From positions 1,860,001 through 1,924,000 of the forward strand of contig NZ_CP157967.1 in assembly GCF_040215725.1 (NCBI RefSeq): a DNA stretch of 64,000 nucleotides, written 5' to 3'. Of the stretch, positions 1-64,000 are shown in pieces. The DNA comes from Rhizobium sp. ZPR4 (GTDB lineage: Bacteria; Pseudomonadota; Alphaproteobacteria; Rhizobiales; Rhizobiaceae). Position 1 is the first letter of the stretch, and every line of letters begins with the position of its first letter. Made by a program: the position numbers and the translations under genes. Under the pieces are notes generated by a model. It saw only the letters and a list, made by a program, of their open reading frames with translations. It was not told the origin of the DNA and searched no databases.

Positions 1-196
1 ACTGGACACGATCGGCATCCATGAAGGCGAAAGGCAGCTTGAAGTACAGGCCGGGCTCGGTCTTGACGGCGCGAATCTGGCCGAAGCGCAGGACGATCGC
101 CTGTTCACGAGCATTGACCACGAACACCGACGAATAAATAAGCAACAGCACCACCGCAAGCGCGATGAGGATGGCTGGCAAACGGCTGGACGTCAT
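1..196 (-). CDS. hflC: Protease modulator HflC (N-terminal part)
   Basis: Only the first 65 residues are inside the window; the gene runs off the left edge. HflC partners HflK in a membrane complex that modulates the FtsH protease. The translation starts MTSSRLPAILIALAVV, with one hydrophobic segment at about residues 6-27, then NAREQAIVLRFGQ, the start of the SPFH/band-7 domain. The start codon overlaps the hflK stop by one base (TAATG), which indicates translational coupling in an hflK-hflC operon. The catalytic and C-terminal parts cannot be judged. Confidence 0.93.
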   Translation of the reverse strand, partial: MTSSRLPAILIALAVVLLLIYSSVFVVNAREQAIVLRFGQIRAVKTEPGLYFKLPFAFMDADRVQ

Positions 197-1320
197 TATT
201 TGGCCTCCGGCTGAGTTGCGGCGGCGGGCTTGCCCGCCTGCGTCGTGGACTGCTTGCCGATTTCGTTCAGCGGCAGGTAAGGCACGACGCCCTGCTTGTC
301 GTCGATGATGATGCTGTTGGAATTGCCGATAACCGACTCCATGGTTTCCAGGAACAGACGCTTGCGAGTGACCTCAGGTGCCTTGACGTATTCGTCGTAG
401 ATCGAGATGAAGCGCTGCGCCTCACCCTGGGCTTCCTTCACGACACGATCCTTGTAGGCAGCCGCCTCTTCGCGGATCTGGGCCGCGCGACCGCGGGCCT
501 GACCGAGCTTCTGGTTGGCGTACTGATTGGCCTCTTCCACCTGCTGGTCTTCGTTCTGCTCCGCACGCTGCACTTCTTCGAATGCGTCGGCCACTTCGCG
601 CGGCGGAGAGACATCCTCGATCGGCACGGCGTTGATGGAGATGCCGGAACCGTAGCGATCCATCGTATCCTGAATGATGCCTCTGACCTCGGTCGCGATT
701 TCCTGACGCTTGTCGCGATAGATGTCCTGAGCCGGACGGCGACCGACGACCTCACGCATGGCACTTTCCGCAACCTGCTGCAGTGTCTCGTCGGGGGTCT
801 CGAGATTGAACAGATAGGCTTGCGGGGTGGTCACGGTATAGAGGATCGAGAACTGGACGTTGACGATGTTCTGATCGCCCGTCAGCATCAGACCGGTAGT
901 CGAACCAGCCGTGGAGCGGCCGCCGATATTGCGCTGTTGCTCGGTGACTTTGACGAATTCAATTCGATCCATCGGCCACAGGTGGAAATGCAGGCCTGGC
1001 ATCGAGACTTCCTCGCGCGGCTTGCCGAAACGCAACTCTACGCCGCGCTCGTCCGGCTGCACGGTGTAGATGCACTGGATCAACCAGAAGACGGCGATCA
1101 CTGCGATGATAATGAGGACGACGCCTGCATTGAAGCCGCCGGGCACGAAACCTTTCAACCGGTCCTGGCCGCGGCGAATAATATCCTCGAGATCCGGAGG
1201 TCCTCCGTTGCCGCCACCTCGCGGCCGGTTCGGTCCTTGCCCCCAAGGTCCCTGATTATTTCCACCGCCGCCGCCGCCCCATGGGCCACCGCCGCCGCCA
1301 TTCTGATTGCTCCAAGGCAT
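196..1320 (-). CDS. hflK: FtsH protease activity modulator HflK
   Basis: 374 residues, membrane-anchored SPFH/band-7 protein that forms the HflKC complex with HflC around FtsH. Residues 1-45 are extremely Gly/Asn/Pro-rich (for example GGGGGPWGGGGGG), a known HflK N-terminal feature. One membrane segment lies at about 66-86 (GVVLIIIAVIAVFWL), followed by VQPDERGVELRFG and the band-7 domain, then a charged helix rich in Glu, Gln and Ala. The ATG at 1320 (MPWSNQ) was chosen because AGAGG lies just upstream; an in-frame ATG 18 codons earlier lacks that support. It lies downstream of folA and is followed directly by hflC. Confidence 0.95.
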   Translation of the reverse strand: MPWSNQNGGGGGPWGGGGGGNNQGPWGQGPNRPRGGGNGGPPDLEDIIRRGQDRLKGFVPGGFNAGVVLIIIAVIAVFWLIQCIYTVQPDERGVELRFGKPREEVSMPGLHFHLWPMDRIEFVKVTEQQRNIGGRSTAGSTTGLMLTGDQNIVNVQFSILYTVTTPQAYLFNLETPDETLQQVAESAMREVVGRRPAQDIYRDKRQEIATEVRGIIQDTMDRYGSGISINAVPIEDVSPPREVADAFEEVQRAEQNEDQQVEEANQYANQKLGQARGRAAQIREEAAAYKDRVVKEAQGEAQRFISIYDEYVKAPEVTRKRLFLETMESVIGNSNSIIIDDKQGVVPYLPLNEIGKQSTTQAGKPAAATQPEAK

Positions 1321-1497
1321 CAAAACCTCTTTGTTTGTTGACTCCCGATATCGCGCCGAACCCACGGATTTCATGGCTCGAACTCCGCAGGTGGCAGCGA
1401 TTGTTTCCCGTTATAGGTATCGAAGCACCTGCTTTCAACGCGACTTCAGGAAGTTCGTCGGATTCATTGTAAGATATTTGCTTTTTGGGGGCAGCTT

Positions 1498-2016
1498 TTA
1501 TGTTTTACGCCGAAAATAGCTAACGAAACGCGTCGGATAAGTATCCTTTTCTCCTGCCGGAACGGCAAGCTCGCTATCCGCCTGCCAGATGCCTGGATCG
1601 ATCTCTGGAAAGGAGGTGTCGCCCTCCACATCAGCCTCGACATGGGTGATCAGCAGCCGGTCGGAGAGGCTGATCGCCTGCCGATAGATTTCGCCGCCCC
1701 CAAGGATGCAGATTTCGTCGACATTGCTCTCTTTAGCCAGACGCGATGCAATCGAGATCGCTTCATCGAGCGAATGCGCCACCGTTATCCCCTCGGCTGT
1801 AAAATCGGTGTCACGGGTGATGATGACATTGGGCCGGCCCGGCAAGGGCTTGCCGATCGACTGGAAGGTCTTGCGCCCCATAATCACAGGTTTGCCGAGC
1901 GTCATCGCCTTGAAGCGCTTGAGATCGGACGACAGCCGCCAGGGCATATCGCCTTCGCGCCCGATGATGCCGTTGCGCGATACGGCAACGACGATGGTCT
2001 TGATCGGCTGGGTCAT
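1498..2016 (-). CDS. folA: Dihydrofolate reductase
   Basis: 172 residues, the usual size for bacterial DHFR, which reduces dihydrofolate to tetrahydrofolate with NADPH in the cytoplasm. The signature region is clear: IVVAVSRNGIIGREGDMPW near the N-terminus, then LKRFKAMTLGKPVIMGRKTF and GRPNVIITRD, and CILGGGEIY near residue 110 for NADPH binding. It sits upstream of hflK on the same strand. Its metabolic partner thyA, which produces dihydrofolate, is 3 kb away on the same strand, separated by four accessory genes. Confidence 0.96.
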   Translation of the reverse strand: MTQPIKTIVVAVSRNGIIGREGDMPWRLSSDLKRFKAMTLGKPVIMGRKTFQSIGKPLPGRPNVIITRDTDFTAEGITVAHSLDEAISIASRLAKESNVDEICILGGGEIYRQAISLSDRLLITHVEADVEGDTSFPEIDPGIWQADSELAVPAGEKDTYPTRFVSYFRRKT

Positions 2017-2116
2017 GCGTCTCCCTCGGTCTGCCTCACCGACATCAGCGCGAGTCGGCGCGTCGACTTTACATCATCATAGCCTCTACGGGAGATGGAA
2101 CCGCCCCAGCCTAGCA

Positions 2117-2953
2117 TTAGCCGCCGCTATTCAATTTATCGAGCTGGCCGGCCAAAAGACCTCCCTCTTCCCGATCCGCGGCCATCTTCCGATAGAGCCC
2201 CGCCATGCCCTTGAAGATCAAGGCGGCGGGATCGTCCTCGCCGAGAAATTCGGAAATCTCCTCCATCTCGGCGACCCAGCGATAGGCTTTCGGATACATG
2301 TCGGGGATGCCGTGGACGAATTTCGCATCGAGATCCGGCAGGCTTTCCCGAAGCTCGCGTTTGAGGGCGACATCGGCACCCGAACGGATCGCAGCCAGCA
2401 GCATGGCGGTGCCAAGCCCGGTCACGCCCTTGTTGATGCCGGCATAGCACATCTTCAGCGCCGAGGCCGCGCCGACTGCCCCTTCGATGCGACGAACCTG
2501 CAGTCCGTATTCGACAAGCACGCCGCTGTCGCCAGCTGTATCGCCGCTCACATAAAGTTTCGGCCCCTTCTGGCCAGGCTTCGGCGGACCGCCGATGATG
2601 GAGCCGTCGAGGACCACGCCGCAGTCACTGCCGAAAATTGCCGCAATCTCGGTCATGGTCCTAGGCGAAATCGCATTGCAGTCCATGAACGTCGTCTTCG
2701 CGCCGACCCGACGCAGTTCAGCGGCGATCTGCTTTGCAACGCCAACAGCCTCAGCCGGCGGAACGATGGAAAGAATGAGACGCGACGCGGCGATAGCGTC
2801 CAATCCGACCGGCTCCATGCCGGCCGTTTTCGCCCGCTCAATGGTCGAAGCCGAGCGCCCCTCAAGATAGGTGACCACCCTCGCCCCGTTTTCGACCAAG
2901 CGCCGGCCAATGGCGCTCCCCATTGCGCCGGCCCCGATGACTGCGATCTCCAC
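2117..2953 (-). CDS. NAD(P)-dependent dehydrogenase, DUF1932 / 6PGDH-like
   Basis: 278 residues. The N-terminus is a Rossmann fold with the dinucleotide loop GAGAMGSAIG, as in 6-phosphogluconate and hydroxyisobutyrate dehydrogenases. The C-terminal half is a helical DUF1932-type domain containing ALKMCYAGINKG, whose Lys matches the family's catalytic Lys. The GTG at 2953 is preferred over upstream codons because AAGGAGA lies 7 bases before it and the Rossmann fold starts there. The true substrate is unknown. It is followed upstream by an XRE-cupin regulator gene on the same strand, about 100 bases away, which may control it. Confidence 0.82.
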   Translation of the reverse strand: MEIAVIGAGAMGSAIGRRLVENGARVVTYLEGRSASTIERAKTAGMEPVGLDAIAASRLILSIVPPAEAVGVAKQIAAELRRVGAKTTFMDCNAISPRTMTEIAAIFGSDCGVVLDGSIIGGPPKPGQKGPKLYVSGDTAGDSGVLVEYGLQVRRIEGAVGAASALKMCYAGINKGVTGLGTAMLLAAIRSGADVALKRELRESLPDLDAKFVHGIPDMYPKAYRWVAEMEEISEFLGEDDPAALIFKGMAGLYRKMAADREEGGLLAGQLDKLNSGG

Positions 2954-3055
2954 GGCCAATCTCCTTTTCCGCGTAAGGAAGACGGCACCATATCGCCTAT
3001 CGCCCGGCCGGACGAGCACAATGCCATGCGGTAACGCTAAGTTTAGCGCCACCTG

Positions 3056-3622
3056 TCAAGCATTGCGAAGCACGAGGACGGCGTAGATGCACGGCTCCTC
3101 GCTTTCATTCTGGAAGACGCAATCCGTCGGCGGACCGAGTTCGAGGCAATCGCCTGCCGACATCAAATGCCTGACGTCTCCTTCGAGAAAGGTCAGCCGC
3201 CCCTCCAGCACCCAGATGAGCTGCCGCATGAAGGCATAAGCCGATGCGGGCATCGGAACTTCCGCCCCCGCGGGCAACTCGATGCGGACGAGATCGAGCG
3301 GCAGGTCCGACTTCGGGGAAACGTGCCGGCGCTCATAGCCCGTCTGCGGATCGACCCAGACGGGCTGCTCTTGCCTCCGGAGAAACCGGCCCTGCTGCAT
3401 CTCGGCACGCGCCATCAAGGTCGACATGCTCAAGCTGAAAGCACCGGAAAGCTTGCCGAGCAGCGTCGCCGTCGGGCTGCTTTCGCCACGCTCGATCTTG
3501 TGGATCATGGCGCGGGACACGGTCGAGCGTTCCGCCAGTTCCGTCAGCGACCAGCCGCGGCTTTCCCGTTCGATGCGAATGCGTGCGCCGATGCGCCTGT
3601 CGATATCATCAAGTTGAGACAT
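3056..3622 (-). CDS. XRE-family regulator with C-terminal cupin domain
   Basis: 188 residues. Residues about 10-64 form an XRE helix-turn-helix (IGARIRIERESRGWSLTELA, then STVSRAMIHKIERGES). About 115-185 form a cupin sensor domain (VWVLEGRLTFLEGDV and GDCLELGP). This HTH-cupin class usually senses a small metabolite and represses nearby catabolic or modification genes. The ATG at 3622 gives the normal N-terminus; no strong ribosome site is seen. A TATAGTGGA motif lies immediately upstream and recurs before the divergent acetyltransferase gene, which suggests control of both directions. Ligand unknown. Confidence 0.87.
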   Translation of the reverse strand: MSQLDDIDRRIGARIRIERESRGWSLTELAERSTVSRAMIHKIERGESSPTATLLGKLSGAFSLSMSTLMARAEMQQGRFLRRQEQPVWVDPQTGYERRHVSPKSDLPLDLVRIELPAGAEVPMPASAYAFMRQLIWVLEGRLTFLEGDVRHLMSAGDCLELGPPTDCVFQNESEEPCIYAVLVLRNA

Positions 3623-3923
3623 GCGTTTTACTATAGTGGACTTTCGCTGAAATGACAATCGGTGCCGAACATCCTCGAAAGATCGCTTCACGCAAAGCCA
3701 ACCAGAGAGAAATCAAATTTCATCACCTTTAGGAAAAAGGTGACTAGCTATTGAATCAGTGCCATATTTCCTCCAAACCGCCACGCGATCAGCAGTTAGC
3801 GTGCTTTTGATTTTCTGGATTTTCGTAATAATATAGTGGACAGACATCAAAATCGGTGTATGACAAGATGGAACGGTAAAACACATATCCATCCAATTTA
3901 GTGGATAGCTCACGGAGCCGCCG
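3623..3923. promoter_or_regulatory. Divergent regulatory region with repeated TAGTGGA motifs
   Basis: AT-rich 301-base gap between the XRE-cupin regulator (minus) and the acetyltransferase (plus). The motif ACTATAGTGGA occurs at 3630-3640, AATATAGTGGA at 3830-3840 (exactly 200 bases away), and ATTTAGTGGAT at 3896-3906. The third is part of an inverted repeat, ATCCA-N6-TGGAT, at 3891-3906; ACTATAGT in the first is itself palindromic. Two of the sites abut the two start codons. They are candidate operators for the XRE regulator; no binding data are available. Confidence 0.5.
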
Positions 3924-4451
3924 ATGCAAATTCGCGATGCGAGAAACGAGGATCTCGCGGGAATAACCGCGATCTACAATGACGCCGTCGCGAATACCGC
4001 AGCGATCTGGAACGAGACGCTGGTCGATATCGCCAACCGCAGGCAATGGCTGCAGGATCGGCACAAGCTCGGCTATCCGGTGCTCGTGGCAACGAATGAT
4101 GATGGCGATGTCATCGGCTATGCCTCCTTCGGCGACTGGCGCGCCTTCGACGGCTATCGGCATACGGTCGAGCACTCGGTCTATGTCCGCAACGATCAGT
4201 ATCGAGGCGGCATCGGCAAGGCGCTGATGATCGAGCTGATCGAGCGCGCCCGGGCGATCGGCAAACATGCAATGGTCGCGGGCATCGAGGCTGGCAATGA
4301 AGCCTCGATCCGGCTGCACGAAAAGCTCGGCTTCCAGCAGGTCGGCCTTCTGCCGCAAGTCGGCACGAAGTTCGGACGCTGGCTCGATCTGGCCTTCCTG
4401 CAGCTGCTCCTCGATCAGCGAATCGATCCCGACAACAAACCCACAGCCTAA
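3924..4451 (+). CDS. GNAT acetyltransferase, phosphinothricin/methionine-sulfone type
   Basis: 175 residues, full GNAT length for the Pat/MddA-like branch that acetylates phosphinothricin, methionine sulfoximine or methionine sulfone. Seen: IRDARNEDLAGITAIYNDAV at the N-terminus, YRHTVEHSVYV in the central strand, the acetyl-CoA loop YRGGIGKALM, and EAGNEASIRLHEKLGF near the C-terminus. Those segments are characteristic of the branch, but the physiological substrate is an inference. It is divergent from the XRE-cupin regulator and is followed 12 bases later by a small transporter gene, a likely two-gene operon. Confidence 0.86.
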   Translation: MQIRDARNEDLAGITAIYNDAVANTAAIWNETLVDIANRRQWLQDRHKLGYPVLVATNDDGDVIGYASFGDWRAFDGYRHTVEHSVYVRNDQYRGGIGKALMIELIERARAIGKHAMVAGIEAGNEASIRLHEKLGFQQVGLLPQVGTKFGRWLDLAFLQLLLDQRIDPDNKPTA

Positions 4452-4463
4452 GGCGCGAACACC

Positions 4464-4910
4464 ATGCCGATCACGGTGGCAACGCTCATTCTCGCCGGCA
4501 TATCGCTGGTTCTGCAGAACGCATTGATGGTGCGGATCACTCAGTCGGCGTCGACCGTGCTCATTGCCCTGGTCATCAACTCCTCGGTCGGGCTGACCGC
4601 GCTGCTTGCGATCCTGATTTCACGCAGCGGTCTCGCCGGCCTTGCGGAGGCAGCCAGCGCCATCAGGCCATGGGCGCTGCTGCCGGGCCTGCTTGGCTCG
4701 TTCTTCGTCTTTGCCGGCATTCTTGGATATCAGCGGCTTGGCGCAGCCCCCACCATCGCCGTGCTGGTTGCCAGCCAGCTCCTGGCAGGCCTCGCATTCG
4801 ACGCCGCCATCTCCGGGCAAAAACTGGCCGGCTTCAATACATGGCAGCTTGTCGGAGCTTTGCTGCTCGTCACCGGTGCTGTGCTCGTTGCCGGCCGAAC
4901 CACGGGCTAG
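4464..4910 (+). CDS. Small DMT-superfamily membrane transporter (YdcZ/DUF606 type)
   Basis: 148 residues, almost wholly hydrophobic with about five membrane segments, the usual length of YdcZ/DUF606 proteins. Typical stretches are ISLVLQNALMVRI at the N-terminus, LPGLLGSFFVFAGILGYQRLG in the middle and TWQLVGALLLVTGAVLV at the C-terminus. The substrate is unknown. It lies 12 bases after the acetyltransferase, so export of a modified or toxic amine is one possible joint role (inference). Its TAG stop codon is the first triplet of an intergenic mosaic repeat. Confidence 0.78.
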   Translation: MPITVATLILAGISLVLQNALMVRITQSASTVLIALVINSSVGLTALLAILISRSGLAGLAEAASAIRPWALLPGLLGSFFVFAGILGYQRLGAAPTIAVLVASQLLAGLAFDAAISGQKLAGFNTWQLVGALLLVTGAVLVAGRTTG

Positions 4911-5003
4911 AGCAACTCCAAGAAAAGTGTGCAGCGGTTTTCCGTCCGGAATTGCGTAAAAACAAAGAGATAGAGCGTTTTCGCGATTCGAAGAAAAGCT
5001 CTA
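4908..5003 (+). repeat. Intergenic mosaic repeat, copy A
   Basis: A 96-base element starting TAGAGCAACTCC, with a core GCGGTTTTCCGTCCGGAATT at 4933-4952, and ending in a hairpin at 4971-5003 whose arms are TAGAGCGTTTTC and GAAAAGCTCTA. Copy B (7725-7828, opposite orientation) matches closely through the core but has a different, still self-complementary hairpin stem. The element spans exactly from the stop codon of the DMT transporter gene to the stop codon of thyA. Confidence 0.85.
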
Positions 5004-5921
5004 AACCGCGACTTCGGCCGCAATCGCGGCATGCGGCTCATAGCCCACAACCTCGAAATCCTCGATGCGATAATCGTCGATGCTGTCGGGCCGCCGCAGG
5101 AGGCGCAAGGTCGGGAACGGCTTCGGCTCACGGCTGAGCTGTTCGCGAATCGCGTCCAGATGATTGAGATAGAGGTGAACGTCGCCACCCGACCAGACCA
5201 CCTCTCCCAGATCCATATCGACCTGCTGCGCGACCATGGCCAGCAACGCCGCCTGCTGGCAGATATTGAAGGGATTGCCAAGGAACAGGTCGCAGGAGCG
5301 CTGGAAGACCATCAGGCTGAGACGCGGCCGCTTGCCGCCTTCCGCCGAGATATTCGACACATGGAACTGATAGACCATATGGCACGGATGCAACGCCATG
5401 TCGGCGAGCTCGCCGACATTCCAGGCATGGAAGATCATGCGGCGGCTGCTGGGATTGGTCTTGAGATCCTTGATGACAGCGGCGAGCTGGTCATGCACCC
5501 GACCCTCGGCATCGCGCCATTGCCGCCACTGCTTGCCATAGACCGGGCCGAGATCGCCCCATTTAAGAGCGAAAGCTTCATCCTCGAGAACACGCTTCTC
5601 GAAGGCAAGCTGATCGATATCCTCGCCGGTTGCCTTGCGATATTTCGCCAGCGGCCAGTCTGTCCAGATCCGCACATTTTCTTTCAGCAGATTGCGGATA
5701 TTGGTGTCGCCGGTCAGGAACCAGAGCATTTCCTTGACGGCGAGCTTCCAATAGACTCGCTTCGTCGTGAAGATCGGGATCTGTCCCTTCGAAAGATCGA
5801 AGCGCATCATGGCGCCGAGGCCGCTCAAGGTGCCAACGCCGGTACGGTCGATCCGGCGATCGCCGTGCTCCAGCAGATGCGCCATCAGGTCGAGATATTG
5901 ATACTCAGGGTGACGAGCCAT
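5001..5921 (-). CDS. thyA: Thymidylate synthase
   Basis: 306 residues. It methylates dUMP to dTMP using methylene-tetrahydrofolate and yields dihydrofolate for FolA. The active-site segment ALHPCHMVYQFHV places the catalytic Cys at residue 180; RSCDLFLGNPFNI follows. The protein is longer than the 264-residue E. coli form because of an insert around residues 80-125, as in long Gram-positive-type enzymes. The ATG at 5921 begins MARHPEYQYLDLM with a GGAG upstream; the longer open frame adds an unlikely N-terminus. The TAG stop lies at the end of mosaic repeat copy A. Confidence 0.96.
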   Translation of the reverse strand: MARHPEYQYLDLMAHLLEHGDRRIDRTGVGTLSGLGAMMRFDLSKGQIPIFTTKRVYWKLAVKEMLWFLTGDTNIRNLLKENVRIWTDWPLAKYRKATGEDIDQLAFEKRVLEDEAFALKWGDLGPVYGKQWRQWRDAEGRVHDQLAAVIKDLKTNPSSRRMIFHAWNVGELADMALHPCHMVYQFHVSNISAEGGKRPRLSLMVFQRSCDLFLGNPFNICQQAALLAMVAQQVDMDLGEVVWSGGDVHLYLNHLDAIREQLSREPKPFPTLRLLRRPDSIDDYRIEDFEVVGYEPHAAIAAEVAV

Positions 5922-6107
5922 CTTCCGCTCCGAAATCGCTTGAAATTTCCGGCCATAAAGGCTGCCTAATTGGCGGCCTGCCGATTCCTTTTTCGCAATT
6001 TTAACGACAAGCCGGTGCGAAACCAACCGCGGCGAAGCGTAATTCAGGCAAATCTCGCAGCCTCACGGGCAAACCGGTGTTTCCGCGAAGCATTTATGAC
6101 AATTGCC

Positions 6108-6136
6108 CTTCCCTTCGCCTGCGGAAAACACTATAT
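6108..6136 (+). promoter_or_regulatory. Candidate promoter of ssrA
   Basis: CTATAT at 6131-6136 resembles the rhizobial -10 box and is preceded, with a 17-base spacer, by the weak -35 CTTCCC at 6108-6113 (consensus CTTGAC). Transcription would begin near 6143, just before a GCCGG/CCGGC hairpin at the presumed 5' end of the tmRNA precursor. Confidence 0.4.
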
Positions 6137-6139
6137 CAG

Positions 6140-6475
6140 CCTTGCCGGTCTTCGGGCCGGCTATGGCGATAAATGAGCGGTGTAATAAACCTATTGGACC
6201 CGGGGGCGGTACCCGGCGCCTCCACCAAAAACCGGCCGGCAGAACTTGCGTCAGACCGGCTTTTGATGGGGGCGAAACAGGATCGACAAGGGTGTAAAGA
6301 TCGACTTTTTGCTCGGCATTGTACCGCCGTTATCGGGCTAAAATTGTAGTTGCAAACGACAACTATGCGGAAGCTCGTCTCGCTGCTTAATCGCGGTGTG
6401 ACACTTCAAATAAAGTCCTAAGGGGTCGCACTCTTAGGCGGGGTTCGAAGGCACCTGGCAACAGAAGCCTTCACC
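6140..6475 (+). ncRNA. ssrA: Transfer-messenger RNA, circularly permuted two-piece form
   Basis: The acceptor piece comes first. Its T arm is CCGGG, loop GGCGGTA, CCCGG (6200-6216), followed by the acceptor strand CGCCTCC at 6217-6223 and ACCA at 6224-6227. A spacer of about 40 bases follows. The coding piece begins with GGGGGCG at 6268-6274, which pairs with CGCCTCC (one G-U). The tag reading frame at 6352-6387 encodes ANDNYAEARLAA and stops with TAA at 6388-6390. A CCTAAG/CTTAGG hairpin and a GAAGGC/GCCTTC stem follow. tmRNA rescues stalled ribosomes and tags the peptide for ClpXP. The order acceptor-then-coding is the permuted arrangement known in Alphaproteobacteria. The outer ends are approximate. 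Confidence 0.95.
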
Positions 6476-6593
6476 TTCTTCTCCAGTGCTATATTATAGA
6501 TCGACATGTGGTGACTCGCGCATAGGGCTTTTCCGGCGGCGTTCAGCATGGCATAAGCCTATAAAAAACATGGCCAACGAAAGACAGGAAAGC

Positions 6594-7106
6594 ATGGGGC
6601 AGGATCATATCCGCTACGACATTTTGGCACAGGACGCCCTGCGTGGAGTGATCCGCAAGGTGCTGACCGAGGTCGGCGCCACAGGCCGCCTGCCCGGTGA
6701 CCACCATTTCTTCATCACTTTTCTGACCGGCGCTCCCGGCGTGCGCATTTCGCAGCACCTGAAGTCGAAGTATCCGGAGCAGATGACCATCGTCATCCAG
6801 CATCAATTCTGGGATCTAAAAATCACCGAAAGCCAGTTCGAGATCGGCCTCTCCTTCTCCGACGTTCCGGAAAAGCTGGTGGTCCCCTTCAACGCTATCC
6901 GCGGCTTCTACGACCCTTCCGTCAATTTCGAGCTGGAATTCGACGTGCCGTTGGCCGACGAGGAGGAAGAGACCTCCTCCAGCGAAATCACCGCCTATCC
7001 GGTGCCGGTCGAAGGCGAGGAAGTGCCAGCCGCAGCAGCCAAGGAAGGCGAGGAAAAGAAGCCGGGATCGGTCGTCTCGCTCGACGCGTTCCGCAAGAAG
7101 CAGTAG
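6594..7106 (+). CDS. sspB: ClpXP adaptor protein SspB (alpha type)
   Basis: 170 residues. SspB binds ssrA-tagged substrates and tethers them to ClpX for degradation in the cytoplasm. The substrate-binding domain spans about 1-125 (IRYDILAQDALRGVIRKVL, HHFFITFLTGAPGVRIS, YPEQMTIVIQHQFWDL). An acidic, Ala/Glu-rich flexible linker follows, and the C-terminal tail VVSLDAFRKKQ (160-170) corresponds to the ClpX-docking peptide. The ATG at 6594 has AGGA upstream and gives the usual N-terminus; an ATG 24 bases earlier lacks a ribosome site. It lies 120 bases after ssrA, the gene that makes its substrate tag. Confidence 0.95.
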   Translation: MGQDHIRYDILAQDALRGVIRKVLTEVGATGRLPGDHHFFITFLTGAPGVRISQHLKSKYPEQMTIVIQHQFWDLKITESQFEIGLSFSDVPEKLVVPFNAIRGFYDPSVNFELEFDVPLADEEEETSSSEITAYPVPVEGEEVPAAAAKEGEEKKPGSVVSLDAFRKKQ

Positions 7107-7114
7107 GCATTGCC

Positions 7115-7139
7115 GGGGAAGCAACCGCTTCCCCTTTTT
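7115..7139 (+). terminator. Rho-independent terminator after sspB
   Basis: Perfect stem GGGGAAGC / GCTTCCCC with loop AACC at 7115-7134, followed by five T at 7135-7139. It lies 8 bases after the sspB stop and 24 bases before the DUF4169 start, so it should separate or attenuate the two transcripts. Confidence 0.88.
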
Positions 7140-7163
7140 CATGTCGGCAACGGGAAGAGATCG

Positions 7164-7358
7164 ATGAGCGCCGAAATCGTCAATCTGCGCCAGTTTCGCA
7201 AGAAGCAGGCCCGCTCGGACAAGGAAAAGCAGGCGGAGCAGAACCGCATTTCCTTTGGGCGCACCAAGGCCGAGAAGAAGCTGACGACAACGCTCAACGA
7301 AAAGACCGCAAAGGCGCACGACGCCGGCCGAATCGAGACTAAGAAGACCGAAGACTAA
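7164..7358 (+). CDS. DUF4169 family small protein
   Basis: 64 residues, highly basic and predicted helical, typical size for DUF4169, a small alphaproteobacterial family of unknown function. The start is MSAEIVNLRQFRKKQ, and NRISFGRTKAEKK in the middle is the family's conserved part. ATG 7164 is preceded by GGAAGAG. Its residues 6-15 (VNLRQFRKKQ) resemble the C-terminal docking tail of SspB, encoded just upstream (VSLDAFRKKQ), with seven of ten positions identical. Whether it binds ClpX is untested. It is separated from sspB by a terminator. Confidence 0.83.
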   Translation: MSAEIVNLRQFRKKQARSDKEKQAEQNRISFGRTKAEKKLTTTLNEKTAKAHDAGRIETKKTED

Positions 7359-7462
7359 TTTTGTCCCTGAGATAAAAAACTTCAGAAATCAGTTGCTTAC
7401 TTCCGCATTTTGAATCACTTTCAGAAACATCCCACCATTTCCGATTTTTGATCGATCCGCTG

Positions 7463-7675
7463 ATGATCCGTAAACATTCCGCGACGCTGCATGGCCATCG
7501 CACAAGCTTTTCCCTTGAAGATGCCTTCTGGACAGAACTGAAGGCTATCGCCAACGTGCGTGGCACGTCGCTCGCAGCGCTGATCTCCGAGATCGACGAC
7601 GGGCGCGAAGCCGGCAGCAATCTCTCCTCCGCACTCCGCCTCTATGTCCTCAAATGGCTGAAGGATCGCAACTAA
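7463..7675 (+). CDS. Ribbon-helix-helix domain protein
   Basis: 70 residues, a stand-alone ribbon-helix-helix domain of the alphaproteobacterial type often found beside sspB/DUF4169. Seen: the beta strand HGHRTSFSLEDAFW followed by ELKAIANVRGTSLAALISEI and a second helix, SNLSSALRLYVLKWL. Such proteins usually dimerise and may bind DNA; no target is evident. ATG 7463 is taken as the start; a TTG 15 bases earlier is possible. It lies about 100 bases after DUF4169 on the same strand and is followed by mosaic repeat copy B. Confidence 0.83.
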   Translation: MIRKHSATLHGHRTSFSLEDAFWTELKAIANVRGTSLAALISEIDDGREAGSNLSSALRLYVLKWLKDRN

Positions 7676-7724
7676 ACGGTTGCACGGGCTCACGACGACC
7701 TAGCGAGCACCTTCACCCATCCAA

Positions 7725-7828
7725 TAGAGCGGTTCAGTTTTTCATGGAATCTCTGAACCGCTCTATCTTTTTGTTTTCACGCAATTCCGGACGGAAAACC
7801 GCTGCGCACTTTTCCTGGAATTGCTCTA
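7725..7828 (-). repeat. Intergenic mosaic repeat, copy B
   Basis: Same element as copy A but inverted. The hairpin at 7725-7765 has 13-base perfect arms, TAGAGCGGTTCAG and CTGAACCGCTCTA. The core, read on the minus strand, contains GCGGTTTTCCGTCCGGAATT as in copy A, and the element ends in GCTCTA at 7823-7828. It lies between the convergent RHH and AsmA genes. The stem sequence differs from copy A while pairing is kept, so structure rather than sequence appears conserved. Confidence 0.87.
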
Positions 7829-7852
7829 GGATCGGCTTCACAATTGCCGAGA

Positions 7853-10800
7853 TTATTGGGCAACTCCCGGCAATTCATTGAAGTTCAAAGGTGCCGTCGT
7901 CTGTGGGGCCGGACCATTGGACGCCGGCGGATGTTGAACTTCGGCCTTGGCTCGCGCATCGGCAGCCGCCTTGGCCTTGGCCGCTTCCTCAGCTGCCTGC
8001 TTGGCACGCGCCTCTTCTTCCGCCTGCTTTTGCGCAGTCGCCTGACGGGCTAGGTCGCGCAGACGTTCTTCTTCCGCACGGCGTTGCTGCTCGATGGCGG
8101 CATCGCGTTGGCGCTGAGCCTCGCGTACGCCTGCCTCATATTTGTAGAGCGCCACCTCGCGCCGCAGTCGCTGCTTTTCAAGCACATTGGCTTGCAGGCG
8201 CTCGACACGCCGGCGTTCGCGCTCGAATGCACGAACCGACAGGAAACTGGTGACGTCGGTGACATCCATCGTCCGGCCAGGTGCGGCCAGCGGTCCGGCG
8301 AAATCGAGGCGCAACGCCGGTTCCGCCCCGCTCTGCGCTTCGGCACCGGCGTTGAAATCGATGCCGAGAGACCCGCGCATACGCTCATCCGGCAGACTGA
8401 TTTCGGCATTGCCCGAGAGCTTTGCCAGATCGTTGCTGGCTGCAATATTGGTCGCACGCGCGACGCCTGTGGAGATATTGAAGGGTATGGTCGTCGCCGG
8501 AAGGACCGCCTCGCCATTGTTGAGCAGCGTCTGCACGATCGGCAGCACCTTGGCGGCAGTGATATCGCCCTGGATCTGATCCGTCGCCGAGAGAAGCGGC
8601 GGCAGGACAGAGAGATTGAGGCCACGCACATGCGTCTCGCCAAGTTTCATTTCGCCCGAACCGCTGGCATTGGCCGCAAGGTCGGCAATGCTCTTGCCGC
8701 TCGCTTCGGCATTCATCGCAAGACCGAAGCGACCGCTGGCAAGCGGCGCTCCGTCGCGCTGCCAGGCGACCGCGGCAAGATCGCCATTGGCGAGGTTGAG
8801 CTTCGTCTGCAGCAGGCCGGTACCGTCCGAATTGGCGAACATTGCGCTTCCGGTCAGCGTGCCGCCGTTCCAGCCGCCCGTCAGATCGTTAAGCCGCAAT
8901 TCCTCGCCCTTATAGGCGGCATTGGCGGTGAAATTCGAAATGGGACCGAATATGCCGGGCCACACTTGCTTTGCGGAAAGCTTGACGCCGATATCCATCC
9001 CGCTGAAGGCAGGTAGGCCGAGCTTATCCTGGTTAAGAGCGCCCGTTTTCGGATCGCTCATCGCCCCGTAGATGGCTTCCGCCAGCCAATCGAGATCCGC
9101 CTTGTCGAGCGACAGTTCACCTGATGCCTTGAGGTTCGGGGCTTTCCGATCGACGGTCAGTGTGCCGGACATGTTGTTGTCGGCAAACAGCCCTTTCATG
9201 TCGGAAAACACGATCTTGTCCGGGCTCAGCGCGGCATTGGCCTGGAACTTGACCGGCAAACCGGCGCCCGTCTGCGGGATGCCGATGCCGTTCATCACGA
9301 AATAGGGATCGATGTCAGCGCTTTCGAGCGATAGCGCTATGTTGCCATTGAGGAAGGTAGCAGGACGGACATCCACCTTGCCGTTTGCGGTGAACGATGT
9401 CTTGTCGGTCGCAAAGGTGAGAGCGGCGTCGGCCGGATCGGTACCGCTTGCTGACACTTTCAACGTCAAACGACCATTCGCATCGGCTTCAACAGGCAAC
9501 GGATCGAGACCAGCCTGGCCGAACAGGATCGACGTCACCGAATTTTCGAGCGTTCCCTCCAGGGTCGTGGTGCCCTTGCCCGTGAAAGCGGAGAGATCGG
9601 ACATGCGATAATCGAAATTGACGCGGCTGCCGTTGGAAACGCCCGCAAGCGTCACCGTCAGCGCATTGTCCTGATCGCCGCCGAGCGTCACTGCGCCGCG
9701 AAGGGCGGTGTTTCCATACCATGCGGCATTGCGCACCAGTCGGTCCATGACGGGATGGTGCGGCAGATGCTGGCGTAGCATTTCGAAGAATGGCCCCGGA
9801 TCGGCAGCCTTGAAGGTGATCTCGCCCGATCCCTTGTAGTCGGAAGGCGAACCGTCGGCGCGGCCGGTTGCGGTGATCTCAGCGCCGGCAACATTGCGCA
9901 CCGAAAGCTTGTCGAGCGTCAGAGCGCCGTCGGCCACAGAAAATGAGGTATCGACATTATCGGCCGGCACGCCGAAAGCCATGAATTTTCCGGCCTGCAG
10001 ATGCGCCGTGATCCGATGATCGAAGAGGGATTCTCCGCTATCCTGGCCGGTGAAGAGCCCGGTCAGTGCCCTCAGCGCGTCAAGGTCGAGGGCATCGCCG
10101 GTCAGGTCGACGGCAAGCTTTGGCGGCGCCTTGTCTGTCCCGCTTTGGCGATCGATCCGGCCTTTCAGCGTGGCCGAACCGATTGCAACCTCGAGGTTTT
10201 CGAAGCGCTGCTCGTCATGTTGCAGGCTGACATCGGCGGAGAAGCCGGCCTGGCGCAGCTGTCGGATCGACGGATCGACGGACCCCACAAGCCATGATGC
10301 CAATCCTGAGGGCTGGTTGGACGCGACGACCAAGTTGCCGATGAAATTCGGCTCGCCTCGCAGCATGAGATTGCCCCGCGCCTCGACCTGCGTGCGTCCA
10401 GGCATCATGCCGATCGCATGATCTATCTTCCATCCCGTTCCCGCCGGCTCAAGATCGAGTTGCACGTCGCGTATGGTGGTGTCGCCCGCCACGATCGCCG
10501 GCAGCCGGAACGTCGCCTTGCCGGGAACCTGCGGCACCGGAATCTCGGCGGCGATCGCGATCAGGCTGTTCAGGCGCTGACGCGCCGAGATTGCCGGGTT
10601 GCGATTGGTCTTGCCGTTGGTGCCCTTGTTGTTGCCGAGACGATTGACGTCGATCTGCTGGCCATCGGCCGTCAGCAGGAATTCCGGCTTGGAGCCAGTA
10701 TCGAGCGTCGCCTCGCCGGTGACGACGTAGGGATCGTCATCGGCACCGACTTCGAGGCGATATTCGGGGACGCGAATGCGGTCATTCGTCAGCTCAAAAC

Positions 10801-11590
10801 GGCCCTTGATGCGTGGCTGCGCCTTCTGATCGGCGGAATCATGGGCCTGCTTGTCGTTGACGCCGGCCGTGAAGGAACCCATGTAATCGGGCTTGCTGTT
10901 GACCAGCTTCAACTCGCCGTCGAGATCGACATTAAGCGGATGGCGGTCCGGCATCAGCCGGGTGCGGACGCGCAGGACGCCGTTGTCATCGGGCTGGCTG
11001 CTGGAAACGGTGAAATTGCCATGTTCGTTGTCGAGGGCCGCGTCGCCCTCGATACGCCATGGGCCGGCAAGCGATCTCGCCGACATCTGGGCGTTCAAGC
11101 CCGTGACATGCCGGGTCCTGCCCGTTTGCTCGTCGATGAAGAGAATATCGCCGTCTTCGACGTGAACGCTTTCGAGCACAACGGACTTTGCAGGAATTTC
11201 CGGCAAGCTCCCGCGCATCCAGTCGAGCGTACCGTCCTTCAGCAGCCGAAGCCGCACTTTGGGCTTGGATACCCGCATGTCGAAGATCAGCGCTTCGCCG
11301 GAAAGGAAAGGCGCGAGTTCCGCATCCATGGAGAATTCGGCGATCTGCACCAGCGGCGTACCATCGGCCTCCTGGCCGACACGGACATCGTGCAGCGTCA
11401 CCGACGGGAACGGCAGGAGCCGGGCATCCACGGTGCCATGAACGGTCACCTTCTTGCCGATGATGCGGCTCGCCTGATCCTCGAAATTCTTGCGAAAATC
11501 GGTCCAGTCTATGAAGAGCGGAGCAAGCAGCGCCACGAATAGCACCACCACAAGCAATCCACCCAGAAAAACCAGGACCCTACCTAACAA
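7853..11590 (-). CDS. AsmA family protein (inner-membrane anchored, outer-membrane biogenesis)
   Basis: 1245 residues. An N-terminal membrane anchor (LVFLGGLLVVVLFVALLAPLF) is followed by the AsmA signature IDWTDFRKNFEDQASRIIGK and VHGTVDARLLPFPSVTL. A long repeat-rich beta region and the AsmA C-terminal domain (SGEMKLGETHVRGLNLSVLP) follow. After about residue 1110 comes a charged Arg/Glu/Ala-rich coiled coil (RERRRVERL, AEEEARAKQAAEEAAKAKAA) and a short Pro-rich tail. AsmA-like proteins are thought to span the periplasm and help phospholipid or outer-membrane homeostasis. The start at 11590 is TTG, with GGAG 11 bases upstream; it gives a natural signal anchor. Promoter region 11591-11837 shows no obvious motif. 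Confidence 0.88.
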   Translation of the reverse strand: MLGRVLVFLGGLLVVVLFVALLAPLFIDWTDFRKNFEDQASRIIGKKVTVHGTVDARLLPFPSVTLHDVRVGQEADGTPLVQIAEFSMDAELAPFLSGEALIFDMRVSKPKVRLRLLKDGTLDWMRGSLPEIPAKSVVLESVHVEDGDILFIDEQTGRTRHVTGLNAQMSARSLAGPWRIEGDAALDNEHGNFTVSSSQPDDNGVLRVRTRLMPDRHPLNVDLDGELKLVNSKPDYMGSFTAGVNDKQAHDSADQKAQPRIKGRFELTNDRIRVPEYRLEVGADDDPYVVTGEATLDTGSKPEFLLTADGQQIDVNRLGNNKGTNGKTNRNPAISARQRLNSLIAIAAEIPVPQVPGKATFRLPAIVAGDTTIRDVQLDLEPAGTGWKIDHAIGMMPGRTQVEARGNLMLRGEPNFIGNLVVASNQPSGLASWLVGSVDPSIRQLRQAGFSADVSLQHDEQRFENLEVAIGSATLKGRIDRQSGTDKAPPKLAVDLTGDALDLDALRALTGLFTGQDSGESLFDHRITAHLQAGKFMAFGVPADNVDTSFSVADGALTLDKLSVRNVAGAEITATGRADGSPSDYKGSGEITFKAADPGPFFEMLRQHLPHHPVMDRLVRNAAWYGNTALRGAVTLGGDQDNALTVTLAGVSNGSRVNFDYRMSDLSAFTGKGTTTLEGTLENSVTSILFGQAGLDPLPVEADANGRLTLKVSASGTDPADAALTFATDKTSFTANGKVDVRPATFLNGNIALSLESADIDPYFVMNGIGIPQTGAGLPVKFQANAALSPDKIVFSDMKGLFADNNMSGTLTVDRKAPNLKASGELSLDKADLDWLAEAIYGAMSDPKTGALNQDKLGLPAFSGMDIGVKLSAKQVWPGIFGPISNFTANAAYKGEELRLNDLTGGWNGGTLTGSAMFANSDGTGLLQTKLNLANGDLAAVAWQRDGAPLASGRFGLAMNAEASGKSIADLAANASGSGEMKLGETHVRGLNLSVLPPLLSATDQIQGDITAAKVLPIVQTLLNNGEAVLPATTIPFNISTGVARATNIAASNDLAKLSGNAEISLPDERMRGSLGIDFNAGAEAQSGAEPALRLDFAGPLAAPGRTMDVTDVTSFLSVRAFERERRRVERLQANVLEKQRLRREVALYKYEAGVREAQRQRDAAIEQQRRAEEERLRDLARQATAQKQAEEEARAKQAAEEAAKAKAAADARAKAEVQHPPASNGPAPQTTAPLNFNELPGVAQ

Positions 11591-11837
11591 CGCGTATCGT
11601 CTCCAATCTTCATTCCCAACATATGCAGGTGTCGCTTATCAGAGCGCATACACGGCATAACCTAGAATATGCACAGTTCTACCCGATCCCTGCTGATGAC
11701 AGCAGCTCTTTTTAAGAGGTATGCCACCCATCTAGCGTATGCATGTGGCTTTTCATGACAAAAACCGGAAAAGTGCGGCTGCAGCCTAGCGCCATTCGCG
11801 CCTGTAGCAAGCCAAGATCATGAAAATATTCCATCTT

Positions 11838-13250
11838 TCAGTGCCTGCGGAATATTTTCCCCGGATTGAAAATGGCATCCGGATCGAGCGACTCCTTGAT
11901 CTGACGCATCAGATCGACCGCATCGCCAAGTTCCTGCTCGAGAAATGCCATCTTTCCCTGTCCTATCCCATGTTCGCCCGTGCATGTGCCATCCATGGCG
12001 AGTGCACGCGCATTGAGACGCGCGACGAAATCCTCGACAACGACGATGCCCTCCGGCGTCTTATCATCAAACAGGACGAGCACATGGAAATTGCCGTCAC
12101 CGGCATGGCCGACGATGGGTGCCAGTAGGCCATGCGCCTCGATATCGGCCTGGGTTTTCGCGACGCATTCGGCAAGTCGCGAGATCGGCACACAGACGTC
12201 AGTCGACAGGGCAGCCAGTTCCGGCGCCAGCGCGCGGCATGCCCAATAGGCATCGTGACGAGCCTTCCAGAGCTTGTTGCGCTCTTCCGCATTGCTTGTC
12301 CAAAGGAATTCGCCGCCGCCGCATTCCGCCGCGATCTCGGCAAATTGCGCCGATTGCAATGCAACTGTCTCGTCGGTGCCGTGAAACTCGAGAAAAAGCG
12401 TCGGCTTCTCGTCGTAGCTCAGGCCGGAATAGCGGTTGCAGGCCCGCATCTGCATGGCATCGAGCAACTCGATGCGAGCGACGGGAACGCCCATCTGGAT
12501 CGTCATGATGACGGCATCGCAAGCCGATTTGATATCCGGAAAGGCGCAGGCGCCGCCGGCGATCTTCTGCGGAATGCCCTGCAGACGCAGCGTGACCGAG
12601 GTCAACACGCCAAGCGTGCCCTCGGCGCCGACGAAAAGTCGCGTCAGATCGTAACCGGCGGATGACTTCTTCGCCCGTCGAGCCGTGCGGATTTCCTCGC
12701 CATTGGCAGTCACCACGGTCACGGACAGCACATTGTCCTTCATCGTGCCGTAGCGCACGGCATTGGTGCCCGATGCCCGCGTCGATGCCATGCCGCCGAT
12801 CGAGGCATTGGCGCCCGGATCGATCGGGAAAAACAGACCGGTGTCACGCAGATAGGTGTTAAGCTGCTCGCGGGTAACGCCGGGCTCGACCGTGCAATCC
12901 AGATCCTCTGCATTGACTTCGAGAATGCGGCTCATGCGGCTGAGATCGATGGAAATGCCACCTTGCGGCGCATTCACCTGCCCTTCGAGCGAAGATCCCG
13001 TGCCGAAGGGAATGACCGGAACCTTGTGTTCGGCGCAAGCCTTGACGACGGCCTGCACGTCCTCGCTCGTTTCGGCAAAGACCACGCCGTCCGGGAGCTG
13101 AGCTGGAATATAGGTCGTCGTGTGGGCATGCTGGGCGCGAAAACTTTCACCGGTCTGGAAGCGCTCTCCGAAAGCCTGTTTGAGAATGCCGAGAACGGCC
13201 GCTATCCCCGCCTCGTTACGTGCTCCCGCCTTCGCATCAGCCAGAACCAT
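11838..13250 (-). CDS. FAD-binding 2-hydroxyacid oxidase (D-lactate dehydrogenase / GlcD type)
   Basis: 470 residues. The FAD-binding (PCMH/FAD_binding_4) domain at about 50-230 contains VPVIPFGTGSSLEGQV, FPIDPGANASIGGMAST and GYDLTRLFVGAEGTLGV. The C-terminal FAD-oxidase domain ends with VGHAGDGNFHVL and CTGEHGIGQGKMAFLEQE. These fit D-lactate dehydrogenase (cytochrome) or the glycolate oxidase GlcD subunit. No glcE or glcF is adjacent, which favours the single-subunit D-lactate-type enzyme (inference). Single gene, divergent from the ABC transporter operon. Confidence 0.9.
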   Translation of the reverse strand: MVLADAKAGARNEAGIAAVLGILKQAFGERFQTGESFRAQHAHTTTYIPAQLPDGVVFAETSEDVQAVVKACAEHKVPVIPFGTGSSLEGQVNAPQGGISIDLSRMSRILEVNAEDLDCTVEPGVTREQLNTYLRDTGLFFPIDPGANASIGGMASTRASGTNAVRYGTMKDNVLSVTVVTANGEEIRTARRAKKSSAGYDLTRLFVGAEGTLGVLTSVTLRLQGIPQKIAGGACAFPDIKSACDAVIMTIQMGVPVARIELLDAMQMRACNRYSGLSYDEKPTLFLEFHGTDETVALQSAQFAEIAAECGGGEFLWTSNAEERNKLWKARHDAYWACRALAPELAALSTDVCVPISRLAECVAKTQADIEAHGLLAPIVGHAGDGNFHVLVLFDDKTPEGIVVVEDFVARLNARALAMDGTCTGEHGIGQGKMAFLEQELGDAVDLMRQIKESLDPDAIFNPGKIFRRH

Positions 13251-13613
13251 AATCCGAATCTCCCATCGCGATCATCGAAGGGCGTTAACCCTTTTATCGG
13301 TTCTATGGGACATCGGCGCGGCGCTGTCCAGTGATGAAAGTCAACCGCGATCGCCGTACTGAGCCATCTCTCAAATCTTTGATCCGAAAGGACCGGAACG
13401 GCTTGGACGCGCGGCAGGCAACCCGCACATTAGACACAGCAAGCAGAAGATTGCCCATTTTTTAAGCGGAATGCCGAGCAAACTGATCGCTAGGGATGAA
13501 CTTCCTCGACACCGAAACCAGAAGCGGCGGAGCTCCGGCATGGTTCCAATGACTGGCACGGGTCTTGCGTTTTGCCTTCCAGCGTTCAAACAGCCCGACT
13601 GGAAGGATATTCG
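13251..13613. other. Intergenic region between FAD oxidase and ABC transporter
   Basis: 363 bases without a credible gene. The clear content is the sigma-54-type promoter at 13554-13568 and the ribosome site GGAAGGA just before the binding-protein start. No palindromic NtrC-type site (TGCACC/GGTGCA) was recognised upstream of it. Confidence 0.6.
13554..13568 (+). promoter_or_regulatory. Sigma-54 (RpoN) type promoter
   Basis: TGGCACG at 13554-13560, GGTC, then TTGC at 13565-13568 matches the -24/-12 consensus TGGCACG-N4-TTGC exactly. Expected transcription start is near 13580, giving a leader of about 34 bases before the binding-protein ATG at 13614. This would place the ABC transporter under RpoN with an activator such as NtrC. 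Confidence 0.72.
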
Positions 13614-14408
13614 ATGAAGCGCAGACAATTGCTCACGGCACTCGGCATTGCGATGCTTGCGGTGGGGTCCCTTTCCACCCCGCACGCAGCTCGGGCGGAT
13701 GCCCTGAGCGACATAACCTCGCGCGGCACGATCCGCGTCGCCGTTCCGCAGGACTTCCCCCCCTTCGGCAGCGTCGGCACCGATATGGCGCCCATGGGCT
13801 ATGACATCGACATGGCAAACCTGATCGGCGAAAAGCTTGGGGTGAAGACGGAGCTTGTCCCCGTCACCAGCGCCAACCGCATTCCCTATCTGCAGACGAA
13901 CAAGGTCGATCTGGTGATTTCAAGCCTCGGCAAGAATCCGGATCGCGAAAAGGTCATCGATTTCTCTGACGCCTACGCACCCTTCTTCAACGGCGTCTTC
14001 GGTCCCAGCGATGTGGCGGCGGCGAAGCCGGAAGACCTTTCCGGCAAGACGATCGGCGTCACCCGCGGCGCGATCGAGGATCTGGCGCTTTCCAAAGTCG
14101 CGCCGCAGGATGCGACGATCAAGCGCTATGAAGATAATAACGGCACCATCTCCGCCTTCCTGTCCGGACAAGTCCAGCTGGTTGCGACCGGCAATGTCGT
14201 CGCGGCAGCCATTCTCGCCAAGAACCCGCCGAAGAAGCCGGAGATGAAATTCCTCATCACCAACTCGCCCTGCTTCATCGGCCTGAACAAGAGCGAGGCG
14301 GCGCTGCAGAAGAAGGTCGATGAGATCATCGCCGCCGCCAAGGCGGATGGGACGCTCAACAAGATATCGCAGAAGTGGCTGGGCGCTGACCTGCCGGCCA
14401 GCTTCTGA
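13614..14408 (+). CDS. Amino-acid ABC transporter, periplasmic substrate-binding protein
   Basis: 264 residues, family 3 solute-binding protein. A signal peptide at about 1-28 (MKRRQLLTALGIAMLAVGSL, cleavage after AARA) precedes the mature domain ITSRGTIRVAVPQDFPPFGS. Family segments include GYDIDMANLIGEKLG, SSLGKNPDREKVIDFS and the C-terminal ADGTLNKISQKWLG. It captures a polar amino acid or related compound in the periplasm and feeds the two permeases and ATPase that follow. ATG 13614 has GGAAGGA upstream. First gene of the operon behind a sigma-54-type promoter. Confidence 0.92.
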   Translation: MKRRQLLTALGIAMLAVGSLSTPHAARADALSDITSRGTIRVAVPQDFPPFGSVGTDMAPMGYDIDMANLIGEKLGVKTELVPVTSANRIPYLQTNKVDLVISSLGKNPDREKVIDFSDAYAPFFNGVFGPSDVAAAKPEDLSGKTIGVTRGAIEDLALSKVAPQDATIKRYEDNNGTISAFLSGQVQLVATGNVVAAAILAKNPPKKPEMKFLITNSPCFIGLNKSEAALQKKVDEIIAAAKADGTLNKISQKWLGADLPASF

Positions 14409-14472
14409 TCAACGCAGGATCGATCGCGCCGTCATCCGGCGGCGTGGATCGGTCAGAGCGAGGCTTCCTCCC

Positions 14473-15144
14473 ATGCGCTATCATTTCGATTTCGGCTGGC
14501 TCGCCGAATACTATCCCACGCTGGTCAAGGGCGTTCTCGTCACGGTGGAGCTGACCCTTATCGGTGCCGTGCTTGGCATCGCTCTCGGCATCGCCTGCGC
14601 CTGGGCGCGCGCGCTCGGTCCTGGCTGGCTCAAGCCCTTCGTCGCAGCTTATGTCGAACTCATCCGCAACACGCCGTTCCTGATACAGCTCTTCTTCATC
14701 TTCTTCGGCCTGCCCGGTATCGGCGTCCAGATGAACGAGATGACCGCCGCCAATCTCGCCATGGTCATCAATCTTGGCGCCTATAGCTGCGAGATCATCC
14801 GCGCCGGCATCCAGGCGACGCCTCGTGGCCAGTTCGAAGCCGGCGCCAGCCTTGCTATGACCCGGTTCGAGACCTTCCGGCATGTCGTCCTCGTGCCATC
14901 GCTGCAACGCATCTGGCCGGCGCTGTCATCGCAAGTCGTCATCGTCATGCTTGGCTCCTCCGTCGTCTCGCAGATCGCCGCCGAAGATCTGACCTTCGCG
15001 GCAAACTTCATCCAGTCGCGCTCCTTCCGCGCCTTCGAAGCCTACTTCGTATCGACGGCGATCTACCTCGCGCTCGCGATCCTGCTCAGGCAAGTGCTTG
15101 CGGCCGTGGGTACGTTGATCTTTCCACGCAGGGTCCGCCAATGA
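14473..15144 (+). CDS. Amino-acid ABC transporter permease 1
   Basis: 223 residues, His/Glu/Gln-type permease with about five membrane segments (LVTVELTLIGAVLGIALGIA at the N-terminus). The EAA loop that contacts the ATPase is FEAGASLAMTRFETFRHVVL; NTPFLIQLFFIFFGLP is the family's N-terminal signature. The start MRYHFDFGW at 14473 is preferred; upstream in-frame codons read through non-coding-like sequence. Its TGA overlaps the next ATG (ATGA at 15141-15144), showing coupling. Confidence 0.91.
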   Translation: MRYHFDFGWLAEYYPTLVKGVLVTVELTLIGAVLGIALGIACAWARALGPGWLKPFVAAYVELIRNTPFLIQLFFIFFGLPGIGVQMNEMTAANLAMVINLGAYSCEIIRAGIQATPRGQFEAGASLAMTRFETFRHVVLVPSLQRIWPALSSQVVIVMLGSSVVSQIAAEDLTFAANFIQSRSFRAFEAYFVSTAIYLALAILLRQVLAAVGTLIFPRRVRQ

Positions 15145-15800
15145 TCCAGTTCACCACCTGGGATATTCTGCGCGGCCTGCTAATGGCGACGCGCTGGACG
15201 ATCCTCCTCTCGCTCGTCTCTTTCGCCGGCGGCGCCATCGTCGGCGCGATCCTGCTGTTCCTGCGCATCGGCAAGGCAAAGGCCGGTCGCGTCGCCGTCA
15301 GATATTTCGTCGAGCTGTTTCAGGGCACTCCGCTGCTGATGCAGCTCTTCCTGGCCTTCTTCGGTCTCGGCCTGTTCGGCATCGACGTGCCGGCCTGGCT
15401 GGCTGCGGGCGCCGCACTCACCCTCTGGTCGGCTGCTTTCCTCACCGAAATCTGGCGCGGCTGCGTCGAGGCGGTCGCCAAAGGGCAATGGGAGGCCTCC
15501 GCCAGCCTCGGCATGGGTTATATCCAGCAGATGCGCCACGTGATCCTGCCGCAGGCACTGCGCATCGCCGTGCCGCCGACGGTCGGCTTTTCCGTGCAGG
15601 TGGTCAAAGGCACGGCCCTCACCTCGATCATCGGCTTCGTCGAATTGTCGAAGGCCGGCACCGTCATCACCAATGCGACCTTCCAGCCATTCACCGTCTA
15701 CGGCTTCGTCGCCCTCATCTATTTCGCCCTGTGCTGGCCGCTGTCGAAAAGCAGCCAGATTCTGGAGAGGAAGCTCAATGTCGCTCATCGAAATCACTGA
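15141..15800 (+). CDS. Amino-acid ABC transporter permease 2
   Basis: 219 residues, second permease of the heterodimeric channel. It has the family segment VELFQGTPLLMQLFLAFFGL and an EAA loop, WEASASLGMGYIQQMRHVIL. About five membrane helices are evident. It starts inside the stop of permease 1, and its end overlaps the ATPase start by 23 bases, so the four genes form a tight operon. Confidence 0.91.
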   Translation: MIQFTTWDILRGLLMATRWTILLSLVSFAGGAIVGAILLFLRIGKAKAGRVAVRYFVELFQGTPLLMQLFLAFFGLGLFGIDVPAWLAAGAALTLWSAAFLTEIWRGCVEAVAKGQWEASASLGMGYIQQMRHVILPQALRIAVPPTVGFSVQVVKGTALTSIIGFVELSKAGTVITNATFQPFTVYGFVALIYFALCWPLSKSSQILERKLNVAHRNH

Positions 15801-16503
15801 AGTCCGCAAGAGCTTTGGCACCAACGAGGTTCTCAAGGGCATCAACCTCGATGTCGAGCCCGGCGAAGTCATCGCCATCATCGGCAAGAGCGGTTCGGGA
15901 AAATCGACGCTGCTGCGCTGCATCAACGGGCTCGAGACCATCAATGACGGCTCGATCTCGGTGGCCGGCGCGCAGCTTTTGCCGGACGACCTGCACCTGA
16001 AGGCATTGCGGCTGAAGGTCGGCATGATCTTCCAGCAGTTCAATCTCTTCCCGCATCTGAGTGCGGGACGCAACGTCATGCTCTCGCAGATGGTCGTCAA
16101 GAAGACCGCCAGGGCCGAAGCCGAGGCCATGGCGCGACGCATGCTCGACCGCGTCGGCCTTGGGCACAAGTTCGACGCCTATCCGGATGAACTCTCCGGC
16201 GGGCAGCAGCAGCGCGTCGCCATCGCGAGAGCGCTTGCCATGCAGCCGATCGCGCTTCTCTGCGACGAAATCACCTCTGCCTTGGACCCGGAACTAGTCG
16301 CCGAGGTTCTCGCTGTTGTCCGCGAACTGGCAAGCGAAGGCATGACGCTGCTGATGGTGACCCATGAGATGAAATTCGCCCGAGACGTCTGCTCCCGCGT
16401 CGTCTTCATGCACCAGGGCCGCGTGCACGAAATTGGGCCGCCCGGCAAGGTCTTCGCCAATCCGCAGACACCCGAACTCAAGCAGTTTCTGGGTCTTCAC
16501 TGA
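15778..16503 (+). CDS. Amino-acid ABC transporter ATP-binding protein
   Basis: 241 residues. Walker A is GKSGSGKSTLL, the Q-loop is MIFQQFNLFPHL, the signature is ELSGGQQQRVAIARAL, Walker B reads ALLCDEITSALDP and the switch His is in MLLMVTHEM-like LLMVTHEMKFA. All ATPase motifs are intact, as in GlnQ/HisP. ATG 15778 overlaps the end of permease 2. It completes the uptake system begun at 13614 and is convergent with an AraC regulator. Confidence 0.93.
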   Translation: MSLIEITEVRKSFGTNEVLKGINLDVEPGEVIAIIGKSGSGKSTLLRCINGLETINDGSISVAGAQLLPDDLHLKALRLKVGMIFQQFNLFPHLSAGRNVMLSQMVVKKTARAEAEAMARRMLDRVGLGHKFDAYPDELSGGQQQRVAIARALAMQPIALLCDEITSALDPELVAEVLAVVRELASEGMTLLMVTHEMKFARDVCSRVVFMHQGRVHEIGPPGKVFANPQTPELKQFLGLH

Positions 16504-16510
16504 AGAGCGA

Positions 16511-17419
16511 TCAGCCGCTCGGTCCTGCGCCGCGCACCATGCTGCTCCATGCGCCGGGCGCGATGCCAAAGGCTTTCTTGAAATGCCGGGTCAGATGGCT
16601 CTGGTCGGCAAATCCCGTCGCAGCCGCGACCTCGGCAATCGGCTCACCTTCTACGATCAGCGCTTTTGCCTGCTGCAGTCTCCGCATCAGGAGGAACCGG
16701 TGCGGGCTGGTGGCGAAGGCGGCGCGGAAATGCCGCGCGAGTGCAAAGCGGTCCAGGCCGGTGATGCGCTCGAGCTCCTGAGACCGCACGCTGCTGGTGA
16801 CATGCGCCTCGATATAATCCCGAACTGCTTTCACCTGCCCCCAGGCGATGCTCCCCAGTGGGCGCAGCGGCAGGCGTGCGTGCTGCACGAGGCCATCGGC
16901 GAGGCGTGAAACGAAATCGTCGACGAAGAGTTCGTCCAGCTCGCGATCGAGCTCGCCGAGCGCCGCCAGCAACAGGCCGGCGAGGCGGTTATCTTCCACC
17001 ACGGGGTCGCCGACGAAAGGCAGGCCGATCCGCGCCGCCTCCAGGCATTGAACCAGCACCGAAGGTTCCAGATACAGCATGCGGTAGATGAGCCCGTCCT
17101 CGGTCGCGGCTCCACCGTCATGCAACTCGTCGGGATGAAGGATAATGACCCGCCCCGGCAGGCTGTAGCGCTGCTCGCCGCGATAGCGGAACGTCTGCAC
17201 GCCGCGCATGGTGACGCCGAGCGCATAGGTATCGTGCCGGTGCAAATCGAAGGCATCGCCGCGAAATTGCGCCTGGATGCGCTCAATGCCCGGATAGGCC
17301 GGCGCAGACAGGATGCGGTTGGCCTCCGGCGTCGCGCACAAACGTTCAAGACCCTCGAAGATCTGTCCGGCTACATCGTCGTGCAATGTCCCATTCCCAG
17401 ACTGCATGAAAGTGACCAT
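16511..17419 (-). CDS. AraC family transcriptional regulator
   Basis: 302 residues. The N-terminal cupin-like AraC-binding domain (about 40-150: DLHRHDTYALGVTMRGVQTF and LPGRVIILHPDELHDG) precedes two C-terminal helix-turn-helix motifs at about 200-295 (LERITGLDRFALARHFRAAF; IAEVAAATGFADQSHLTRHF). This is the AraC type often coupled to DUF2000 genes. The ATG at 17419 is only two bases from the divergent DUF2000 start; an internal ATG (MQSGNG, 17407) is possible. Neither has a good ribosome site, so promoters must lie within the opposing coding sequence or transcripts are leaderless. Confidence 0.88.
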   Translation of the reverse strand: MVTFMQSGNGTLHDDVAGQIFEGLERLCATPEANRILSAPAYPGIERIQAQFRGDAFDLHRHDTYALGVTMRGVQTFRYRGEQRYSLPGRVIILHPDELHDGGAATEDGLIYRMLYLEPSVLVQCLEAARIGLPFVGDPVVEDNRLAGLLLAALGELDRELDELFVDDFVSRLADGLVQHARLPLRPLGSIAWGQVKAVRDYIEAHVTSSVRSQELERITGLDRFALARHFRAAFATSPHRFLLMRRLQQAKALIVEGEPIAEVAAATGFADQSHLTRHFKKAFGIAPGAWSSMVRGAGPSG

Positions 17420-17421
17420 CG

Positions 17422-17829
17422 ATGTTCGATACCAAAATCACGATCGTTTTGCGAAGCGACCTTCAATCCTGGCAAAAGCTGAACGTAACTGCCTTCCTGT
17501 CGACAGGCATCGCCGGACAACATCCCGACATCATCGGCGAACCCTATCGCGATCGTACCGGCAACGTCTACAACGCTTTGTCGATCCAGCCGATCATCGT
17601 GCTCTCGGCCGATCAGGAGAGCATCGCCACCATCCACCGCCGCTCGCTTGAGCGAGGCATCATTTCTTCCATTTTCATTGAGGAAATGTTTTCAACCGGC
17701 CATGACGCGGCCAACCGCGCCGTCTTCTCCGAATTCACGCCCCAAGATGCCAAGGTCGTCGGCATCGCCTTGCGCGCCGACAAGAAAACCGTCGACAAGA
17801 TCACCAAGGGCGCGAGCATGCATGCGTGA
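17422..17829 (+). CDS. DUF2000 family protein
   Basis: 135 residues, full length for DUF2000, a small cytoplasmic family of unknown function related to peptidyl-tRNA hydrolase 2-like folds. Seen: KLNVTAFLSTGIAGQHPDIIG near the N-terminus, SIQPIIVLSADQESI in the middle, and VVGIALRADKKTVDKITKG near the C-terminus. It is divergent from an AraC regulator, a pairing seen in other proteobacteria. No strong ribosome site is seen before ATG 17422. Confidence 0.82.
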   Translation: MFDTKITIVLRSDLQSWQKLNVTAFLSTGIAGQHPDIIGEPYRDRTGNVYNALSIQPIIVLSADQESIATIHRRSLERGIISSIFIEEMFSTGHDAANRAVFSEFTPQDAKVVGIALRADKKTVDKITKGASMHA

Positions 17830-17847
17830 TCGGACGCGCATGGAAAA

Positions 17848-17875
17848 CGGCCGGATCGTGAGACCCGGCCGCACC
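17848..17875 (-). terminator. Probable terminator of the OmpA lipoprotein gene
   Basis: Stem CGGCCGG (17848-17854) with CCGGCCG (17865-17871). On the minus strand the hairpin is followed by GTTTTCC, a short T tract. It lies between the convergent DUF2000 and OmpA genes, 17 bases beyond the OmpA stop. Confidence 0.55.
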
Positions 17876-17887
17876 TGTTGAAAAAGC

Positions 17888-18556
17888 TTAGCCGTTCTGC
17901 GTGATCGGTGCGATCTGGATCTCGACGCGACGATTCTGGGCGCGGCCAGCCTCGTTCGCATTCGTTGCAACCGGCTGCGACGGGCCGAAGCCGATAGCCG
18001 ACATGCGGCGCTGGTCGATGCCCTGGCTGCCGAGATAGGACGCAACCGATCCGGCGCGGCGTTCGGACAGATCCTGGTTATGCTGCAGACTGCCGGTTGA
18101 ATCCGTATGGCCGTTGACGTCGATCAGCGTGCGGTTGAACTTGCGCAGAACGATCGCGACGGAATTCAGCGTCGAGAAGAATTCCGGCTTGATCGCATCC
18201 TGGTCGATATCGAAGGTAATCGCCGACGGCATATTGAGGATGATGCGGTCGCCGACGCGGGTCACCGAAACGCCGGTGCCCTGCAGCTGCGCGCGCAGCT
18301 CGGATTCCTGCTGGTCCATGTAGTTGCCGATGCCCGCACCCGCGAGCGCACCGACGCCTGCACCGATCAGCGCGGCATTGCGGCGCGAGGCAGGCGAATG
18401 ACCGATCAGAAGACCGGCAACAGCGCCAACACCGGCACCGATCGCTGCACCGCCGGCTGTATTCGATACCTTCTGCTCACCCGTATAGGGGTCGGTGGTG
18501 GTGCATGCGTTCAAAAAGGCTGCCGCTAGGGCAAGCATGGCAATTTTCTTGATCAT
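17888..18556 (-). CDS. OmpA-family lipoprotein with glycine-zipper segment
   Basis: 222 residues. The lipoprotein signal MIKKIAMLALAAAFLNAC places the lipidated Cys at residue 18. Residues about 36-80 are Gly/Ala-rich (GGAAIGAGVGAVAGLLIGH; GAGVGALAGAGIGNYM), a glycine zipper likely to sit in a membrane. The OmpA-like peptidoglycan-binding domain at about 105-220 has LIDVNGHTDSTGS, the peptidoglycan contact, and NRRVEIQI at the end. It resembles YiaD. The ATG at 18556 has GGAGAG upstream. Likely outer-membrane or peptidoglycan-linked. Confidence 0.91.
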   Translation of the reverse strand: MIKKIAMLALAAAFLNACTTTDPYTGEQKVSNTAGGAAIGAGVGAVAGLLIGHSPASRRNAALIGAGVGALAGAGIGNYMDQQESELRAQLQGTGVSVTRVGDRIILNMPSAITFDIDQDAIKPEFFSTLNSVAIVLRKFNRTLIDVNGHTDSTGSLQHNQDLSERRAGSVASYLGSQGIDQRRMSAIGFGPSQPVATNANEAGRAQNRRVEIQIAPITQNG

Positions 18557-18751
18557 AGAATCGTCGCTCTCCGGTTCGATGGCCGCAGCAGATATGAAGC
18601 ATTGCGGCAATATCATGAAGAGAAATCTTATCCTGACCGTTCTCCCCTGTGCATAGAGTGTCGGCGAAACTTTTTGACGAATCTGGCTCACCCGGAAGCA
18701 TGGAGCCAGCCATTTGCCGACCCCACCAACCTCGACACCGCACAGCTGCAA

Positions 18752-19765
18752 TCAGTGATTCTGGAAGAGCTGCAGAACCGTGTTGTAGCTCGCATTGGCA
18801 ATCGCAAGGGATTGCAGCCCGAGCTGCTGCTGGGCTTGCAGCGCCATGACCTTGCTCGACTGCTGCTCCATATCGGCATCCACGAGCTTGCCGACGCCGC
18901 TGGTCAGCGAATCGGTGAGATTCTTGGCGAACTCGGTTTGAAGGTTGATGCGCGATTCGAGGGAGCCGAAGGCTGACCCGATCGTCTTCAGTTGGTTCAA
19001 CATTCCCGTCACGGTGTTGACCATGTCGACGATCGCGCCGTGCGTCGTGTTTGCGTCGAGCGATATCTCCACCTGACCGCTCGTATTGCCGTTCTTGCTG
19101 CTGACCAGCACATAATTCTCGGCAGCCCCGGCCTCGGCCGCGAAGGATGTCGACGTCAGCACGCCATATCCGCCGGTACCGCTCGACTGGTCATCTATCA
19201 GATAACGCGCATCGGCCGAGGTGATCGACCCGGTCGTCGAGCTGACGCCCGCATAGCTCAGCATGCCGATCGTCACGGTACCGTTGGTGCCCCGGATAAG
19301 GGAGCCCGGAATCTCATGGGGGTCGGTCGGGTCCGCGCCGTCTTGCAGCACGGTCCAGTTGACCCCGTTGAACGTCGCCGACTCGGCCATACTGCGCAGC
19401 TGCTGCTTGAGGTCGGTAAGCTCATCGTTGAGCTTGGTCTTGTCGACGCTGGTTTCGTAAGCGCTGACGAGCTTCGTCCTGATCTCGGTCACGACATCGA
19501 TCGCGCTGCTGACGCCGGTGGAAGCGGTGCTGACGGTCGAGGCGGCGAGACCAAGCGCATCCTGAACCGACGAAATCGCGCCGATGTCGGTATGCGTCAA
19601 AGTCGAGATTTTCCAGTATGTGGCGTTGTCTTTGGCCGACTGAACCCGCAGGCCCGACGACATCTGTCGCTCGGCATTACCCAGTTTGGTCTGGGTGTCC
19701 CTCAGCACTTCCAGCGCTGTATTCACAGAGGGACTGACCCTGATGAAGGTCGAAAAAATACTCAC
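18752..19765 (-). CDS. Flagellin
   Basis: 337 residues. The N-terminal flagellin domain has GNAERQMSSGLRVQSAKDNA and ISSVQDALGLAASTVSTAS, and the C-terminal domain has LVDADMEQQSSKVMALQAQQ and LQSLAIANASYNTVLQLF; the central part is variable. It forms flagellar filament after export by the flagellar type III system. The start is GTG 19765 (MSIFSTF) with GGAG 11 bases upstream. It stands alone between an OmpA lipoprotein and an RND pump with no other flagellar gene in the window, so it is a dispersed copy. Confidence 0.92.
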   Translation of the reverse strand: MSIFSTFIRVSPSVNTALEVLRDTQTKLGNAERQMSSGLRVQSAKDNATYWKISTLTHTDIGAISSVQDALGLAASTVSTASTGVSSAIDVVTEIRTKLVSAYETSVDKTKLNDELTDLKQQLRSMAESATFNGVNWTVLQDGADPTDPHEIPGSLIRGTNGTVTIGMLSYAGVSSTTGSITSADARYLIDDQSSGTGGYGVLTSTSFAAEAGAAENYVLVSSKNGNTSGQVEISLDANTTHGAIVDMVNTVTGMLNQLKTIGSAFGSLESRINLQTEFAKNLTDSLTSGVGKLVDADMEQQSSKVMALQAQQQLGLQSLAIANASYNTVLQLFQNH

Positions 19766-20013
19766 GGCACATGAACTCCGGACGCAACAATACGCAACAA
19801 ATACAAGGAGACATTGAAACCTTGCCGCGGGCGCTCATGCGCGCGGGCCGAACGTGTCGGCGAACGGGGAGCGAGGCAAAAACAACACCTGCGCTCCAGC
19901 GGTTACATACCGCTATGATTAGCAAACATGCTTAAGAAAGCACTAAGCGACACGCTTGATTCACCATAAATAAGCGCAATAGCGACAGCGGGCGCAACTC
20001 AACCGTGCTCGCC

Positions 20014-23000
20014 CTATTCCGCAGCCCTGAGATTGGCGAGCTTCAAGCGCAGCGCCGCGTCCGACATCTCGTCATGCAGGCGCTGCTCCTCATGCGTCTG
20101 CGGTTTTGCAAAGCGGGCAATCAGCAGATAGGCGACCGGCGTGATGTAAAGCGTGACCAGGGTCGCAAACCCAAGACCGCCGACGATCACCCAGCCGAGC
20201 GCAACGCGCGCTTCCGCCCCCGCACCTTCGGCAAAAACGAGCGGCACGCCGCCCAGAATGGTCGCAATCATCGTCATCATGACCGGGCGCAGGCGCAGCG
20301 CACAGGCCTTCTCGATGGCCTCACGCACGCTTTCGCCCTTGTCGCGAAGCTGATTGGCGAACTCGACGATCAGGATGCCATTCTTCGCCATGACGCCGAC
20401 AAGCAGCACCAGGCCGATCTGGCTGTAGATATTGAGGCTCGACCCGGTGATGACGAGCGCAAAGACGGCGCAGGCAAGACCGAGCGGCACCGTGGACATG
20501 ATGATGACAGACGACAGCACGCTTTCGAACTGCGCAGCCAGCACCAGGAAGATGATGACGATGGCAAAACCGAAAGTGAGCGCCATACCGCTGGAATTTT
20601 CTTCTAGCGTCGCCGCTTCGGCGAGCGGCATCAATCGCGAACCTGGCGGTAGGAGCGGCGTTGCGATCCGCGTGACTTCCTCGACCGCCTGCCCGAGCGA
20701 CATGCCGTTCTTCAGACCGGCCGTGATCGCGACCGAAGCCAGCTGCTGCTCACGGGTCAGCTGCGGCGCAACGGCATTTTCCTTGAGCGATGCGATCACC
20801 GACATCGGCACGATCTTGCCGTCGCCTGTCTTCAGGAAGACGTTTTCGAGATCGGTGGGATCGTCGATCGGCCGCATCGTCGACGTCAGCAGCACCGGAT
20901 AGGATTCACCTGCGACGAACACGTCGACGACGGAGCGCCCCTCCAGCAGCGACTGCAGCGCGACCGAAAGACCTGTGATATCGACCCCGAGATCGGAAGC
21001 GCGCTCTCGGTCGATGGTGACGGAGACCTGGGCCTGCGTCGGCTCGTTGTTCAGCCGCGGCGTATCGAATTGGCCGCTCTTGTCGAGCTCTTGCACGAGC
21101 TTTAGCGCGGCTTCGGTCAACGCTTCATGATTGTTGCCGATAAGGGCCATCTGCACACCACTGCCGGCACCGCGGATTCTCAGGCTGTTGGCCTGGATGA
21201 CATTGCCGCGAAGAGCCGGCACGCCGGCCATGGCGCGATTGATGTCAGTAACGATGTCCTGCTGCGTACGGTGCCGCTCGCTCCAGGGCGCCAAGGTCAG
21301 CACCATGAAACCGCTGTTCTTCTGGCTGTTCATGCCCGAAATGGCGTAGATATTTCTTATGTCGCCGCTATCCATCAGCGGCTGCAGCCGCTCCTCCACA
21401 CGTCGGAGCTGGTCCTTCGTGTAATCGAGACCGGCACCCTGAGGCGTGGTGAGACGCAGCATGACCATGGCGCGGTCTTCACTCGGCGTCAGTTCGCTCT
21501 TGACGTTCATGAATGCGAAAACCGCTGCAATCGCAAACATGACGCAGAAGACGATGACGACAAAAGGCGCGTTGAGACAGGCCTTGAGCGTGCGGCGATA
21601 AACGCCGGAGAAAAGCGCGCCGAAACGGCCTAGCGCTCCATGCTCCTCGCGCATCTCCTTGGTCAGCATGCGCGAAGCGAGCATCGGGCAGAGCGTCAGC
21701 GCCACGATCGACGACAGGCCGACGGAGAAGGCAAGCACGAAACCGAACTCACGGAACAGGCCGCCCACCTGCCCCGGCAGAAAGGACAGCGGAATGAACA
21801 CGGCGGCGAGCGTTGCCGTCGTCGCGATGACGGCGAAGAAGACTTCTCGCGTACCGAGGACAGCGGCGGCGCGCGGCCCGATCTTCTCGGCCCGGCGACG
21901 AACGATATTCTCCAGCACAACGATGGCGTCGTCGACCACGAGACCGGTCGCAAGCACGATTGCCAGCAACGTCAGGATATTGACCGAGAAGCCGACCATA
22001 TAGAGCGCGGCAAGCGTGCCGATGAGCGCCACCGGCATGGTAACGACCGGGATCAGCGTCGCCCGCCAGTCACGCAGGAAGAGATAGATGACCGCGGTGA
22101 CGATCAGCGCCGACAGGACGAGCGCCAGCACGACCTCGTGGATCGCGCCCTGAATGAACAAGGCATCATCGCTGGTGATGACGATGCGCGTGCCCTCGGG
22201 CAGCGATTTCGACAGCTGGGCAACGACGGCCTTCACGCCTTCGGAGATATTCAGTGTATTCGACTGCGCCTGGCGGATGATGCCGAGACCGACACCCTGC
22301 ACGCCATTGGAGCGCAGCGCGGTCGTGCCATCCCGCGGCCCGAGCGTCACGGTCGCGACATCGGAGAGCCGCACGCGATCCTTGATAATCAGCCGGGAGA
22401 AATCCTCCGGCGTCTGCAATGCGGCCGTGGCGCGCACGACGATATCCTGGCGGGCGCTTTTCAACGATCCGGCCGGCACGTCGAGCGCGGCGGTCGCAAG
22501 CGCCGTCGTCAGATCACCGATCGTCAGGCCGCGCCCGGCAAGCGCTGCCTGATCGACATCGATGCGGAAAACCTTCTCCTGATCACCATAGAGCTCGACA
22601 TCGGCAACGCCCTCGACCGAGGCTAGCCGGTCGGTGATCTCCTTGTCGACCAGCTGCGTCAGGTCGTCCATCGTCATCGTGCTCGAGGTGACGGCAAGCC
22701 GCATGATCGGCTGCGAATCCGAATCCGCCTTGACGATCTGCGGCGCATCCGCCTGATCCGGCAATTGTTCGGTGATGCGGCCGATAGCGTCGCGGACATC
22801 GTTCGCGGCGACGGAAAGATCGGTCGCGTCGGAAAATTCCAGCGTCACCCGGCTCTGGCCGAAGGACGAGCTGGAGGAGACCGATTTCAGGCCGCTGACG
22901 CGGGCAACGGCGCCCTCGATGATCTTCGTCAGCTCCTGATCCACCGTCTGCGGCGATGCGCCATCGAATACGGTTCTGACCGTGACGATCGGACGGTCGA

Positions 23001-23169
23001 CGTCAGGCAGTTCGCGCACCTCGACACCGAAATAGGCGGCAAGGCCGGCAACGACCATCAACGTATTGAAGACCAGCGCCAGGATCGGCCGGCGCACGAA
23101 GAGTGCAGTAAAGGATTGCTTGGCCGCAGCCGAGCCGGCATCCGTCGTGTCATCGCCATCGGTCATCAT
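20014..23169 (-). CDS. RND efflux transporter, inner-membrane permease
   Basis: 1051 residues, full-length AcrB/MdtB-type pump. The N-terminal helix FVRRPILALVFNTLMVVAGL precedes ELPDVDRPIVTVRT and the first porter domain. The proton-relay segment LLAIVLATGLVVDDAIVVLE carries the conserved Asp pair, and IPLSFLPGQVGGLFREF follows. It uses proton motive force to expel drugs or other compounds through the periplasm. It is preceded by its adaptor with an ATGA overlap. No outer-membrane factor gene or regulator is adjacent. Confidence 0.94.
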   Translation of the reverse strand: MMTDGDDTTDAGSAAAKQSFTALFVRRPILALVFNTLMVVAGLAAYFGVEVRELPDVDRPIVTVRTVFDGASPQTVDQELTKIIEGAVARVSGLKSVSSSSSFGQSRVTLEFSDATDLSVAANDVRDAIGRITEQLPDQADAPQIVKADSDSQPIMRLAVTSSTMTMDDLTQLVDKEITDRLASVEGVADVELYGDQEKVFRIDVDQAALAGRGLTIGDLTTALATAALDVPAGSLKSARQDIVVRATAALQTPEDFSRLIIKDRVRLSDVATVTLGPRDGTTALRSNGVQGVGLGIIRQAQSNTLNISEGVKAVVAQLSKSLPEGTRIVITSDDALFIQGAIHEVVLALVLSALIVTAVIYLFLRDWRATLIPVVTMPVALIGTLAALYMVGFSVNILTLLAIVLATGLVVDDAIVVLENIVRRRAEKIGPRAAAVLGTREVFFAVIATTATLAAVFIPLSFLPGQVGGLFREFGFVLAFSVGLSSIVALTLCPMLASRMLTKEMREEHGALGRFGALFSGVYRRTLKACLNAPFVVIVFCVMFAIAAVFAFMNVKSELTPSEDRAMVMLRLTTPQGAGLDYTKDQLRRVEERLQPLMDSGDIRNIYAISGMNSQKNSGFMVLTLAPWSERHRTQQDIVTDINRAMAGVPALRGNVIQANSLRIRGAGSGVQMALIGNNHEALTEAALKLVQELDKSGQFDTPRLNNEPTQAQVSVTIDRERASDLGVDITGLSVALQSLLEGRSVVDVFVAGESYPVLLTSTMRPIDDPTDLENVFLKTGDGKIVPMSVIASLKENAVAPQLTREQQLASVAITAGLKNGMSLGQAVEEVTRIATPLLPPGSRLMPLAEAATLEENSSGMALTFGFAIVIIFLVLAAQFESVLSSVIIMSTVPLGLACAVFALVITGSSLNIYSQIGLVLLVGVMAKNGILIVEFANQLRDKGESVREAIEKACALRLRPVMMTMIATILGGVPLVFAEGAGAEARVALGWVIVGGLGFATLVTLYITPVAYLLIARFAKPQTHEEQRLHDEMSDAALRLKLANLRAAE

Positions 23170-24332
23170 TGGGTGATGACCTCCTTGGCCTGAGCGACAT
23201 CACGGGCAAAGCGAACCTCCCCGCCTTCGGTCACGCGCTGCAATCCCTCGATGACGATAAGATCACCGTTGTGAAGTTCGCCCCTGACAAGAACAGCATC
23301 CGGATTGCGTTGCACGATGCTGACCCGCACCTTCGAGGACTTGCCGTTGGTAACACGCCACACATGCGCACCTGCGCCATCCCATTGCACGGCCAACGGA
23401 TCGACGGAGGGATAGGATTCCCCAGCAAAGCGCATACCGACATTGAAGGACATGCCGGCACGCAGCTCATCGGACGCGTTGTCGATGCGGGCGCGCACGC
23501 GCAAGGTCCGGCTCGCGCCATCGACGCGGTTGTCGACGGCCTCGACAACGCCCGTGAATGCTCGTCCCGGCAGCGCCACCGAGGTAGCCTCCACCGGCTG
23601 GTCCACCTTGACGGTGTTGGCAAAGCGCTCAGGAACCCAGTAATCCACCAGGACTTCCGAGCGGTCGTCCAGCATGACGATGTTGGTCGCCGTCGTCACG
23701 TTATCGCCGACGACGACGGGAACGATACCGACGATCCCGTCGATCGGCGCGACGACATCGCGGCGCTTCAGCGCCAGTTCGGCCGATTGCAGCGCCAGCT
23801 TTGCGCCCTGCTCCACGATCTCGGCATCGAACACGTCCATGCGCGAAACAGTGGACTTGATGTTGCGGTAGAGCTGGGATTTTTCGACGGCGCTCTTCAG
23901 TGCTACTTCCGCCTGGCCGCGGGCGATGATCTGCTCGTCGTCATCAAGACGCGCCAGCACCTGCCCCTGCTTCACCCTGTCGCCGGACTTGATGAGAATT
24001 TCCCGGATCGTGCCCGCCGCCTGCGGCATGACGACGACCGAACGGATGGCGTCACCGGTGCCGATCGCGCTCAGGCGATCATTGACGACGCCGCTGACAA
24101 CAGGTTCCGTCACGACAAGCGGTATGTTCTGGCCACGCCGTCCGCCGGAGCTTCCCTTCGTCTCTGCTTTTTCATCGGCCGCGCCATCGCGTGGTGCGAT
24201 CCACGCCACGATCGTCTCGGGAACACCGACCCTCTGCAGCAGGCCCGCCGCACTCGGCACGAAGGCCACGACAGCGGCAATGCCGGCTGCCAGCAAGAAA
24301 AAAGACAAGGAAAGCTGCTTCCAGGCGGTCAT
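23166..24332 (-). CDS. RND efflux periplasmic adaptor (MFP) subunit
   Basis: 388 residues. The N-terminal membrane anchor (LSFFLLAAGIAAVVAFV) is followed by a biotinyl-lipoyl half motif (GTIREILIKSGDRVKQGQVL), a helical hairpin around residues 125-180 and the second lipoyl half (VVAPIDGIVGIVPVVVGD). Beta-barrel and membrane-proximal domains follow. It links the pump encoded next to an outer-membrane channel. ATG 24332 has GGAG upstream; the stop overlaps the pump start. Substrate cannot be read. Confidence 0.91.
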   Translation of the reverse strand: MTAWKQLSLSFFLLAAGIAAVVAFVPSAAGLLQRVGVPETIVAWIAPRDGAADEKAETKGSSGGRRGQNIPLVVTEPVVSGVVNDRLSAIGTGDAIRSVVVMPQAAGTIREILIKSGDRVKQGQVLARLDDDEQIIARGQAEVALKSAVEKSQLYRNIKSTVSRMDVFDAEIVEQGAKLALQSAELALKRRDVVAPIDGIVGIVPVVVGDNVTTATNIVMLDDRSEVLVDYWVPERFANTVKVDQPVEATSVALPGRAFTGVVEAVDNRVDGASRTLRVRARIDNASDELRAGMSFNVGMRFAGESYPSVDPLAVQWDGAGAHVWRVTNGKSSKVRVSIVQRNPDAVLVRGELHNGDLIVIEGLQRVTEGGEVRFARDVAQAKEVITQ

Positions 24333-24693
24333 GCACGTCTCCGGCTCGTTGTGTCAGAGGCGATGAAATCGCGTCGTTTGTTTTCTGTACGGCCCCTCAC
24401 CCAGCGCACTTAACCGGGGCCAATCTCGGATCAGGCGGCTCTATAACGCAAGATTGTGCCCGATTTGCTGCAATATCGTGTTTTTGTACATATGCAGCAA
24501 GTTTCGCCACAGATTATGACAAAGTTGTAATCTTGGCGTGGACAACGAGACGTTTTACCGGCGCATGAACCGATCCGTTCCAATATGAAAAACAGCCCCT
24601 GATCGCGCATCACGCCCTGTGAATGTGCACTTTTTGTTCTAGTTTCGGCCCGTTTCTTTTGCCTTTCGGGGTAGAATCATTACATTGGGCCAC
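24333..24693. other. Intergenic region before the helicase gene
   Basis: 361 bases between divergent genes. The middle, about 24450-24530, is AT-rich and is the likely promoter area for both directions. No SOS box of the alphaproteobacterial GTTC-N7-GTTC type was found; GTTC occurs once near 24638 but lacks its partner. Nothing else is recognised. Confidence 0.5.
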
Positions 24694-27159
24694 ATGACCA
24701 TTGGACATGACGACATTCCCTTCTTTGACGAGGAGCCGGAGCACACGGCGCCGCGCCGTTCTGCGCCGGCTTCCGGCAGCATCGGCGGCGGTATCGCGGC
24801 CCGCGCCATGGCAGCACGCGACAGCGGCCGCCGGCCAGACTATCTCTCGGGCCTCAATGCCGAGCAGGCAGAAGCCGTGGAAACGCTCGATGGCCCCGTT
24901 CTGGTGCTTGCGGGCGCCGGCACCGGTAAGACGCGCGTGCTGACCACCCGCATCGCCCATATCCTCTCCACCAATCGCGCCTTTCCCAGCCAGATCCTCG
25001 CCGTGACCTTCACCAACAAGGCGGCGCGCGAGATGAAGGAGCGCATCGCGCTGCTGGTCGGCGGTGCGGTCGAAGGCATGCCCTGGCTCGGCACGTTCCA
25101 CTCGATCGGCGTCAAGCTGTTGCGCCGCCATGCCGAACTGGTCGGCCTCTCCTCCAGCTTCACCATTCTCGACACAGACGATGTCATTCGCCTGATCAAG
25201 CAGCTGATCCAGGCAGAAGGGCTCGACGACAAGCGCTGGCCGGCTAAGCAGTTTGCCGGCATGATTGATACTTGGAAGAACAAGGGCCTCAGCCCAGCCG
25301 ATATTCCGGAAGGCGACGCACGCGCCTTTGCCAACGGTAAGGGCCGCGAGCTTTATGCCGCCTACCAGAACCGCCTGAAGACGCTGAACGCCTGCGACTT
25401 CGGCGATCTCCTGCTGCATCCGATCAATATGTTCCGGCAGAATCCTGATATTCTCAAGGATTACCACCAGCGCTTCCGCTACATCCTCGTCGACGAGTAT
25501 CAGGACACCAACACGGCGCAATATATGTGGCTGCGCCTGCTGGCGCAGCGGCAGAAGGGTGAGCCGCAGAATGTCTGTTGCGTCGGCGACGACGACCAGT
25601 CGATCTATGGCTGGCGCGGCGCCGAGGTGGACAACATCCTGCGCTTCGAGAAGGATTTTCCCGGCGCCAAGGTCATCAAGCTCGAGCGCAACTATCGTTC
25701 CACCGAACATATTCTCGGTGCCGCAGCACACCTGATCGCCCATAATGAGGGCCGGCTCGGCAAGACGCTGTTCACCGACCGCTCCGATCCCGACGACATC
25801 AAGGTGCAGGTGCACGCCTCCTGGGATTCCGAGGAGGAAGCGCGCGCCATCGGCGAAGAGATCGAGCAGCTGCAGCGCAATAAGCATAATCTCAACGACA
25901 TCTCGATCCTCGTGCGCGCCTCTTTCCAGATGCGCGAGTTCGAAGATCGTTTTGTCACGCTCGGCCTGAACTACCGCGTCGTCGGCGGCCCGCGCTTCTA
26001 CGAGCGCCTCGAAATCCGCGACGCCATGGCCTATTTCCGCCTCGTCTGCCAGCCGGCAGACGATCTGGCTTTCGAGCGCATCGTCAATACGCCAAAGCGC
26101 GGTCTCGGCGATACCACCGTGCGCACACTGCATGATTATGCCCGCGCGCGCGACATCCCGATGCTGGCGGCGGCGGCCGATATCATCGAGACGGACGAGA
26201 TGAAGCCGAAGGCGCGCAAGGCGCTGTTCGATGTCGTACAGTCCTTCCGCCGCTGGCAGGGACTGCTCGAAAATACGCCTCATACCGAACTTGCCGAGCA
26301 GATCCTCGAAGAGTCTGGCTATACGGACATGTGGAAAAACGACAAATCGGCGGAAGCGCCGGGACGTCTGGAAAACCTGAAGGAACTCATCCGCTCGATG
26401 GATAGTTTCGAATCCATGCGCGGCTTTCTCGAACATGTTTCGCTGGTGATGGACGCCGAGCAGAACGAAAATCTCGATGCCGTCTCGATCATGACGCTGC
26501 ACTCCGCCAAGGGCCTGGAATTCGACACGGTGTTCCTGCCCGGCTGGGAGGAAGGCCTGTTTCCGCATCAGCGCTCGCTCGACGAGAGCGGCCGCGCCGG
26601 TCTTGAGGAAGAGCGCCGCCTCGCCTATGTCGGCATCACCCGCGCCAAGCGCCGCTGCCACATCTGGTTCGTCTCCAACCGCCGCATCCACGGCCTCTGG
26701 CAGTCAACAATCCCTTCCCGCTTCCTCGATGAATTGCCGGAAACACATGTTCAGGTCGCGGAAGTCGAGCAGTCCTATGGCGGGTATGGCCGCGGCGGCT
26801 ACGGCCAGTCACGCTTCGACAAGGCCGATCCCTTCGCCAATTCCTACTCCACGCCAGGCTGGAAGCGCGCGCAAGCGAACCGCAACGATGCGACCCGCGA
26901 CAACTGGGGCAGCCGCTCCGGCCACGCCGTCGAACGCATCGGCTACGGCGAGAGCGGTCCGAAGGTGCGCACCATCGACGGCGAGCTGGTGGCCAAATCG
27001 ACCTCCGCCGAACCCTCCAAATTCATGGTCGGCGACCGCGTCTTCCACATCAAGTTCGGCAACGGCAATGTTTCCGAGATCGAAGGCAACAAGCTGACGA
27101 TCGAATTCGACCGCGCCGGGCAGAAACGCGTGCTGGACGGGTTTGTGGAGAAGGCGTGA
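24694..27159 (+). CDS. uvrD: ATP-dependent DNA helicase, UvrD/PcrA type
   Basis: 821 residues, superfamily 1A 3'-5' helicase for DNA repair and replication. Motifs in order: Q motif LNAEQAEAVE, Walker A LAGAGTGKTRVL, motif Ia AVTFTNKAAREM, Walker B ILVDEYQDTN, motif III VGDDDQSIYGWRGA, motif IV LERNYRST, motif V MTLHSAKGLEFDTVFLPG, motif VI RRLAYVGITRAK. The C-terminal tail contains a Tudor-like PcrA domain (VGDRVFHIKFGNGNVSEIEG). ATG 24694 is chosen; TTG 24685 is possible. Its TGA directly abuts the stop of the convergent nuclease-like gene. The long open frame on the opposite strand is a shadow. Confidence 0.94.
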   Translation: MTIGHDDIPFFDEEPEHTAPRRSAPASGSIGGGIAARAMAARDSGRRPDYLSGLNAEQAEAVETLDGPVLVLAGAGTGKTRVLTTRIAHILSTNRAFPSQILAVTFTNKAAREMKERIALLVGGAVEGMPWLGTFHSIGVKLLRRHAELVGLSSSFTILDTDDVIRLIKQLIQAEGLDDKRWPAKQFAGMIDTWKNKGLSPADIPEGDARAFANGKGRELYAAYQNRLKTLNACDFGDLLLHPINMFRQNPDILKDYHQRFRYILVDEYQDTNTAQYMWLRLLAQRQKGEPQNVCCVGDDDQSIYGWRGAEVDNILRFEKDFPGAKVIKLERNYRSTEHILGAAAHLIAHNEGRLGKTLFTDRSDPDDIKVQVHASWDSEEEARAIGEEIEQLQRNKHNLNDISILVRASFQMREFEDRFVTLGLNYRVVGGPRFYERLEIRDAMAYFRLVCQPADDLAFERIVNTPKRGLGDTTVRTLHDYARARDIPMLAAAADIIETDEMKPKARKALFDVVQSFRRWQGLLENTPHTELAEQILEESGYTDMWKNDKSAEAPGRLENLKELIRSMDSFESMRGFLEHVSLVMDAEQNENLDAVSIMTLHSAKGLEFDTVFLPGWEEGLFPHQRSLDESGRAGLEEERRLAYVGITRAKRRCHIWFVSNRRIHGLWQSTIPSRFLDELPETHVQVAEVEQSYGGYGRGGYGQSRFDKADPFANSYSTPGWKRAQANRNDATRDNWGSRSGHAVERIGYGESGPKVRTIDGELVAKSTSAEPSKFMVGDRVFHIKFGNGNVSEIEGNKLTIEFDRAGQKRVLDGFVEKA

Positions 27160-28230
27160 TTAGGAACCGACGTACGACTGGATGACAGCTTGAATTTGCG
27201 CTTTAGCTTTAAAGATATCCGCAGTCTGCGTTATGTCGAATCGAGACCCAGCTTTTTCTGCATCGAAGATCGTTAGAAACTTCGTCTTCGAGTTAAAGTG
27301 CAATCTGACAATTGGCTTACGATTATTGTCATCGAAATTAATGCCGCAGTAAGATTTCTGATCGCGCATCACAATTCGCGAGACATCTGCAAACTCCGCT
27401 CCGATCGCTCGCACTATATTAAACCCGTCAATCTCCTCTTGAGTCGTTTCAATGCCATCACCATCGTCGTTGATTTGGGTGACTGAATCTACGTCCTTTA
27501 TCGTCGGGATATTCACGTTCTCATTGAATGCTGCACTCAATTTCCTTTGGATTTTTTGACGAACAAGATCTTCAAAGGCACGCTTGATTATCGGCTTGAA
27601 CTCAGCAACAACAGCTGCTGTCAGCTTGCCATCATGTATTTCCTTGGAGATGAGCCGCACGAATTCGTCATCAGGGTCATTAAACTGCGCTTCTATACAG
27701 CTGATTGTCGCCTTCATTCGCTTTAACGTGCTGGCTGAACTCTTGATATCTTCAATAGAAAATTTTTCTTTATGAAATTTTTCTAACTCTTTCAGATCAT
27801 TGTCATCGTAATCGAAAAGATCGAACTTAAAGAACGGGTTGCTATCAAGCTTGTTCGGTGCATCAAGATCGGTAAAAAACCAGATTTGTATGCCGTTTGT
27901 CAAAATCGCAATTGAGCAATCAGTGGTCGAAAAATACCGATAAAGTTGACTGTATTGGGCCTGCGAAAGATTCGCACTGACAGCCTTTGCCTCCAGAATA
28001 AATTCGATCCTGTCGTTTATTTTGACAGCATAATCGACTTTCTCTCCCTTCTTCAAACCGACATCAGCTGTAAACTCAGGCACAATCTGCGTTGGATCAA
28101 AAACATCAAAACCAAGAGTACGCAAAAATGGCATAACAAGCGCGTTCTTTGTCGCCTCTTCAGTAAGAGCAATATTTTGCGCAGCAATTGCACGCTTCGA
28201 TAGTTCAGCAACTTGTTCCTTGAACGACAT
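27160..28230 (-). CDS. Orphan HsdR-N-like (PD-D/ExK) nuclease domain protein
   Basis: 356 residues. The N-terminal half resembles the type I restriction R-subunit N-terminal domain. It has VMPFLRTLGFDVFDPTQIVP, a candidate nuclease core with Asp66 (KVDYAV) and Glu80-x-Lys82 (FILEAKA), the QYSQLYRYF segment, and ILTNGIQIWFF. The C-terminal 130 residues (SYCGINFDDNNRKPIVRLHF) form a second small domain often fused to this type. No helicase, methylase or specificity gene is near. The coding sequence is clearly AT-richer than all neighbours, which indicates transfer. ATG 28230 has GGGGG upstream. A role in defence is possible but unproven. Confidence 0.75.
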   Translation of the reverse strand: MSFKEQVAELSKRAIAAQNIALTEEATKNALVMPFLRTLGFDVFDPTQIVPEFTADVGLKKGEKVDYAVKINDRIEFILEAKAVSANLSQAQYSQLYRYFSTTDCSIAILTNGIQIWFFTDLDAPNKLDSNPFFKFDLFDYDDNDLKELEKFHKEKFSIEDIKSSASTLKRMKATISCIEAQFNDPDDEFVRLISKEIHDGKLTAAVVAEFKPIIKRAFEDLVRQKIQRKLSAAFNENVNIPTIKDVDSVTQINDDGDGIETTQEEIDGFNIVRAIGAEFADVSRIVMRDQKSYCGINFDDNNRKPIVRLHFNSKTKFLTIFDAEKAGSRFDITQTADIFKAKAQIQAVIQSYVGS

Positions 28231-28433
28231 AATTGGCCCCCAAATCGATCCCCAAGCAAACAATATTATATTCGTCGCCGGATGCAATCGATGCGAGTGC
28301 ATATTTTTGATTGAGTTTAGCTTTTCCGACTCGCGCGGATTGGAGGGCCAATGCAGCGGGAAAATGCTGGAAACGCTGGTATCGACAGTGAAAGATCGAA
28401 CTGATCGAAAAGACAAATCCCGATTGGCGCGAT

Positions 28434-28796
28434 TTATACTACGAGCTCTGGTGAAACCTCACGCTCTTCGATCATCTGCGCATCCCGATCCTTCAACCAT
28501 AGCCCGAATTCCTTGACCACGGCCACCACCTTCTCCAGGCGGCTCCCATCTTCCGTCAGCGAATATTCGACCTTCACGGGAACCGTCGGATAGACCGTGC
28601 GCCTGATAAGACCTGCCTCCTCCAGCGCGCGCAGGTCGAGCGTCAACATTCGCTGCGAGATCCCCGGCATCAGCCGCCGCAGTTCGTTGAAGCGCTGCGG
28701 CCCGTCGACCAGATAGGAAACGATCAGCAGCCGCCAGCGGCCACCCAGCAAATGCATAGCCTCCTCGACGGAGCAGCCAGTCACTGTCTTCTTCAT
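28434..28796 (-). CDS. HxlR family transcriptional regulator
   Basis: 120 residues, a winged-helix HxlR protein. Seen: CSVEEAMHLLGGRWRLLIVS with the family's Cys near the N-terminus, LRRLMPGISQRMLTLDLRAL as recognition region, and VEYSLTEDGSRLEKVV for the wing. Many HxlR proteins sense electrophiles through this Cys. ATG 28796 follows GAGGTG. It is divergent from a glutathione S-transferase gene, which is its likely target. Confidence 0.9.
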   Translation of the reverse strand: MKKTVTGCSVEEAMHLLGGRWRLLIVSYLVDGPQRFNELRRLMPGISQRMLTLDLRALEEAGLIRRTVYPTVPVKVEYSLTEDGSRLEKVVAVVKEFGLWLKDRDAQMIEEREVSPELVV

Positions 28797-28945
28797 CCTG
28801 CGCACCTCATGCTTCAGCCGGTATAATTTTTGTACCTAGATGTCAAATTTTTCCGTTCTTACGATTCTATACCAAGTGGACTACATGGTTCGGCAGCCAG
28901 CTTCCAAGGAGAAGCCGGCATAAGAAAACACCATGGAGATCCCAA
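28797..28945. promoter_or_regulatory. Divergent HxlR/GST promoter region
   Basis: 149 bases, AT-rich around 28825-28875, between two divergent start codons. It must hold both promoters and the HxlR operator. TTTGTACCTAGATGTCAAA at 28839-28857 has short TTTG/CAAA arms, but symmetry is poor and it is only a weak operator candidate. Confidence 0.35.
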
Positions 28946-29581
28946 GTGAAACTTTACTATATGCCCGCCAGCTGCTCGCTCTCGCCGCATATCGTCATCA
29001 ACGAACTCGGCTTGGACGTGGAACTGATCAAGGTCGATCACACCAGCCACAAGACCGAGACGGGACTGGATTTCTATGGCGTCAATCCACACGGCTATGT
29101 CCCCCTTCTCGAACTCGCCGACGGCAATCGCCTGCGCGAAGGACCGGCGATCGTCCAATATCTAGCAGACCTGAAACCCGAGGCCGGATTGGCGCCTGCC
29201 GCCGGCACCATGGAGCGCTACAAGCTGCAGGAAATGCTCGGCTTCCTGTCGACGGAAATCCACAAGGGCTTCATCCCGCTTCTCTATGCACGGCTTGCAG
29301 GAAACTACGTCGAGACGGCAAGGCCGAAGCTTGAAAAGCGTTATCAATGGATCGACACGCAGCTCGCCGATCGCCCCTTCCTGATGGGTGACGGTTTCAC
29401 GGTTGCCGACGCCTATCTGTTTGCGCTGACGGGCTGGGGCCAGGCGCCGTGGCTCAAATCCTACTACAAGGCCGGCATCCATTTCGATGAATTGCATAAT
29501 CTCGAAGCCTGGTATGCCCGCATGAGGCGACGGGATGCCGTGCGGAAATCCATCCATGAAGAGGGATTGGCTTTCGATTGA
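28946..29581 (+). CDS. Glutathione S-transferase, beta class
   Basis: 211 residues. The N-terminal thioredoxin-like domain starts MKLYYMPASCSLSPHIVINE, with Cys10 as in bacterial beta-class enzymes, and includes NPHGYVPLLEL (cis-Pro) and LREGPAIVQYLADL. The C-terminal helical domain has DGFTVADAYLFALTGW, the capping motif. It conjugates glutathione to electrophiles in the cytoplasm. The divergent HxlR gene suggests induction by reactive compounds. A hairpin (TTGATGGAGA/TCTCCATCAA, 29578-29602) overlaps the stop codon but lacks a T tract. Confidence 0.93.
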   Translation: MKLYYMPASCSLSPHIVINELGLDVELIKVDHTSHKTETGLDFYGVNPHGYVPLLELADGNRLREGPAIVQYLADLKPEAGLAPAAGTMERYKLQEMLGFLSTEIHKGFIPLLYARLAGNYVETARPKLEKRYQWIDTQLADRPFLMGDGFTVADAYLFALTGWGQAPWLKSYYKAGIHFDELHNLEAWYARMRRRDAVRKSIHEEGLAFD

Positions 29582-29704
29582 TGGAGAAATGCTCTCCATC
29601 AACACCTATCCGGCCAGGGAGCCTGATTGCCTTTCAGGAGATCAAGCTTCCCGCATTGCAGCATTGCAGAATCTGCATCTCTAGCATGCTACCAATATGA
29701 GCCT

Positions 29705-29721
29705 AATCGATTATATCGATT
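29705..29721. promoter_or_regulatory. Candidate operator upstream of the GluP-type symporter gene
   Basis: Inverted repeat AATCGA-TTATA-TCGATT at 29705-29721, 136 bases before the GTG start. It looks like a site for a LacI- or ROK-type sugar regulator, but no such gene is in the neighbourhood. The stretch 29730-29850 is GC-rich with short self-complementary runs around GCCCGTTCGGGC. Confidence 0.4.
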
Positions 29722-29856
29722 TAAGCGGCTTCGGAGTCCCGCGTTTCCCGCGGGCATTTCGGCAAGCCGCTGCCAGTCCTTCTTCCGGCCCGTTCGGGCT
29801 TTTCGCCCGGGTCGAATCTCGAAGCCTGGCAACAACAAGAACCGAGGATAAAAAAA

Positions 29857-31140
29857 GTGGCTGGCTCAGCAACAAGCTCTGCGCCCACCAGCGCCCGTGC
29901 GTCCGCACGCCATGGCCAGGGCAATTACCAATTCGCGCTTATCGCACTCACCTCACTCTTTTTCATGTGGGGCTTCATTACTTGCCTGAACGACATTCTG
30001 GTCCCGCACCTGAAGAGCGTCTTTCAGCTCAATTACACCCAAGCGATGCTCATCCAGCTCTGCTTCTTCGGCGCATACTTCATCGTATCGCTGCCCGCCG
30101 GGGCACTCGTCAAGCGCATCACCTATAAGTGGGGCATCGTCGTCGGCCTCGCGATCGCAGCCGTCGGCTGCGCCCTGTTCATCCCGGCCGCCAGCTACCG
30201 TGTTTACGCGCTTTTCCTGGGCGCACTCTTCGTGCTCGCCACCGGCATCACGATCCTGCAGGTCGCCGCCAACCCCTATGTCACCGTGTTGGGACCGCCG
30301 GATACGGCGGCAAGCCGCCTGAACCTGACGCAGGCCTTCAACTCTCTCGGCACGACGATCGCACCCTACTTCGGCGCCATGCTGATCCTGTCCGCCGCGA
30401 CTGTTGCGGCCGCCAACGCGACGCCAGAACAGCTCGACGCCATCAGGCTTGCCGAAGCCGGCGCCGTGAAGTTCCCCTATTTGCTTCTCGCCGCGGCCTT
30501 TCTGGTGCTTGCTGCCGTCTTTGCGGCGCTGAAGCTTCCCGAAGTCGAAGATGAGGAAACCGTCGAGCCTATGCGCGGCGGCGGCTCTGCCTGGCAGTAT
30601 CGCCATCTCGTGCTCGGCGCTGTCGGCATCTTTCTTTATGTCGGCGCCGAAGTCAGCGTCGGCAGCTTCCTGGTGAACTTCCTGAGCCAGCCCGATATCG
30701 CCCATCTCTCCGAGGCCGATGCCGCCCACTACGTCTCCTATTTCTGGGGCGGCGCCATGATCGGCCGTTTCGTCGGTTCGGCAATCATGCGCCATATCGA
30801 TGATGGCAAGGCGCTCGCCTTCAATGCCGCTGCGGTCATCGTGCTGCTGGTCACCACCGTGCTGACAACAGGCCATGTCGCCATGTGGTCCGTACTGGCG
30901 ATCGGCCTGTTCAACTCGATCATGTTCCCGACGATCTTCAGCCTGGCGCTGCACGGCCTCGGCAAATATACGAGCCAGGGCTCGGGCATCCTGTGCCTCG
31001 CCATCGTCGGCGGCGCCATCCTGCCGGTCATCCAAGGCGGTCTTGCCGATACGATCGGCATTCACCTTGCCTTCCTGATGCCGATCATCTGCTACGTCTA
31101 CATCGCCTTCTATGGCCTCAAGGGCCACAAGCCTGCGTAG
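29857..31140 (+). CDS. gluP: Glucose/galactose-type sugar:H+ symporter (FucP/GluP family)
   Basis: 427 residues, major facilitator superfamily with about 12 membrane helices. The family segment [20 protein letters not shown] after helix 1 and [19 protein letters not shown] with [20 protein letters not shown] are diagnostic of FucP/GluP. It imports a hexose or 6-deoxyhexose with protons across the inner membrane; the exact sugar is inferred from similarity to Brucella-type GluP. The start is GTG 29857 with GAGG upstream. An operator-like inverted repeat lies 136 bases upstream. Confidence 0.9.
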
Positions 31141-31250
31141 CCTTTGCCAACCATCGCGCCTCGCCGCCTTCCTCGGCGGGGCGCAAAGGGCTTGATCCGA
31201 AGCGCGCGGCTTGGCATCGTGCGGCGCAACAAAACGGAAGGACAGGCCTC

Positions 31251-31874
31251 ATGAAAGCGCTGCTGCTCATCGATATCCAGAACGGCTTCTGCCCCGGCGG
31301 AAACCTGCCTGTACCGGATGGAGATCAGGTGGTGCCTGTCGCCAACAAGCTCATCGACAGCGGCAGATACGATCTGATCGTCGCCTCGCAGGACTGGCAT
31401 CCGGCCGGCCACGGCAGCTTCGCCTCTTCTCATTCCGGCAAGAAGCCCTTCGAAATGGGCACGCTCTCTGGCAAGCCGCAGATGATGTGGCCCGACCACT
31501 GCGTCCAGAACAGCAAAGATGCCGAGTTCCACCCTGCCCTTCATCTCGATGCCGTCGATTTCATCCAGCAGAAGGGCCAGAACCCCGCGGTCGATAGCTA
31601 TTCCGCCTTCCGTGACAATGACCAGGCAGCCCTTACCGGGCTGGCGGCTTATCTGCGCGACAAGGGTGTCACCGAACTCGATCTGTGCGGGCTGGCAACG
31701 GATTATTGCGTGAAGTTCTCCGCGCTCGACGCCATCGAAATGCTACCCGATGCCACCGTCCGCTTTATCGAGGATGCAAGCCGCGGCATCGATCCTGCCG
31801 GTGTCGCTGTGGCAATCGACGACATGCGAGCCCGTGGTGTCGCGGTGATCAGCAGCCAGGATGCACTTGCGTAA
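31251..31874 (+). CDS. pncA: Nicotinamidase (bifunctional nicotinamidase/pyrazinamidase)
   Basis: 207 residues. It hydrolyses nicotinamide to nicotinate in NAD salvage. Catalytic Asp8 is in LLLIDIQNGFCPGG, the metal-binding Asp/His/His are in SQDWHPAGHGSF, and the nucleophilic Cys is in LCGLATDYCVKFSALDA; WPDHCVQ is also conserved. Length and motif order match PncA. ATG 31251 has GGAAGGA upstream. It follows the sugar symporter by 110 bases on the same strand but has its own likely promoter. Confidence 0.95.
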   Translation: MKALLLIDIQNGFCPGGNLPVPDGDQVVPVANKLIDSGRYDLIVASQDWHPAGHGSFASSHSGKKPFEMGTLSGKPQMMWPDHCVQNSKDAEFHPALHLDAVDFIQQKGQNPAVDSYSAFRDNDQAALTGLAAYLRDKGVTELDLCGLATDYCVKFSALDAIEMLPDATVRFIEDASRGIDPAGVAVAIDDMRARGVAVISSQDALA

Positions 31875-31933
31875 AATCGCGCGAGCCCGGCTAAACCTTC
31901 TCTAAACAAAATGATGCAAGCTGTTCCCGATTA

Positions 31934-33040
31934 ATGAGATATCGGGACCTTAGCGTGCAGTCGATTGTCATCAACGGGCGTTTCCTCAGCCAGCCCTTGT
32001 CCGGCGTGCAGCGCTTCGCGCGCGAACTGACGCTGGCGCTCGACCGCAAGATCTCCTCAGGCGCCTTGCCCGCTGCGCTGAAGGGCGCACGCTGGCGTCT
32101 GGCCGTGCCGCGCAATACGCCCATCGATATAAGGCTCTCCGCCATAGAGATTGATAGCTTCGGTTCCGGCCCTGGTCATGTCTGGGAACAGACATCCCTG
32201 CTGTCCCGCTCGCGCGGCAGCCGGCTCATCGGCTTTGGCGGCAGCGGCCCGCTCCTGCACCGCCGCCAGGCCGTCGTTATCCATGACGTAACGATCTTCC
32301 GCCACCCGCAATCCTTCAAGCGCAGCTACCGCCTGCTGCATGGTGCGCTTGGTACGGTGCTGACGCGCACCGCAAAGATCGGTACTGTCTCCGAATTCTC
32401 GCGGCAGGAGCTCGCCTCGGTGTTCCGGGTTCCCACGGCCGGCATCGACATCGTCTACAATGCCGTCGATCATTACGCCGCCATCGAGCCGGATGAGGCC
32501 GTCATGCAGCGGCTTGGCTTGAAAACGAACGGCTTCTTCCTGCTCGTCGGGACGATGAAGCCGAACAAGAATCTCGATTTCGCCATCCGCGCCTTCGAGG
32601 CGCTCAAGGATGACAATCAGAAGCTCGTGGTCGTCGGCGGCTCCGCACCGACCGTCTTCAAATCGGACAACCAGCAATCGAATGACACGCTGCTCTTTCC
32701 CGGCCGGCTCACCGACGCGGAAATCGCCGCCCTGGAGCGCCATGCCACGGCTTTCGTTTTCCCGAGCCTCTACGAAGGCTTCGGCATCCCGCCCCTGGAA
32801 GCGATGACACAGGGTTGCCCGGTACTTGCAGCCGATATTCCTGCCGTACGCGAAGCATCGGGCGATGCCGCGCTCTACTTCGACCCCTTCCGGCAGGACG
32901 AGCTCGTTTCCGCGATGCGAAGGATCGCCACGGACGAGGCACTGCGCCAGGATCTGCGCCGACGCGGCCATGAGAACGTCACGCGTTTCTCCTGGGACGG
33001 CAGTGCCGATCGCGTCCTGTCCATTCTGGAAGATCTCTAG
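31934..33040 (+). CDS. Glycosyltransferase family 4 protein
   Basis: 368 residues, GT-B fold. The C-terminal nucleotide-sugar domain has LVGTMKPNKNLDFAIRAFE, LLFPGRLTDAEIAALE, and the E-x7-E region FPSLYEGFGIPPLEAMTQG followed by PVLAADIPAVREASG. The N-terminus INGRFLSQPLSGVQRFAREL is typical of mannosyl or rhamnosyl transferases of this family. The start is ATG 31934; GTG 31955 is an alternative. It ends 6 bases before a convergent flippase gene, the only other polysaccharide gene seen here. Confidence 0.88.
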   Translation: MRYRDLSVQSIVINGRFLSQPLSGVQRFARELTLALDRKISSGALPAALKGARWRLAVPRNTPIDIRLSAIEIDSFGSGPGHVWEQTSLLSRSRGSRLIGFGGSGPLLHRRQAVVIHDVTIFRHPQSFKRSYRLLHGALGTVLTRTAKIGTVSEFSRQELASVFRVPTAGIDIVYNAVDHYAAIEPDEAVMQRLGLKTNGFFLLVGTMKPNKNLDFAIRAFEALKDDNQKLVVVGGSAPTVFKSDNQQSNDTLLFPGRLTDAEIAALERHATAFVFPSLYEGFGIPPLEAMTQGCPVLAADIPAVREASGDAALYFDPFRQDELVSAMRRIATDEALRQDLRRRGHENVTRFSWDGSADRVLSILEDL

Positions 33041-33046
33041 GAGATT

Positions 33047-34444
33047 TCAGGACCGGGGCTGCGACCGGAACATCGTGACGAGATAGCTATAGAGGCCGAG
33101 CAGACAGAAAAGCGCGCCGCCGACAACGCCGACCGCCACCGAGATCCAGAGCGAATAGCCGAAACCGCCCGTCGCCAGCACTGGCAGAGCCAGTCCGATG
33201 GCCGACAGGACGACGGGCGGCCAGACGAAATCGAAGGCAAGGGACATCATGACCTTCACACCGATCGTCATGGCGCACAGCGCGCCGATCATGCCGCCGG
33301 CCATGAGGGCGGCATCATTGAAAGAGCCTAGATAGCCGCCGATGAGCGTGCCCGCATTCAGCAGCACGCAATCCAGCGCAGCGAGCAGGAAGATCGTCAG
33401 CAGCCTGTGCTGCAGATGCGCAGGAGTGGGCATCATGTTGGCCGTCAGCGCACGGCATGTCGCAAGACCGATGACAAAGGGGGCGACGGCAAGAAACTCG
33501 TTACGCAAACCGGCGGCGATGACCAATTGCCCGACAGGCTGCAGCAGCGCGAAAACGCCGGCGGCGGTCATCAGCGTCAGACCGGTCAGCAGCGAATAAT
33601 ATTGCCCAAGCTGCTTGGCAAAGGCAGGCGTCCGGCCATCGCGATCATAGGTCGTGACGACATCGGGATATTGAATGGCCTGCAGGGCAGAGACGATCAG
33701 GACGAAGGGTCTCTGCAGCAGATCAAGCGCCAGAAGTGCACCGGCGGCACCGCCCGCTCCCAACGTCGCCGTGAGGATCGATTTCAATCCCAAAGGCGAG
33801 AGCATACCGATAACGGAGGCGCTCGCGGCAACGCTGCCATAGACGAAATGCTTGCGTACCAGTGACTTCTCGAAGGAAGCCGCCTCGTGAAGACCGTTAC
33901 GGGTCAGAAATGCGGCAAGGAGCCCGTAGACAAGATAGCCGGCTAACAGACCGATGACGGTATATGTAAAAGTCGGAGCAATGGCGGCACCCGCAAGCGT
34001 GCCGATTGCCAGAATCGTGGCGCGCGAGCCCTGCAGCCGCGAGAAGACACGAAACTCCTGGCGGAAACGCAGCATGGTCAGATGCAGGTCGCTGCCGCCC
34101 TGGAAGATCGCAACCAGCCCGCCAAGCACGGCAATCTCTGCCGAGACCGAAAAAAAGATCGAAGCAGAGGCTGCTATCAGGCAGATCGCTGAGCACGCTG
34201 CAAATTCCACCGTCAGCGCCTTGCGCTCAAGGGCTTCGCTTCCTGGCCCCTGCCCCGGATAAAAGCGGCTACACGCAAAGCGAACCCATTCGAAGCAGAA
34301 GATCGCCGCAAACTGGCTGATCGAGATGAACAGCGAATAGGCCGCATAGTCCGCCGGGGCCAGCAGATGCGCAACCGCGATCAGCAGCCCGAAAGCTACC
34401 GCCGCCTGATAGAAATATGCAGCCAATGCCACGATCTTTGCCAT
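33047..34444 (-). CDS. Polysaccharide flippase-like membrane protein (Wzx/MATE-like)
   Basis: 465 residues with about 12-14 membrane helices and few charged residues, the size and pattern of oligosaccharide flippases of the MOP superfamily. The N-terminus AYFYQAAVAFGLLIAVAHLL then APADYAAYSLFISISQF is typical. ATG 34444 (MAKIVAL) is chosen; no strong ribosome site is seen. It is convergent with a glycosyltransferase gene, so the two may serve the same glycan although they are not co-transcribed. Substrate unknown. Confidence 0.78.
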   Translation of the reverse strand: MAKIVALAAYFYQAAVAFGLLIAVAHLLAPADYAAYSLFISISQFAAIFCFEWVRFACSRFYPGQGPGSEALERKALTVEFAACSAICLIAASASIFFSVSAEIAVLGGLVAIFQGGSDLHLTMLRFRQEFRVFSRLQGSRATILAIGTLAGAAIAPTFTYTVIGLLAGYLVYGLLAAFLTRNGLHEAASFEKSLVRKHFVYGSVAASASVIGMLSPLGLKSILTATLGAGGAAGALLALDLLQRPFVLIVSALQAIQYPDVVTTYDRDGRTPAFAKQLGQYYSLLTGLTLMTAAGVFALLQPVGQLVIAAGLRNEFLAVAPFVIGLATCRALTANMMPTPAHLQHRLLTIFLLAALDCVLLNAGTLIGGYLGSFNDAALMAGGMIGALCAMTIGVKVMMSLAFDFVWPPVVLSAIGLALPVLATGGFGYSLWISVAVGVVGGALFCLLGLYSYLVTMFRSQPRS

Positions 34445-34601
34445 GGCTGCAGCTAACAGCAAAAGATTGAGGAAAGCGCTAATCCCGCAGGAGCAATTGC
34501 CGCATTTGACGCACTCGCGCGCTACGGACCGCTTCAGAAGCCGGGCGGGTTTTCACTCCCGGAAAATCTGCTCGATCGGCAACATCAAACCAGCGGTAAC
34601 G

Positions 34602-35492
34602 CTATTTTCTGTTCGCCTCTGCGCTCATCCAGGCAATGACGGTCTCAAGGGCTGTGGATTTGCGATAGCGGGGCCAGACGAGATAGAAGTCGGATGGACC
34701 GCTCAGCGATCCCTCGATGACCTGCGTCAGGCGCCCTTCCATCATGTCTCGCGCCACGAAATCGCGGTTGGCAAGGACAATGCCCTGACCCGCGATGGCC
34801 GCCTCGATCGCATGCGATGTCTGGTTGAAGCTGATCCCCTTGTAGGAAGCCTGTGCTGCTCGCCCAAAATGCCTGTCGATGAATTCGGGCCAGGAATTAT
34901 GAGCGTCGTGAAGGAGTGCGTAGTCGGCAAGCTCCTCCGCCGTCCTTGGCGGTGTTCGGTCCTGCAGCAGCACCGGGCTGCAAACTGCAATGATCTCTTG
35001 CTCGAAGAGCAATTCGGTCGCCAAACCCGGCCCGAAGGGTGGCCGCCCATAGCGTACGGCCAGATCCACCCCATCCGCCTGAAAGCCCGACATGCGTTCC
35101 GTTGCAAGGATATGAAGATCGAGATCGGGATGACGAGCCGTAAAATCCGGCAGGCGCGGAATCAGCCATTTCGAAGCGAATGTCGGCGTGGTACTGATGG
35201 TGAGCCTGACGGGTTGCGGCCTGAGATCGCCCGTTGCCTGGGCAATGATTTCAAAGGCACGCCTGATATCGGCGATATAGCCTCGCCCCTCGCCCGTCAG
35301 CACCAAACTTCGCGGCATCCGCTCGAACAGCTTTACGCCGAGTTCGGCCTCCAGCCCGCGAACCTGCTGCGCGACGGCGCCCTGCGTAACCCCGAGCTCC
35401 TCGGCCGCCAGTCTAAAGCTGCGATGGCGCGCAGCCGCCTCGAATGCCTTCAGGCCGTTCAGAGAGGGAAGTTTACCGGGCGAACCATTCAT
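34602..35492 (-). CDS. LysR family transcriptional regulator (GcvA-like)
   Basis: 296 residues. The N-terminal helix-turn-helix is LNGLKAFEAAARHRSFRLAA with EELGVTQGAVAQQVRGLE, and the C-terminal periplasmic-binding-like effector domain begins near residue 90 (VRLTISTTPTFASKWLIPRL). These match the GcvA/AmpR branch. It lies divergent, 124 bases, from an atypical SDR gene, which is the probable target. Effector unknown. Confidence 0.91.
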   Translation of the reverse strand: MNGSPGKLPSLNGLKAFEAAARHRSFRLAAEELGVTQGAVAQQVRGLEAELGVKLFERMPRSLVLTGEGRGYIADIRRAFEIIAQATGDLRPQPVRLTISTTPTFASKWLIPRLPDFTARHPDLDLHILATERMSGFQADGVDLAVRYGRPPFGPGLATELLFEQEIIAVCSPVLLQDRTPPRTAEELADYALLHDAHNSWPEFIDRHFGRAAQASYKGISFNQTSHAIEAAIAGQGIVLANRDFVARDMMEGRLTQVIEGSLSGPSDFYLVWPRYRKSTALETVIAWMSAEANRK

Positions 35493-35616
35493 GCGATAGT
35501 TTTTCTACTGGCGGACAGGAGTTTAACTGTTTCGCTCTCGCGCAGAGATGATGATATTTCATCGATGATTTCGAGGCAATCAGTTCCAGCGGAACAAGAT
35601 GAAGGAGGAAGCACAC

Positions 35617-36321
35617 ATGTCGATAGAAAAAGTGGCGGTTATCACGGCAGGCGGCAGCGGCATGGGCGCCGAAAGCGCCAGGCGTCTTGCGGCCGATGGC
35701 TTCCAAGTCGCTATCCTCTCCTCCTCCGGAAAGGGTGAGGCTCTTGCTCAAGAGCTTGGCGGCATCGGCATTACCGGCTCCAATCAGTCGAATGACGATC
35801 TCAAGCGCCTGGCCGATGCAACAATGCAAAAGTGGGGGCGGATCGATGTGCTCGTCAACAGCGCGGGCCACGGTCCGCGTGCGCCGATCCTGGAGATCAC
35901 CGACGAGCAATGGCACACCGGCCTCGACGTCTATCTGATGAACGTCGTTCGTCCGACACGCCTCATCGCCCCCATCATGCAAAAGCAGAAATCCGGCGCG
36001 ATCATCAACATCTCCACGGCATGGGCATTCGAGCCGTCAGCAATGTTCCCGACATCGGCAGTCTTCCGGGCAGGCCTTGCCTCCTATACCAAGATCTTTG
36101 CCGACACCTATGCCGCCGACAACATACGCATGAACAACGTGCTGCCCGGCTGGATCGACAGCCTGCCGGCAACCGAAGCGCGCCGCGACAGTGTCCCGAT
36201 GCAGCGCTACGGCACCAGCGCCGAGATCGCCGCCACTATCGCCTTCCTCGCCTCCGACGGGGCCGGCTACATCACCGGCCAGAACCTCAAGGTCGATGGC
36301 GGCTTGACCCGCTCGGTCTGA
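35617..36321 (+). CDS. SDR-fold protein with substituted catalytic triad
   Basis: 234 residues, classical short-chain dehydrogenase fold. The cofactor loop is present as TAGGSGMGAESA, NSAGHG corresponds to the NNAG motif, and IINISTAWAFEPS is the catalytic-Ser strand. The usual Ser-Tyr-x3-Lys triad is replaced: the Ser position is Thr in NIST, the Tyr position is Ser and the Lys position is Arg in SAVFRAGL. The C-terminus GYITGQNLKVDGG is intact. ATG 35617 follows AAGGAGGAA. It may still bind NAD(P), but normal hydride chemistry is doubtful. Divergent from a LysR gene. Confidence 0.86.
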   Translation: MSIEKVAVITAGGSGMGAESARRLAADGFQVAILSSSGKGEALAQELGGIGITGSNQSNDDLKRLADATMQKWGRIDVLVNSAGHGPRAPILEITDEQWHTGLDVYLMNVVRPTRLIAPIMQKQKSGAIINISTAWAFEPSAMFPTSAVFRAGLASYTKIFADTYAADNIRMNNVLPGWIDSLPATEARRDSVPMQRYGTSAEIAATIAFLASDGAGYITGQNLKVDGGLTRSV

Positions 36322-36345
36322 TTTTCCGGCGCAGTTGCACCATTT

Positions 36346-36380
36346 CCGCTCCCTCGGATGATGTTCCGGGGAGCGGTTTT
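36346..36380 (+). terminator. Rho-independent terminator after the SDR gene
   Basis: Stem CCGCTCCC (36346-36353) with GGGAGCGG (36369-36376), followed by TTTTCCC. It lies 25 bases after the SDR stop and separates it from panC. Confidence 0.75.
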
Positions 36381-36556
36381 CCCACGAGACCGCGGCAACG
36401 ACGCCTTTCCTCAATGGTCTCACATGCCGCATCCTCCCCGCCGGCGCCGCATTCCCTTGAATTGCCTTTTTGCACTGCACACGTTAGAAGAGCCCGCAAA
36501 ATTCAAGGGATGGAACGGGCAGTGTAAGGCGGCATTGCCTGGGGAGGAGTGCCACG

Positions 36557-37432
36557 ATGGATGTCATCAACACGATAGCGGCACTGCGCGAACGGCTTGG
36601 CGAGCACCGCAAAGCCGACAGAACAATCGGCCTCGTTCCCACCATGGGCTATCTGCATGCCGGCCATATGGAACTCGTTTCCCGTGCCAAGGCCGAGAAC
36701 GATATCGTCGTCACCTCCATCTTCGTCAATCCGCTGCAATTCGGCGCCAACGAGGACCTCGCCAAATATCCGCGCGATCTTAAGCGGGACAGCGCCATGC
36801 TGCGTGATGCCGGCGTCGACTTTCTCTTCGCACCCCGCGTCACAGATATGTATCCGCGTCCGATGGAAACCGTTGTGGACGTGCCAAAGCTCGGCGCGGA
36901 GCTGGAGGGTGCTGTTCGCCCCGGCCATTTCTCCGGCGTCGCCACCGTCGTCACCAAGCTTTTCAACATCGCCCAGCCCGACAACGCCTATTTCGGCGAA
37001 AAGGACTATCAGCAGGTGGCGATCATCCGCCGTATGGTCGAGGATCTCGCACAGCCTGTTCGTGTCGTGCCTGTGTCGACCGTCCGCGACATCGATGGCT
37101 TGGCACTCTCCTCGCGCAACGTCTATCTTTCGAAGGAAGAACGCGCCGCTGCCGTCATCGTCCCCAAGGCGCTGGCGGAAGCCGAACGGCTCTACGATCT
37201 CGGCGCGGATGACCCGGCCATACTCGAAGAAGCACTACACGCCTTCATCGGCAAGGAACCGCTCGCGACCGTGGAAGTCGCCGCCGTTCGCCATCCCGAA
37301 ACGCTGGAGCCGCTGACCAAACTGCAGGGGCAGCCAATCCTCATTGCGTTGTTCGTCCGCATTGGCGTCACCCGCCTGCTCGACAATCGCGTCATCGGGC
37401 GCAGACCGTCCGCCAACGAAAGGACCGCCTGA
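36557..37432 (+). CDS. panC: Pantothenate synthetase
   Basis: 291 residues. It joins pantoate and beta-alanine with ATP, the last step of pantothenate synthesis. The nucleotide motif [15 protein letters not shown] (HIGH-like) is at residues 28-42, [18 protein letters not shown] and [12 protein letters not shown] follow, and the SSRNVYLS segment is the KMSKS-like loop. ATG 36557 has GGGGAGGAG upstream. The panB gene starts one base after its stop, so the pair is an operon. Confidence 0.96.
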
Positions 37433-37433
37433 G

Positions 37434-38255
37434 ATGAGCACCGTTGGACACAGCAAGCGCACGACGCCTGCCGCCGTCGAGGCGATGAAAGGCACGCGCC
37501 CGATCGTCAGCCTGACGGCCTATACGACGCCGATCGCCCGCCTGCTCGATCCACATTGCGATCTGCTCCTGGTCGGTGATTCCCTCGGCATGGTGCTCTA
37601 TGGAATGGAAACGACCGTCGGCGTCACGATGGAGATGATGATCGCGCATGGCCAGGCCGTGATGCGCGGTGCGAAACATGCCTGCGTCATCGTCGATCTC
37701 CCCTTCGGCTCCTATCAGGAATCGAAGGAACAAGCCTTCCGCAACGCCGCACGCATCCTGAAGGAAACCGGCTGCGATGGCGTGAAGTTGGAAGGCGGTG
37801 AGGAAATGGCGGAAACCGTTTCCTTCCTGACCTCCCGCGGCATTCCGGTGTTCGGCCATGTCGGACTGATGCCGCAGCAGGTAAATACGACCGGCGGCTA
37901 TCGTTCGCTTGGTCGCTCGGAGAAGGAAGCCGACAAGATCCGGCGCGATGCGAAGGCGATTTCCGAAGCCGGCGCCTTCGCCATGGTGATCGAAGGCACC
38001 GTCGAACCGCTCGCCCGCGAGATCACCACCGCCGTTGCCATTCCCACCATCGGCATCGGCGCGTCCGCCGCCTGCGATGGGCAGATCCTCGTTTCCGACG
38101 ACATGCTCGGCCTGTTCAACGATTTCAAGCCGCGCTTCGTCAAGCATTTCGCAGAGCTGGCGCCCATGATCTCGAAAGCGGCTGAAGCCTATGCCGAGGA
38201 AGTGAAGGCCCGCACTTTCCCGGCCATTGAGCATACGTTTCAGCCGAAGAAGTAG
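37434..38255 (+). CDS. panB: 3-methyl-2-oxobutanoate hydroxymethyltransferase
   Basis: 273 residues. It makes ketopantoate from alpha-ketoisovalerate and methylene-tetrahydrofolate. Metal-binding and active-site segments are seen: [49 protein letters not shown] and [21 protein letters not shown] 37434 follows the panC TGA by one base. Together with PanC it supplies two of the three pantothenate-specific steps. Confidence 0.96.
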
Positions 38256-38352
38256 CCCAGTAGCTGCCAACCTATCCGCGGCCAGTTTTGCTCTTCGGCT
38301 CGAATGTTCGATAGAATGCCTTGGAGGCGACGATCAGAACGAGGCAAGCGCG

Positions 38353-39099
38353 ATGATATCCAGCGAACGCGGAAGCCTCCTTGGAGCCGGCAAGGAGGCG
38401 GAGGTCTATGAATACGGCGAGCTGGTCCTGAAATTATGGAAGGTCGGCGCATCGAAGGCCGCGGCTTTTCGGGAAGCGGCGACCCTCGCAATCCTGGAGA
38501 ACTTGGGAGTCAATGCTCCAAGAGTCCGAAGCGTTGGCAAGTTTGAAGGTCGCTGGAGCTTGGTTATGACACGCGTCGAGGGCCGAACCTTTGGCGAAGC
38601 GATCGCCCAAAAGCCATTGCAGGCGGTAGCTCATCTGAATGTTTTGGCAGCTACGCATAGAAAAATCCATGAACACAGCGGGGTTGGCCTTCCAGCTCTG
38701 AAATCGCGCTTGCATCGTGACATTGAGCGCGCCGTGCAATTGAACGAAGCCCAGCGGCAGCATCTCTTGTCGGGGCTTCATCGCTTGCCGGATGGCAACA
38801 GGCTTTGCCACGGCGATTTTCATCCCTGGAATGTGCTCGGATCGCTCGAGCGGGCAACTGTGATCGATTGGCTCGATGCTTGCTGCGGAGATCCCCTTGC
38901 CGATGTCTGCCGGAGCTATGTACTTATACATTCCTATGACAACGGCCTGGCGGTGGCCTATCTGGATGCCTATGGCGATGAAAACCGTGCCGCCATTTTG
39001 GGCTGGCTTCCCTATGTCGCGGCGGCGCGATTGTCCGAGGGCGTTTCGGATGAAGCGAACGACCTTATGAGGATGACCGGCTGCAGCTCACCGGACTGA
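38353..39099 (+). CDS. Aminoglycoside phosphotransferase-like kinase
   Basis: 248 residues, APH/choline-kinase fold. The N-terminal lobe has LLGAGKEAEVYEYGELVLKL with Lys for ATP. The catalytic loop is LCHGDFHPWNVL (Asp and Asn of the HxDxxxxN motif), and VIDWLDACCGDPLADVCRSY carries the metal-binding Asp. All catalytic residues are present, so an active kinase is likely, but the substrate (antibiotic, sugar or amine) cannot be inferred. ATG 38353 has GAGG upstream. It stands alone after panB. Confidence 0.82.
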   Translation: MISSERGSLLGAGKEAEVYEYGELVLKLWKVGASKAAAFREAATLAILENLGVNAPRVRSVGKFEGRWSLVMTRVEGRTFGEAIAQKPLQAVAHLNVLAATHRKIHEHSGVGLPALKSRLHRDIERAVQLNEAQRQHLLSGLHRLPDGNRLCHGDFHPWNVLGSLERATVIDWLDACCGDPLADVCRSYVLIHSYDNGLAVAYLDAYGDENRAAILGWLPYVAAARLSEGVSDEANDLMRMTGCSSPD

Positions 39100-39111
39100 G
39101 CGTATATAGCC

Positions 39112-39381
39112 TTATGGCTTCGCCGATCGGGAATGGACGCTCTCTTCCTTCTCCAGCAGATAAATCGCCTCGCCGAAATCCTCCATCTTGCTCATCAACG
39201 CGGCATGGGCATCCCGCAGGCCCTGATTGTAATAGTATGGGCCGATCTCGGCGGTGAAGAAATCGAGCAGGAATTCGGCTGGCAAGGTGCCGAGCGTCTG
39301 GTCCAGCTCGTCAGCGAAATAGCGCTGAAGGCGGGCGACCATGGCTGCCTTCTCCTCCTTCGTAAAGGTGATCTTCTTCAT
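39112..39381 (-). CDS. DUF2164 family protein
   Basis: 89 residues. Conserved family features: ITFTKEEKAAMVARLQRYFA at the N-terminus and LPAEFLLDFFTAEIGPYYYN in the middle, then GLRDAHAALM. Mostly helical and cytoplasmic; function unknown. ATG 39381 follows GGGAG; an upstream in-frame ATG is less likely. It converges with the kinase-like gene. Confidence 0.84.
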   Translation of the reverse strand: MKKITFTKEEKAAMVARLQRYFADELDQTLGTLPAEFLLDFFTAEIGPYYYNQGLRDAHAALMSKMEDFGEAIYLLEKEESVHSRSAKP

Positions 39382-39422
39382 CTTCTCAATCTCCCATTTT
39401 GCAAGCGCGTCCAAAGACCTGG

Positions 39423-39461
39423 ATCAAGGAAATCAATTGATCCATCAAGGAAATTCAATTG
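39423..39461. repeat. Short tandem duplication
   Basis: ATCAAGGAAATCAATTG at 39423-39439 recurs as ATCAAGGAAATTCAATTG at 39444-39461, one base longer. It lies in the 244-base gap between the divergent DUF2164 and azlC genes. Each unit ends in the CAATTG palindrome. A pair of regulator sites is possible. Confidence 0.55.
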
Positions 39462-39625
39462 CTGCTTCCACCCGCACGGCTTACATCTCCCGCCATTGAA
39501 CGGCGTCCGGGGGCAGATGCACAAGGGGCGATCTCGGTTGTATTTCTCGCTCGATCTGCGAGTCGGACTGCAAGTATAGCATCTGGGCGCACGCGCCGGA
39601 TTTTCCATGAAGGACAGAGCGGACC

Positions 39626-40348
39626 ATGAGTCGCGCGGAATTTTTTGACGGCTTGAAGGGCGGCATCCCCGTCGGCCTTGCGGCAGCGCCATTCGGCGCC
39701 CTCTTCGGCGCGCTTGCGCGCGATCAGGGCATGTCGCTCGGCGAACTCACCCTGATGAGCGGCACCGTCTATGCCGGCGCCAGCCAGATGGTAGGGCTCG
39801 ATCTTTTCGGCCACAATGTCGAGGCTTGGCTGATCGTGCTGTCGATCCTCGCCGTGAACTTCCGCCACGTGCTCTATTCGGCCGCGATTGCGCGCTACAT
39901 CAGGCATTTTTCCGTGGTGGAGAAGTTCTTCACCTTCTTCCTGCTGGTCGATCCGCAATTTGCCGAGACGATCAAGCGTCACGAAAGCGGCAAGCCGGTG
40001 ACCTTCGCCTGGTACATCGGCTTTGCGGCGATGATCTATATTCCCTGGGTGGTGATAAGCCTGATCGGCGGGCTTCTCGGCAGCCTGATCGGCGATCCGA
40101 AAGCCATCGGCCTCGATATCCTGCTGCCGATCTACTTCCTCGGCATCGTCATGGGCTTTCGCAAGCGTGACAATTTTCTGCCGGTCGTTGCCGCCAGCGC
40201 CGTAGCATCGGCGATCGCCTACCGCTACGTCGGTTCGCCCTGGCATGTCAGCATCGGTGCGCTTGCTGGCGTCGCCCTTGCCGCGGTACTGCCGCCGGTG
40301 AAGGCGAACCGGAAGCCCGACATCACTCACGAAAGTCACGAGGTCTGA
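39626..40348 (+). CDS. azlC: AzlC family branched-chain amino acid exporter, large subunit
   Basis: 240 residues with about seven membrane helices. Family segments: FFDGLKGGIPVGLAAAPFGA, LMSGTVYAGASQMVGLDLF and ILAVNFRHVLYSAAIA. With the small subunit AzlD it exports branched-chain amino acids across the inner membrane. The AzlD gene starts 2 bases after its stop, confirming an operon. Confidence 0.93.
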   Translation: MSRAEFFDGLKGGIPVGLAAAPFGALFGALARDQGMSLGELTLMSGTVYAGASQMVGLDLFGHNVEAWLIVLSILAVNFRHVLYSAAIARYIRHFSVVEKFFTFFLLVDPQFAETIKRHESGKPVTFAWYIGFAAMIYIPWVVISLIGGLLGSLIGDPKAIGLDILLPIYFLGIVMGFRKRDNFLPVVAASAVASAIAYRYVGSPWHVSIGALAGVALAAVLPPVKANRKPDITHESHEV

Positions 40349-40350
40349 CC

Positions 40351-40662
40351 ATGCTCGATTTCAATCCGCACATGGTCCTGCTGATCGCGGCCGCTGCCGT
40401 CGTGACCTTCCTGACGCGCATCGGCGGCTATATCCTGATCGTCAAGATGACCCGCATTCCGCCACGTGTCGAAGCAGCGCTGAATGCCGTGCCCGCCGCT
40501 GTCCTTACGACCCTCGTCGCGCCCGCCTTCTTCATAGGCGGCTGGGATATCAAGGTGGCAATGCTCGCAGCCCTTCTAATCGGCCTACGCTATCCTTCGA
40601 CCTATATGCTGATCGCCGGATGGATCGTCGTCATGACATGGCGCCATTCCATCGGTACCTGA
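40351..40662 (+). CDS. azlD: AzlD family branched-chain amino acid exporter, small subunit
   Basis: 103 residues, four membrane helices. The family segment VVTFLTRIGGYILI and VEAALNAVPAAVLTTLVAPA are clear. It partners AzlC, encoded immediately upstream. Confidence 0.92.
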   Translation: MLDFNPHMVLLIAAAAVVTFLTRIGGYILIVKMTRIPPRVEAALNAVPAAVLTTLVAPAFFIGGWDIKVAMLAALLIGLRYPSTYMLIAGWIVVMTWRHSIGT

Positions 40663-40668
40663 GACAGA

Positions 40669-40697
40669 CCCCATCCCGCTTTCATGACGGGATGGGG
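40669..40697. terminator. Hairpin between convergent azlD and aminopeptidase P genes
   Basis: Perfect ten-base stem CCCCATCCCG (40669-40678) with CGGGATGGGG (40688-40697). No long T tract on either side, so it may work as a transcript end shared by both genes rather than a classical terminator. Confidence 0.5.
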
Positions 40698-40707
40698 TGC
40701 AGATTTC

Positions 40708-42543
40708 TCAGTGGCTGAGCGCAAGCGTGGCATTTTCCAGCCATGCCCTGATATCGTGATCATGGATCAGCGGCATCAGCGCCTCGCGCGTCCGAACGTG
40801 ATATTCGTTGAGCCAATGCAGTTCCTCATGCGTCAGCAGCTCGACAAGCACCAGGCTACGGTCAATGGGGCAGAAGGTCAGCGTTTCGAAGCCGAGCATC
40901 GGCATGTCGCCGCCTTCGATCTCCTCCGGATCGCGGATATAGATCAGGTTCTCGATGCGGATGCCGAAATGGCCCGGACGATAGTAGCCGGGCTCATTGG
41001 AAAGGATCATGCCAGGAAGCAGTTCCTGCACCGCGAGACGCGCAATGCGCTGCGGTCCTTCATGTACGGACAGATAGGAACCAACGCCGTGGCCCGTACC
41101 ATGGGCGAAATCGACGCCCGCCTTCCAGAGTGCGATGCGCGCCAGCGGATCAAGATCGCAGCCGCGCGTTCCCTTCGGGAAACGTGCCGTGCTGATGGCG
41201 ATCATCCCCTTGAGCACCAGCGTAAAGAGACGCTTCTGATCGTCGGAGACTGCGCCGATACCGACGGTCCGTGTAATGTCGGTCGTGCCGTTGATGTATT
41301 GCGCGCCTGAATCGATCAGGAACAGTTCGCCAGCCTGGATCCGCCGGTCGCTTGCCGTCGTCACGCGGTAATGCATGATGGCTGCGTGCTCACCGGCACC
41401 GGAGATCGTATCGAAGGAAATGTCCTTCAGCGGGTTCTGCATGCTTTCGCCAACGCGGGCACGGCAGGCTTCCAGCCGTTCCGCTGCGGCAATTTCCGTC
41501 ACCGTCCCCGGCTTGCTCGTCTCCAGCCAGTAAAGGAACTCGACCATGGCGGCGCCATCCTGCAGATGAGCAGCCGCAGAGCCATTGATTTCGGCAGCAT
41601 TCTTGCAGGCGCGTGGCAGCTTGGCAGGGTCATTTCCCTCCACGACCTCCCCGCCCTCGCGACGGATGATATCGGTCAAGGCATAAGAAGCGAGATCCGG
41701 ATCGACCAGGATTCGCCCGCCATTCGCTGCCGCAGCGGCCAGACGCCTGGTAAGTTCGGATGGCGGCAGCTGCTTGCAGATCTGCGTCAGATAGGCTTCG
41801 GCCTCGACCTTGGTCTTGCGCTTGTCGAGAAAGAGTGCCGCTTCCTCTTCCGCATAGATAATGGCACGCGCCAAAGGATGCGGCGTGTGCGGCACGTCGT
41901 TGCCGCGGATATTGAAGATCCAAGCGACGGAAGACGGATCGGTGATCAGCACCGCCTTGAGGTTCTTCTCTTTAAGGCTAGCCGCGATGGTCGCGAGCTT
42001 GTCCTTGGCCAGAACGCCGGCCTGGCCGATATCCTGAATGATGACACTGCCGAGCGGCTCAGCCGGGCGGTCCGTCCAGAGCTTGTCGAGCGGATTATGC
42101 GGGAGGAATACGAGCTTGCCGTCGATCTCGGCCAAGGCCTTCTCCAGCCGGCGCACTTCGGCACCCGTATGCAGCCACGGATCGATGCCGAGTCGGAAAC
42201 CTCCCTTTGCATGGCGCGGCAGCCAGATATGCGGCGGCTCGTTCACCAGATCGCCACCGGTAAAGACAGTGCGGTCCACCTGCTCGGCAAGCTGCGTCAC
42301 ATAGCGGCCATCGACAAAAACCACAGCCTGAGAGTGTGTCACAAGCGCAACACCTGCCGATCCAGTGAAGCCCGTCAGCCATGCGAGGCGTTCCGAGCAT
42401 TTGGGCACATACTCGCCCTGATACTCGTCGGCACGCGGCACGAGGAACCCGTCAATGCCGAGATCACCGAAGGCAGCACGCAAACCAGCGACGCGCTCGC
42501 GACCGAATTGTGGGGTGGAAGTGACGTCGAAAGACTGAAACAT
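40708..42543 (-). CDS. pepP: Xaa-Pro aminopeptidase (aminopeptidase P), long form
   Basis: 611 residues, three-domain M24B enzyme like eukaryotic cytosolic APP. It removes N-terminal residues preceding proline. The catalytic domain carries the dinuclear metal ligands in FLIDSGAQYINGTTDITRTV (two Asp), AHGTGHGVGSYLSVHEGP (His), LSNEPGYYRPGHFGIRIEN (Glu) and a final Glu. The two N-terminal creatinase-like domains are present (LVPRADEYQGEYVP; ADEY region). ATG 42543 is chosen over TTG 42555. Confidence 0.94.
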   Translation of the reverse strand: MFQSFDVTSTPQFGRERVAGLRAAFGDLGIDGFLVPRADEYQGEYVPKCSERLAWLTGFTGSAGVALVTHSQAVVFVDGRYVTQLAEQVDRTVFTGGDLVNEPPHIWLPRHAKGGFRLGIDPWLHTGAEVRRLEKALAEIDGKLVFLPHNPLDKLWTDRPAEPLGSVIIQDIGQAGVLAKDKLATIAASLKEKNLKAVLITDPSSVAWIFNIRGNDVPHTPHPLARAIIYAEEEAALFLDKRKTKVEAEAYLTQICKQLPPSELTRRLAAAAANGGRILVDPDLASYALTDIIRREGGEVVEGNDPAKLPRACKNAAEINGSAAAHLQDGAAMVEFLYWLETSKPGTVTEIAAAERLEACRARVGESMQNPLKDISFDTISGAGEHAAIMHYRVTTASDRRIQAGELFLIDSGAQYINGTTDITRTVGIGAVSDDQKRLFTLVLKGMIAISTARFPKGTRGCDLDPLARIALWKAGVDFAHGTGHGVGSYLSVHEGPQRIARLAVQELLPGMILSNEPGYYRPGHFGIRIENLIYIRDPEEIEGGDMPMLGFETLTFCPIDRSLVLVELLTHEELHWLNEYHVRTREALMPLIHDHDIRAWLENATLALSH

Positions 42544-42886
42544 GAGCTGATCCAAGACTGGTGGAGAATCCGTGAAACTGAATTGTGCCAGTATGTTAGA
42601 GCATGATGATCGGAAGTGCGATGTGATTTTAGATCATTGAGACGATATGCGCGGCACTGGAGATATCAGCTCCTTCAGCAGCGCTTCTTCCGGGTCTTGG
42701 TCGTTAACGAATCCGCCCATTTCGTGAGCATCACCGCCCGAATATGACAACTTCACGGCACGAAATATGCATATCGTGCATAGCTCCCATGAAGCCGCCC
42801 CCCTGCCACGTTGAAAGGCGAGTCGCTATATCCGGCGCATCAAACGGGGTTCACGAAGAACCAGCTCAAACTAAGGACTTAAGACA
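42544..42886. other. Non-coding stretch upstream of the small gene
   Basis: 343 bases. At 42596-42640 a degenerate TTAGAGCATGATGATCGGAA segment resembles the TAGAGC-type intergenic repeats found elsewhere in the window, but it is too diverged to call a full copy. The remainder presumably holds the promoter of the small plus-strand transcript and of the aminopeptidase gene on the minus strand. No other feature is recognised. Confidence 0.4.
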
Positions 42887-43027
42887 ATGCCTATCTCTCG
42901 CTCCGCATATGTTAGCCCGGCGCTGGCTGGCGAGCGTCGCACAGTACGCCACTCCGTCGGCTCGCTTCGTCAGCTCGAAGTCGAAACCTCGAAGGCCATC
43001 GGCGCCAGCCGCGGCGACCGTCGATAA
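42887..43027 (+). CDS. Possible 46-residue small protein
   Basis: Open frame MPISRSAYVSPALAG to GASRGDRR, 46 residues, basic, with GC-rich third positions (about two thirds). AAGGA lies 9 bases before the ATG. It is followed by three tandem hairpins ending in a strong terminator on the same strand, which shows that a plus-strand transcript exists here. No family is recognised. A longer frame in another phase (42744-43094) overlaps it, but its codon use is less convincing. It could instead be the body of a non-coding RNA. Confidence 0.45.
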   Translation: MPISRSAYVSPALAGERRTVRHSVGSLRQLEVETSKAIGASRGDRR

Positions 43028-43107
43028 GAAGTTTACGATCTACGCGTTCCAAGTCGATCGCAATCCGGTTCTCCTCCTCCCTCTCGGATTATGATCAGAA
43101 CGCTAGA

Positions 43108-43193
43108 GCCCGCTTGAGCACTCCTCCACACACGCTCGCGGGCAAAATCGGTGAAAACCGATCTCAAGGCGGTGCTTCGGCACCGCCTTTTTT
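43108..43193 (+). ncRNA. Structured RNA 3' end: three tandem hairpins
   Basis: First hairpin: GCCCGC, a 2-base bulge, GAGC (43108-43119) pairs with GCTCGCGGGC (43134-43143). Second: ATCGGT, GAAA tetraloop, ACCGAT (43147-43162). Third: GGCGGTGC, TTCG tetraloop, GCACCGCC (43168-43187), then TTTTTT. The last is a classical rho-independent terminator on the plus strand. The two nearest genes, aminopeptidase P and prmA, are both on the minus strand, so this ends a separate plus-strand transcript, either a small RNA or the 3' region of the 46-residue frame. Confidence 0.6.
43168..43193 (+). terminator. Rho-independent terminator with TTCG tetraloop
   Basis: Eight-base perfect stem GGCGGTGC/GCACCGCC around TTCG, followed by six T. 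Orientation is plus strand only; on the minus strand no T tract follows. Confidence 0.9.
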
Positions 43194-43227
43194 ATTTCAG
43201 CAATTGCATTTGCGGGAAGTGACCGGC

Positions 43228-44106
43228 TCAGGGCCGGTCGAGATGGATGGTGACCCAGCCGTTGCGCCAGATCGTGCGCACATGTCGCAGGTTCGCGCCA
43301 TTATAGGCGGCCAGCACCTTCCAGCGCTGCGCCGCAAGGATGCCCGAAAGAATCACCGAACCGCCCGGTGCCAGATGCGCCACAAGCTGCGGCGCCATCT
43401 TGATGAGCGGGCGTGCCAGAATATTGGCAATGATCAAGTCGAACGGCCCATGACGGGAAAAGGCTGTGGAGTGAAATCCCGGTGCCGTCTCAAGCGCGAT
43501 CCCCGAGGCAATGCCGTTGCTGCGGACATTCTCTCGGGCGACACGAACCGCAATCGGATCAATATCCGTCGCCAGAACGGGAATGTTGCGCAGCTTGCGC
43601 ACGGCGATCGCCAGCACGCCGCTGCCTGTCCCGAGATCGAGCGCGTTGCGCACGCGGCGGCTCGCGAAAACCTTCTCGATCGTCTCCAGGCAACCCGCCG
43701 TCGTCCCATGATGGCCGGTGCCGAATGCCTGCCCGGCTTCGATTTCGATGGCGATATCGCTGGGGCCGACCTTATCGCGATCATGCGAGCCATGCACGAG
43801 GAAGCGGCCGGCGCGCACAGGCTTCAACCCTTCCAACGATTTGGCGATCCAGTCTATATCGGGAAGCACTTCTTTTTGAATGGCGAGATCGGCGAAGGCA
43901 GGCTTCAAGAGCGCTTCGAAACGACTGCGGACCTCATCCTCATCTGCGGTATACAGATAGATCGACGCTTCCCAGATATCGTTCTTCTCGTCGATCTCCG
44001 TCGTTGCAATAGGCAACTCTTCGTCTTCGAATACCGGCGTCATCAGGTCCAGGACCTGCTCGGCTTTTTTCTCAGTCGTCGTTACATAAAGGCGGATTTC
44101 ACTCAA
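43228..44106 (-). CDS. prmA: Ribosomal protein L11 methyltransferase
   Basis: 292 residues. It methylates L11 using S-adenosylmethionine. The methyltransferase domain has ALDLGTGSGVLAIAVRKL (motif I), LATDIDPIAVRVARENV, LIIANILARPLIKMAPQL (NPPY-equivalent region NILA) and GGSVILSGILAAQ. GQAFGTGHHGTTAGCLETI is the PrmA signature. The start is TTG 44106 (MSEIRLYV) with a purine-rich GAAAGAG upstream. It lies 20 bases after an FAD monooxygenase gene on the same strand. Confidence 0.93.
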   Translation of the reverse strand: MSEIRLYVTTTEKKAEQVLDLMTPVFEDEELPIATTEIDEKNDIWEASIYLYTADEDEVRSRFEALLKPAFADLAIQKEVLPDIDWIAKSLEGLKPVRAGRFLVHGSHDRDKVGPSDIAIEIEAGQAFGTGHHGTTAGCLETIEKVFASRRVRNALDLGTGSGVLAIAVRKLRNIPVLATDIDPIAVRVARENVRSNGIASGIALETAPGFHSTAFSRHGPFDLIIANILARPLIKMAPQLVAHLAPGGSVILSGILAAQRWKVLAAYNGANLRHVRTIWRNGWVTIHLDRP

Positions 44107-44126
44107 CTCGTCGCTCTTTCTCGTTC

Positions 44127-45275
44127 TTATTCGGCCCAGTCGATCCAGGGCGGTTTCGGCGTGTCATAGCCGGCCACACTCCGAAGCAATTTCCGGCGCA
44201 TCGGGCCGAAGTGCAACAACAGTGGCGCAAGGAAATTACGCGCCGCAACTGCCAGCGGGCTTTGCATCGTCACCAATCGTGTCAGGCCATAGGTCTGTTT
44301 CAAAACCTGCTTCACGGCGGGAATTCTCAAGGCCGAATACTCCTGTTCGCGGCCTTCCGCAATGAGCCAGGCAAGCCAGCATGCATCTTCGATACCAAGA
44401 TTCATGCCGCGGGCGCCGGCTGGCGAATGAATATGCGCGGCATCGCCGGCAAGAAAGACATTGCCCTTGGCCATCGGCTCGACATGACGGAAGTGAATGC
44501 GGAACTGCGAGACCCAGGTCTTTTCGGCAATAGCAGCCGGATGGGCGATGCGATGTTCGAAATCCTCCAGCGTTGAGATGTAGCGGATGATGTTGGCCGT
44601 GACAGGCAAGCGCCCGACCATGCCGGGATCAAAGAGCGAGATCTCACCGAAATGCGTATCGACCGGTTCCGCATAGCGAAAATCGGCAAGATAAAAGTAA
44701 GCTTCCAGCGCCTCCCCCGGAAAGCCGGCACCTAATGCCTTGCGCACCGCCGAATGCGCACCATCGGCACCGATCAATATGTCCGGCCGCACCGTTTCCG
44801 ACGTACCGTTAGCCTGGCGCAGCGTGACCTCCGGCTTTTGAAGGTCCGATATGGCCCCGGCCGCCACCGCGGTCTGCCATTCGGGCGAAATGTTATAGGC
44901 CGAAAGCGCCTCCGTCAGCAGGCGTTCGGTACTGCCCTGCGGCAAGGCGCAAATGGCGCCGAAGCGGCCTTCGACCTGCTTCGTTTCCAGATGGATCAAA
45001 ATCTTCTTATCCGAGCGGACCCGAAACTGCTCGATCGGTTGCGCGGCGGCGATGATGCGCTCCGCAACGCCGGAAGGAAACAGAAGCGTCAGCGTGCGTG
45101 CATTAACGCCGAGAGCCCGGCTTTCCTCCAGCGGCGTCGGGCCGGTACCGTCATCGACAATACGCGGCGAGAAGCCGCGACGGGCGAGCTCGAGAGCGGC
45201 TGCAAGGCCGACCGGCCCAGCCCCCACGATCAGGATGGATCTGGATTTCCCTCGTCCGCCAATTCCCTCGCCCAT
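44127..45275 (-). CDS. FAD-dependent monooxygenase
   Basis: 382 residues, group A flavoprotein hydroxylase fold. The FAD loop is LIVGAGPVGLAAALELARRG, the DG motif region is DILIGADGAHSAVRKALG, and GD-motif FLAGDAAHIHSPAGARGMN with LGIEDACWLAW binds the ribityl and pyrophosphate. It is related to PheA/TfdB and UbiH-like hydroxylases; the substrate is unknown. It starts 7 bases after the SCO-protein stop and is followed by prmA, so the three may be co-transcribed. Confidence 0.89.
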   Translation of the reverse strand: MGEGIGGRGKSRSILIVGAGPVGLAAALELARRGFSPRIVDDGTGPTPLEESRALGVNARTLTLLFPSGVAERIIAAAQPIEQFRVRSDKKILIHLETKQVEGRFGAICALPQGSTERLLTEALSAYNISPEWQTAVAAGAISDLQKPEVTLRQANGTSETVRPDILIGADGAHSAVRKALGAGFPGEALEAYFYLADFRYAEPVDTHFGEISLFDPGMVGRLPVTANIIRYISTLEDFEHRIAHPAAIAEKTWVSQFRIHFRHVEPMAKGNVFLAGDAAHIHSPAGARGMNLGIEDACWLAWLIAEGREQEYSALRIPAVKQVLKQTYGLTRLVTMQSPLAVAARNFLAPLLLHFGPMRRKLLRSVAGYDTPKPPWIDWAE

Positions 45276-45282
45276 GCAGGCC

Positions 45283-45885
45283 CTATCCCTTCTTTACCAG
45301 GTTCTCCAGCTTCTTCACCGCCACGTCCGGATCCTCTTCATATGCAATGGTTCCGGCGAAGCGGCCCTGCGAATCCAGCAGGAAGACAGAAGCAGTGTGA
45401 TCCATCGTATAGTCGCCATTCGGCTGCTTGTCGTCGACCGGCACCTTCTTGGCATAGACACGGAATCCCTTGACCATATCCATCACCTTTGCGGGATCGC
45501 CGGAAATGCCCGTGATGCGCTTCGACACATTGGAGACGTACTGGTCCATGATGGCGGGCGTATCGCGCTCGGGATCAACAGTCACGAAATAGGCATTGAG
45601 CTTGCTGCCATCAGGATCGACCTTCTGCAGCCAGGCATTCAGCTCGAACAGCGTCGTCGGGCAGACATCGGGGCAATGCGTATAGCCGAAGAAAACGGCA
45701 GACGGCTTGCCGCGAAACGCCTGGTCGCTGATCGGCTGGCCGCTCTGCGAAACGAGGGTAAAGGGCACGCCATAGGGTCCGGATGCCGCCACCTCGGGCG
45801 ACTTGCCGCCGCCAAAGCTGAACCAGCCCAATAGTCCGGCCACGATCAACACGGCCACCCAAACTGCAATCCGCACGCTTCTCAT
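45283..45885 (-). CDS. SCO1/SenC family copper-binding protein
   Basis: 200 residues. An N-terminal membrane anchor (VAVLIVAGLLGWFSFG) is followed by a thioredoxin-like domain. The copper site CxxxC is in YTHCPDVCPTTL and the third ligand His is in DYTMDHTASVFLLD. It helps copper delivery to cytochrome c oxidase or copper homeostasis in the periplasm. ATG 45885 follows GAGGAA. It heads a probable operon with the monooxygenase and prmA. Confidence 0.93.
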   Translation of the reverse strand: MRSVRIAVWVAVLIVAGLLGWFSFGGGKSPEVAASGPYGVPFTLVSQSGQPISDQAFRGKPSAVFFGYTHCPDVCPTTLFELNAWLQKVDPDGSKLNAYFVTVDPERDTPAIMDQYVSNVSKRITGISGDPAKVMDMVKGFRVYAKKVPVDDKQPNGDYTMDHTASVFLLDSQGRFAGTIAYEEDPDVAVKKLENLVKKG

Positions 45886-46336
45886 GAATGCTATTCCTCA
45901 CCGATACAGACGATCACGCCGAAAGTGCAGTGCAATCGACCTCCTAGCCGATGTAGCGGCTCGAAGTGGAGGACGCAATTCAAGAAGATGTTCAGAAGGG
46001 GCCGAAATCGTCGCAGCACGCGGCTCGAGGTCTTCCGAGCCTTGATCACTTCATTTCGCCGCTCTTCTTGGGTCAGAGGGACAAAATCTCGATTGATGTT
46101 AAATCAATCCTAACCAGTCCGCGCCAACATCTGCAGCAAAGGTCGAATTCTATTTCGCTCGCCGCCCGAAAGCGCGGCAAACCTCTTTATTCCAGAAGGG
46201 CATGACGCCCGCCGGAACGCCAGGCGCATCTTTCGCCGAAGCACCGGACGCTGCCGCTGCCCAAGCCGCTCCAGCCGATCTCTCTTTTCAATCGCGAGCG
46301 TCGCTTGCGGCGATGCCAAACGGGAAGTTCTCGAAC
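45886..46336. other. Intergenic region upstream of cheW
   Basis: 451 bases with no convincing gene; a frame continuing upstream from cheW (from 46202) lacks a ribosome site and is of doubtful composition. The one notable element is an inverted repeat GATTGA-N7-TCAATC at 46091-46109, a candidate operator. Confidence 0.45.
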
Positions 46337-46801
46337 ATGACGAACGCCATCAAGCAATCGGGCACCTATCTGGAAATCGTCTCCTTTCACCTTGGCGATC
46401 AGGAATTCTGCATCGACATCATGGCCATCCGCGAAATCCGCGGCTGGGCACCGGTGACGCCGATGCCGCACACACCGCCTTACGTCCTCGGTCTCATCAA
46501 CCTGCGCGGCGCGGTCATCCCGGTCATCGACATGGCCTGCCGCCTCGGCATGAAGATGACGGAGCCTTCGGAGCGCTCGGCGATCATCGTTACCGATATT
46601 GCCGGCAAGCTGGTCGGTCTGCTGGTCGAACAGGTGTCGGATATGATGTCGATCAAAAGTGAAGATCTGCAGCCAGCTCCGGAAATCATCCCCGAAGCGC
46701 AGCGCGCCTTCTGCCGCGGCATCGTGGCGCTGGAAAAGACCATGGTCTGCTTCCTCAACCTCGACACGGTCATTGCGGATCAGTTGGCCCAGGCAGCCTG
46801 A
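46337..46801 (+). CDS. cheW: Chemotaxis coupling protein CheW
   Basis: 154 residues, a single CheW domain that couples chemoreceptors to CheA. Typical: YLEIVSFHLGDQEFCIDIMA, IREIRGWAPVTPMPHTPPYV, LGLINLRGAVIPVIDM and LVGLLVEQVSDMM. ATG 46337 is chosen (GGGAAG upstream) because it begins the conserved N-terminus; an upstream in-frame extension of 45 codons looks non-coding. No other che gene is in the window, so it is an orphan copy. Confidence 0.93.
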   Translation: MTNAIKQSGTYLEIVSFHLGDQEFCIDIMAIREIRGWAPVTPMPHTPPYVLGLINLRGAVIPVIDMACRLGMKMTEPSERSAIIVTDIAGKLVGLLVEQVSDMMSIKSEDLQPAPEIIPEAQRAFCRGIVALEKTMVCFLNLDTVIADQLAQAA

Positions 46802-46829
46802 TTTCAATAAGTTAGCTCATCAGAAAAAA

Positions 46830-46866
46830 GATCGCCCTGAAGCCGAGCTCCAGGGCGATCGCTTTT
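46830..46866 (+). terminator. Rho-independent terminator after cheW
   Basis: Stem GATCGCCCTG (46830-46839, first base at 46830) with CAGGGCGATC (46851-46860), followed by GCTTTTC. It lies 29 bases after the cheW stop. Confidence 0.8.
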
Positions 46867-47071
46867 CATGTAACCGGTTTTGGCAGGGGTGTAGCCAATG
46901 ACGCGGTCTTGCAGGCCGTGAACAGGGGCGAGAGTCGCCTCCCCGTTCGCCTTCGAAATTGCATCAAAAAGGTGCAAACCGAAAGCAACCAGAAGGAATT
47001 CGACAACCCAAGAGTATGACTTTTTTTGGTATTATCTTTCTACGAGTTATTTTCGAGGTATGGAAATACCG

Positions 47072-47566
47072 TCATTTCGGCTTGCCATTCTTCCACGTAA
47101 CCTGCTGGCCGAACAAGGGGATTGTCGAAATGGCCATCTTGGCGGAGCCATCCACCAGTTGCCGCGAATGAATGAGATAGACCAGCGTGTCGTTCTTCTT
47201 GTCGTAAATGCGGGTCACGACCAATTTCTTCCAAATGAGCGACAGCCCGGCGCGAAACACCTCTTCGCCGCTTTGGGACAGATTGATATCGCCGATCTCG
47301 ATCGGGCCGGTCTGACGGCAGGCGATGGAATTGTTGGAAGGGTCTTCGAACCAGTTGCCCTTGCGCAACCGGTCAATCACGCTGCGATCGAAATAGGTCA
47401 CATGGCAAGTAACGCCCGTGACTTCGGGGTCCGGCACCGCATCGACCAGAATATCATTGCCCGTCCAGTCCACACCGACCTTGCCGACAACTTCGGCGGA
47501 AGCGGAAACGGGCGCCAGAGCCAGAAAAGACGCAGCAATGGCGGCAAAGAGTTTGGGTGAACGCAT
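47072..47566 (-). CDS. creA: CreA family protein
   Basis: 164 residues with a signal peptide (LFAAIAASFLALAPVSASAE). The mature part shows family features VGKVGVDWTGNDILVDAVPD, GVTCHVTYFDRS and IACRQTGPIEIGD, with two conserved Cys. Periplasmic, function unknown. ATG 47566 is preceded by GGAGGATG. It stands alone; the 270 bases towards cheW hold the cheW terminator and a short GGGGCGA/TCGCCTC-type self-complementary stretch near 46925. Confidence 0.88.
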   Translation of the reverse strand: MRSPKLFAAIAASFLALAPVSASAEVVGKVGVDWTGNDILVDAVPDPEVTGVTCHVTYFDRSVIDRLRKGNWFEDPSNNSIACRQTGPIEIGDINLSQSGEEVFRAGLSLIWKKLVVTRIYDKKNDTLVYLIHSRQLVDGSAKMAISTIPLFGQQVTWKNGKPK

Positions 47567-47756
47567 CGATCATCCTCCAACAACAGCCGCCGGGAGCAAG
47601 AGCGGCTTGGCTAAGGTAAGATGGCCCATGAGCGATGCAAGGTGGGACGGCTTATATCCGCGCCGTAACGCTTCGCGATCGATGCGGCAGCGATCGACAC
47701 AGTGGACGCCGCCGCCAAAACAACGGCGTCCGAGCACACGCAGGTAGCGCATCATC

Positions 47757-48200
47757 TCATTTCTGGCTGATTGCGACCGTTCCGGTTTCCAGCAGCGATT
47801 TGAGGTTGGACAGAATCTTCGGCCAGCCGCCGGAAACCGCCTCGATGAGCTTGGAGTTTTCAACCTCGATCGTGTGAGTAACGGTCAGCTTCACGACGCC
47901 ATCCGCCGGCTCCAGCTCCATCACGCAGCGCGACCAGCCTTCGGCCTTCAGTTCCGGACGCCACTCGTTGCGCCAGTTGATGGCGAACCGCCGTGGCGGA
48001 TCGAACTCAGCGATCTCTCCCGTGTCGGCGACCCTGCCATCCGGAAAGAGCATTTTCCACGGCGACCCAACTTTCCACTCGGTATCGTGGATCATATCGA
48101 ACCAGTACTGCTTGACGAATTCGGGCGTCGTCAGCGCCGACCAGAGCTTTTCCGGCGTGGTACGGATAAAGGTGACGTAGACGAATTTGCTTCCAGTCAT
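47757..48200 (-). CDS. SRPBCC (AHSA1-like) domain protein
   Basis: 147 residues, START/Bet v 1-like fold of the AHSA1 group. Seen: FIRTTPEKLWSALTTPEFVK, GSPWKMLFPDGRVADTGEI and GGWPKILSNLKSLLE at the C-terminus. These small lipid- or ligand-binding proteins are commonly encoded after an ArsR-type repressor, as here (22 bases after the ArsR stop). ATG 48200 has AAGGAGAA. Ligand unknown. Confidence 0.9.
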   Translation of the reverse strand: MTGSKFVYVTFIRTTPEKLWSALTTPEFVKQYWFDMIHDTEWKVGSPWKMLFPDGRVADTGEIAEFDPPRRFAINWRNEWRPELKAEGWSRCVMELEPADGVVKLTVTHTIEVENSKLIEAVSGGWPKILSNLKSLLETGTVAISQK

Positions 48201-48222
48201 GCCATTTCTCCTTGTTTGAATT

Positions 48223-48561
48223 CTATTGCTTCTTGAGCTCACTGACGCCCTCGTCTTCCAGTGCCTTCTTCAAGGCCGAAAGCGCGCTCAGATGCTGGCG
48301 TTCGAACTTGTTGATCCAGCGCTCGGCAATGCCGTTGATCGGGACCGCATTGATAAAGTGCAGCTTCTCGCGCCCCTGCTTCTCCGAAGAGATCAAATTG
48401 GCCTCCTCCAGAATGACGAGGTGCTTGGCGACCGCCTGGCGGCTCATGTCCAGATCTTCGCAGAGCGCGTTCAGGGTCTGCCCGTTTTGCTCATAGAGCC
48501 TGTCGAGCAACTGCCGCCGGCTGGCATCCGCCAGCGCCTTGAAGACTGCATCATCATTCAC
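48223..48561 (-). CDS. ArsR family repressor
   Basis: 112 residues from GTG 48561. The winged helix-turn-helix is AVFKALADASRRQLLDRLYE, then LNALCEDLDMSRQAVAKHL and REKLHFINAVPI. It lacks the CxC metal motif of classical ArsR and belongs to the group paired with AHSA1 proteins. A TTG 42 bases upstream is open, but the second operator and probable transcription start lie between, so GTG is favoured. It sits behind a promoter with two matching palindromes and is very likely autoregulated. Confidence 0.9.
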   Translation of the reverse strand: MNDDAVFKALADASRRQLLDRLYEQNGQTLNALCEDLDMSRQAVAKHLVILEEANLISSEKQGREKLHFINAVPINGIAERWINKFERQHLSALSALKKALEDEGVSELKKQ

Positions 48562-48892
48562 GGATATGAAACCATTTGGTTGCCTTTTCTTATTTATAGG
48601 CAACTAAATGGTTGCCTGTCAAGCAACGCGTAGGCGAAACAACCGACGTGAGGCGGCGGCGGCTCTGTCAAAAGATTCCATGCAACGCGCGATTGACAAT
48701 GCTCGCGTCGCGTCAGATCATCCAGCCATGATCGCAAACCGCACCATGGTAACGCACCTTCACACCATCTCTCCCCTTGCAGGGCGAGTGGAAGGCGTGT
48801 TGCGCTGAGCTGACCGCGATCCATCTCAACCCTGCCGAGGCGAGCAGGGTTGAAGCTTCCTTGCTCTCCTCCCCATTATCAAAGGAGAGCCC
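48562..48892. other. Region between ArsR gene and GNAT gene
   Basis: 331 bases. Besides the ArsR promoter and operators at 48567-48622, there is a hairpin AACCCTGC (48828-48835) / GCAGGGTT (48844-48851) about 40 bases before the GNAT start, and the ribosome site AAAGGAGA. Nothing else is recognised. Confidence 0.5.
48567..48622 (-). promoter_or_regulatory. ArsR promoter with two operators
   Basis: On the minus strand, -35 TTGACA (48617-48622), an 18-base spacer and -10 TATAAAT (48592-48598) form a near-consensus promoter. The spacer is exactly the palindrome GGCAAC-N6-GTTGCC (48599-48616), the primary operator. A second, weaker copy (GTTGCC arm at 48579-48584, opposite arm TGAAAC at 48567-48572) is centred 32 bases away, about three helical turns. 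Repressor binding would block RNA polymerase directly. Confidence 0.8.
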
Positions 48893-49429
48893 ATGAATTC
48901 CGAACAGCAAGAACCAGACGAGCGACGACCCAAAAAGGTTGGCTCGGTCGAAATTCGCGCGGCACGTCCCTCCGATGCCGAAGGGATCGCCGCGATCGCC
49001 AACCTGCCCGGCTTCCGCGCCGGCACGCTGCGGCTGCCTTTTCAAAGCACCGAAGAGACGCAACGATGGCTGGACAAGCACGACCCCAATGCAACCAGGC
49101 TCGTTGCCGTGCTTGACGGACAGATTGTCGGCAATGCCGGCCTCAATCGGCTCTCCGGCCGGCGGATTCACAGCGGCAGCATCGGCATGGGCGTGCATGA
49201 CGATTTTACGGGCTGCGGCATCGGTTCCGCTCTTATGGCCGCCCTCGTCGATACCGCCGACAATTGGCTGGCGATCAAGCGCCTGGAATTGACCGTCTAT
49301 GTCGATAATGAGCCGGCGATCGGACTCTACGAAAAATTCGAGTTCGAAACCGAGGGGCGTCTGCGCGCTTTCGGTTTCCGCAACGGCCAATATGTCGACG
49401 CATTCACGATGGCGCGGCTGAAATTCTGA
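48893..49429 (+). CDS. GNAT family N-acetyltransferase
   Basis: 178 residues. The GNAT core spans about 18-178: EIRAARPSDAEGIAAIANLP, GQIVGNAGLNRLSG, the acetyl-CoA segment GMGVHDDFTGCGIGSALMAA, and ELTVYVDNEPAIGLYEKFEF. Similar to L-amino-acid N-acyltransferase YncA/RimI relatives; substrate unknown. The first 17 residues are charged and variable. ATG 48893 has AAAGGAGAG upstream. Convergent with ligA. Confidence 0.87.
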   Translation: MNSEQQEPDERRPKKVGSVEIRAARPSDAEGIAAIANLPGFRAGTLRLPFQSTEETQRWLDKHDPNATRLVAVLDGQIVGNAGLNRLSGRRIHSGSIGMGVHDDFTGCGIGSALMAALVDTADNWLAIKRLELTVYVDNEPAIGLYEKFEFETEGRLRAFGFRNGQYVDAFTMARLKF

Positions 49430-49472
49430 GCAGTAGAGAGGCGGCGGATTGCGTTTCCACCGCCTCTCATCA

Positions 49473-51967
<2,495 letters not shown>

Positions 51968-52708
51968 ATGAAGCATCGTCTCACCGTTCTCTCTATTTCT
52001 CTCGTTATTGCAGTCATGCTCATGAGCTCATTCGTCAGCCGCTCCGCCTTGGGGCTGGTCGTTCGAGCTTGCGAGATGAACTCTACCCTGACGGGCTCAC
52101 CTTATCCGTGCCTCAAGATAGTTCAGTCGCAGGACCCTCTGTCTTCATACGTTGTTCTTCGCGAGCCGGCCGACAAAGAGCGCACCATTCTTGCACCGCT
52201 CGCCGATGTACCCGGTATCGAAGACCCCCGCCTTCTCGCCGCGGGAGCGCCGAACTATTTTGAGGAAGCCTGGAGAGAGCTGTCGTCAATCGATCCGCGT
52301 GCAATGAAGGCTTCGCAACAGAATTTTGCGCTGGCGATAAACGCCGCCAGTTGGCGCACACAAGATCGGCTTCATATCCACATGGGGTGCGAAACGCCTC
52401 GCTTTAACTCCCTCTTGAAGAGCCATGCGACGGAGATTGAAAGCGGCCGGTTTACAAATTTGAAGACCAAAGCTGGCTGGTGGGCAACCTTCCATGCGGC
52501 CGACGACCTCTCGAATTTGAATCCGTTGAAGCTCGTCGCGGACGGTGTCGATGGCGCCCGCTCAAATATGGAAAACGTCGTGGTCGGCGTCTTTGGCTCG
52601 ATATTGCCGGACGGGCAGCATGGCTTCTATATTCTCGCCAGAATAAACGAAGCACACAAATCTCATGGGTCGGCGGAAGATATGATCGATCCCAAATGCC
52701 GGCTCTGA
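51968..52708 (+). CDS. cdh: CDP-diacylglycerol pyrophosphatase (Cdh) family protein
   Basis: 246 residues. An N-terminal signal anchor (LTVLSISLVIAVMLMSSFV) precedes the Cdh domain. Family features: SSYVVLREP, GIEDPRLLAAGAPNYFEEAW, and the HIT-like active site RLHIHMGCETPRF carrying the catalytic His pair. It hydrolyses CDP-diacylglycerol to phosphatidate and CMP on the outer face of the inner membrane. ATG 51968 gives a proper signal sequence. It lies in the insert between ligA and recN. Confidence 0.86.
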   Translation: MKHRLTVLSISLVIAVMLMSSFVSRSALGLVVRACEMNSTLTGSPYPCLKIVQSQDPLSSYVVLREPADKERTILAPLADVPGIEDPRLLAAGAPNYFEEAWRELSSIDPRAMKASQQNFALAINAASWRTQDRLHIHMGCETPRFNSLLKSHATEIESGRFTNLKTKAGWWATFHAADDLSNLNPLKLVADGVDGARSNMENVVVGVFGSILPDGQHGFYILARINEAHKSHGSAEDMIDPKCRL

Positions 52709-52817
52709 TGCATATCGCGCAGATCTTCATGCATCAGCCGAACTCATTCACAGCCCACCGCACCGATTTCGTAAGGTGACCGAACCAAATACAGGCTGCA
52801 AAGTCGTCAGCAGCGGA

Positions 52818-53450
52818 TCAGGACCAGCGCTCACAAAAGGCTTCGATGTCGCTTGACTGAAAATCGGCAAGCCGCTCCATGATGGTTTCGAAAGGCCAAT
52901 TCCACCAGGCGATGGACGTAAGCCTCTCCGCAATGGTTCGCGTGAAGCGTTCTCGAATGAATTTCGCGGGAATACCGCCGACAATCGTATATGGTTGGAC
53001 ATCTTTGGTGACGACCGCGCCTGCTGCGAGTACGGCACCGTCTCCAACCTTTACGCCCGGCAAAACAATCACGCCGTGACCAATCCACACATCGTTGCCG
53101 ATGACAGCCCGATCCTGCTTTCGCCGGTCAAAAAAGGCGTGGTCCCGCACGGCGTCCGCCGAGTAATATTCCGGACAGTAGGTGAAGCGGTGCATGGACG
53201 GGCGATCCATCGGATGATTGGGAGCACCAATCCTGACCTCCGCAGCGATAGCACAAAACTTTCCAATCGTTGCATCACCGACGATGCAGCGCGGTCCCAA
53301 ATAGGAGAAATCCCCGAGTTCTGCCGCGTGCAGAGACGTGTCCGCCAAAACCTCACAGCATCTGCCGATGCTCGAATCCCTTATGCTCGCCGTCGAGTGG
53401 ATAACGGTTTCCGCGATTTTGGGGCGATTTGGCTGTACGGTCGAGTGCAT
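52818..53450 (-). CDS. Hexapeptide-repeat acyltransferase (left-handed beta helix)
   Basis: 210 residues. Hexapeptide turns run through most of the protein: SASIRDSS-like start, [40 protein letters not shown] and [20 protein letters not shown], ending with [11 protein letters not shown]. It resembles xenobiotic (CatB-like) acetyltransferases and the transferase found in rhizobial phosphonate clusters ([18 protein letters not shown]). No phn gene is near, so function is open. It forms part of the ligA-recN insert. Confidence 0.83.
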
Positions 53451-53545
53451 TGACAGTCTCCGGATTCTGGCCTGCCTAACCGGGGACGATGAAGGATATA
53501 TGACGCAAGATCGTCGAAAGACCGAAGCGAGGTATCAATGACAGA

Positions 53546-55219
53546 TCAGCCGTTGCCGGCCAGCAAGCGCTTGGCAGCCGCCCTCGCCTCCTCGGTCACC
53601 GAGGCTCCGGCGAGCATGCGGGCGATTTCCTCGGTGCGATCCTTCGGTTCCATGGTGGCAACACGCGTGGAAATCTTTTCCGAGCCGTCCGCAACCGGCC
53701 CCTTGGAGATCAGCAGATGCGTTGCAGCACGGGCCGCGACCTGGGGTGCGTGGGTGACCGACAGCACCTGCACGCGATCGGACAGGCGCTTCAGCCGCTG
53801 GCCGATCGCATCCGCGACCGCACCACCGACGCCGGTGTCGATTTCGTCGAATACGAGGGTCGGCGCCGAGCCGCGATCGGCCAGCGCAACCTTCAACGCC
53901 AGAAGAAAACGCGACAGCTCGCCTCCGGAGGCAACCTTGGTGATCGGCCCCGGCCGTGTACCAGGGTTCGTCTGCACGTGGAATTCGACGACATCTATAC
54001 CCTCGGCCGTTCCGGCTTCGGGGTCGCTGGTGATCTCCACCATGAAACGCGCGCGCTCGAGCTTCAAGGCTGGCAGTTCGGTCATGACGGCTGCCGCAAG
54101 CGCCTCGCCTGCGTGGCGGCGCTTCTCCGACAGGCTGCGCGCGGCAACATCATACTCCGCCTTGGCGGCGGAAAGCTCCGCAGCAAGCCGCGATAGCCTC
54201 TCCTCGCCCGCATCGAGATCGGCGAGATCTGAAATCATACGGGCAGCCAATGCCGGCAGTTCAGTCACCGGCACCGAATATTTACGCGAGGCGCCCCGCA
54301 GCGCGAACAGACGTTCTTCGACGCGCTCCAGTTCACGCGGATCATATTCCGTCTTGCGGAGTGCTGCCTCCACTTCCATCTGTGCGTTGGAAAGCTGGTC
54401 GAGAGCGGCGTCGAGCAGCGCCACGGTATCTTCCAGGAGGCCCGGCGCTTCGTGGCTCTTGCGTTCCAGCCGGCGCACCAGCGAGGCGATATGCGGTACA
54501 GGCGAGGCATTGCCGTTGAGGAATTCCGAGGCCTCGGCAATATCACCGGCGATGCGCTCGGCCTTCATCATCCGCGAGCGCTTTTCGGCAAGCTCGTCCT
54601 CTTCGCCGTCCTGCGGCGAGAGCTTCTCCAGCTCCTCCACGGAAGCACGAAGATAGTCCGCTTCACGCGCTGCCTTCTCGACCTGCTCCCGATGTTTCTT
54701 CAGGGTACGATCGGTATCGCGCCAGATTTTGTGCAGCCTGCCGACCTCCTGCGCCTCTTCGGCGAGGCCCGCAAAGGCATCCAGCAAGGTGCGGTGCGCG
54801 TCGGTATCGACGAGCGCCCGGTCATCGTGCTGGCCATGAATTTCGACGAGGAGCTGGCCGATCTGGCGCATGAGCTGAACGCTGAGTGCCTGATCGTTAA
54901 CAAAGGCCTTTGTACGCCCGTCAGCGGATTGTACGCGGCGGAAGATCAGATCGCCGTCATCATCGATATCATTGTCGCGCAGAAGCTTACGGGCCGGATG
55001 CTGCGTGCCGACATCAAAAACCGCGGTCACCTGGCCGCGGTCCTCGCCATGACGCACTAACCCGCCATCGCCGCGCCCGCCAAGGGCCAGCGACAGACTG
55101 TCAAGCAGGATGGATTTGCCTGCACCCGTCTCGCCGGTCAACACCGAAAGCCCGGACTCGAAGGCAAGATCCAGCCGCTCGATCAAAACGATATCGCGGA
55201 TCGAAAGCTGGATCAGCAT
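53546..55219 (-). CDS. recN: DNA repair protein RecN
   Basis: 557 residues, SMC-like double-strand-break repair ATPase. Walker A GETGAGKSILLDSL lies near residue 30, the coiled coil spans about 160-370, the signature KVASGGELSRFLLALKVAL and Walker B TLVFDEIDTGVGG are near the C-terminus. FESGLSVLTGE and LVEIHGQHDD are also typical. It starts 12 bases after the bamD stop, so the two are likely co-transcribed. Confidence 0.96.
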   Translation of the reverse strand: MLIQLSIRDIVLIERLDLAFESGLSVLTGETGAGKSILLDSLSLALGGRGDGGLVRHGEDRGQVTAVFDVGTQHPARKLLRDNDIDDDGDLIFRRVQSADGRTKAFVNDQALSVQLMRQIGQLLVEIHGQHDDRALVDTDAHRTLLDAFAGLAEEAQEVGRLHKIWRDTDRTLKKHREQVEKAAREADYLRASVEELEKLSPQDGEEDELAEKRSRMMKAERIAGDIAEASEFLNGNASPVPHIASLVRRLERKSHEAPGLLEDTVALLDAALDQLSNAQMEVEAALRKTEYDPRELERVEERLFALRGASRKYSVPVTELPALAARMISDLADLDAGEERLSRLAAELSAAKAEYDVAARSLSEKRRHAGEALAAAVMTELPALKLERARFMVEITSDPEAGTAEGIDVVEFHVQTNPGTRPGPITKVASGGELSRFLLALKVALADRGSAPTLVFDEIDTGVGGAVADAIGQRLKRLSDRVQVLSVTHAPQVAARAATHLLISKGPVADGSEKISTRVATMEPKDRTEEIARMLAGASVTEEARAAAKRLLAGNG

Positions 55220-55231
55220 CTGCGCTCAATC

Positions 55232-56077
55232 TCACGTCCCAAGAAGAAGTTTCTTGCCCGCTCTGGAAATCCACGAGCCCGAGTTCTCACTTGGCTCTAC
55301 GCCACCCTTTTGCAGCAGCTGATAGGAATCCTTATACCAGCGGCTGTCCGGATAGTTGTGACCGAGAACAGCGGCTGCCGTCTGGGCTTCTGGAACGATA
55401 CCCATCGCGTAGTAAGCCTCGACCAGGCGCGCCAGCGCTTCTTCGATCTGGTTGGTCGTCGGGTACTGCTCCACCACAATGCGGAAGCGCGAGATTGCCG
55501 CGAGGTAATCCTTGCGTTCCAGATAGTAGCGGCCGATCTGCATTTCCTTGCCGGCGAGCTGGTCGCGGGCGAAGCGGATCTTCTCCTGCGCGTCGCTGAC
55601 ATACTGCGACTTCGGATAGGTATTGACGAGCTTGGTCATCGCCTCGATCGTCTGCTGTGCCGCACGCTGATCCTGCGTGACGTCGACGATCTGCTTGGCG
55701 TAGGACGAACCGACGAGATACTGCACGTAGTCGGCGTCTTCCGAGCCCGGATATTGCTTGAGATAGGTATTGCCGGTCTGTACCGCGTCGTCATACCGAC
55801 CCGTGCGATACTTCACGAAGGTGCTCATCACCAATGCTTTGCGGGCCCACTCGGAGAAGGGCTGCTGCTGATTGATGGCATCGAACTTCTTGCCAGCTTC
55901 CGTCATGTTGCCAGCCTTGATGTTGGCTAGGCCCTGATTGTAGAGCATCTCCGGCGGATCGGCCTCGACACCGAGCTTGGTGATGTCGATATCCTTTTTC
56001 GTATTACACCCCGTCACCACCGCACCGGTACCGGCCAGAAGGAGCGATACGAGCAAAGCCCGTGCTGTGATATTCAT
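55232..56077 (-). CDS. bamD: Outer membrane protein assembly factor BamD
   Basis: 281 residues, a lipoprotein of the BAM complex. The signal LLVSLLLAGTGAVVTGC places the lipidated Cys near residue 25. Five TPR-like repeats follow: PPEMLYNQGLANIKAGN, RTGRYDDAVQTGNTYLKQYP, EDADYVQYLVGSSYAKQ, RYYLERKDYLAAISRFRIVV and EEALARLVEAYYAMGI. The ATG at 56077 is favoured; an ATG 24 bases earlier is possible. It lies between lpxC and recN as in related rhizobia. Confidence 0.95.
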   Translation of the reverse strand: MNITARALLVSLLLAGTGAVVTGCNTKKDIDITKLGVEADPPEMLYNQGLANIKAGNMTEAGKKFDAINQQQPFSEWARKALVMSTFVKYRTGRYDDAVQTGNTYLKQYPGSEDADYVQYLVGSSYAKQIVDVTQDQRAAQQTIEAMTKLVNTYPKSQYVSDAQEKIRFARDQLAGKEMQIGRYYLERKDYLAAISRFRIVVEQYPTTNQIEEALARLVEAYYAMGIVPEAQTAAAVLGHNYPDSRWYKDSYQLLQKGGVEPSENSGSWISRAGKKLLLGT

Positions 56078-56391
56078 GCGTTCAGACCTTGCAAAACCCA
56101 TCGGATGACTGTCCCATAGCCGTCGTTGCGGAGACGGCGTTCTCTCTCGCTGGCGTTTCTAGCCGCAAAAACACCATCAGGGCAACGCATTGATGGTGCA
56201 TTAACGCATTTTTGTGGCAAAGACCGCATATCCGCAGCCTTTAATCACTGTTTTGACAGGGATTTCTCATATCGGCCCACGCTGCCCTGCCGCCGCTTCG
56301 CGATCGAAGACAAACCCTATGAGTCGTCCGTCAAAAAAAGAGCCGCCCTTCATCAGAGCGGCAGCTTTTTCTCATTCCAATCCCGAAAAGA
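56078..56391. other. Region between lpxC and bamD
   Basis: 314 bases containing a likely bidirectional terminator near 56333-56368 and, closer to bamD, the presumed bamD promoter, for which no clear boxes were identified. Confidence 0.45.
56333..56368 (-). terminator. Terminator after lpxC (bidirectional shape)
   Basis: Stem GCCGCCCT (56342-56349) with AGAGCGGC (56355-56362), one C-A mismatch. On the minus strand it is followed by seven T (complement of the A run at 56333-56339). On the plus strand by TTTTTC. It lies about 30 bases beyond the lpxC stop. Confidence 0.75.
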
Positions 56392-57348
56392 TCACGCCGA
56401 CCAGGGAGCGAATTCGGGAGCGTTGACCGCGATGTACTCACGACCGTGACCACGCTGACGCGGTGCCGATGTTTCGACAACCTCGTAAGCCGAGGCGTCG
56501 CTGAGCAATGCCTTCAGGGCATTCGCATTCATGCGATGACCGCCGCGATAGGAGCGGTAGCAACCAATGAACTGTGCGCCGGCCAGAGCCAGATCGCCGA
56601 CGGCATCCAGCGTCTTGTGGCGGACGAACTCGTCCTTGGGATAACGCAGGCCTTCGACGTTGATGACGGTGTTGTCGTCGGAGATGACGACGGAGTTTTC
56701 CAGCGACGAGCCCAGTGCATGGCCTGAAGCCCACAGCGGCTCGACATCGCGCATGAAGCCGAAGGTACGGGCGCGAGACAGTTCAGTCTTGAAGGTCTCA
56801 GCGGTCAGGTCGCCTTCCCACTTCTGGCGGCCGATCAGCGGGCATTCGAAATCGATCTCGACTTCGAAGCGCGTGCCGTCATAGGGGCGGAACTCGCACC
56901 AGGAACCACCGGCTTCGATGCGAACCGGCTTGATGACGCGGATGTAGCGGCGCTTGACGCCAAGCGAAACGATGCCAACCTGCTCGATTGCTTCAATGAA
57001 GGGATAGGAGCTGCCGTCCATGATCGGCATTTCTGCACCGGACACCTCGACGACGACGTTATCGAGGCCGATCGCATAGATCGCAGCCATGACGTGCTCG
57101 ACCGTCGCGACAGAGCGCGCCGGAGAAAAACCGAGAACCGTGCAGAGATCCGTATTGCCGACCTGCGAGGAAACGGCGCGAAGTTCAGTCACATCGCCAT
57201 TATCATGCAGGCGCTGGAAAACGACGCCGCTGCCGGCTTCGGCGGGATAGAAGGTGATCGACACGTTGGCACCGGAATGAACGCCAATACCGGAAAGTGT
57301 CACAGGGTTTGCAATGGTGGTCTGAAAACCAAGCAATCCAATTGCCAT
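56392..57348 (-). CDS. lpxC: UDP-3-O-acyl-N-acetylglucosamine deacetylase
   Basis: 318 residues, zinc enzyme that commits to lipid A synthesis. GIGVHSGANVSI opens the first domain. Zinc ligands are the His in SVATVEHVMAAIYAIG and the HKxxD pair in FVRHKTLDAVGDLALAG. MPIMDGSSYPF and the catalytic His in RGGHRMNANALKAL are also present. ATG 57348 (MAIGLLGFQTT) is chosen. It follows the ftsZ terminator and needs its own promoter in the 330-base gap. Confidence 0.97.
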   Translation of the reverse strand: MAIGLLGFQTTIANPVTLSGIGVHSGANVSITFYPAEAGSGVVFQRLHDNGDVTELRAVSSQVGNTDLCTVLGFSPARSVATVEHVMAAIYAIGLDNVVVEVSGAEMPIMDGSSYPFIEAIEQVGIVSLGVKRRYIRVIKPVRIEAGGSWCEFRPYDGTRFEVEIDFECPLIGRQKWEGDLTAETFKTELSRARTFGFMRDVEPLWASGHALGSSLENSVVISDDNTVINVEGLRYPKDEFVRHKTLDAVGDLALAGAQFIGCYRSYRGGHRMNANALKALLSDASAYEVVETSAPRQRGHGREYIAVNAPEFAPWSA

Positions 57349-57678
57349 ATAAGTTCTGCCTTCGTCTGTCTGATCCAAGCCGGGCGGTCATCTTCGGACG
57401 CTTACCCTTATCGCCGGTTCAGTCTGTTAACTATGCCACGCACCTCACATACATTCGTCATCGAATGTGATTCAGCGGGCTTGCTTGATATCTACATACG
57501 CGCCAGGGCATCGCATTCCAAATCACTGTTTCTTTCGTTTTGTTACGAAAGCAGCCGATTGAATTCATTGGGTAATTTTAAATATGATAACAGGTATAAA
57601 ATAAGGAAATCCGGGGTCTTTCGGCCCCGGATTTCATCAGGATGGTTAGCAACCTATTAAAAGGCTGCCCATTGCGGG
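57349..57678. other. Region between ftsZ and lpxC
   Basis: 330 bases, AT-rich near 57560-57605. It holds the ftsZ terminator and should hold the lpxC promoter. TTAACTAT at 57428-57435 is one base off the CtrA half site TTAACCAT but stands alone. Confidence 0.45.
57607..57634 (-). terminator. Rho-independent terminator of ftsZ
   Basis: Ten-base perfect stem AAATCCGGGG (57607-57616) / CCCCGGATTT (57625-57634), followed on the minus strand by CCTTATTTTATA. About 45 bases beyond the ftsZ stop. Confidence 0.88.
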
Positions 57679-59415
57679 TCAGTTCGACTGGCGGCGCAGG
57701 AAGGCCGGAATCTCGAGCTGATCGTCCTCATGGCTTGCCATGCGTGCCTGCGGAGCCTGGCGACCGTGATCGTCGAGATTGCCGCGACGCGGAGCGTAGA
57801 GGCTTGCTTCCGGCGACGGTGCACGACGCTGCTGCGGAGCCGCGTTGTTCGTCGAGGCCATCATGTCGTCGAAAGCCGGATCTTCTTCGCGGCGGCCGAG
57901 CGAATTGGTGATTCGCTTCAGCAGACCCATCGGGCCACGCTCTTCGGTCGCCTGTGCGGCTGCCGGCTGGGCGCGGTGTTCCATTTCGGCCTTAACGACC
58001 GGCGGGAAATCCTCGACCTTCGGCATGCGGACCTGCTCAGGAGCCTGGCGAATGACCGGCTGCTGATGCATGACCGGCGCCTGCTGCTGCGGCTGAACCG
58101 GGGCCTGACGGACCGGCTGGGCTTCGGGAGCGGCTGCGAAGATGCGGCTCTGCGGACGGAAATTATCTTCCGGCGCTGCGGCCTGAGGCATGACCGGCTG
58201 CTGCTGGGCATGTGCCTGGCGGCCCATCTGGAATTCCAGTTCGCGCTCCAGATCGGCCTCTGCCGCACGAATGGTCTGAGCAACCGGATCCACGGTACGA
58301 GGAGCCGGAGCGGCAGCCTGTGCGGTTTGGGCCTGCGCGACATGGGCAGGCTGAGCTGCGGCCGCTACCGAAGCGGCGGCCGCGGAAGGACGCATAGCGG
58401 GCTTTGCGGCCGGGCGGAATTCCATACCCCGGTCGGCAGCTTCGTTCATTGCACGGTCGATGCCCGTTGCGACGACGGAAACGCGGATGATGCCCTCAAG
58501 CGATTCGTCGAAGGTGGCGCCGAGGATGATGTTGGCGTCCGGATCGACTTCTTCGCGGATGCGGGTTGCGGCTTCGTCGACTTCGAAGAGGGTCAGATCG
58601 CGACCACCAGTGATCGAGATCAGCAGGCCCTGTGCACCCTTCATCGAGGTTTCGTCGAGCAGCGGGTTGGCAATGGCAGCTTCGGCAGCCTGCATTGCAC
58701 GGCCCTGGCCGGAAGCCTCACCGGTACCCATCATGGCGCGGCCCATTTCGCGCATGACAGAACGGACGTCGGCGAAGTCGAGGTTGATGAGACCTTCCTT
58801 CACCATCAGGTCGGTGATGCAGGCAACGCCCGAATAGAGAACCTGGTCGGCCATCGAGAACGCGTCGGCGAAAGTCGTCTTGTCGTTAGCGATGCGAAAG
58901 AGGTTCTGGTTCGGAATGACGATCAGCGTATCGACCGACTTCTGCAGTTCCTGGATGCCCATCTCGGCGAGACGCATGCGGCGACCGCCTTCGAAGTGGA
59001 ACGGCTTGGTCACGACGCCAACAGTCAGGATGCCCTTGTTACGAGCGGCCTGTGCGACGACCGGTGCAGCACCCGTACCCGTACCGCCGCCCATGCCGGC
59101 GGTGACGAAGCACATATGCGTGCCGTTCAGGTGATCGATGATTTCATCGATGCACTCTTCGGCAGCTGCACGGCCGACTTCCGGCTGCGAGCCGGCGCCG
59201 AGACCTTCCGTGACGTTGACGCCGAGCTGGATGATCCGCTCTGCTTTCGTCATGGTCAGTGCCTGCGCGTCGGTGTTGGCGACGACGAAATCGACGCCCT
59301 GCAAGCCTGCCGTGATCATGTTGTTGACGGCATTGCCGCCACCGCCACCAACACCGAACACGGTGATTCGCGGCTTAAGCTCGGTGATATCTGGCTTATG
59401 CAGCTTGATAGTCAT
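57679..59415 (-). CDS. ftsZ: Cell division protein FtsZ
   Basis: 578 residues, tubulin-like GTPase that forms the division ring. The GTP-binding signature is in [19 protein letters not shown], with [20 protein letters not shown] at the N-terminus and [20 protein letters not shown] in the T7 region. After about residue 320 comes a long Ala/Gln/Pro-rich linker ([19 protein letters not shown]), and the C-terminal peptide [12 protein letters not shown] binds FtsA. The length is well above E. coli FtsZ (383), as in other Rhizobiales. It ends its operon with a strong terminator. Confidence 0.98.
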
Positions 59416-59490
59416 TGTACCCGTTCCTTCTCTTTATGGCCGCATCGCCACGCCGGCCAATTCACTCGATTTCACTTGCCTGATGCTTGC

Positions 59491-59509
59491 CCCGGAATAA
59501 ATTTCCGGG
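59491..59509. other. Short hairpin in the ftsA-ftsZ gap
   Basis: CCCGGAA-TAAAT-TTCCGGG, a seven-base inverted repeat at 59491-59509, 10 bases beyond the ftsA stop. No T tract follows. It could stabilise or process the ftsA-ftsZ transcript. Confidence 0.5.
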
Positions 59510-59518
59510 ATCACGCAC

Positions 59519-60850
59519 TCAGAAACTCTCTTTCAGCCATTGGCCGACACGACCGATCCGGCTGTTGTTACCTCCAAACGACGAGAGCAGACCGCTGCTC
59601 GGCGCATGTGTTTCCATGTCTGCAACCTGCGGATAGATCATCAGTCCCACAGCCGTCGAAAAAGCCGGACCCTTGGCTGCCGTCGGCAGACCAGACACGC
59701 CCATCGGACGACCGATACGGACATTGCGGGCAAGTACCCGGCGCGCCACATCGGGCAGACCGGTCAGCTGGCTGGCGCCGCCGGTGAGGACGACGCGCTT
59801 GCCGACGATCGGGCTGAAGCCCGAACGCTGGATGCGATCGCGAATGAGCTCGAGGGTTTCCTCGATACGAGCCTTGACGATCCGCGACACCAGGGCCTTC
59901 GGCACCTGCGTCGGCTGGTCACGCTCATCTTCGCCGATCGGCGGGATGGAAATCAGTTCACGCTCTTCCGAAGAATTTGCGAGCGCCGAGGCATGGACGA
60001 CCTTCAGGCGCTCAGCATCCTCGATGCGGGTGGAAAGGCCGCGGGCAAGGTCGGTGGTGACATGATGGCCGCCAAGGCTGACTGCATCGGTATGCACGAG
60101 CTTGCCCTCGGCAAAGACCGAAATCGTTGTCGTGCCGCCACCCATATCGATCGCAGCGCAGCCGAGTTCGACTTCATCGTCGACGAGGGCGGCAAGACCA
60201 CTGGCATAAGGCGTCGCGACCATGCCCTCGACCGAGAGATGTGCACGATTGATGCAGAGCTCGAGATTGCGAAGCGCTGCGCGCTCTGCCGTCACCACAT
60301 GCATATCGACACCAAGGGCGTCACCGAACATCGCCAGCGGATCGCGGATGCCGCGCTCGCCGTCGAGGGAATAACCGGTTGCCAGTGAGTGCAATACGGC
60401 TCGCTCCTGGCGAACCGACTGCTGGCAAGCCGCGGCCAGAACCTTCTTGAGATCGTTGGCTTCCACTTCCTGACCACCGAGATCGATGGTCGCGGTGTAG
60501 ATGTCGCTGCCAAGGCGACCAGCCGAGACATTGACGATCAGGCTGTCTACGGTGAGGCCCGCCATGCGCTCGGCGGCATCGACCGCGAGCCGAATGACAC
60601 CTTCCAGGGCGTCGAGATCGGCAATCACACCGGTCTTGATGCCGCGGGAGCGCTGATGGCCGATACCGATGATCTCGATATTGTGCGTGCGGTTCGGGAG
60701 AACCTGGCTCTCCTCGCGCGGCGTCAGCCGGCCGATCATGCAGACGACCTTCGTCGAGCCGATGTCGAGGACCGAGACGATATGCGACCGCTTCGAAGAG
60801 AGCGGCTTCAACCGAGGCAGGCCGAAATGGGACGAACCGAATAAGCTCAT
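59519..60850 (-). CDS. ftsA: Cell division protein FtsA
   Basis: 443 residues, actin-like membrane tether of FtsZ. SVLDIGSTKVVCMIGRL is the phosphate-1 motif, AIDMGGGTTTISVFAEG phosphate-2, and VVLTGGASQLTGLPDVARR the adenosine motif. The C-terminal amphipathic tail RVGQWLKESF anchors it to the membrane. The start overlaps the ftsQ stop (ATGA at 60847-60850). Confidence 0.97.
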   Translation of the reverse strand: MSLFGSSHFGLPRLKPLSSKRSHIVSVLDIGSTKVVCMIGRLTPREESQVLPNRTHNIEIIGIGHQRSRGIKTGVIADLDALEGVIRLAVDAAERMAGLTVDSLIVNVSAGRLGSDIYTATIDLGGQEVEANDLKKVLAAACQQSVRQERAVLHSLATGYSLDGERGIRDPLAMFGDALGVDMHVVTAERAALRNLELCINRAHLSVEGMVATPYASGLAALVDDEVELGCAAIDMGGGTTTISVFAEGKLVHTDAVSLGGHHVTTDLARGLSTRIEDAERLKVVHASALANSSEERELISIPPIGEDERDQPTQVPKALVSRIVKARIEETLELIRDRIQRSGFSPIVGKRVVLTGGASQLTGLPDVARRVLARNVRIGRPMGVSGLPTAAKGPAFSTAVGLMIYPQVADMETHAPSSGLLSSFGGNNSRIGRVGQWLKESF

Positions 60851-61779
60851 GTATCCTGACCTGCTTTCTTCAAAGCCTTGTTTCTTGCATCGACTGCGGC
60901 CTGGCGACGAACTGCGGCATCCGGGGTTAACTCAATGGCGGTACGATCATCGATACGGAGATCGACGGCAGCGATATCGCGCTGCAGAAGGTTCTCGTCC
61001 TTATCGAGCTTGGTCAGCCGCGCGAGCGCGCCATCGATATTGTCTTCCGGCAATTTGATGATCACGCCGTTATCCAGATAGAGATCCCAGCGACGGCCGG
61101 CGACGCGCACGAAAGCCTTCACATGACCGCGAACATCGGGCCACTTTGCAAACTGGTCGTCGATGGAGGCAGCTGCGGTTTCGGCATCACGACCGACAAA
61201 GAGCGGCAGGTTCGCAAACTTGTTGTCGCGCAGCGGCGCAATCACGCTGCCATCCTTCTGGATCAGAGAAAGCTCGGAACCGTGCTGCCAGATCGCATAA
61301 GCCTTGCGCTCCTTGAGCTTCACCTCGACGGTCCGCGGATAGACCTTGCGAACCTCGACATTCTGAACCCAGGGCAGGTTCGCGATCTTCTGGCGAGCCG
61401 CATCGGCATTAAGGGCAACGAGCGAGGTCGTGCCGTCGAGGCCGAGCAGCTGCAGGATTTCGATTTCGGAAGTCTCGTCGTTACCGGAGACCTTCACATC
61501 TTCGATCGCAAAACCGGCAGCAGAGGTCGTCGCCTCTGCCACAGCCTGGGTATGACCGCCGACGGACATGCCGTAAAGGCCGGTCGCAGCAAGGAGAACG
61601 AGGGTCGAAACCGTACCCGTGTGAGCCGGAATATTGATGCGACCAGAACCAAGACTGACCAGGAAGCGAACGGCGCGACGCAGCGGACGCGGCAGGACGA
61701 ATGCGTCCTCGACGTCGTCGATGGCGAGCGGGACGCGATGACGGGACCGCCTCATATTTTTGACCGTCAGCGCAAACAA
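60847..61779 (-). CDS. ftsQ: Cell division protein FtsQ
   Basis: 310 residues, bitopic divisome protein. A basic cytoplasmic N-terminus ([15 protein letters not shown]) is followed by one membrane segment ([19 protein letters not shown]), the POTRA domain ([20 protein letters not shown]) and the FtsQ/DivIB domain ([20 protein letters not shown]). The start is taken as TTG 61779 because GGAGGA lies 6 bases before it; GTG 61800 is possible. It overlaps the end of ddlB by 13 bases. Confidence 0.93.
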
Positions 61780-62693
61780 GACGCGTCCTCCACCATCCAC
61801 CGGAGAAATTCACCAAAAGAGTAGCCGGCATAAGCGGCCATTTCAGGCACCAGGGAGGTAGGAGTCATGCCGGGCTGAGTATTGATCTCCAACCAGACAA
61901 GTTCGCCCTCTTCGGAAAAGCGATCGTCAAAACGGAAGTCAGATCGACTAACACCGCGGCAGCCGATAGCTTCATGCGCCCTTAACGATAATGTTTGTAT
62001 GTTTTGGTAAAGATTCGGTGAAATTTCCGCCGGCAAGACATGTTTTGACCCCCCCTTGGCGTACTTGGCATCGTAATCATAGAAGCTGTGGCCGAGCGGC
62101 ACGATCTCCGTCACGCCGAGAACCTTGCCATCCATGACGCCGCAGGTCAGCTCGCGCCCGTAAACATAGCGCTCCACAAGCACCTCGTCGCCGTAGCGCC
62201 ACTCGGCGGACGTGACGATCTGCGGCGGATGCGCCTGATCTTCCTTGACGATGACGACACCGAAGCTCGAACCTTCACGCACCGGCTTGACGACATAAGG
62301 CGGCTTCATCGGGTGCTCGCCGACAATAGCGAAGCGATCCATGACGATCGAGTTGGCAACCGGAATACCGGCTGCCGCGGCAACCGTTTTCGCGCGGGAC
62401 TTGTCCATGGCAAGAGCCGAGGCAAGCACGCCGGAATGCGTATAGGGAATCTGCAGGTACTCCAGAATGCCCTGAATGGTGCCGTCTTCGCCGAAAGGAC
62501 CATGCAATGCATTGAAGACGACGTCGGGCTTCAGCTCGGCCAGGTGGCTGGCGACATCATGATCGACATCGACACGGGTAACCTGGAAGCCTTCCGCTTC
62601 GAGGGCATCGGCACATGCCTTTCCCGAAGAAAGGCTGACGGGCCTCTCCGAGGAAAATCCGCCCAAAAGGACAGCCACATGCTTGCCACCCAT
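61767..62693 (-). CDS. ddlB: D-alanine-D-alanine ligase
   Basis: 308 residues, ATP-grasp enzyme that makes D-Ala-D-Ala for peptidoglycan. [18 protein letters not shown] opens the protein. [58 protein letters not shown] and the C-terminal [20 protein letters not shown] (metal site) are all present. ATG 62693 has GGGGG 5 bases upstream; GTG 62711 is an alternative. First gene of the ddlB-ftsQ-ftsA-ftsZ run. Confidence 0.96.
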
Positions 62694-62994
62694 CAATACC
62701 CCCGACTTCACGGTCTCTACTCTGCTTCTTGCAGGGCCACGCCTAACCGCGATTCTCGCCCCGCTTTCAATAGGTCGATTAGAACGACATTAAGGTTAAT
62801 GAAGCGTTTACTTTCGTTAACTTTCCGCCGTCCTGGCGATGGTCGATTGGTTCGAATCAAACCGACTTAAAGAATTCTGCCATTAGAATCATGGAGTTGC
62901 TACTTTTGAAATCGCTACATTTAGATTTTTTTAAACAATAAGCCCCGCATCGAGGGGTCGATGCGGGGCTCAAGGCTTTAAAATGACACCGATA
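62694..62994. other. Region upstream of ddlB with CtrA-like motifs
   Basis: 301 bases. TTAG-N7-TTAA lies at 62779-62793 and TTAA-N7-TTTA at 62796-62810, each one base from the CtrA consensus TTAA-N7-TTAA, with another TTAA at 62817-62820. They are about 90-120 bases upstream of the ddlB start. The aqpZ terminator is at 62941-62970. Confidence 0.5.
62941..62970 (-). terminator. Rho-independent terminator of aqpZ
   Basis: Thirteen-base perfect stem AGCCCCGCATCGA (62941-62953) / TCGATGCGGGGCT (62958-62970), loop GGGG on the plus strand. On the minus strand it is followed by TATTGTTT. About 24 bases after the aqpZ stop. Confidence 0.85.
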
Positions 62995-63681
62995 TCACTC
63001 GCTGTCGTCGACCAGTTTCCAGACCAATCCGCCCAGCGCTCCGCCGATGATGGGCGCGACCCAGAACAGCCAAAGCTGCTGCAGAGCCCAGCCGCCGACA
63101 AACAGGGCCTGCCCTGTCGAGCGGGCCGGATTGACCGACGTGTTGGTGATCGGAATCGAGATCAGATGGATCAGTGTCAACGCCAGGCCGATGGCGATCG
63201 GCGCGAAGCCGGCCGGCACCTTGCTGCTCGTTGACCCCAGAATCACGACCAGGAAGAACAGGGTCAGCACGATTTCGGCTACCAATGCCGACACCATGGA
63301 ATAGCCGCCAGGGGAATGTTCCCCGTAACCGTTCGCCGCAAAGCCGCCGAGCTGGAAATCAGCCTTGCCGCTTGCGATCAGATAGAGCACCGCCGCCGCG
63401 GCGATCGCGCCGATCACCTGCGCGACGATATAGGGAACGAGCTGCCCGCCGGGAAAGCGGCCAGCCACCGTCAGGCCGACCGAAACGGCCGGATTGAAGT
63501 GCCCTCCCGATATGCCGCCCACGGCAAAAGCCATGGTCAGCACGGTCAGACCGAACGCAAAGGCAACACCTAGAAAACCAATACCGAGGCTCGGAAATGC
63601 CGCTGCGAAGATCGCACTGCCGCAGCCGCCGAATACGAGCCAAAACGTCCCAAGAAACTCAGCGATGAGTTTTTTCTGCAT
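62995..63681 (-). CDS. aqpZ: Aquaporin Z
   Basis: 228 residues, six membrane helices and two half-helix NPA boxes: [16 protein letters not shown] and [15 protein letters not shown]. It is a water channel of the inner membrane. The N-terminus [20 protein letters not shown] and the Arg after the second NPA, part of the selectivity filter, are conserved. ATG 63681 follows GGAGAAGG. It lies upstream of ddlB with its own terminator between them. Confidence 0.95.
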
Positions 63682-63936
63682 GAAACCCTTCTCCTCAGCC
63701 CGCAATCCAAGCGAGAATCGGTCATTGGTGAAAAAGATTCCGGTAAGGACTCGCCGGAGCACGCCTCTCCAACAACAAACGCCCGCCTGATTGCTCACGA
63801 ATCAACAATTACGGCAAAATAATAGCACGCAACCGCTGATTTCTTGCGCAGTTAACGTTTGCGTTGAACAAAAATTACGCTAAGGACAATTTTTATCCGC
63901 TAAGCGCGCCTTAGCATCATCTGAATTGGTGGGAAC

Positions 63937-64000
63937 ATGACTGACGCGATATCTCCCTTATCGCCGACTCCCTCGTCATCGAACAATGCTGTTGCGAATT
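63937..64000 (+). CDS. Start of an unidentified gene (runs off window)
   Basis: Open frame from ATG 63937 to the window edge, MTDAISPLSPTPSSSNNAVA and on, 21 residues visible. GGTGGGAAC just upstream may serve as ribosome site. It is divergent from aqpZ. Too short to assign; Ser/Pro-rich so far. Confidence 0.45.
   Translation, partial: MTDAISPLSPTPSSSNNAVAN

What the first reader, a model, noticed from the sequence alone, without database searches (positions are those of the whole stretch)
7073..7208. DUF4169 protein begins with a copy of the SspB ClpX-docking tail
Seen: SspB ends VSLDAFRKKQ (residues 161-170) and the next gene's product begins with VNLRQFRKKQ (residues 6-15), identical at seven of ten positions (V, L, F, R, K, K, Q). 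Known: the C-terminal tail of SspB docks on the ClpX N-domain. Inference: DUF4169, a small basic protein, may bind ClpX through an N-terminal copy of the docking peptide and act as a second adaptor, a competitor or an anti-adaptor of SspB delivery. The genes are adjacent but separated by a terminator, so they can be controlled separately.
Basis: partly seen in the sequence, partly recalled or inferred. Interest (0 to 1): 0.72.

Follow-up and report, generated by a model that had tools for sequence, protein, structure and literature searches.

The report
SspB-tail look-alike in tmRNA locus
A tiny protein of unknown function, encoded next to the genes that tag and deliver unfinished proteins for destruction, starts with nearly the same short peptide that ends the delivery protein SspB, which suggests that it may plug into the same socket of the ClpX protease.

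Summary
SspB (6594-7106) ends VVSLDAFRKKQ; DUF4169 (7164-7358) begins MSAEIVNLRQFRKKQ. The likeness is class-wide: 0 of 4000 column-permuted SspB-tail profiles match DUF4169 as well as the real one, and in 105 whole genomes the strict motif [VIM][VIM]xL[DN]xF[RS]K had 82 hits, 66 SspB tails, 9 DUF4169 N-termini and 7 unassigned singletons. Linked pairs keep one strand and order in 34 of 34 genomes fetched as linked. Against: the SspB Phe column is kept in 167 of 171 tails but in 45 of 151 DUF4169 (Ala 65, Val 18); it changes often, shows no association with linkage or the SspB residue, at low power, and one genome that lost the Phe tail keeps Phe in DUF4169. A shared short motif is well supported. 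ClpX docking is plausible but untested (about 0.45), and competitor versus adaptor is undecided.

The parts
6105..6475 (+). tmRNA (ssrA) gene, two-piece alphaproteobacterial type, tag ANDNYAEARLAA
   Evidence: Rfam RF01849 304.6 bits; ARAGORN 6133-6481
6594..7106 (+). sspB, 170 aa, ClpXP adaptor for ssrA-tagged proteins (function by family)
   Evidence: Pfam PF04386 163.9 bits; PDB 2nys 301.8 bits starting at the same Met, also 2qas, 2qaz
7071..7103 (+). SspB C-terminal tail VVSLDAFRKKQ
   Evidence: consensus in 101 genomes, 171 genomes
7115..7139 (+). intrinsic terminator GGGGAAGC-AACC-GCTTCCCC-TTTTT between sspB and DUF4169
   Evidence: found by a strict rule in at least 26 of 79 relatives
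7164..7358 (+). DUF4169 gene, 64 aa, predicted two helices (2-31, 35-54)
   Evidence: Pfam PF13770 74.8 bits; AlphaFold2 mean pLDDT 80.9, pTM 0.44
7176..7208 (+). SspB-tail-like N-terminal motif IVNLRQFRKKQ of DUF4169
7242..7277 (+). second conserved block of DUF4169, NRISFGRTKAEK
   Evidence: alignments A1-A3
7463..7675 (+). RHH_4 ribbon-helix-helix gene, part of the conserved cluster
   Evidence: Pfam PF13467 86.1 bits; present in the linked loci

Best explanation
DUF4169 is a small protein of the tmRNA-SspB-ClpXP pathway of Alphaproteobacteria. Its N-terminus carries the alphaproteobacterial version of the SspB ClpX-docking peptide (hydrophobic pair, Leu, then Phe or a smaller residue, then Arg-Lys, with the spacing V..L..F). 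It would bind the zinc-binding N-domain of ClpX at or near the SspB site, and so share or compete for it; the rest of the protein (basic helix with NRxxFGRTKAEK) would bind a second, unknown partner. Shown: the motif, its conservation, its near restriction to two families, the locus. Inferred: binding to ClpX, competition or delivery. Versions with Phe, such as the one in this window, would be the stronger binders.
For: 0 of 4000 permuted profiles match as well; the 104 DUF4169 without Phe also exceed all of 2000 shuffles (median 11.8 bits). Without any pre-selection by motif, the median of 131 DUF4169 frames is beaten by 3 of 961,716 other windows. Whole-genome search of 105 genomes: 66 of 82 hits SspB tails, 9 DUF4169, 7 others without recurrence, reversed-pattern control 11. 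The motif begins two residues after Met in 53 of 69 aligned sequences. Cluster: tmRNA upstream of sspB in 28 of 30 Rhizobiaceae loci and 18 of 30 class-wide loci, the window's own among them; sspB upstream on the same strand in 79 of 79 Rhizobiaceae loci; DUF4169 on the same strand and downstream of sspB in 34 of 34 linked genomes. The ClpX N-domain has Met (CVELCM) in 26 of 26 genomes with the Phe tail and Asn in 4 of 4 genomes of one family with tails VVTVDFGKKK or alike; the solved chains 1ovx and 2ds5 (E. coli, recalled) have Asn and the E. coli tail has no Phe (PMC3983244): a hint that this tail sits on this domain. The Caulobacter ClpX N-domain has functions that the E. coli one cannot replace (PMC5422525, passages), so binders special to this class are expected.
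Against: Phe in only 45 of 151 DUF4169: 14 of 29 in a sample of the window's family and 3 of 27 in order loci, 2 of 18 in the family with Asn in ClpX (ClpX was seen for 2 of those 18). No association of Phe with linkage (27 of 75 linked, 12 of 38 others) or with SspB Ser; too few supported pairs to exclude one. G012 lost the SspB Phe tail but keeps Phe in DUF4169. The residue after Leu is Asp in SspB (95 of 101) but Asn, Arg or Lys in most DUF4169 (66 of 69). The model puts the motif at the start of a long helix, not in a floppy tail. No binding or complex prediction was possible.
Confidence: 0.45

Rival explanations
1. Convergence: the N-terminus of DUF4169 is a capped basic helix (Asn cap, then LxxxRKxxxR) that binds RNA, the ribosome or another partner in the same pathway; the likeness to the SspB tail is a coincidence of two short amphipathic basic motifs.
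For: Phe is labile (Ala 65, Val 18 of 151); Asn before Leu is invariant in DUF4169 (69 of 69 counted) but mostly Ser, Thr or Ala in SspB (87 of 101); predicted helix from residue 2; basic protein with a second conserved block.
Against: The permutation control keeps the composition and never reaches the observed score; the strict motif is nearly confined to these two neighbouring families.
Confidence: 0.35
2. DUF4169 is a ClpXP substrate whose N-terminus is recognised by the ClpX N-domain, as for lambda O, rather than a regulator.
For: The E. coli N-domain binds substrates directly and the SspB-tail peptide inhibits degradation of lambda O and FtsZ (PMC3983244, passages); DUF4169 is small with a low-confidence C-terminal end.
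Against: Nothing here shows turnover; a pure substrate would not by itself explain the lasting linkage to ssrA-sspB.
Confidence: 0.12
3. The two motifs are homologous: the end of sspB was duplicated into the start of the next gene.
For: Adjacent genes, same strand, in Rhizobiaceae.
Against: In four loci of other families fumC lies between them, so adjacency in the window looks derived; Phe is about as frequent in genomes where the genes were not found linked. Homology of ten residues cannot be proved.
Confidence: 0.04

Closest known systems
SspB and its ClpX-binding tail (XB peptide; E. coli RGGRPALRVVK)
   Same: Terminal short peptide with hydrophobic and basic residues; same locus; nearly the same motif as the alphaproteobacterial SspB tail
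   Different: N-terminal instead of C-terminal; no SspB substrate-binding domain; Phe variable; binding not shown; E. coli XB letters differ from both
E. coli UmuD (N-terminal ClpX tether)
   Same: Named in PMC3983244 (passages) as bound by the ClpX N-domain; that the signal is an N-terminal peptide resembling SspB's is recalled
   Different: UmuD is a subunit of a DNA polymerase (recalled); DUF4169 is a short protein with a two-helix model
Caulobacter ClpX N-domain adaptors CpdR-RcdA-PopA and SocA
   Same: Act, or are proposed to act, through the ClpX N-domain in an alphaproteobacterium (PMC5422525, passages)
   Different: The strict motif was not found in a third recurrent family; these adaptors were not examined one by one
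DUF4169 (PF13770)
   Same: Member, 74.8 bits against a cut-off of 25
   Different: Family has no assigned function; the one held paper that names it lists it among expression changes (PMC13207237, passage)

Membership tests
DUF4169 (PF13770) | Profile match over the curated cut-off | tested here: met
   74.8 bits, cut-off 25
SspB-type ClpX adaptors | SspB substrate-binding domain (PF04386) | tested here: not met
   DUF4169 matches only PF13770 at E up to 1
SspB-type ClpX adaptors | Terminal peptide of the clade's SspB-tail type | tested here: met
   By sequence only; Phe column met in 45 of 151 family members, the window's among them
SspB-type ClpX adaptors | Binds the ClpX zinc-binding domain | not testable with these tools
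   No complex prediction or assay available
SspB-type ClpX adaptors | Delivers or withholds a substrate | not testable with these tools
   Needs degradation assays
N-terminal ClpX tethers (UmuD-like) | Docking-like motif at the N-terminus | tested here: met
   Motif begins two residues after Met in 53 of 69; by sequence only
N-terminal ClpX tethers (UmuD-like) | UmuD/LexA-type fold | tested here: not met
   Two-helix model; only PF13770 found

The most novel reading that the evidence does not exclude
DUF4169 is a dedicated ClpX N-domain ligand of the ssrA-sspB locus throughout Alphaproteobacteria: an anti-adaptor or second adaptor that sets how much ClpXP serves tmRNA-tagged proteins, with lineages tuning its strength by switching Phe to Ala or Val.
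Probability: 0.3. Interest if true: 0.75.

Novelty: new variant of a known kind. Interest (0 to 1): 0.58.

Why it matters
ClpXP is required in Caulobacter and its N-domain has duties that the E. coli N-domain does not fulfil (PMC5422525, passages). A widespread small protein that carries the SspB docking peptide at the other end and lives in the tmRNA-SspB locus would be a ready candidate regulator of trans-translation clean-up, would give a function to a domain of unknown function, and can be tested with one peptide-binding experiment.

Tried and rejected
Bare V..L..FRK in the own genome: 16 hits against a control of 21, no signal; by eye most lie in frames without gene character, the exceptions being SspB, DUF4169, a sigma-factor-like and a glycosyltransferase-like frame, named by recall. 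Covariation of DUF4169 Phe with SspB residues or linkage: none found, low power. Protein database search for DUF4169 failed twice by time-out, so relatives come from genome searches. The papers on the Caulobacter SspB structure, UmuD tethering and ClpX N-domain specificity are not held; nothing is taken from them beyond what is marked as recalled. A fold search of the two-helix model was not run, as it would mean little. Homology by tail duplication: judged unlikely because fumC lies between in four loci of other families.

Rows dropped, samples and weak points: one search left out 6 of 75 DUF4169 that did not fit the pattern. One search used a looser pattern for 151 and may misplace the column in a few divergent ones (such as G009, G143, G311); the 151 mix a class sample with the best-scoring family and order loci. 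One search took only DUF4169 that fit N[LF]xxx[RK][KR], cut from 4 residues before it; one search did not. The 79 Rhizobiaceae loci are the closest of 512 found (80 kept, one, L401, without a DUF4169 frame), so they favour Phe: 77 of 79, against 14 of 29 in the family sample; one of the 79 gave a wrong window by pattern. The 34 of 34 linked genomes were fetched because they were linked; among genomes whose two rows were both visible on one contig, 34 of 49 lay within 20 kb (tally by eye). One search also scanned 25 class loci that mostly end about 300 bp from sspB; 1 showed a tmRNA. In two of the 28 positive Rhizobiaceae loci (L393, L398) the tmRNA lies further from sspB.

Full report
What is there. 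On the plus strand the window holds, in order, a two-piece tmRNA gene (6105-6475; Rfam RF01849, 304.6 bits; tag ANDNYAEARLAA), sspB (6594-7106), DUF4169 (7164-7358) and an RHH_4 gene (7463-7675). SspB matches the solved chains 2nys, 2qas and 2qaz (that these are Agrobacterium and Caulobacter proteins is recalled). The nearest named loci are Rhizobium species, the best 98% identical in DUF4169. The finding does not mention the tmRNA gene, which is the most telling neighbour.

Is the likeness more than chance? In 101 genomes of the class the SspB tail reads V-V/I-S/T/A-L-D-x-F-R-K-K. A profile of 46 distinct tails was scored on 961,716 other windows of translated frames: the best was 15.7 bits; the median of 131 DUF4169 frames was 13.1, beaten by 3 windows; the top quartile (21 bits and more) was beaten by none. 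With 66 tails and shuffled columns, which keep the composition, 0 of 4000 profiles reached the observed median (13.7; shuffled mean -5.4, maximum 7.1); the best window was the N-terminal motif in 149 of 149 distinct sequences, and the 104 without Phe still exceeded all of 2000 shuffles. The sequences had been picked by their core motif.

Is it special to these families? The strict motif [VIM][VIM]xL[DN]xF[RS]K was searched in 105 whole genomes: 82 hits, reversed-pattern control 11. They are 66 SspB tails, 9 DUF4169 N-termini and 7 single hits in frames matching neither profile. 38 of the 82 were fetched to decide (31 SspB, 7 others); the other 44 were assigned by their coordinates. No third family recurs.

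Locus. DUF4169 was found in 157 of 385 and SspB in 338 of 385 genomes of the class. Linked pairs (34 genomes, fetched for linkage) have DUF4169 on the same strand and downstream of sspB in 34 of 34. fumC lies between in the four loci looked at (fumC named from its sequence by recall, not by a profile search). In 79 of 79 Rhizobiaceae loci sspB is upstream on the same strand, mostly by 10-75 bp. A tmRNA lies upstream of sspB in 28 of 30 Rhizobiaceae loci and 18 of 30 class-wide ones. The terminator in the window has counterparts in at least 26 of 79 relatives and in none of the 21 gaps under 30 bp, so the genes are probably read together in part of the family.

Constraint. In the 79 closest Rhizobiaceae loci the motif is nearly fixed while synonymous codons vary (Phe 11: TTC 53, TTT 24; Asn 7: AAT 68, AAC 10). 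More widely Phe is one of several states: 14 of 29 in a family sample, 3 of 27 in order loci, and over 151 sequences Ala 65, Phe 45, Val 18, others 23, against Phe in 167 of 171 SspB tails. On an SspB tree of 113 genomes Phe changes at least 22 times and goes neither with linkage nor with the SspB residue; few supported pairs were available.

Does this tail bind ClpX? Established for E. coli: the SspB tail peptide RGGRPALRVVK binds the N-domain and inhibits degradation of other N-domain ligands (PMC3983244, passages). For the alphaproteobacterial tail this is assumed here. One hint came out: in 30 genomes the ClpX N-domain residue after the last zinc Cys is Met in 26, whose SspB tails have the Phe, and Asn in 4 of one family whose SspB tails are VVTVDFGKKK, VVTVDFGRKK or VVAVDFKRKK; solved E. 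coli chains have Asn too (organism recalled). This may be one or two events and proves nothing alone. In that family DUF4169 has Phe in 2 of 18, one of them in a genome whose SspB lost it. Caulobacter's ClpX N-domain cannot be replaced by that of E. coli for DnaX processing, though it can for CtrA degradation (PMC5422525, passages).

Structure. The model of DUF4169 has helices 2-31 and 35-54 (mean pLDDT 80.9, pTM 0.44). In helix 1, I5, L8 and F11 are spaced i, i+3, i+6, as are V, L and F of the SspB tail; both could present one hydrophobic stripe. This is inference.

Reading. Most likely DUF4169 belongs to the tmRNA-SspB-ClpXP pathway and its N-terminus imitates, or shares the ligand of, the SspB tail (0.45). 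Whether it competes, delivers another substrate, or is itself degraded is open. The chief rival (0.35) is a helix start serving another partner.

Print. A full-text search for DUF4169 in the held library gave one paper, an expression list (passage seen). Searches joining SspB with ClpX, ssrA and alphaproteobacterial terms listed no title or abstract about this motif; only search listings were seen for most of those papers, and subscription papers are mostly not held.

Noticed in passing
6105-6475: Two-piece tmRNA gene directly upstream of sspB; the ssrA-sspB neighbourhood recurs across the class (18 of 30 loci tested) and the tag differs by clade (ANDNYAEARLAA, ANDNNAKEYALAA and others).
   Followed up: partly
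L273-L276 against L277-L302 (ClpX loci): ClpX N-domain Met to Asn switch (CVELC-M/N) coincides with loss of the L..FRK tail of SspB in four genomes of one family; a candidate contact between tail and N-domain.
   Followed up: partly
7242-7277: Second conserved block NRxxFGRTKAEK in DUF4169, more constant than the N-terminal Phe; partner unknown.
   Followed up: no
7463-7675: RHH_4 ribbon-helix-helix gene travels with sspB and DUF4169, upstream or downstream of DUF4169.
   Followed up: partly
L090, L098 (G009, G143): Divergent DUF4169 N-terminus NIVDFGSARKN resembles the odd SspB tails VVTVDFGKKK of another family, though their own SspB tails are ordinary.
   Followed up: no
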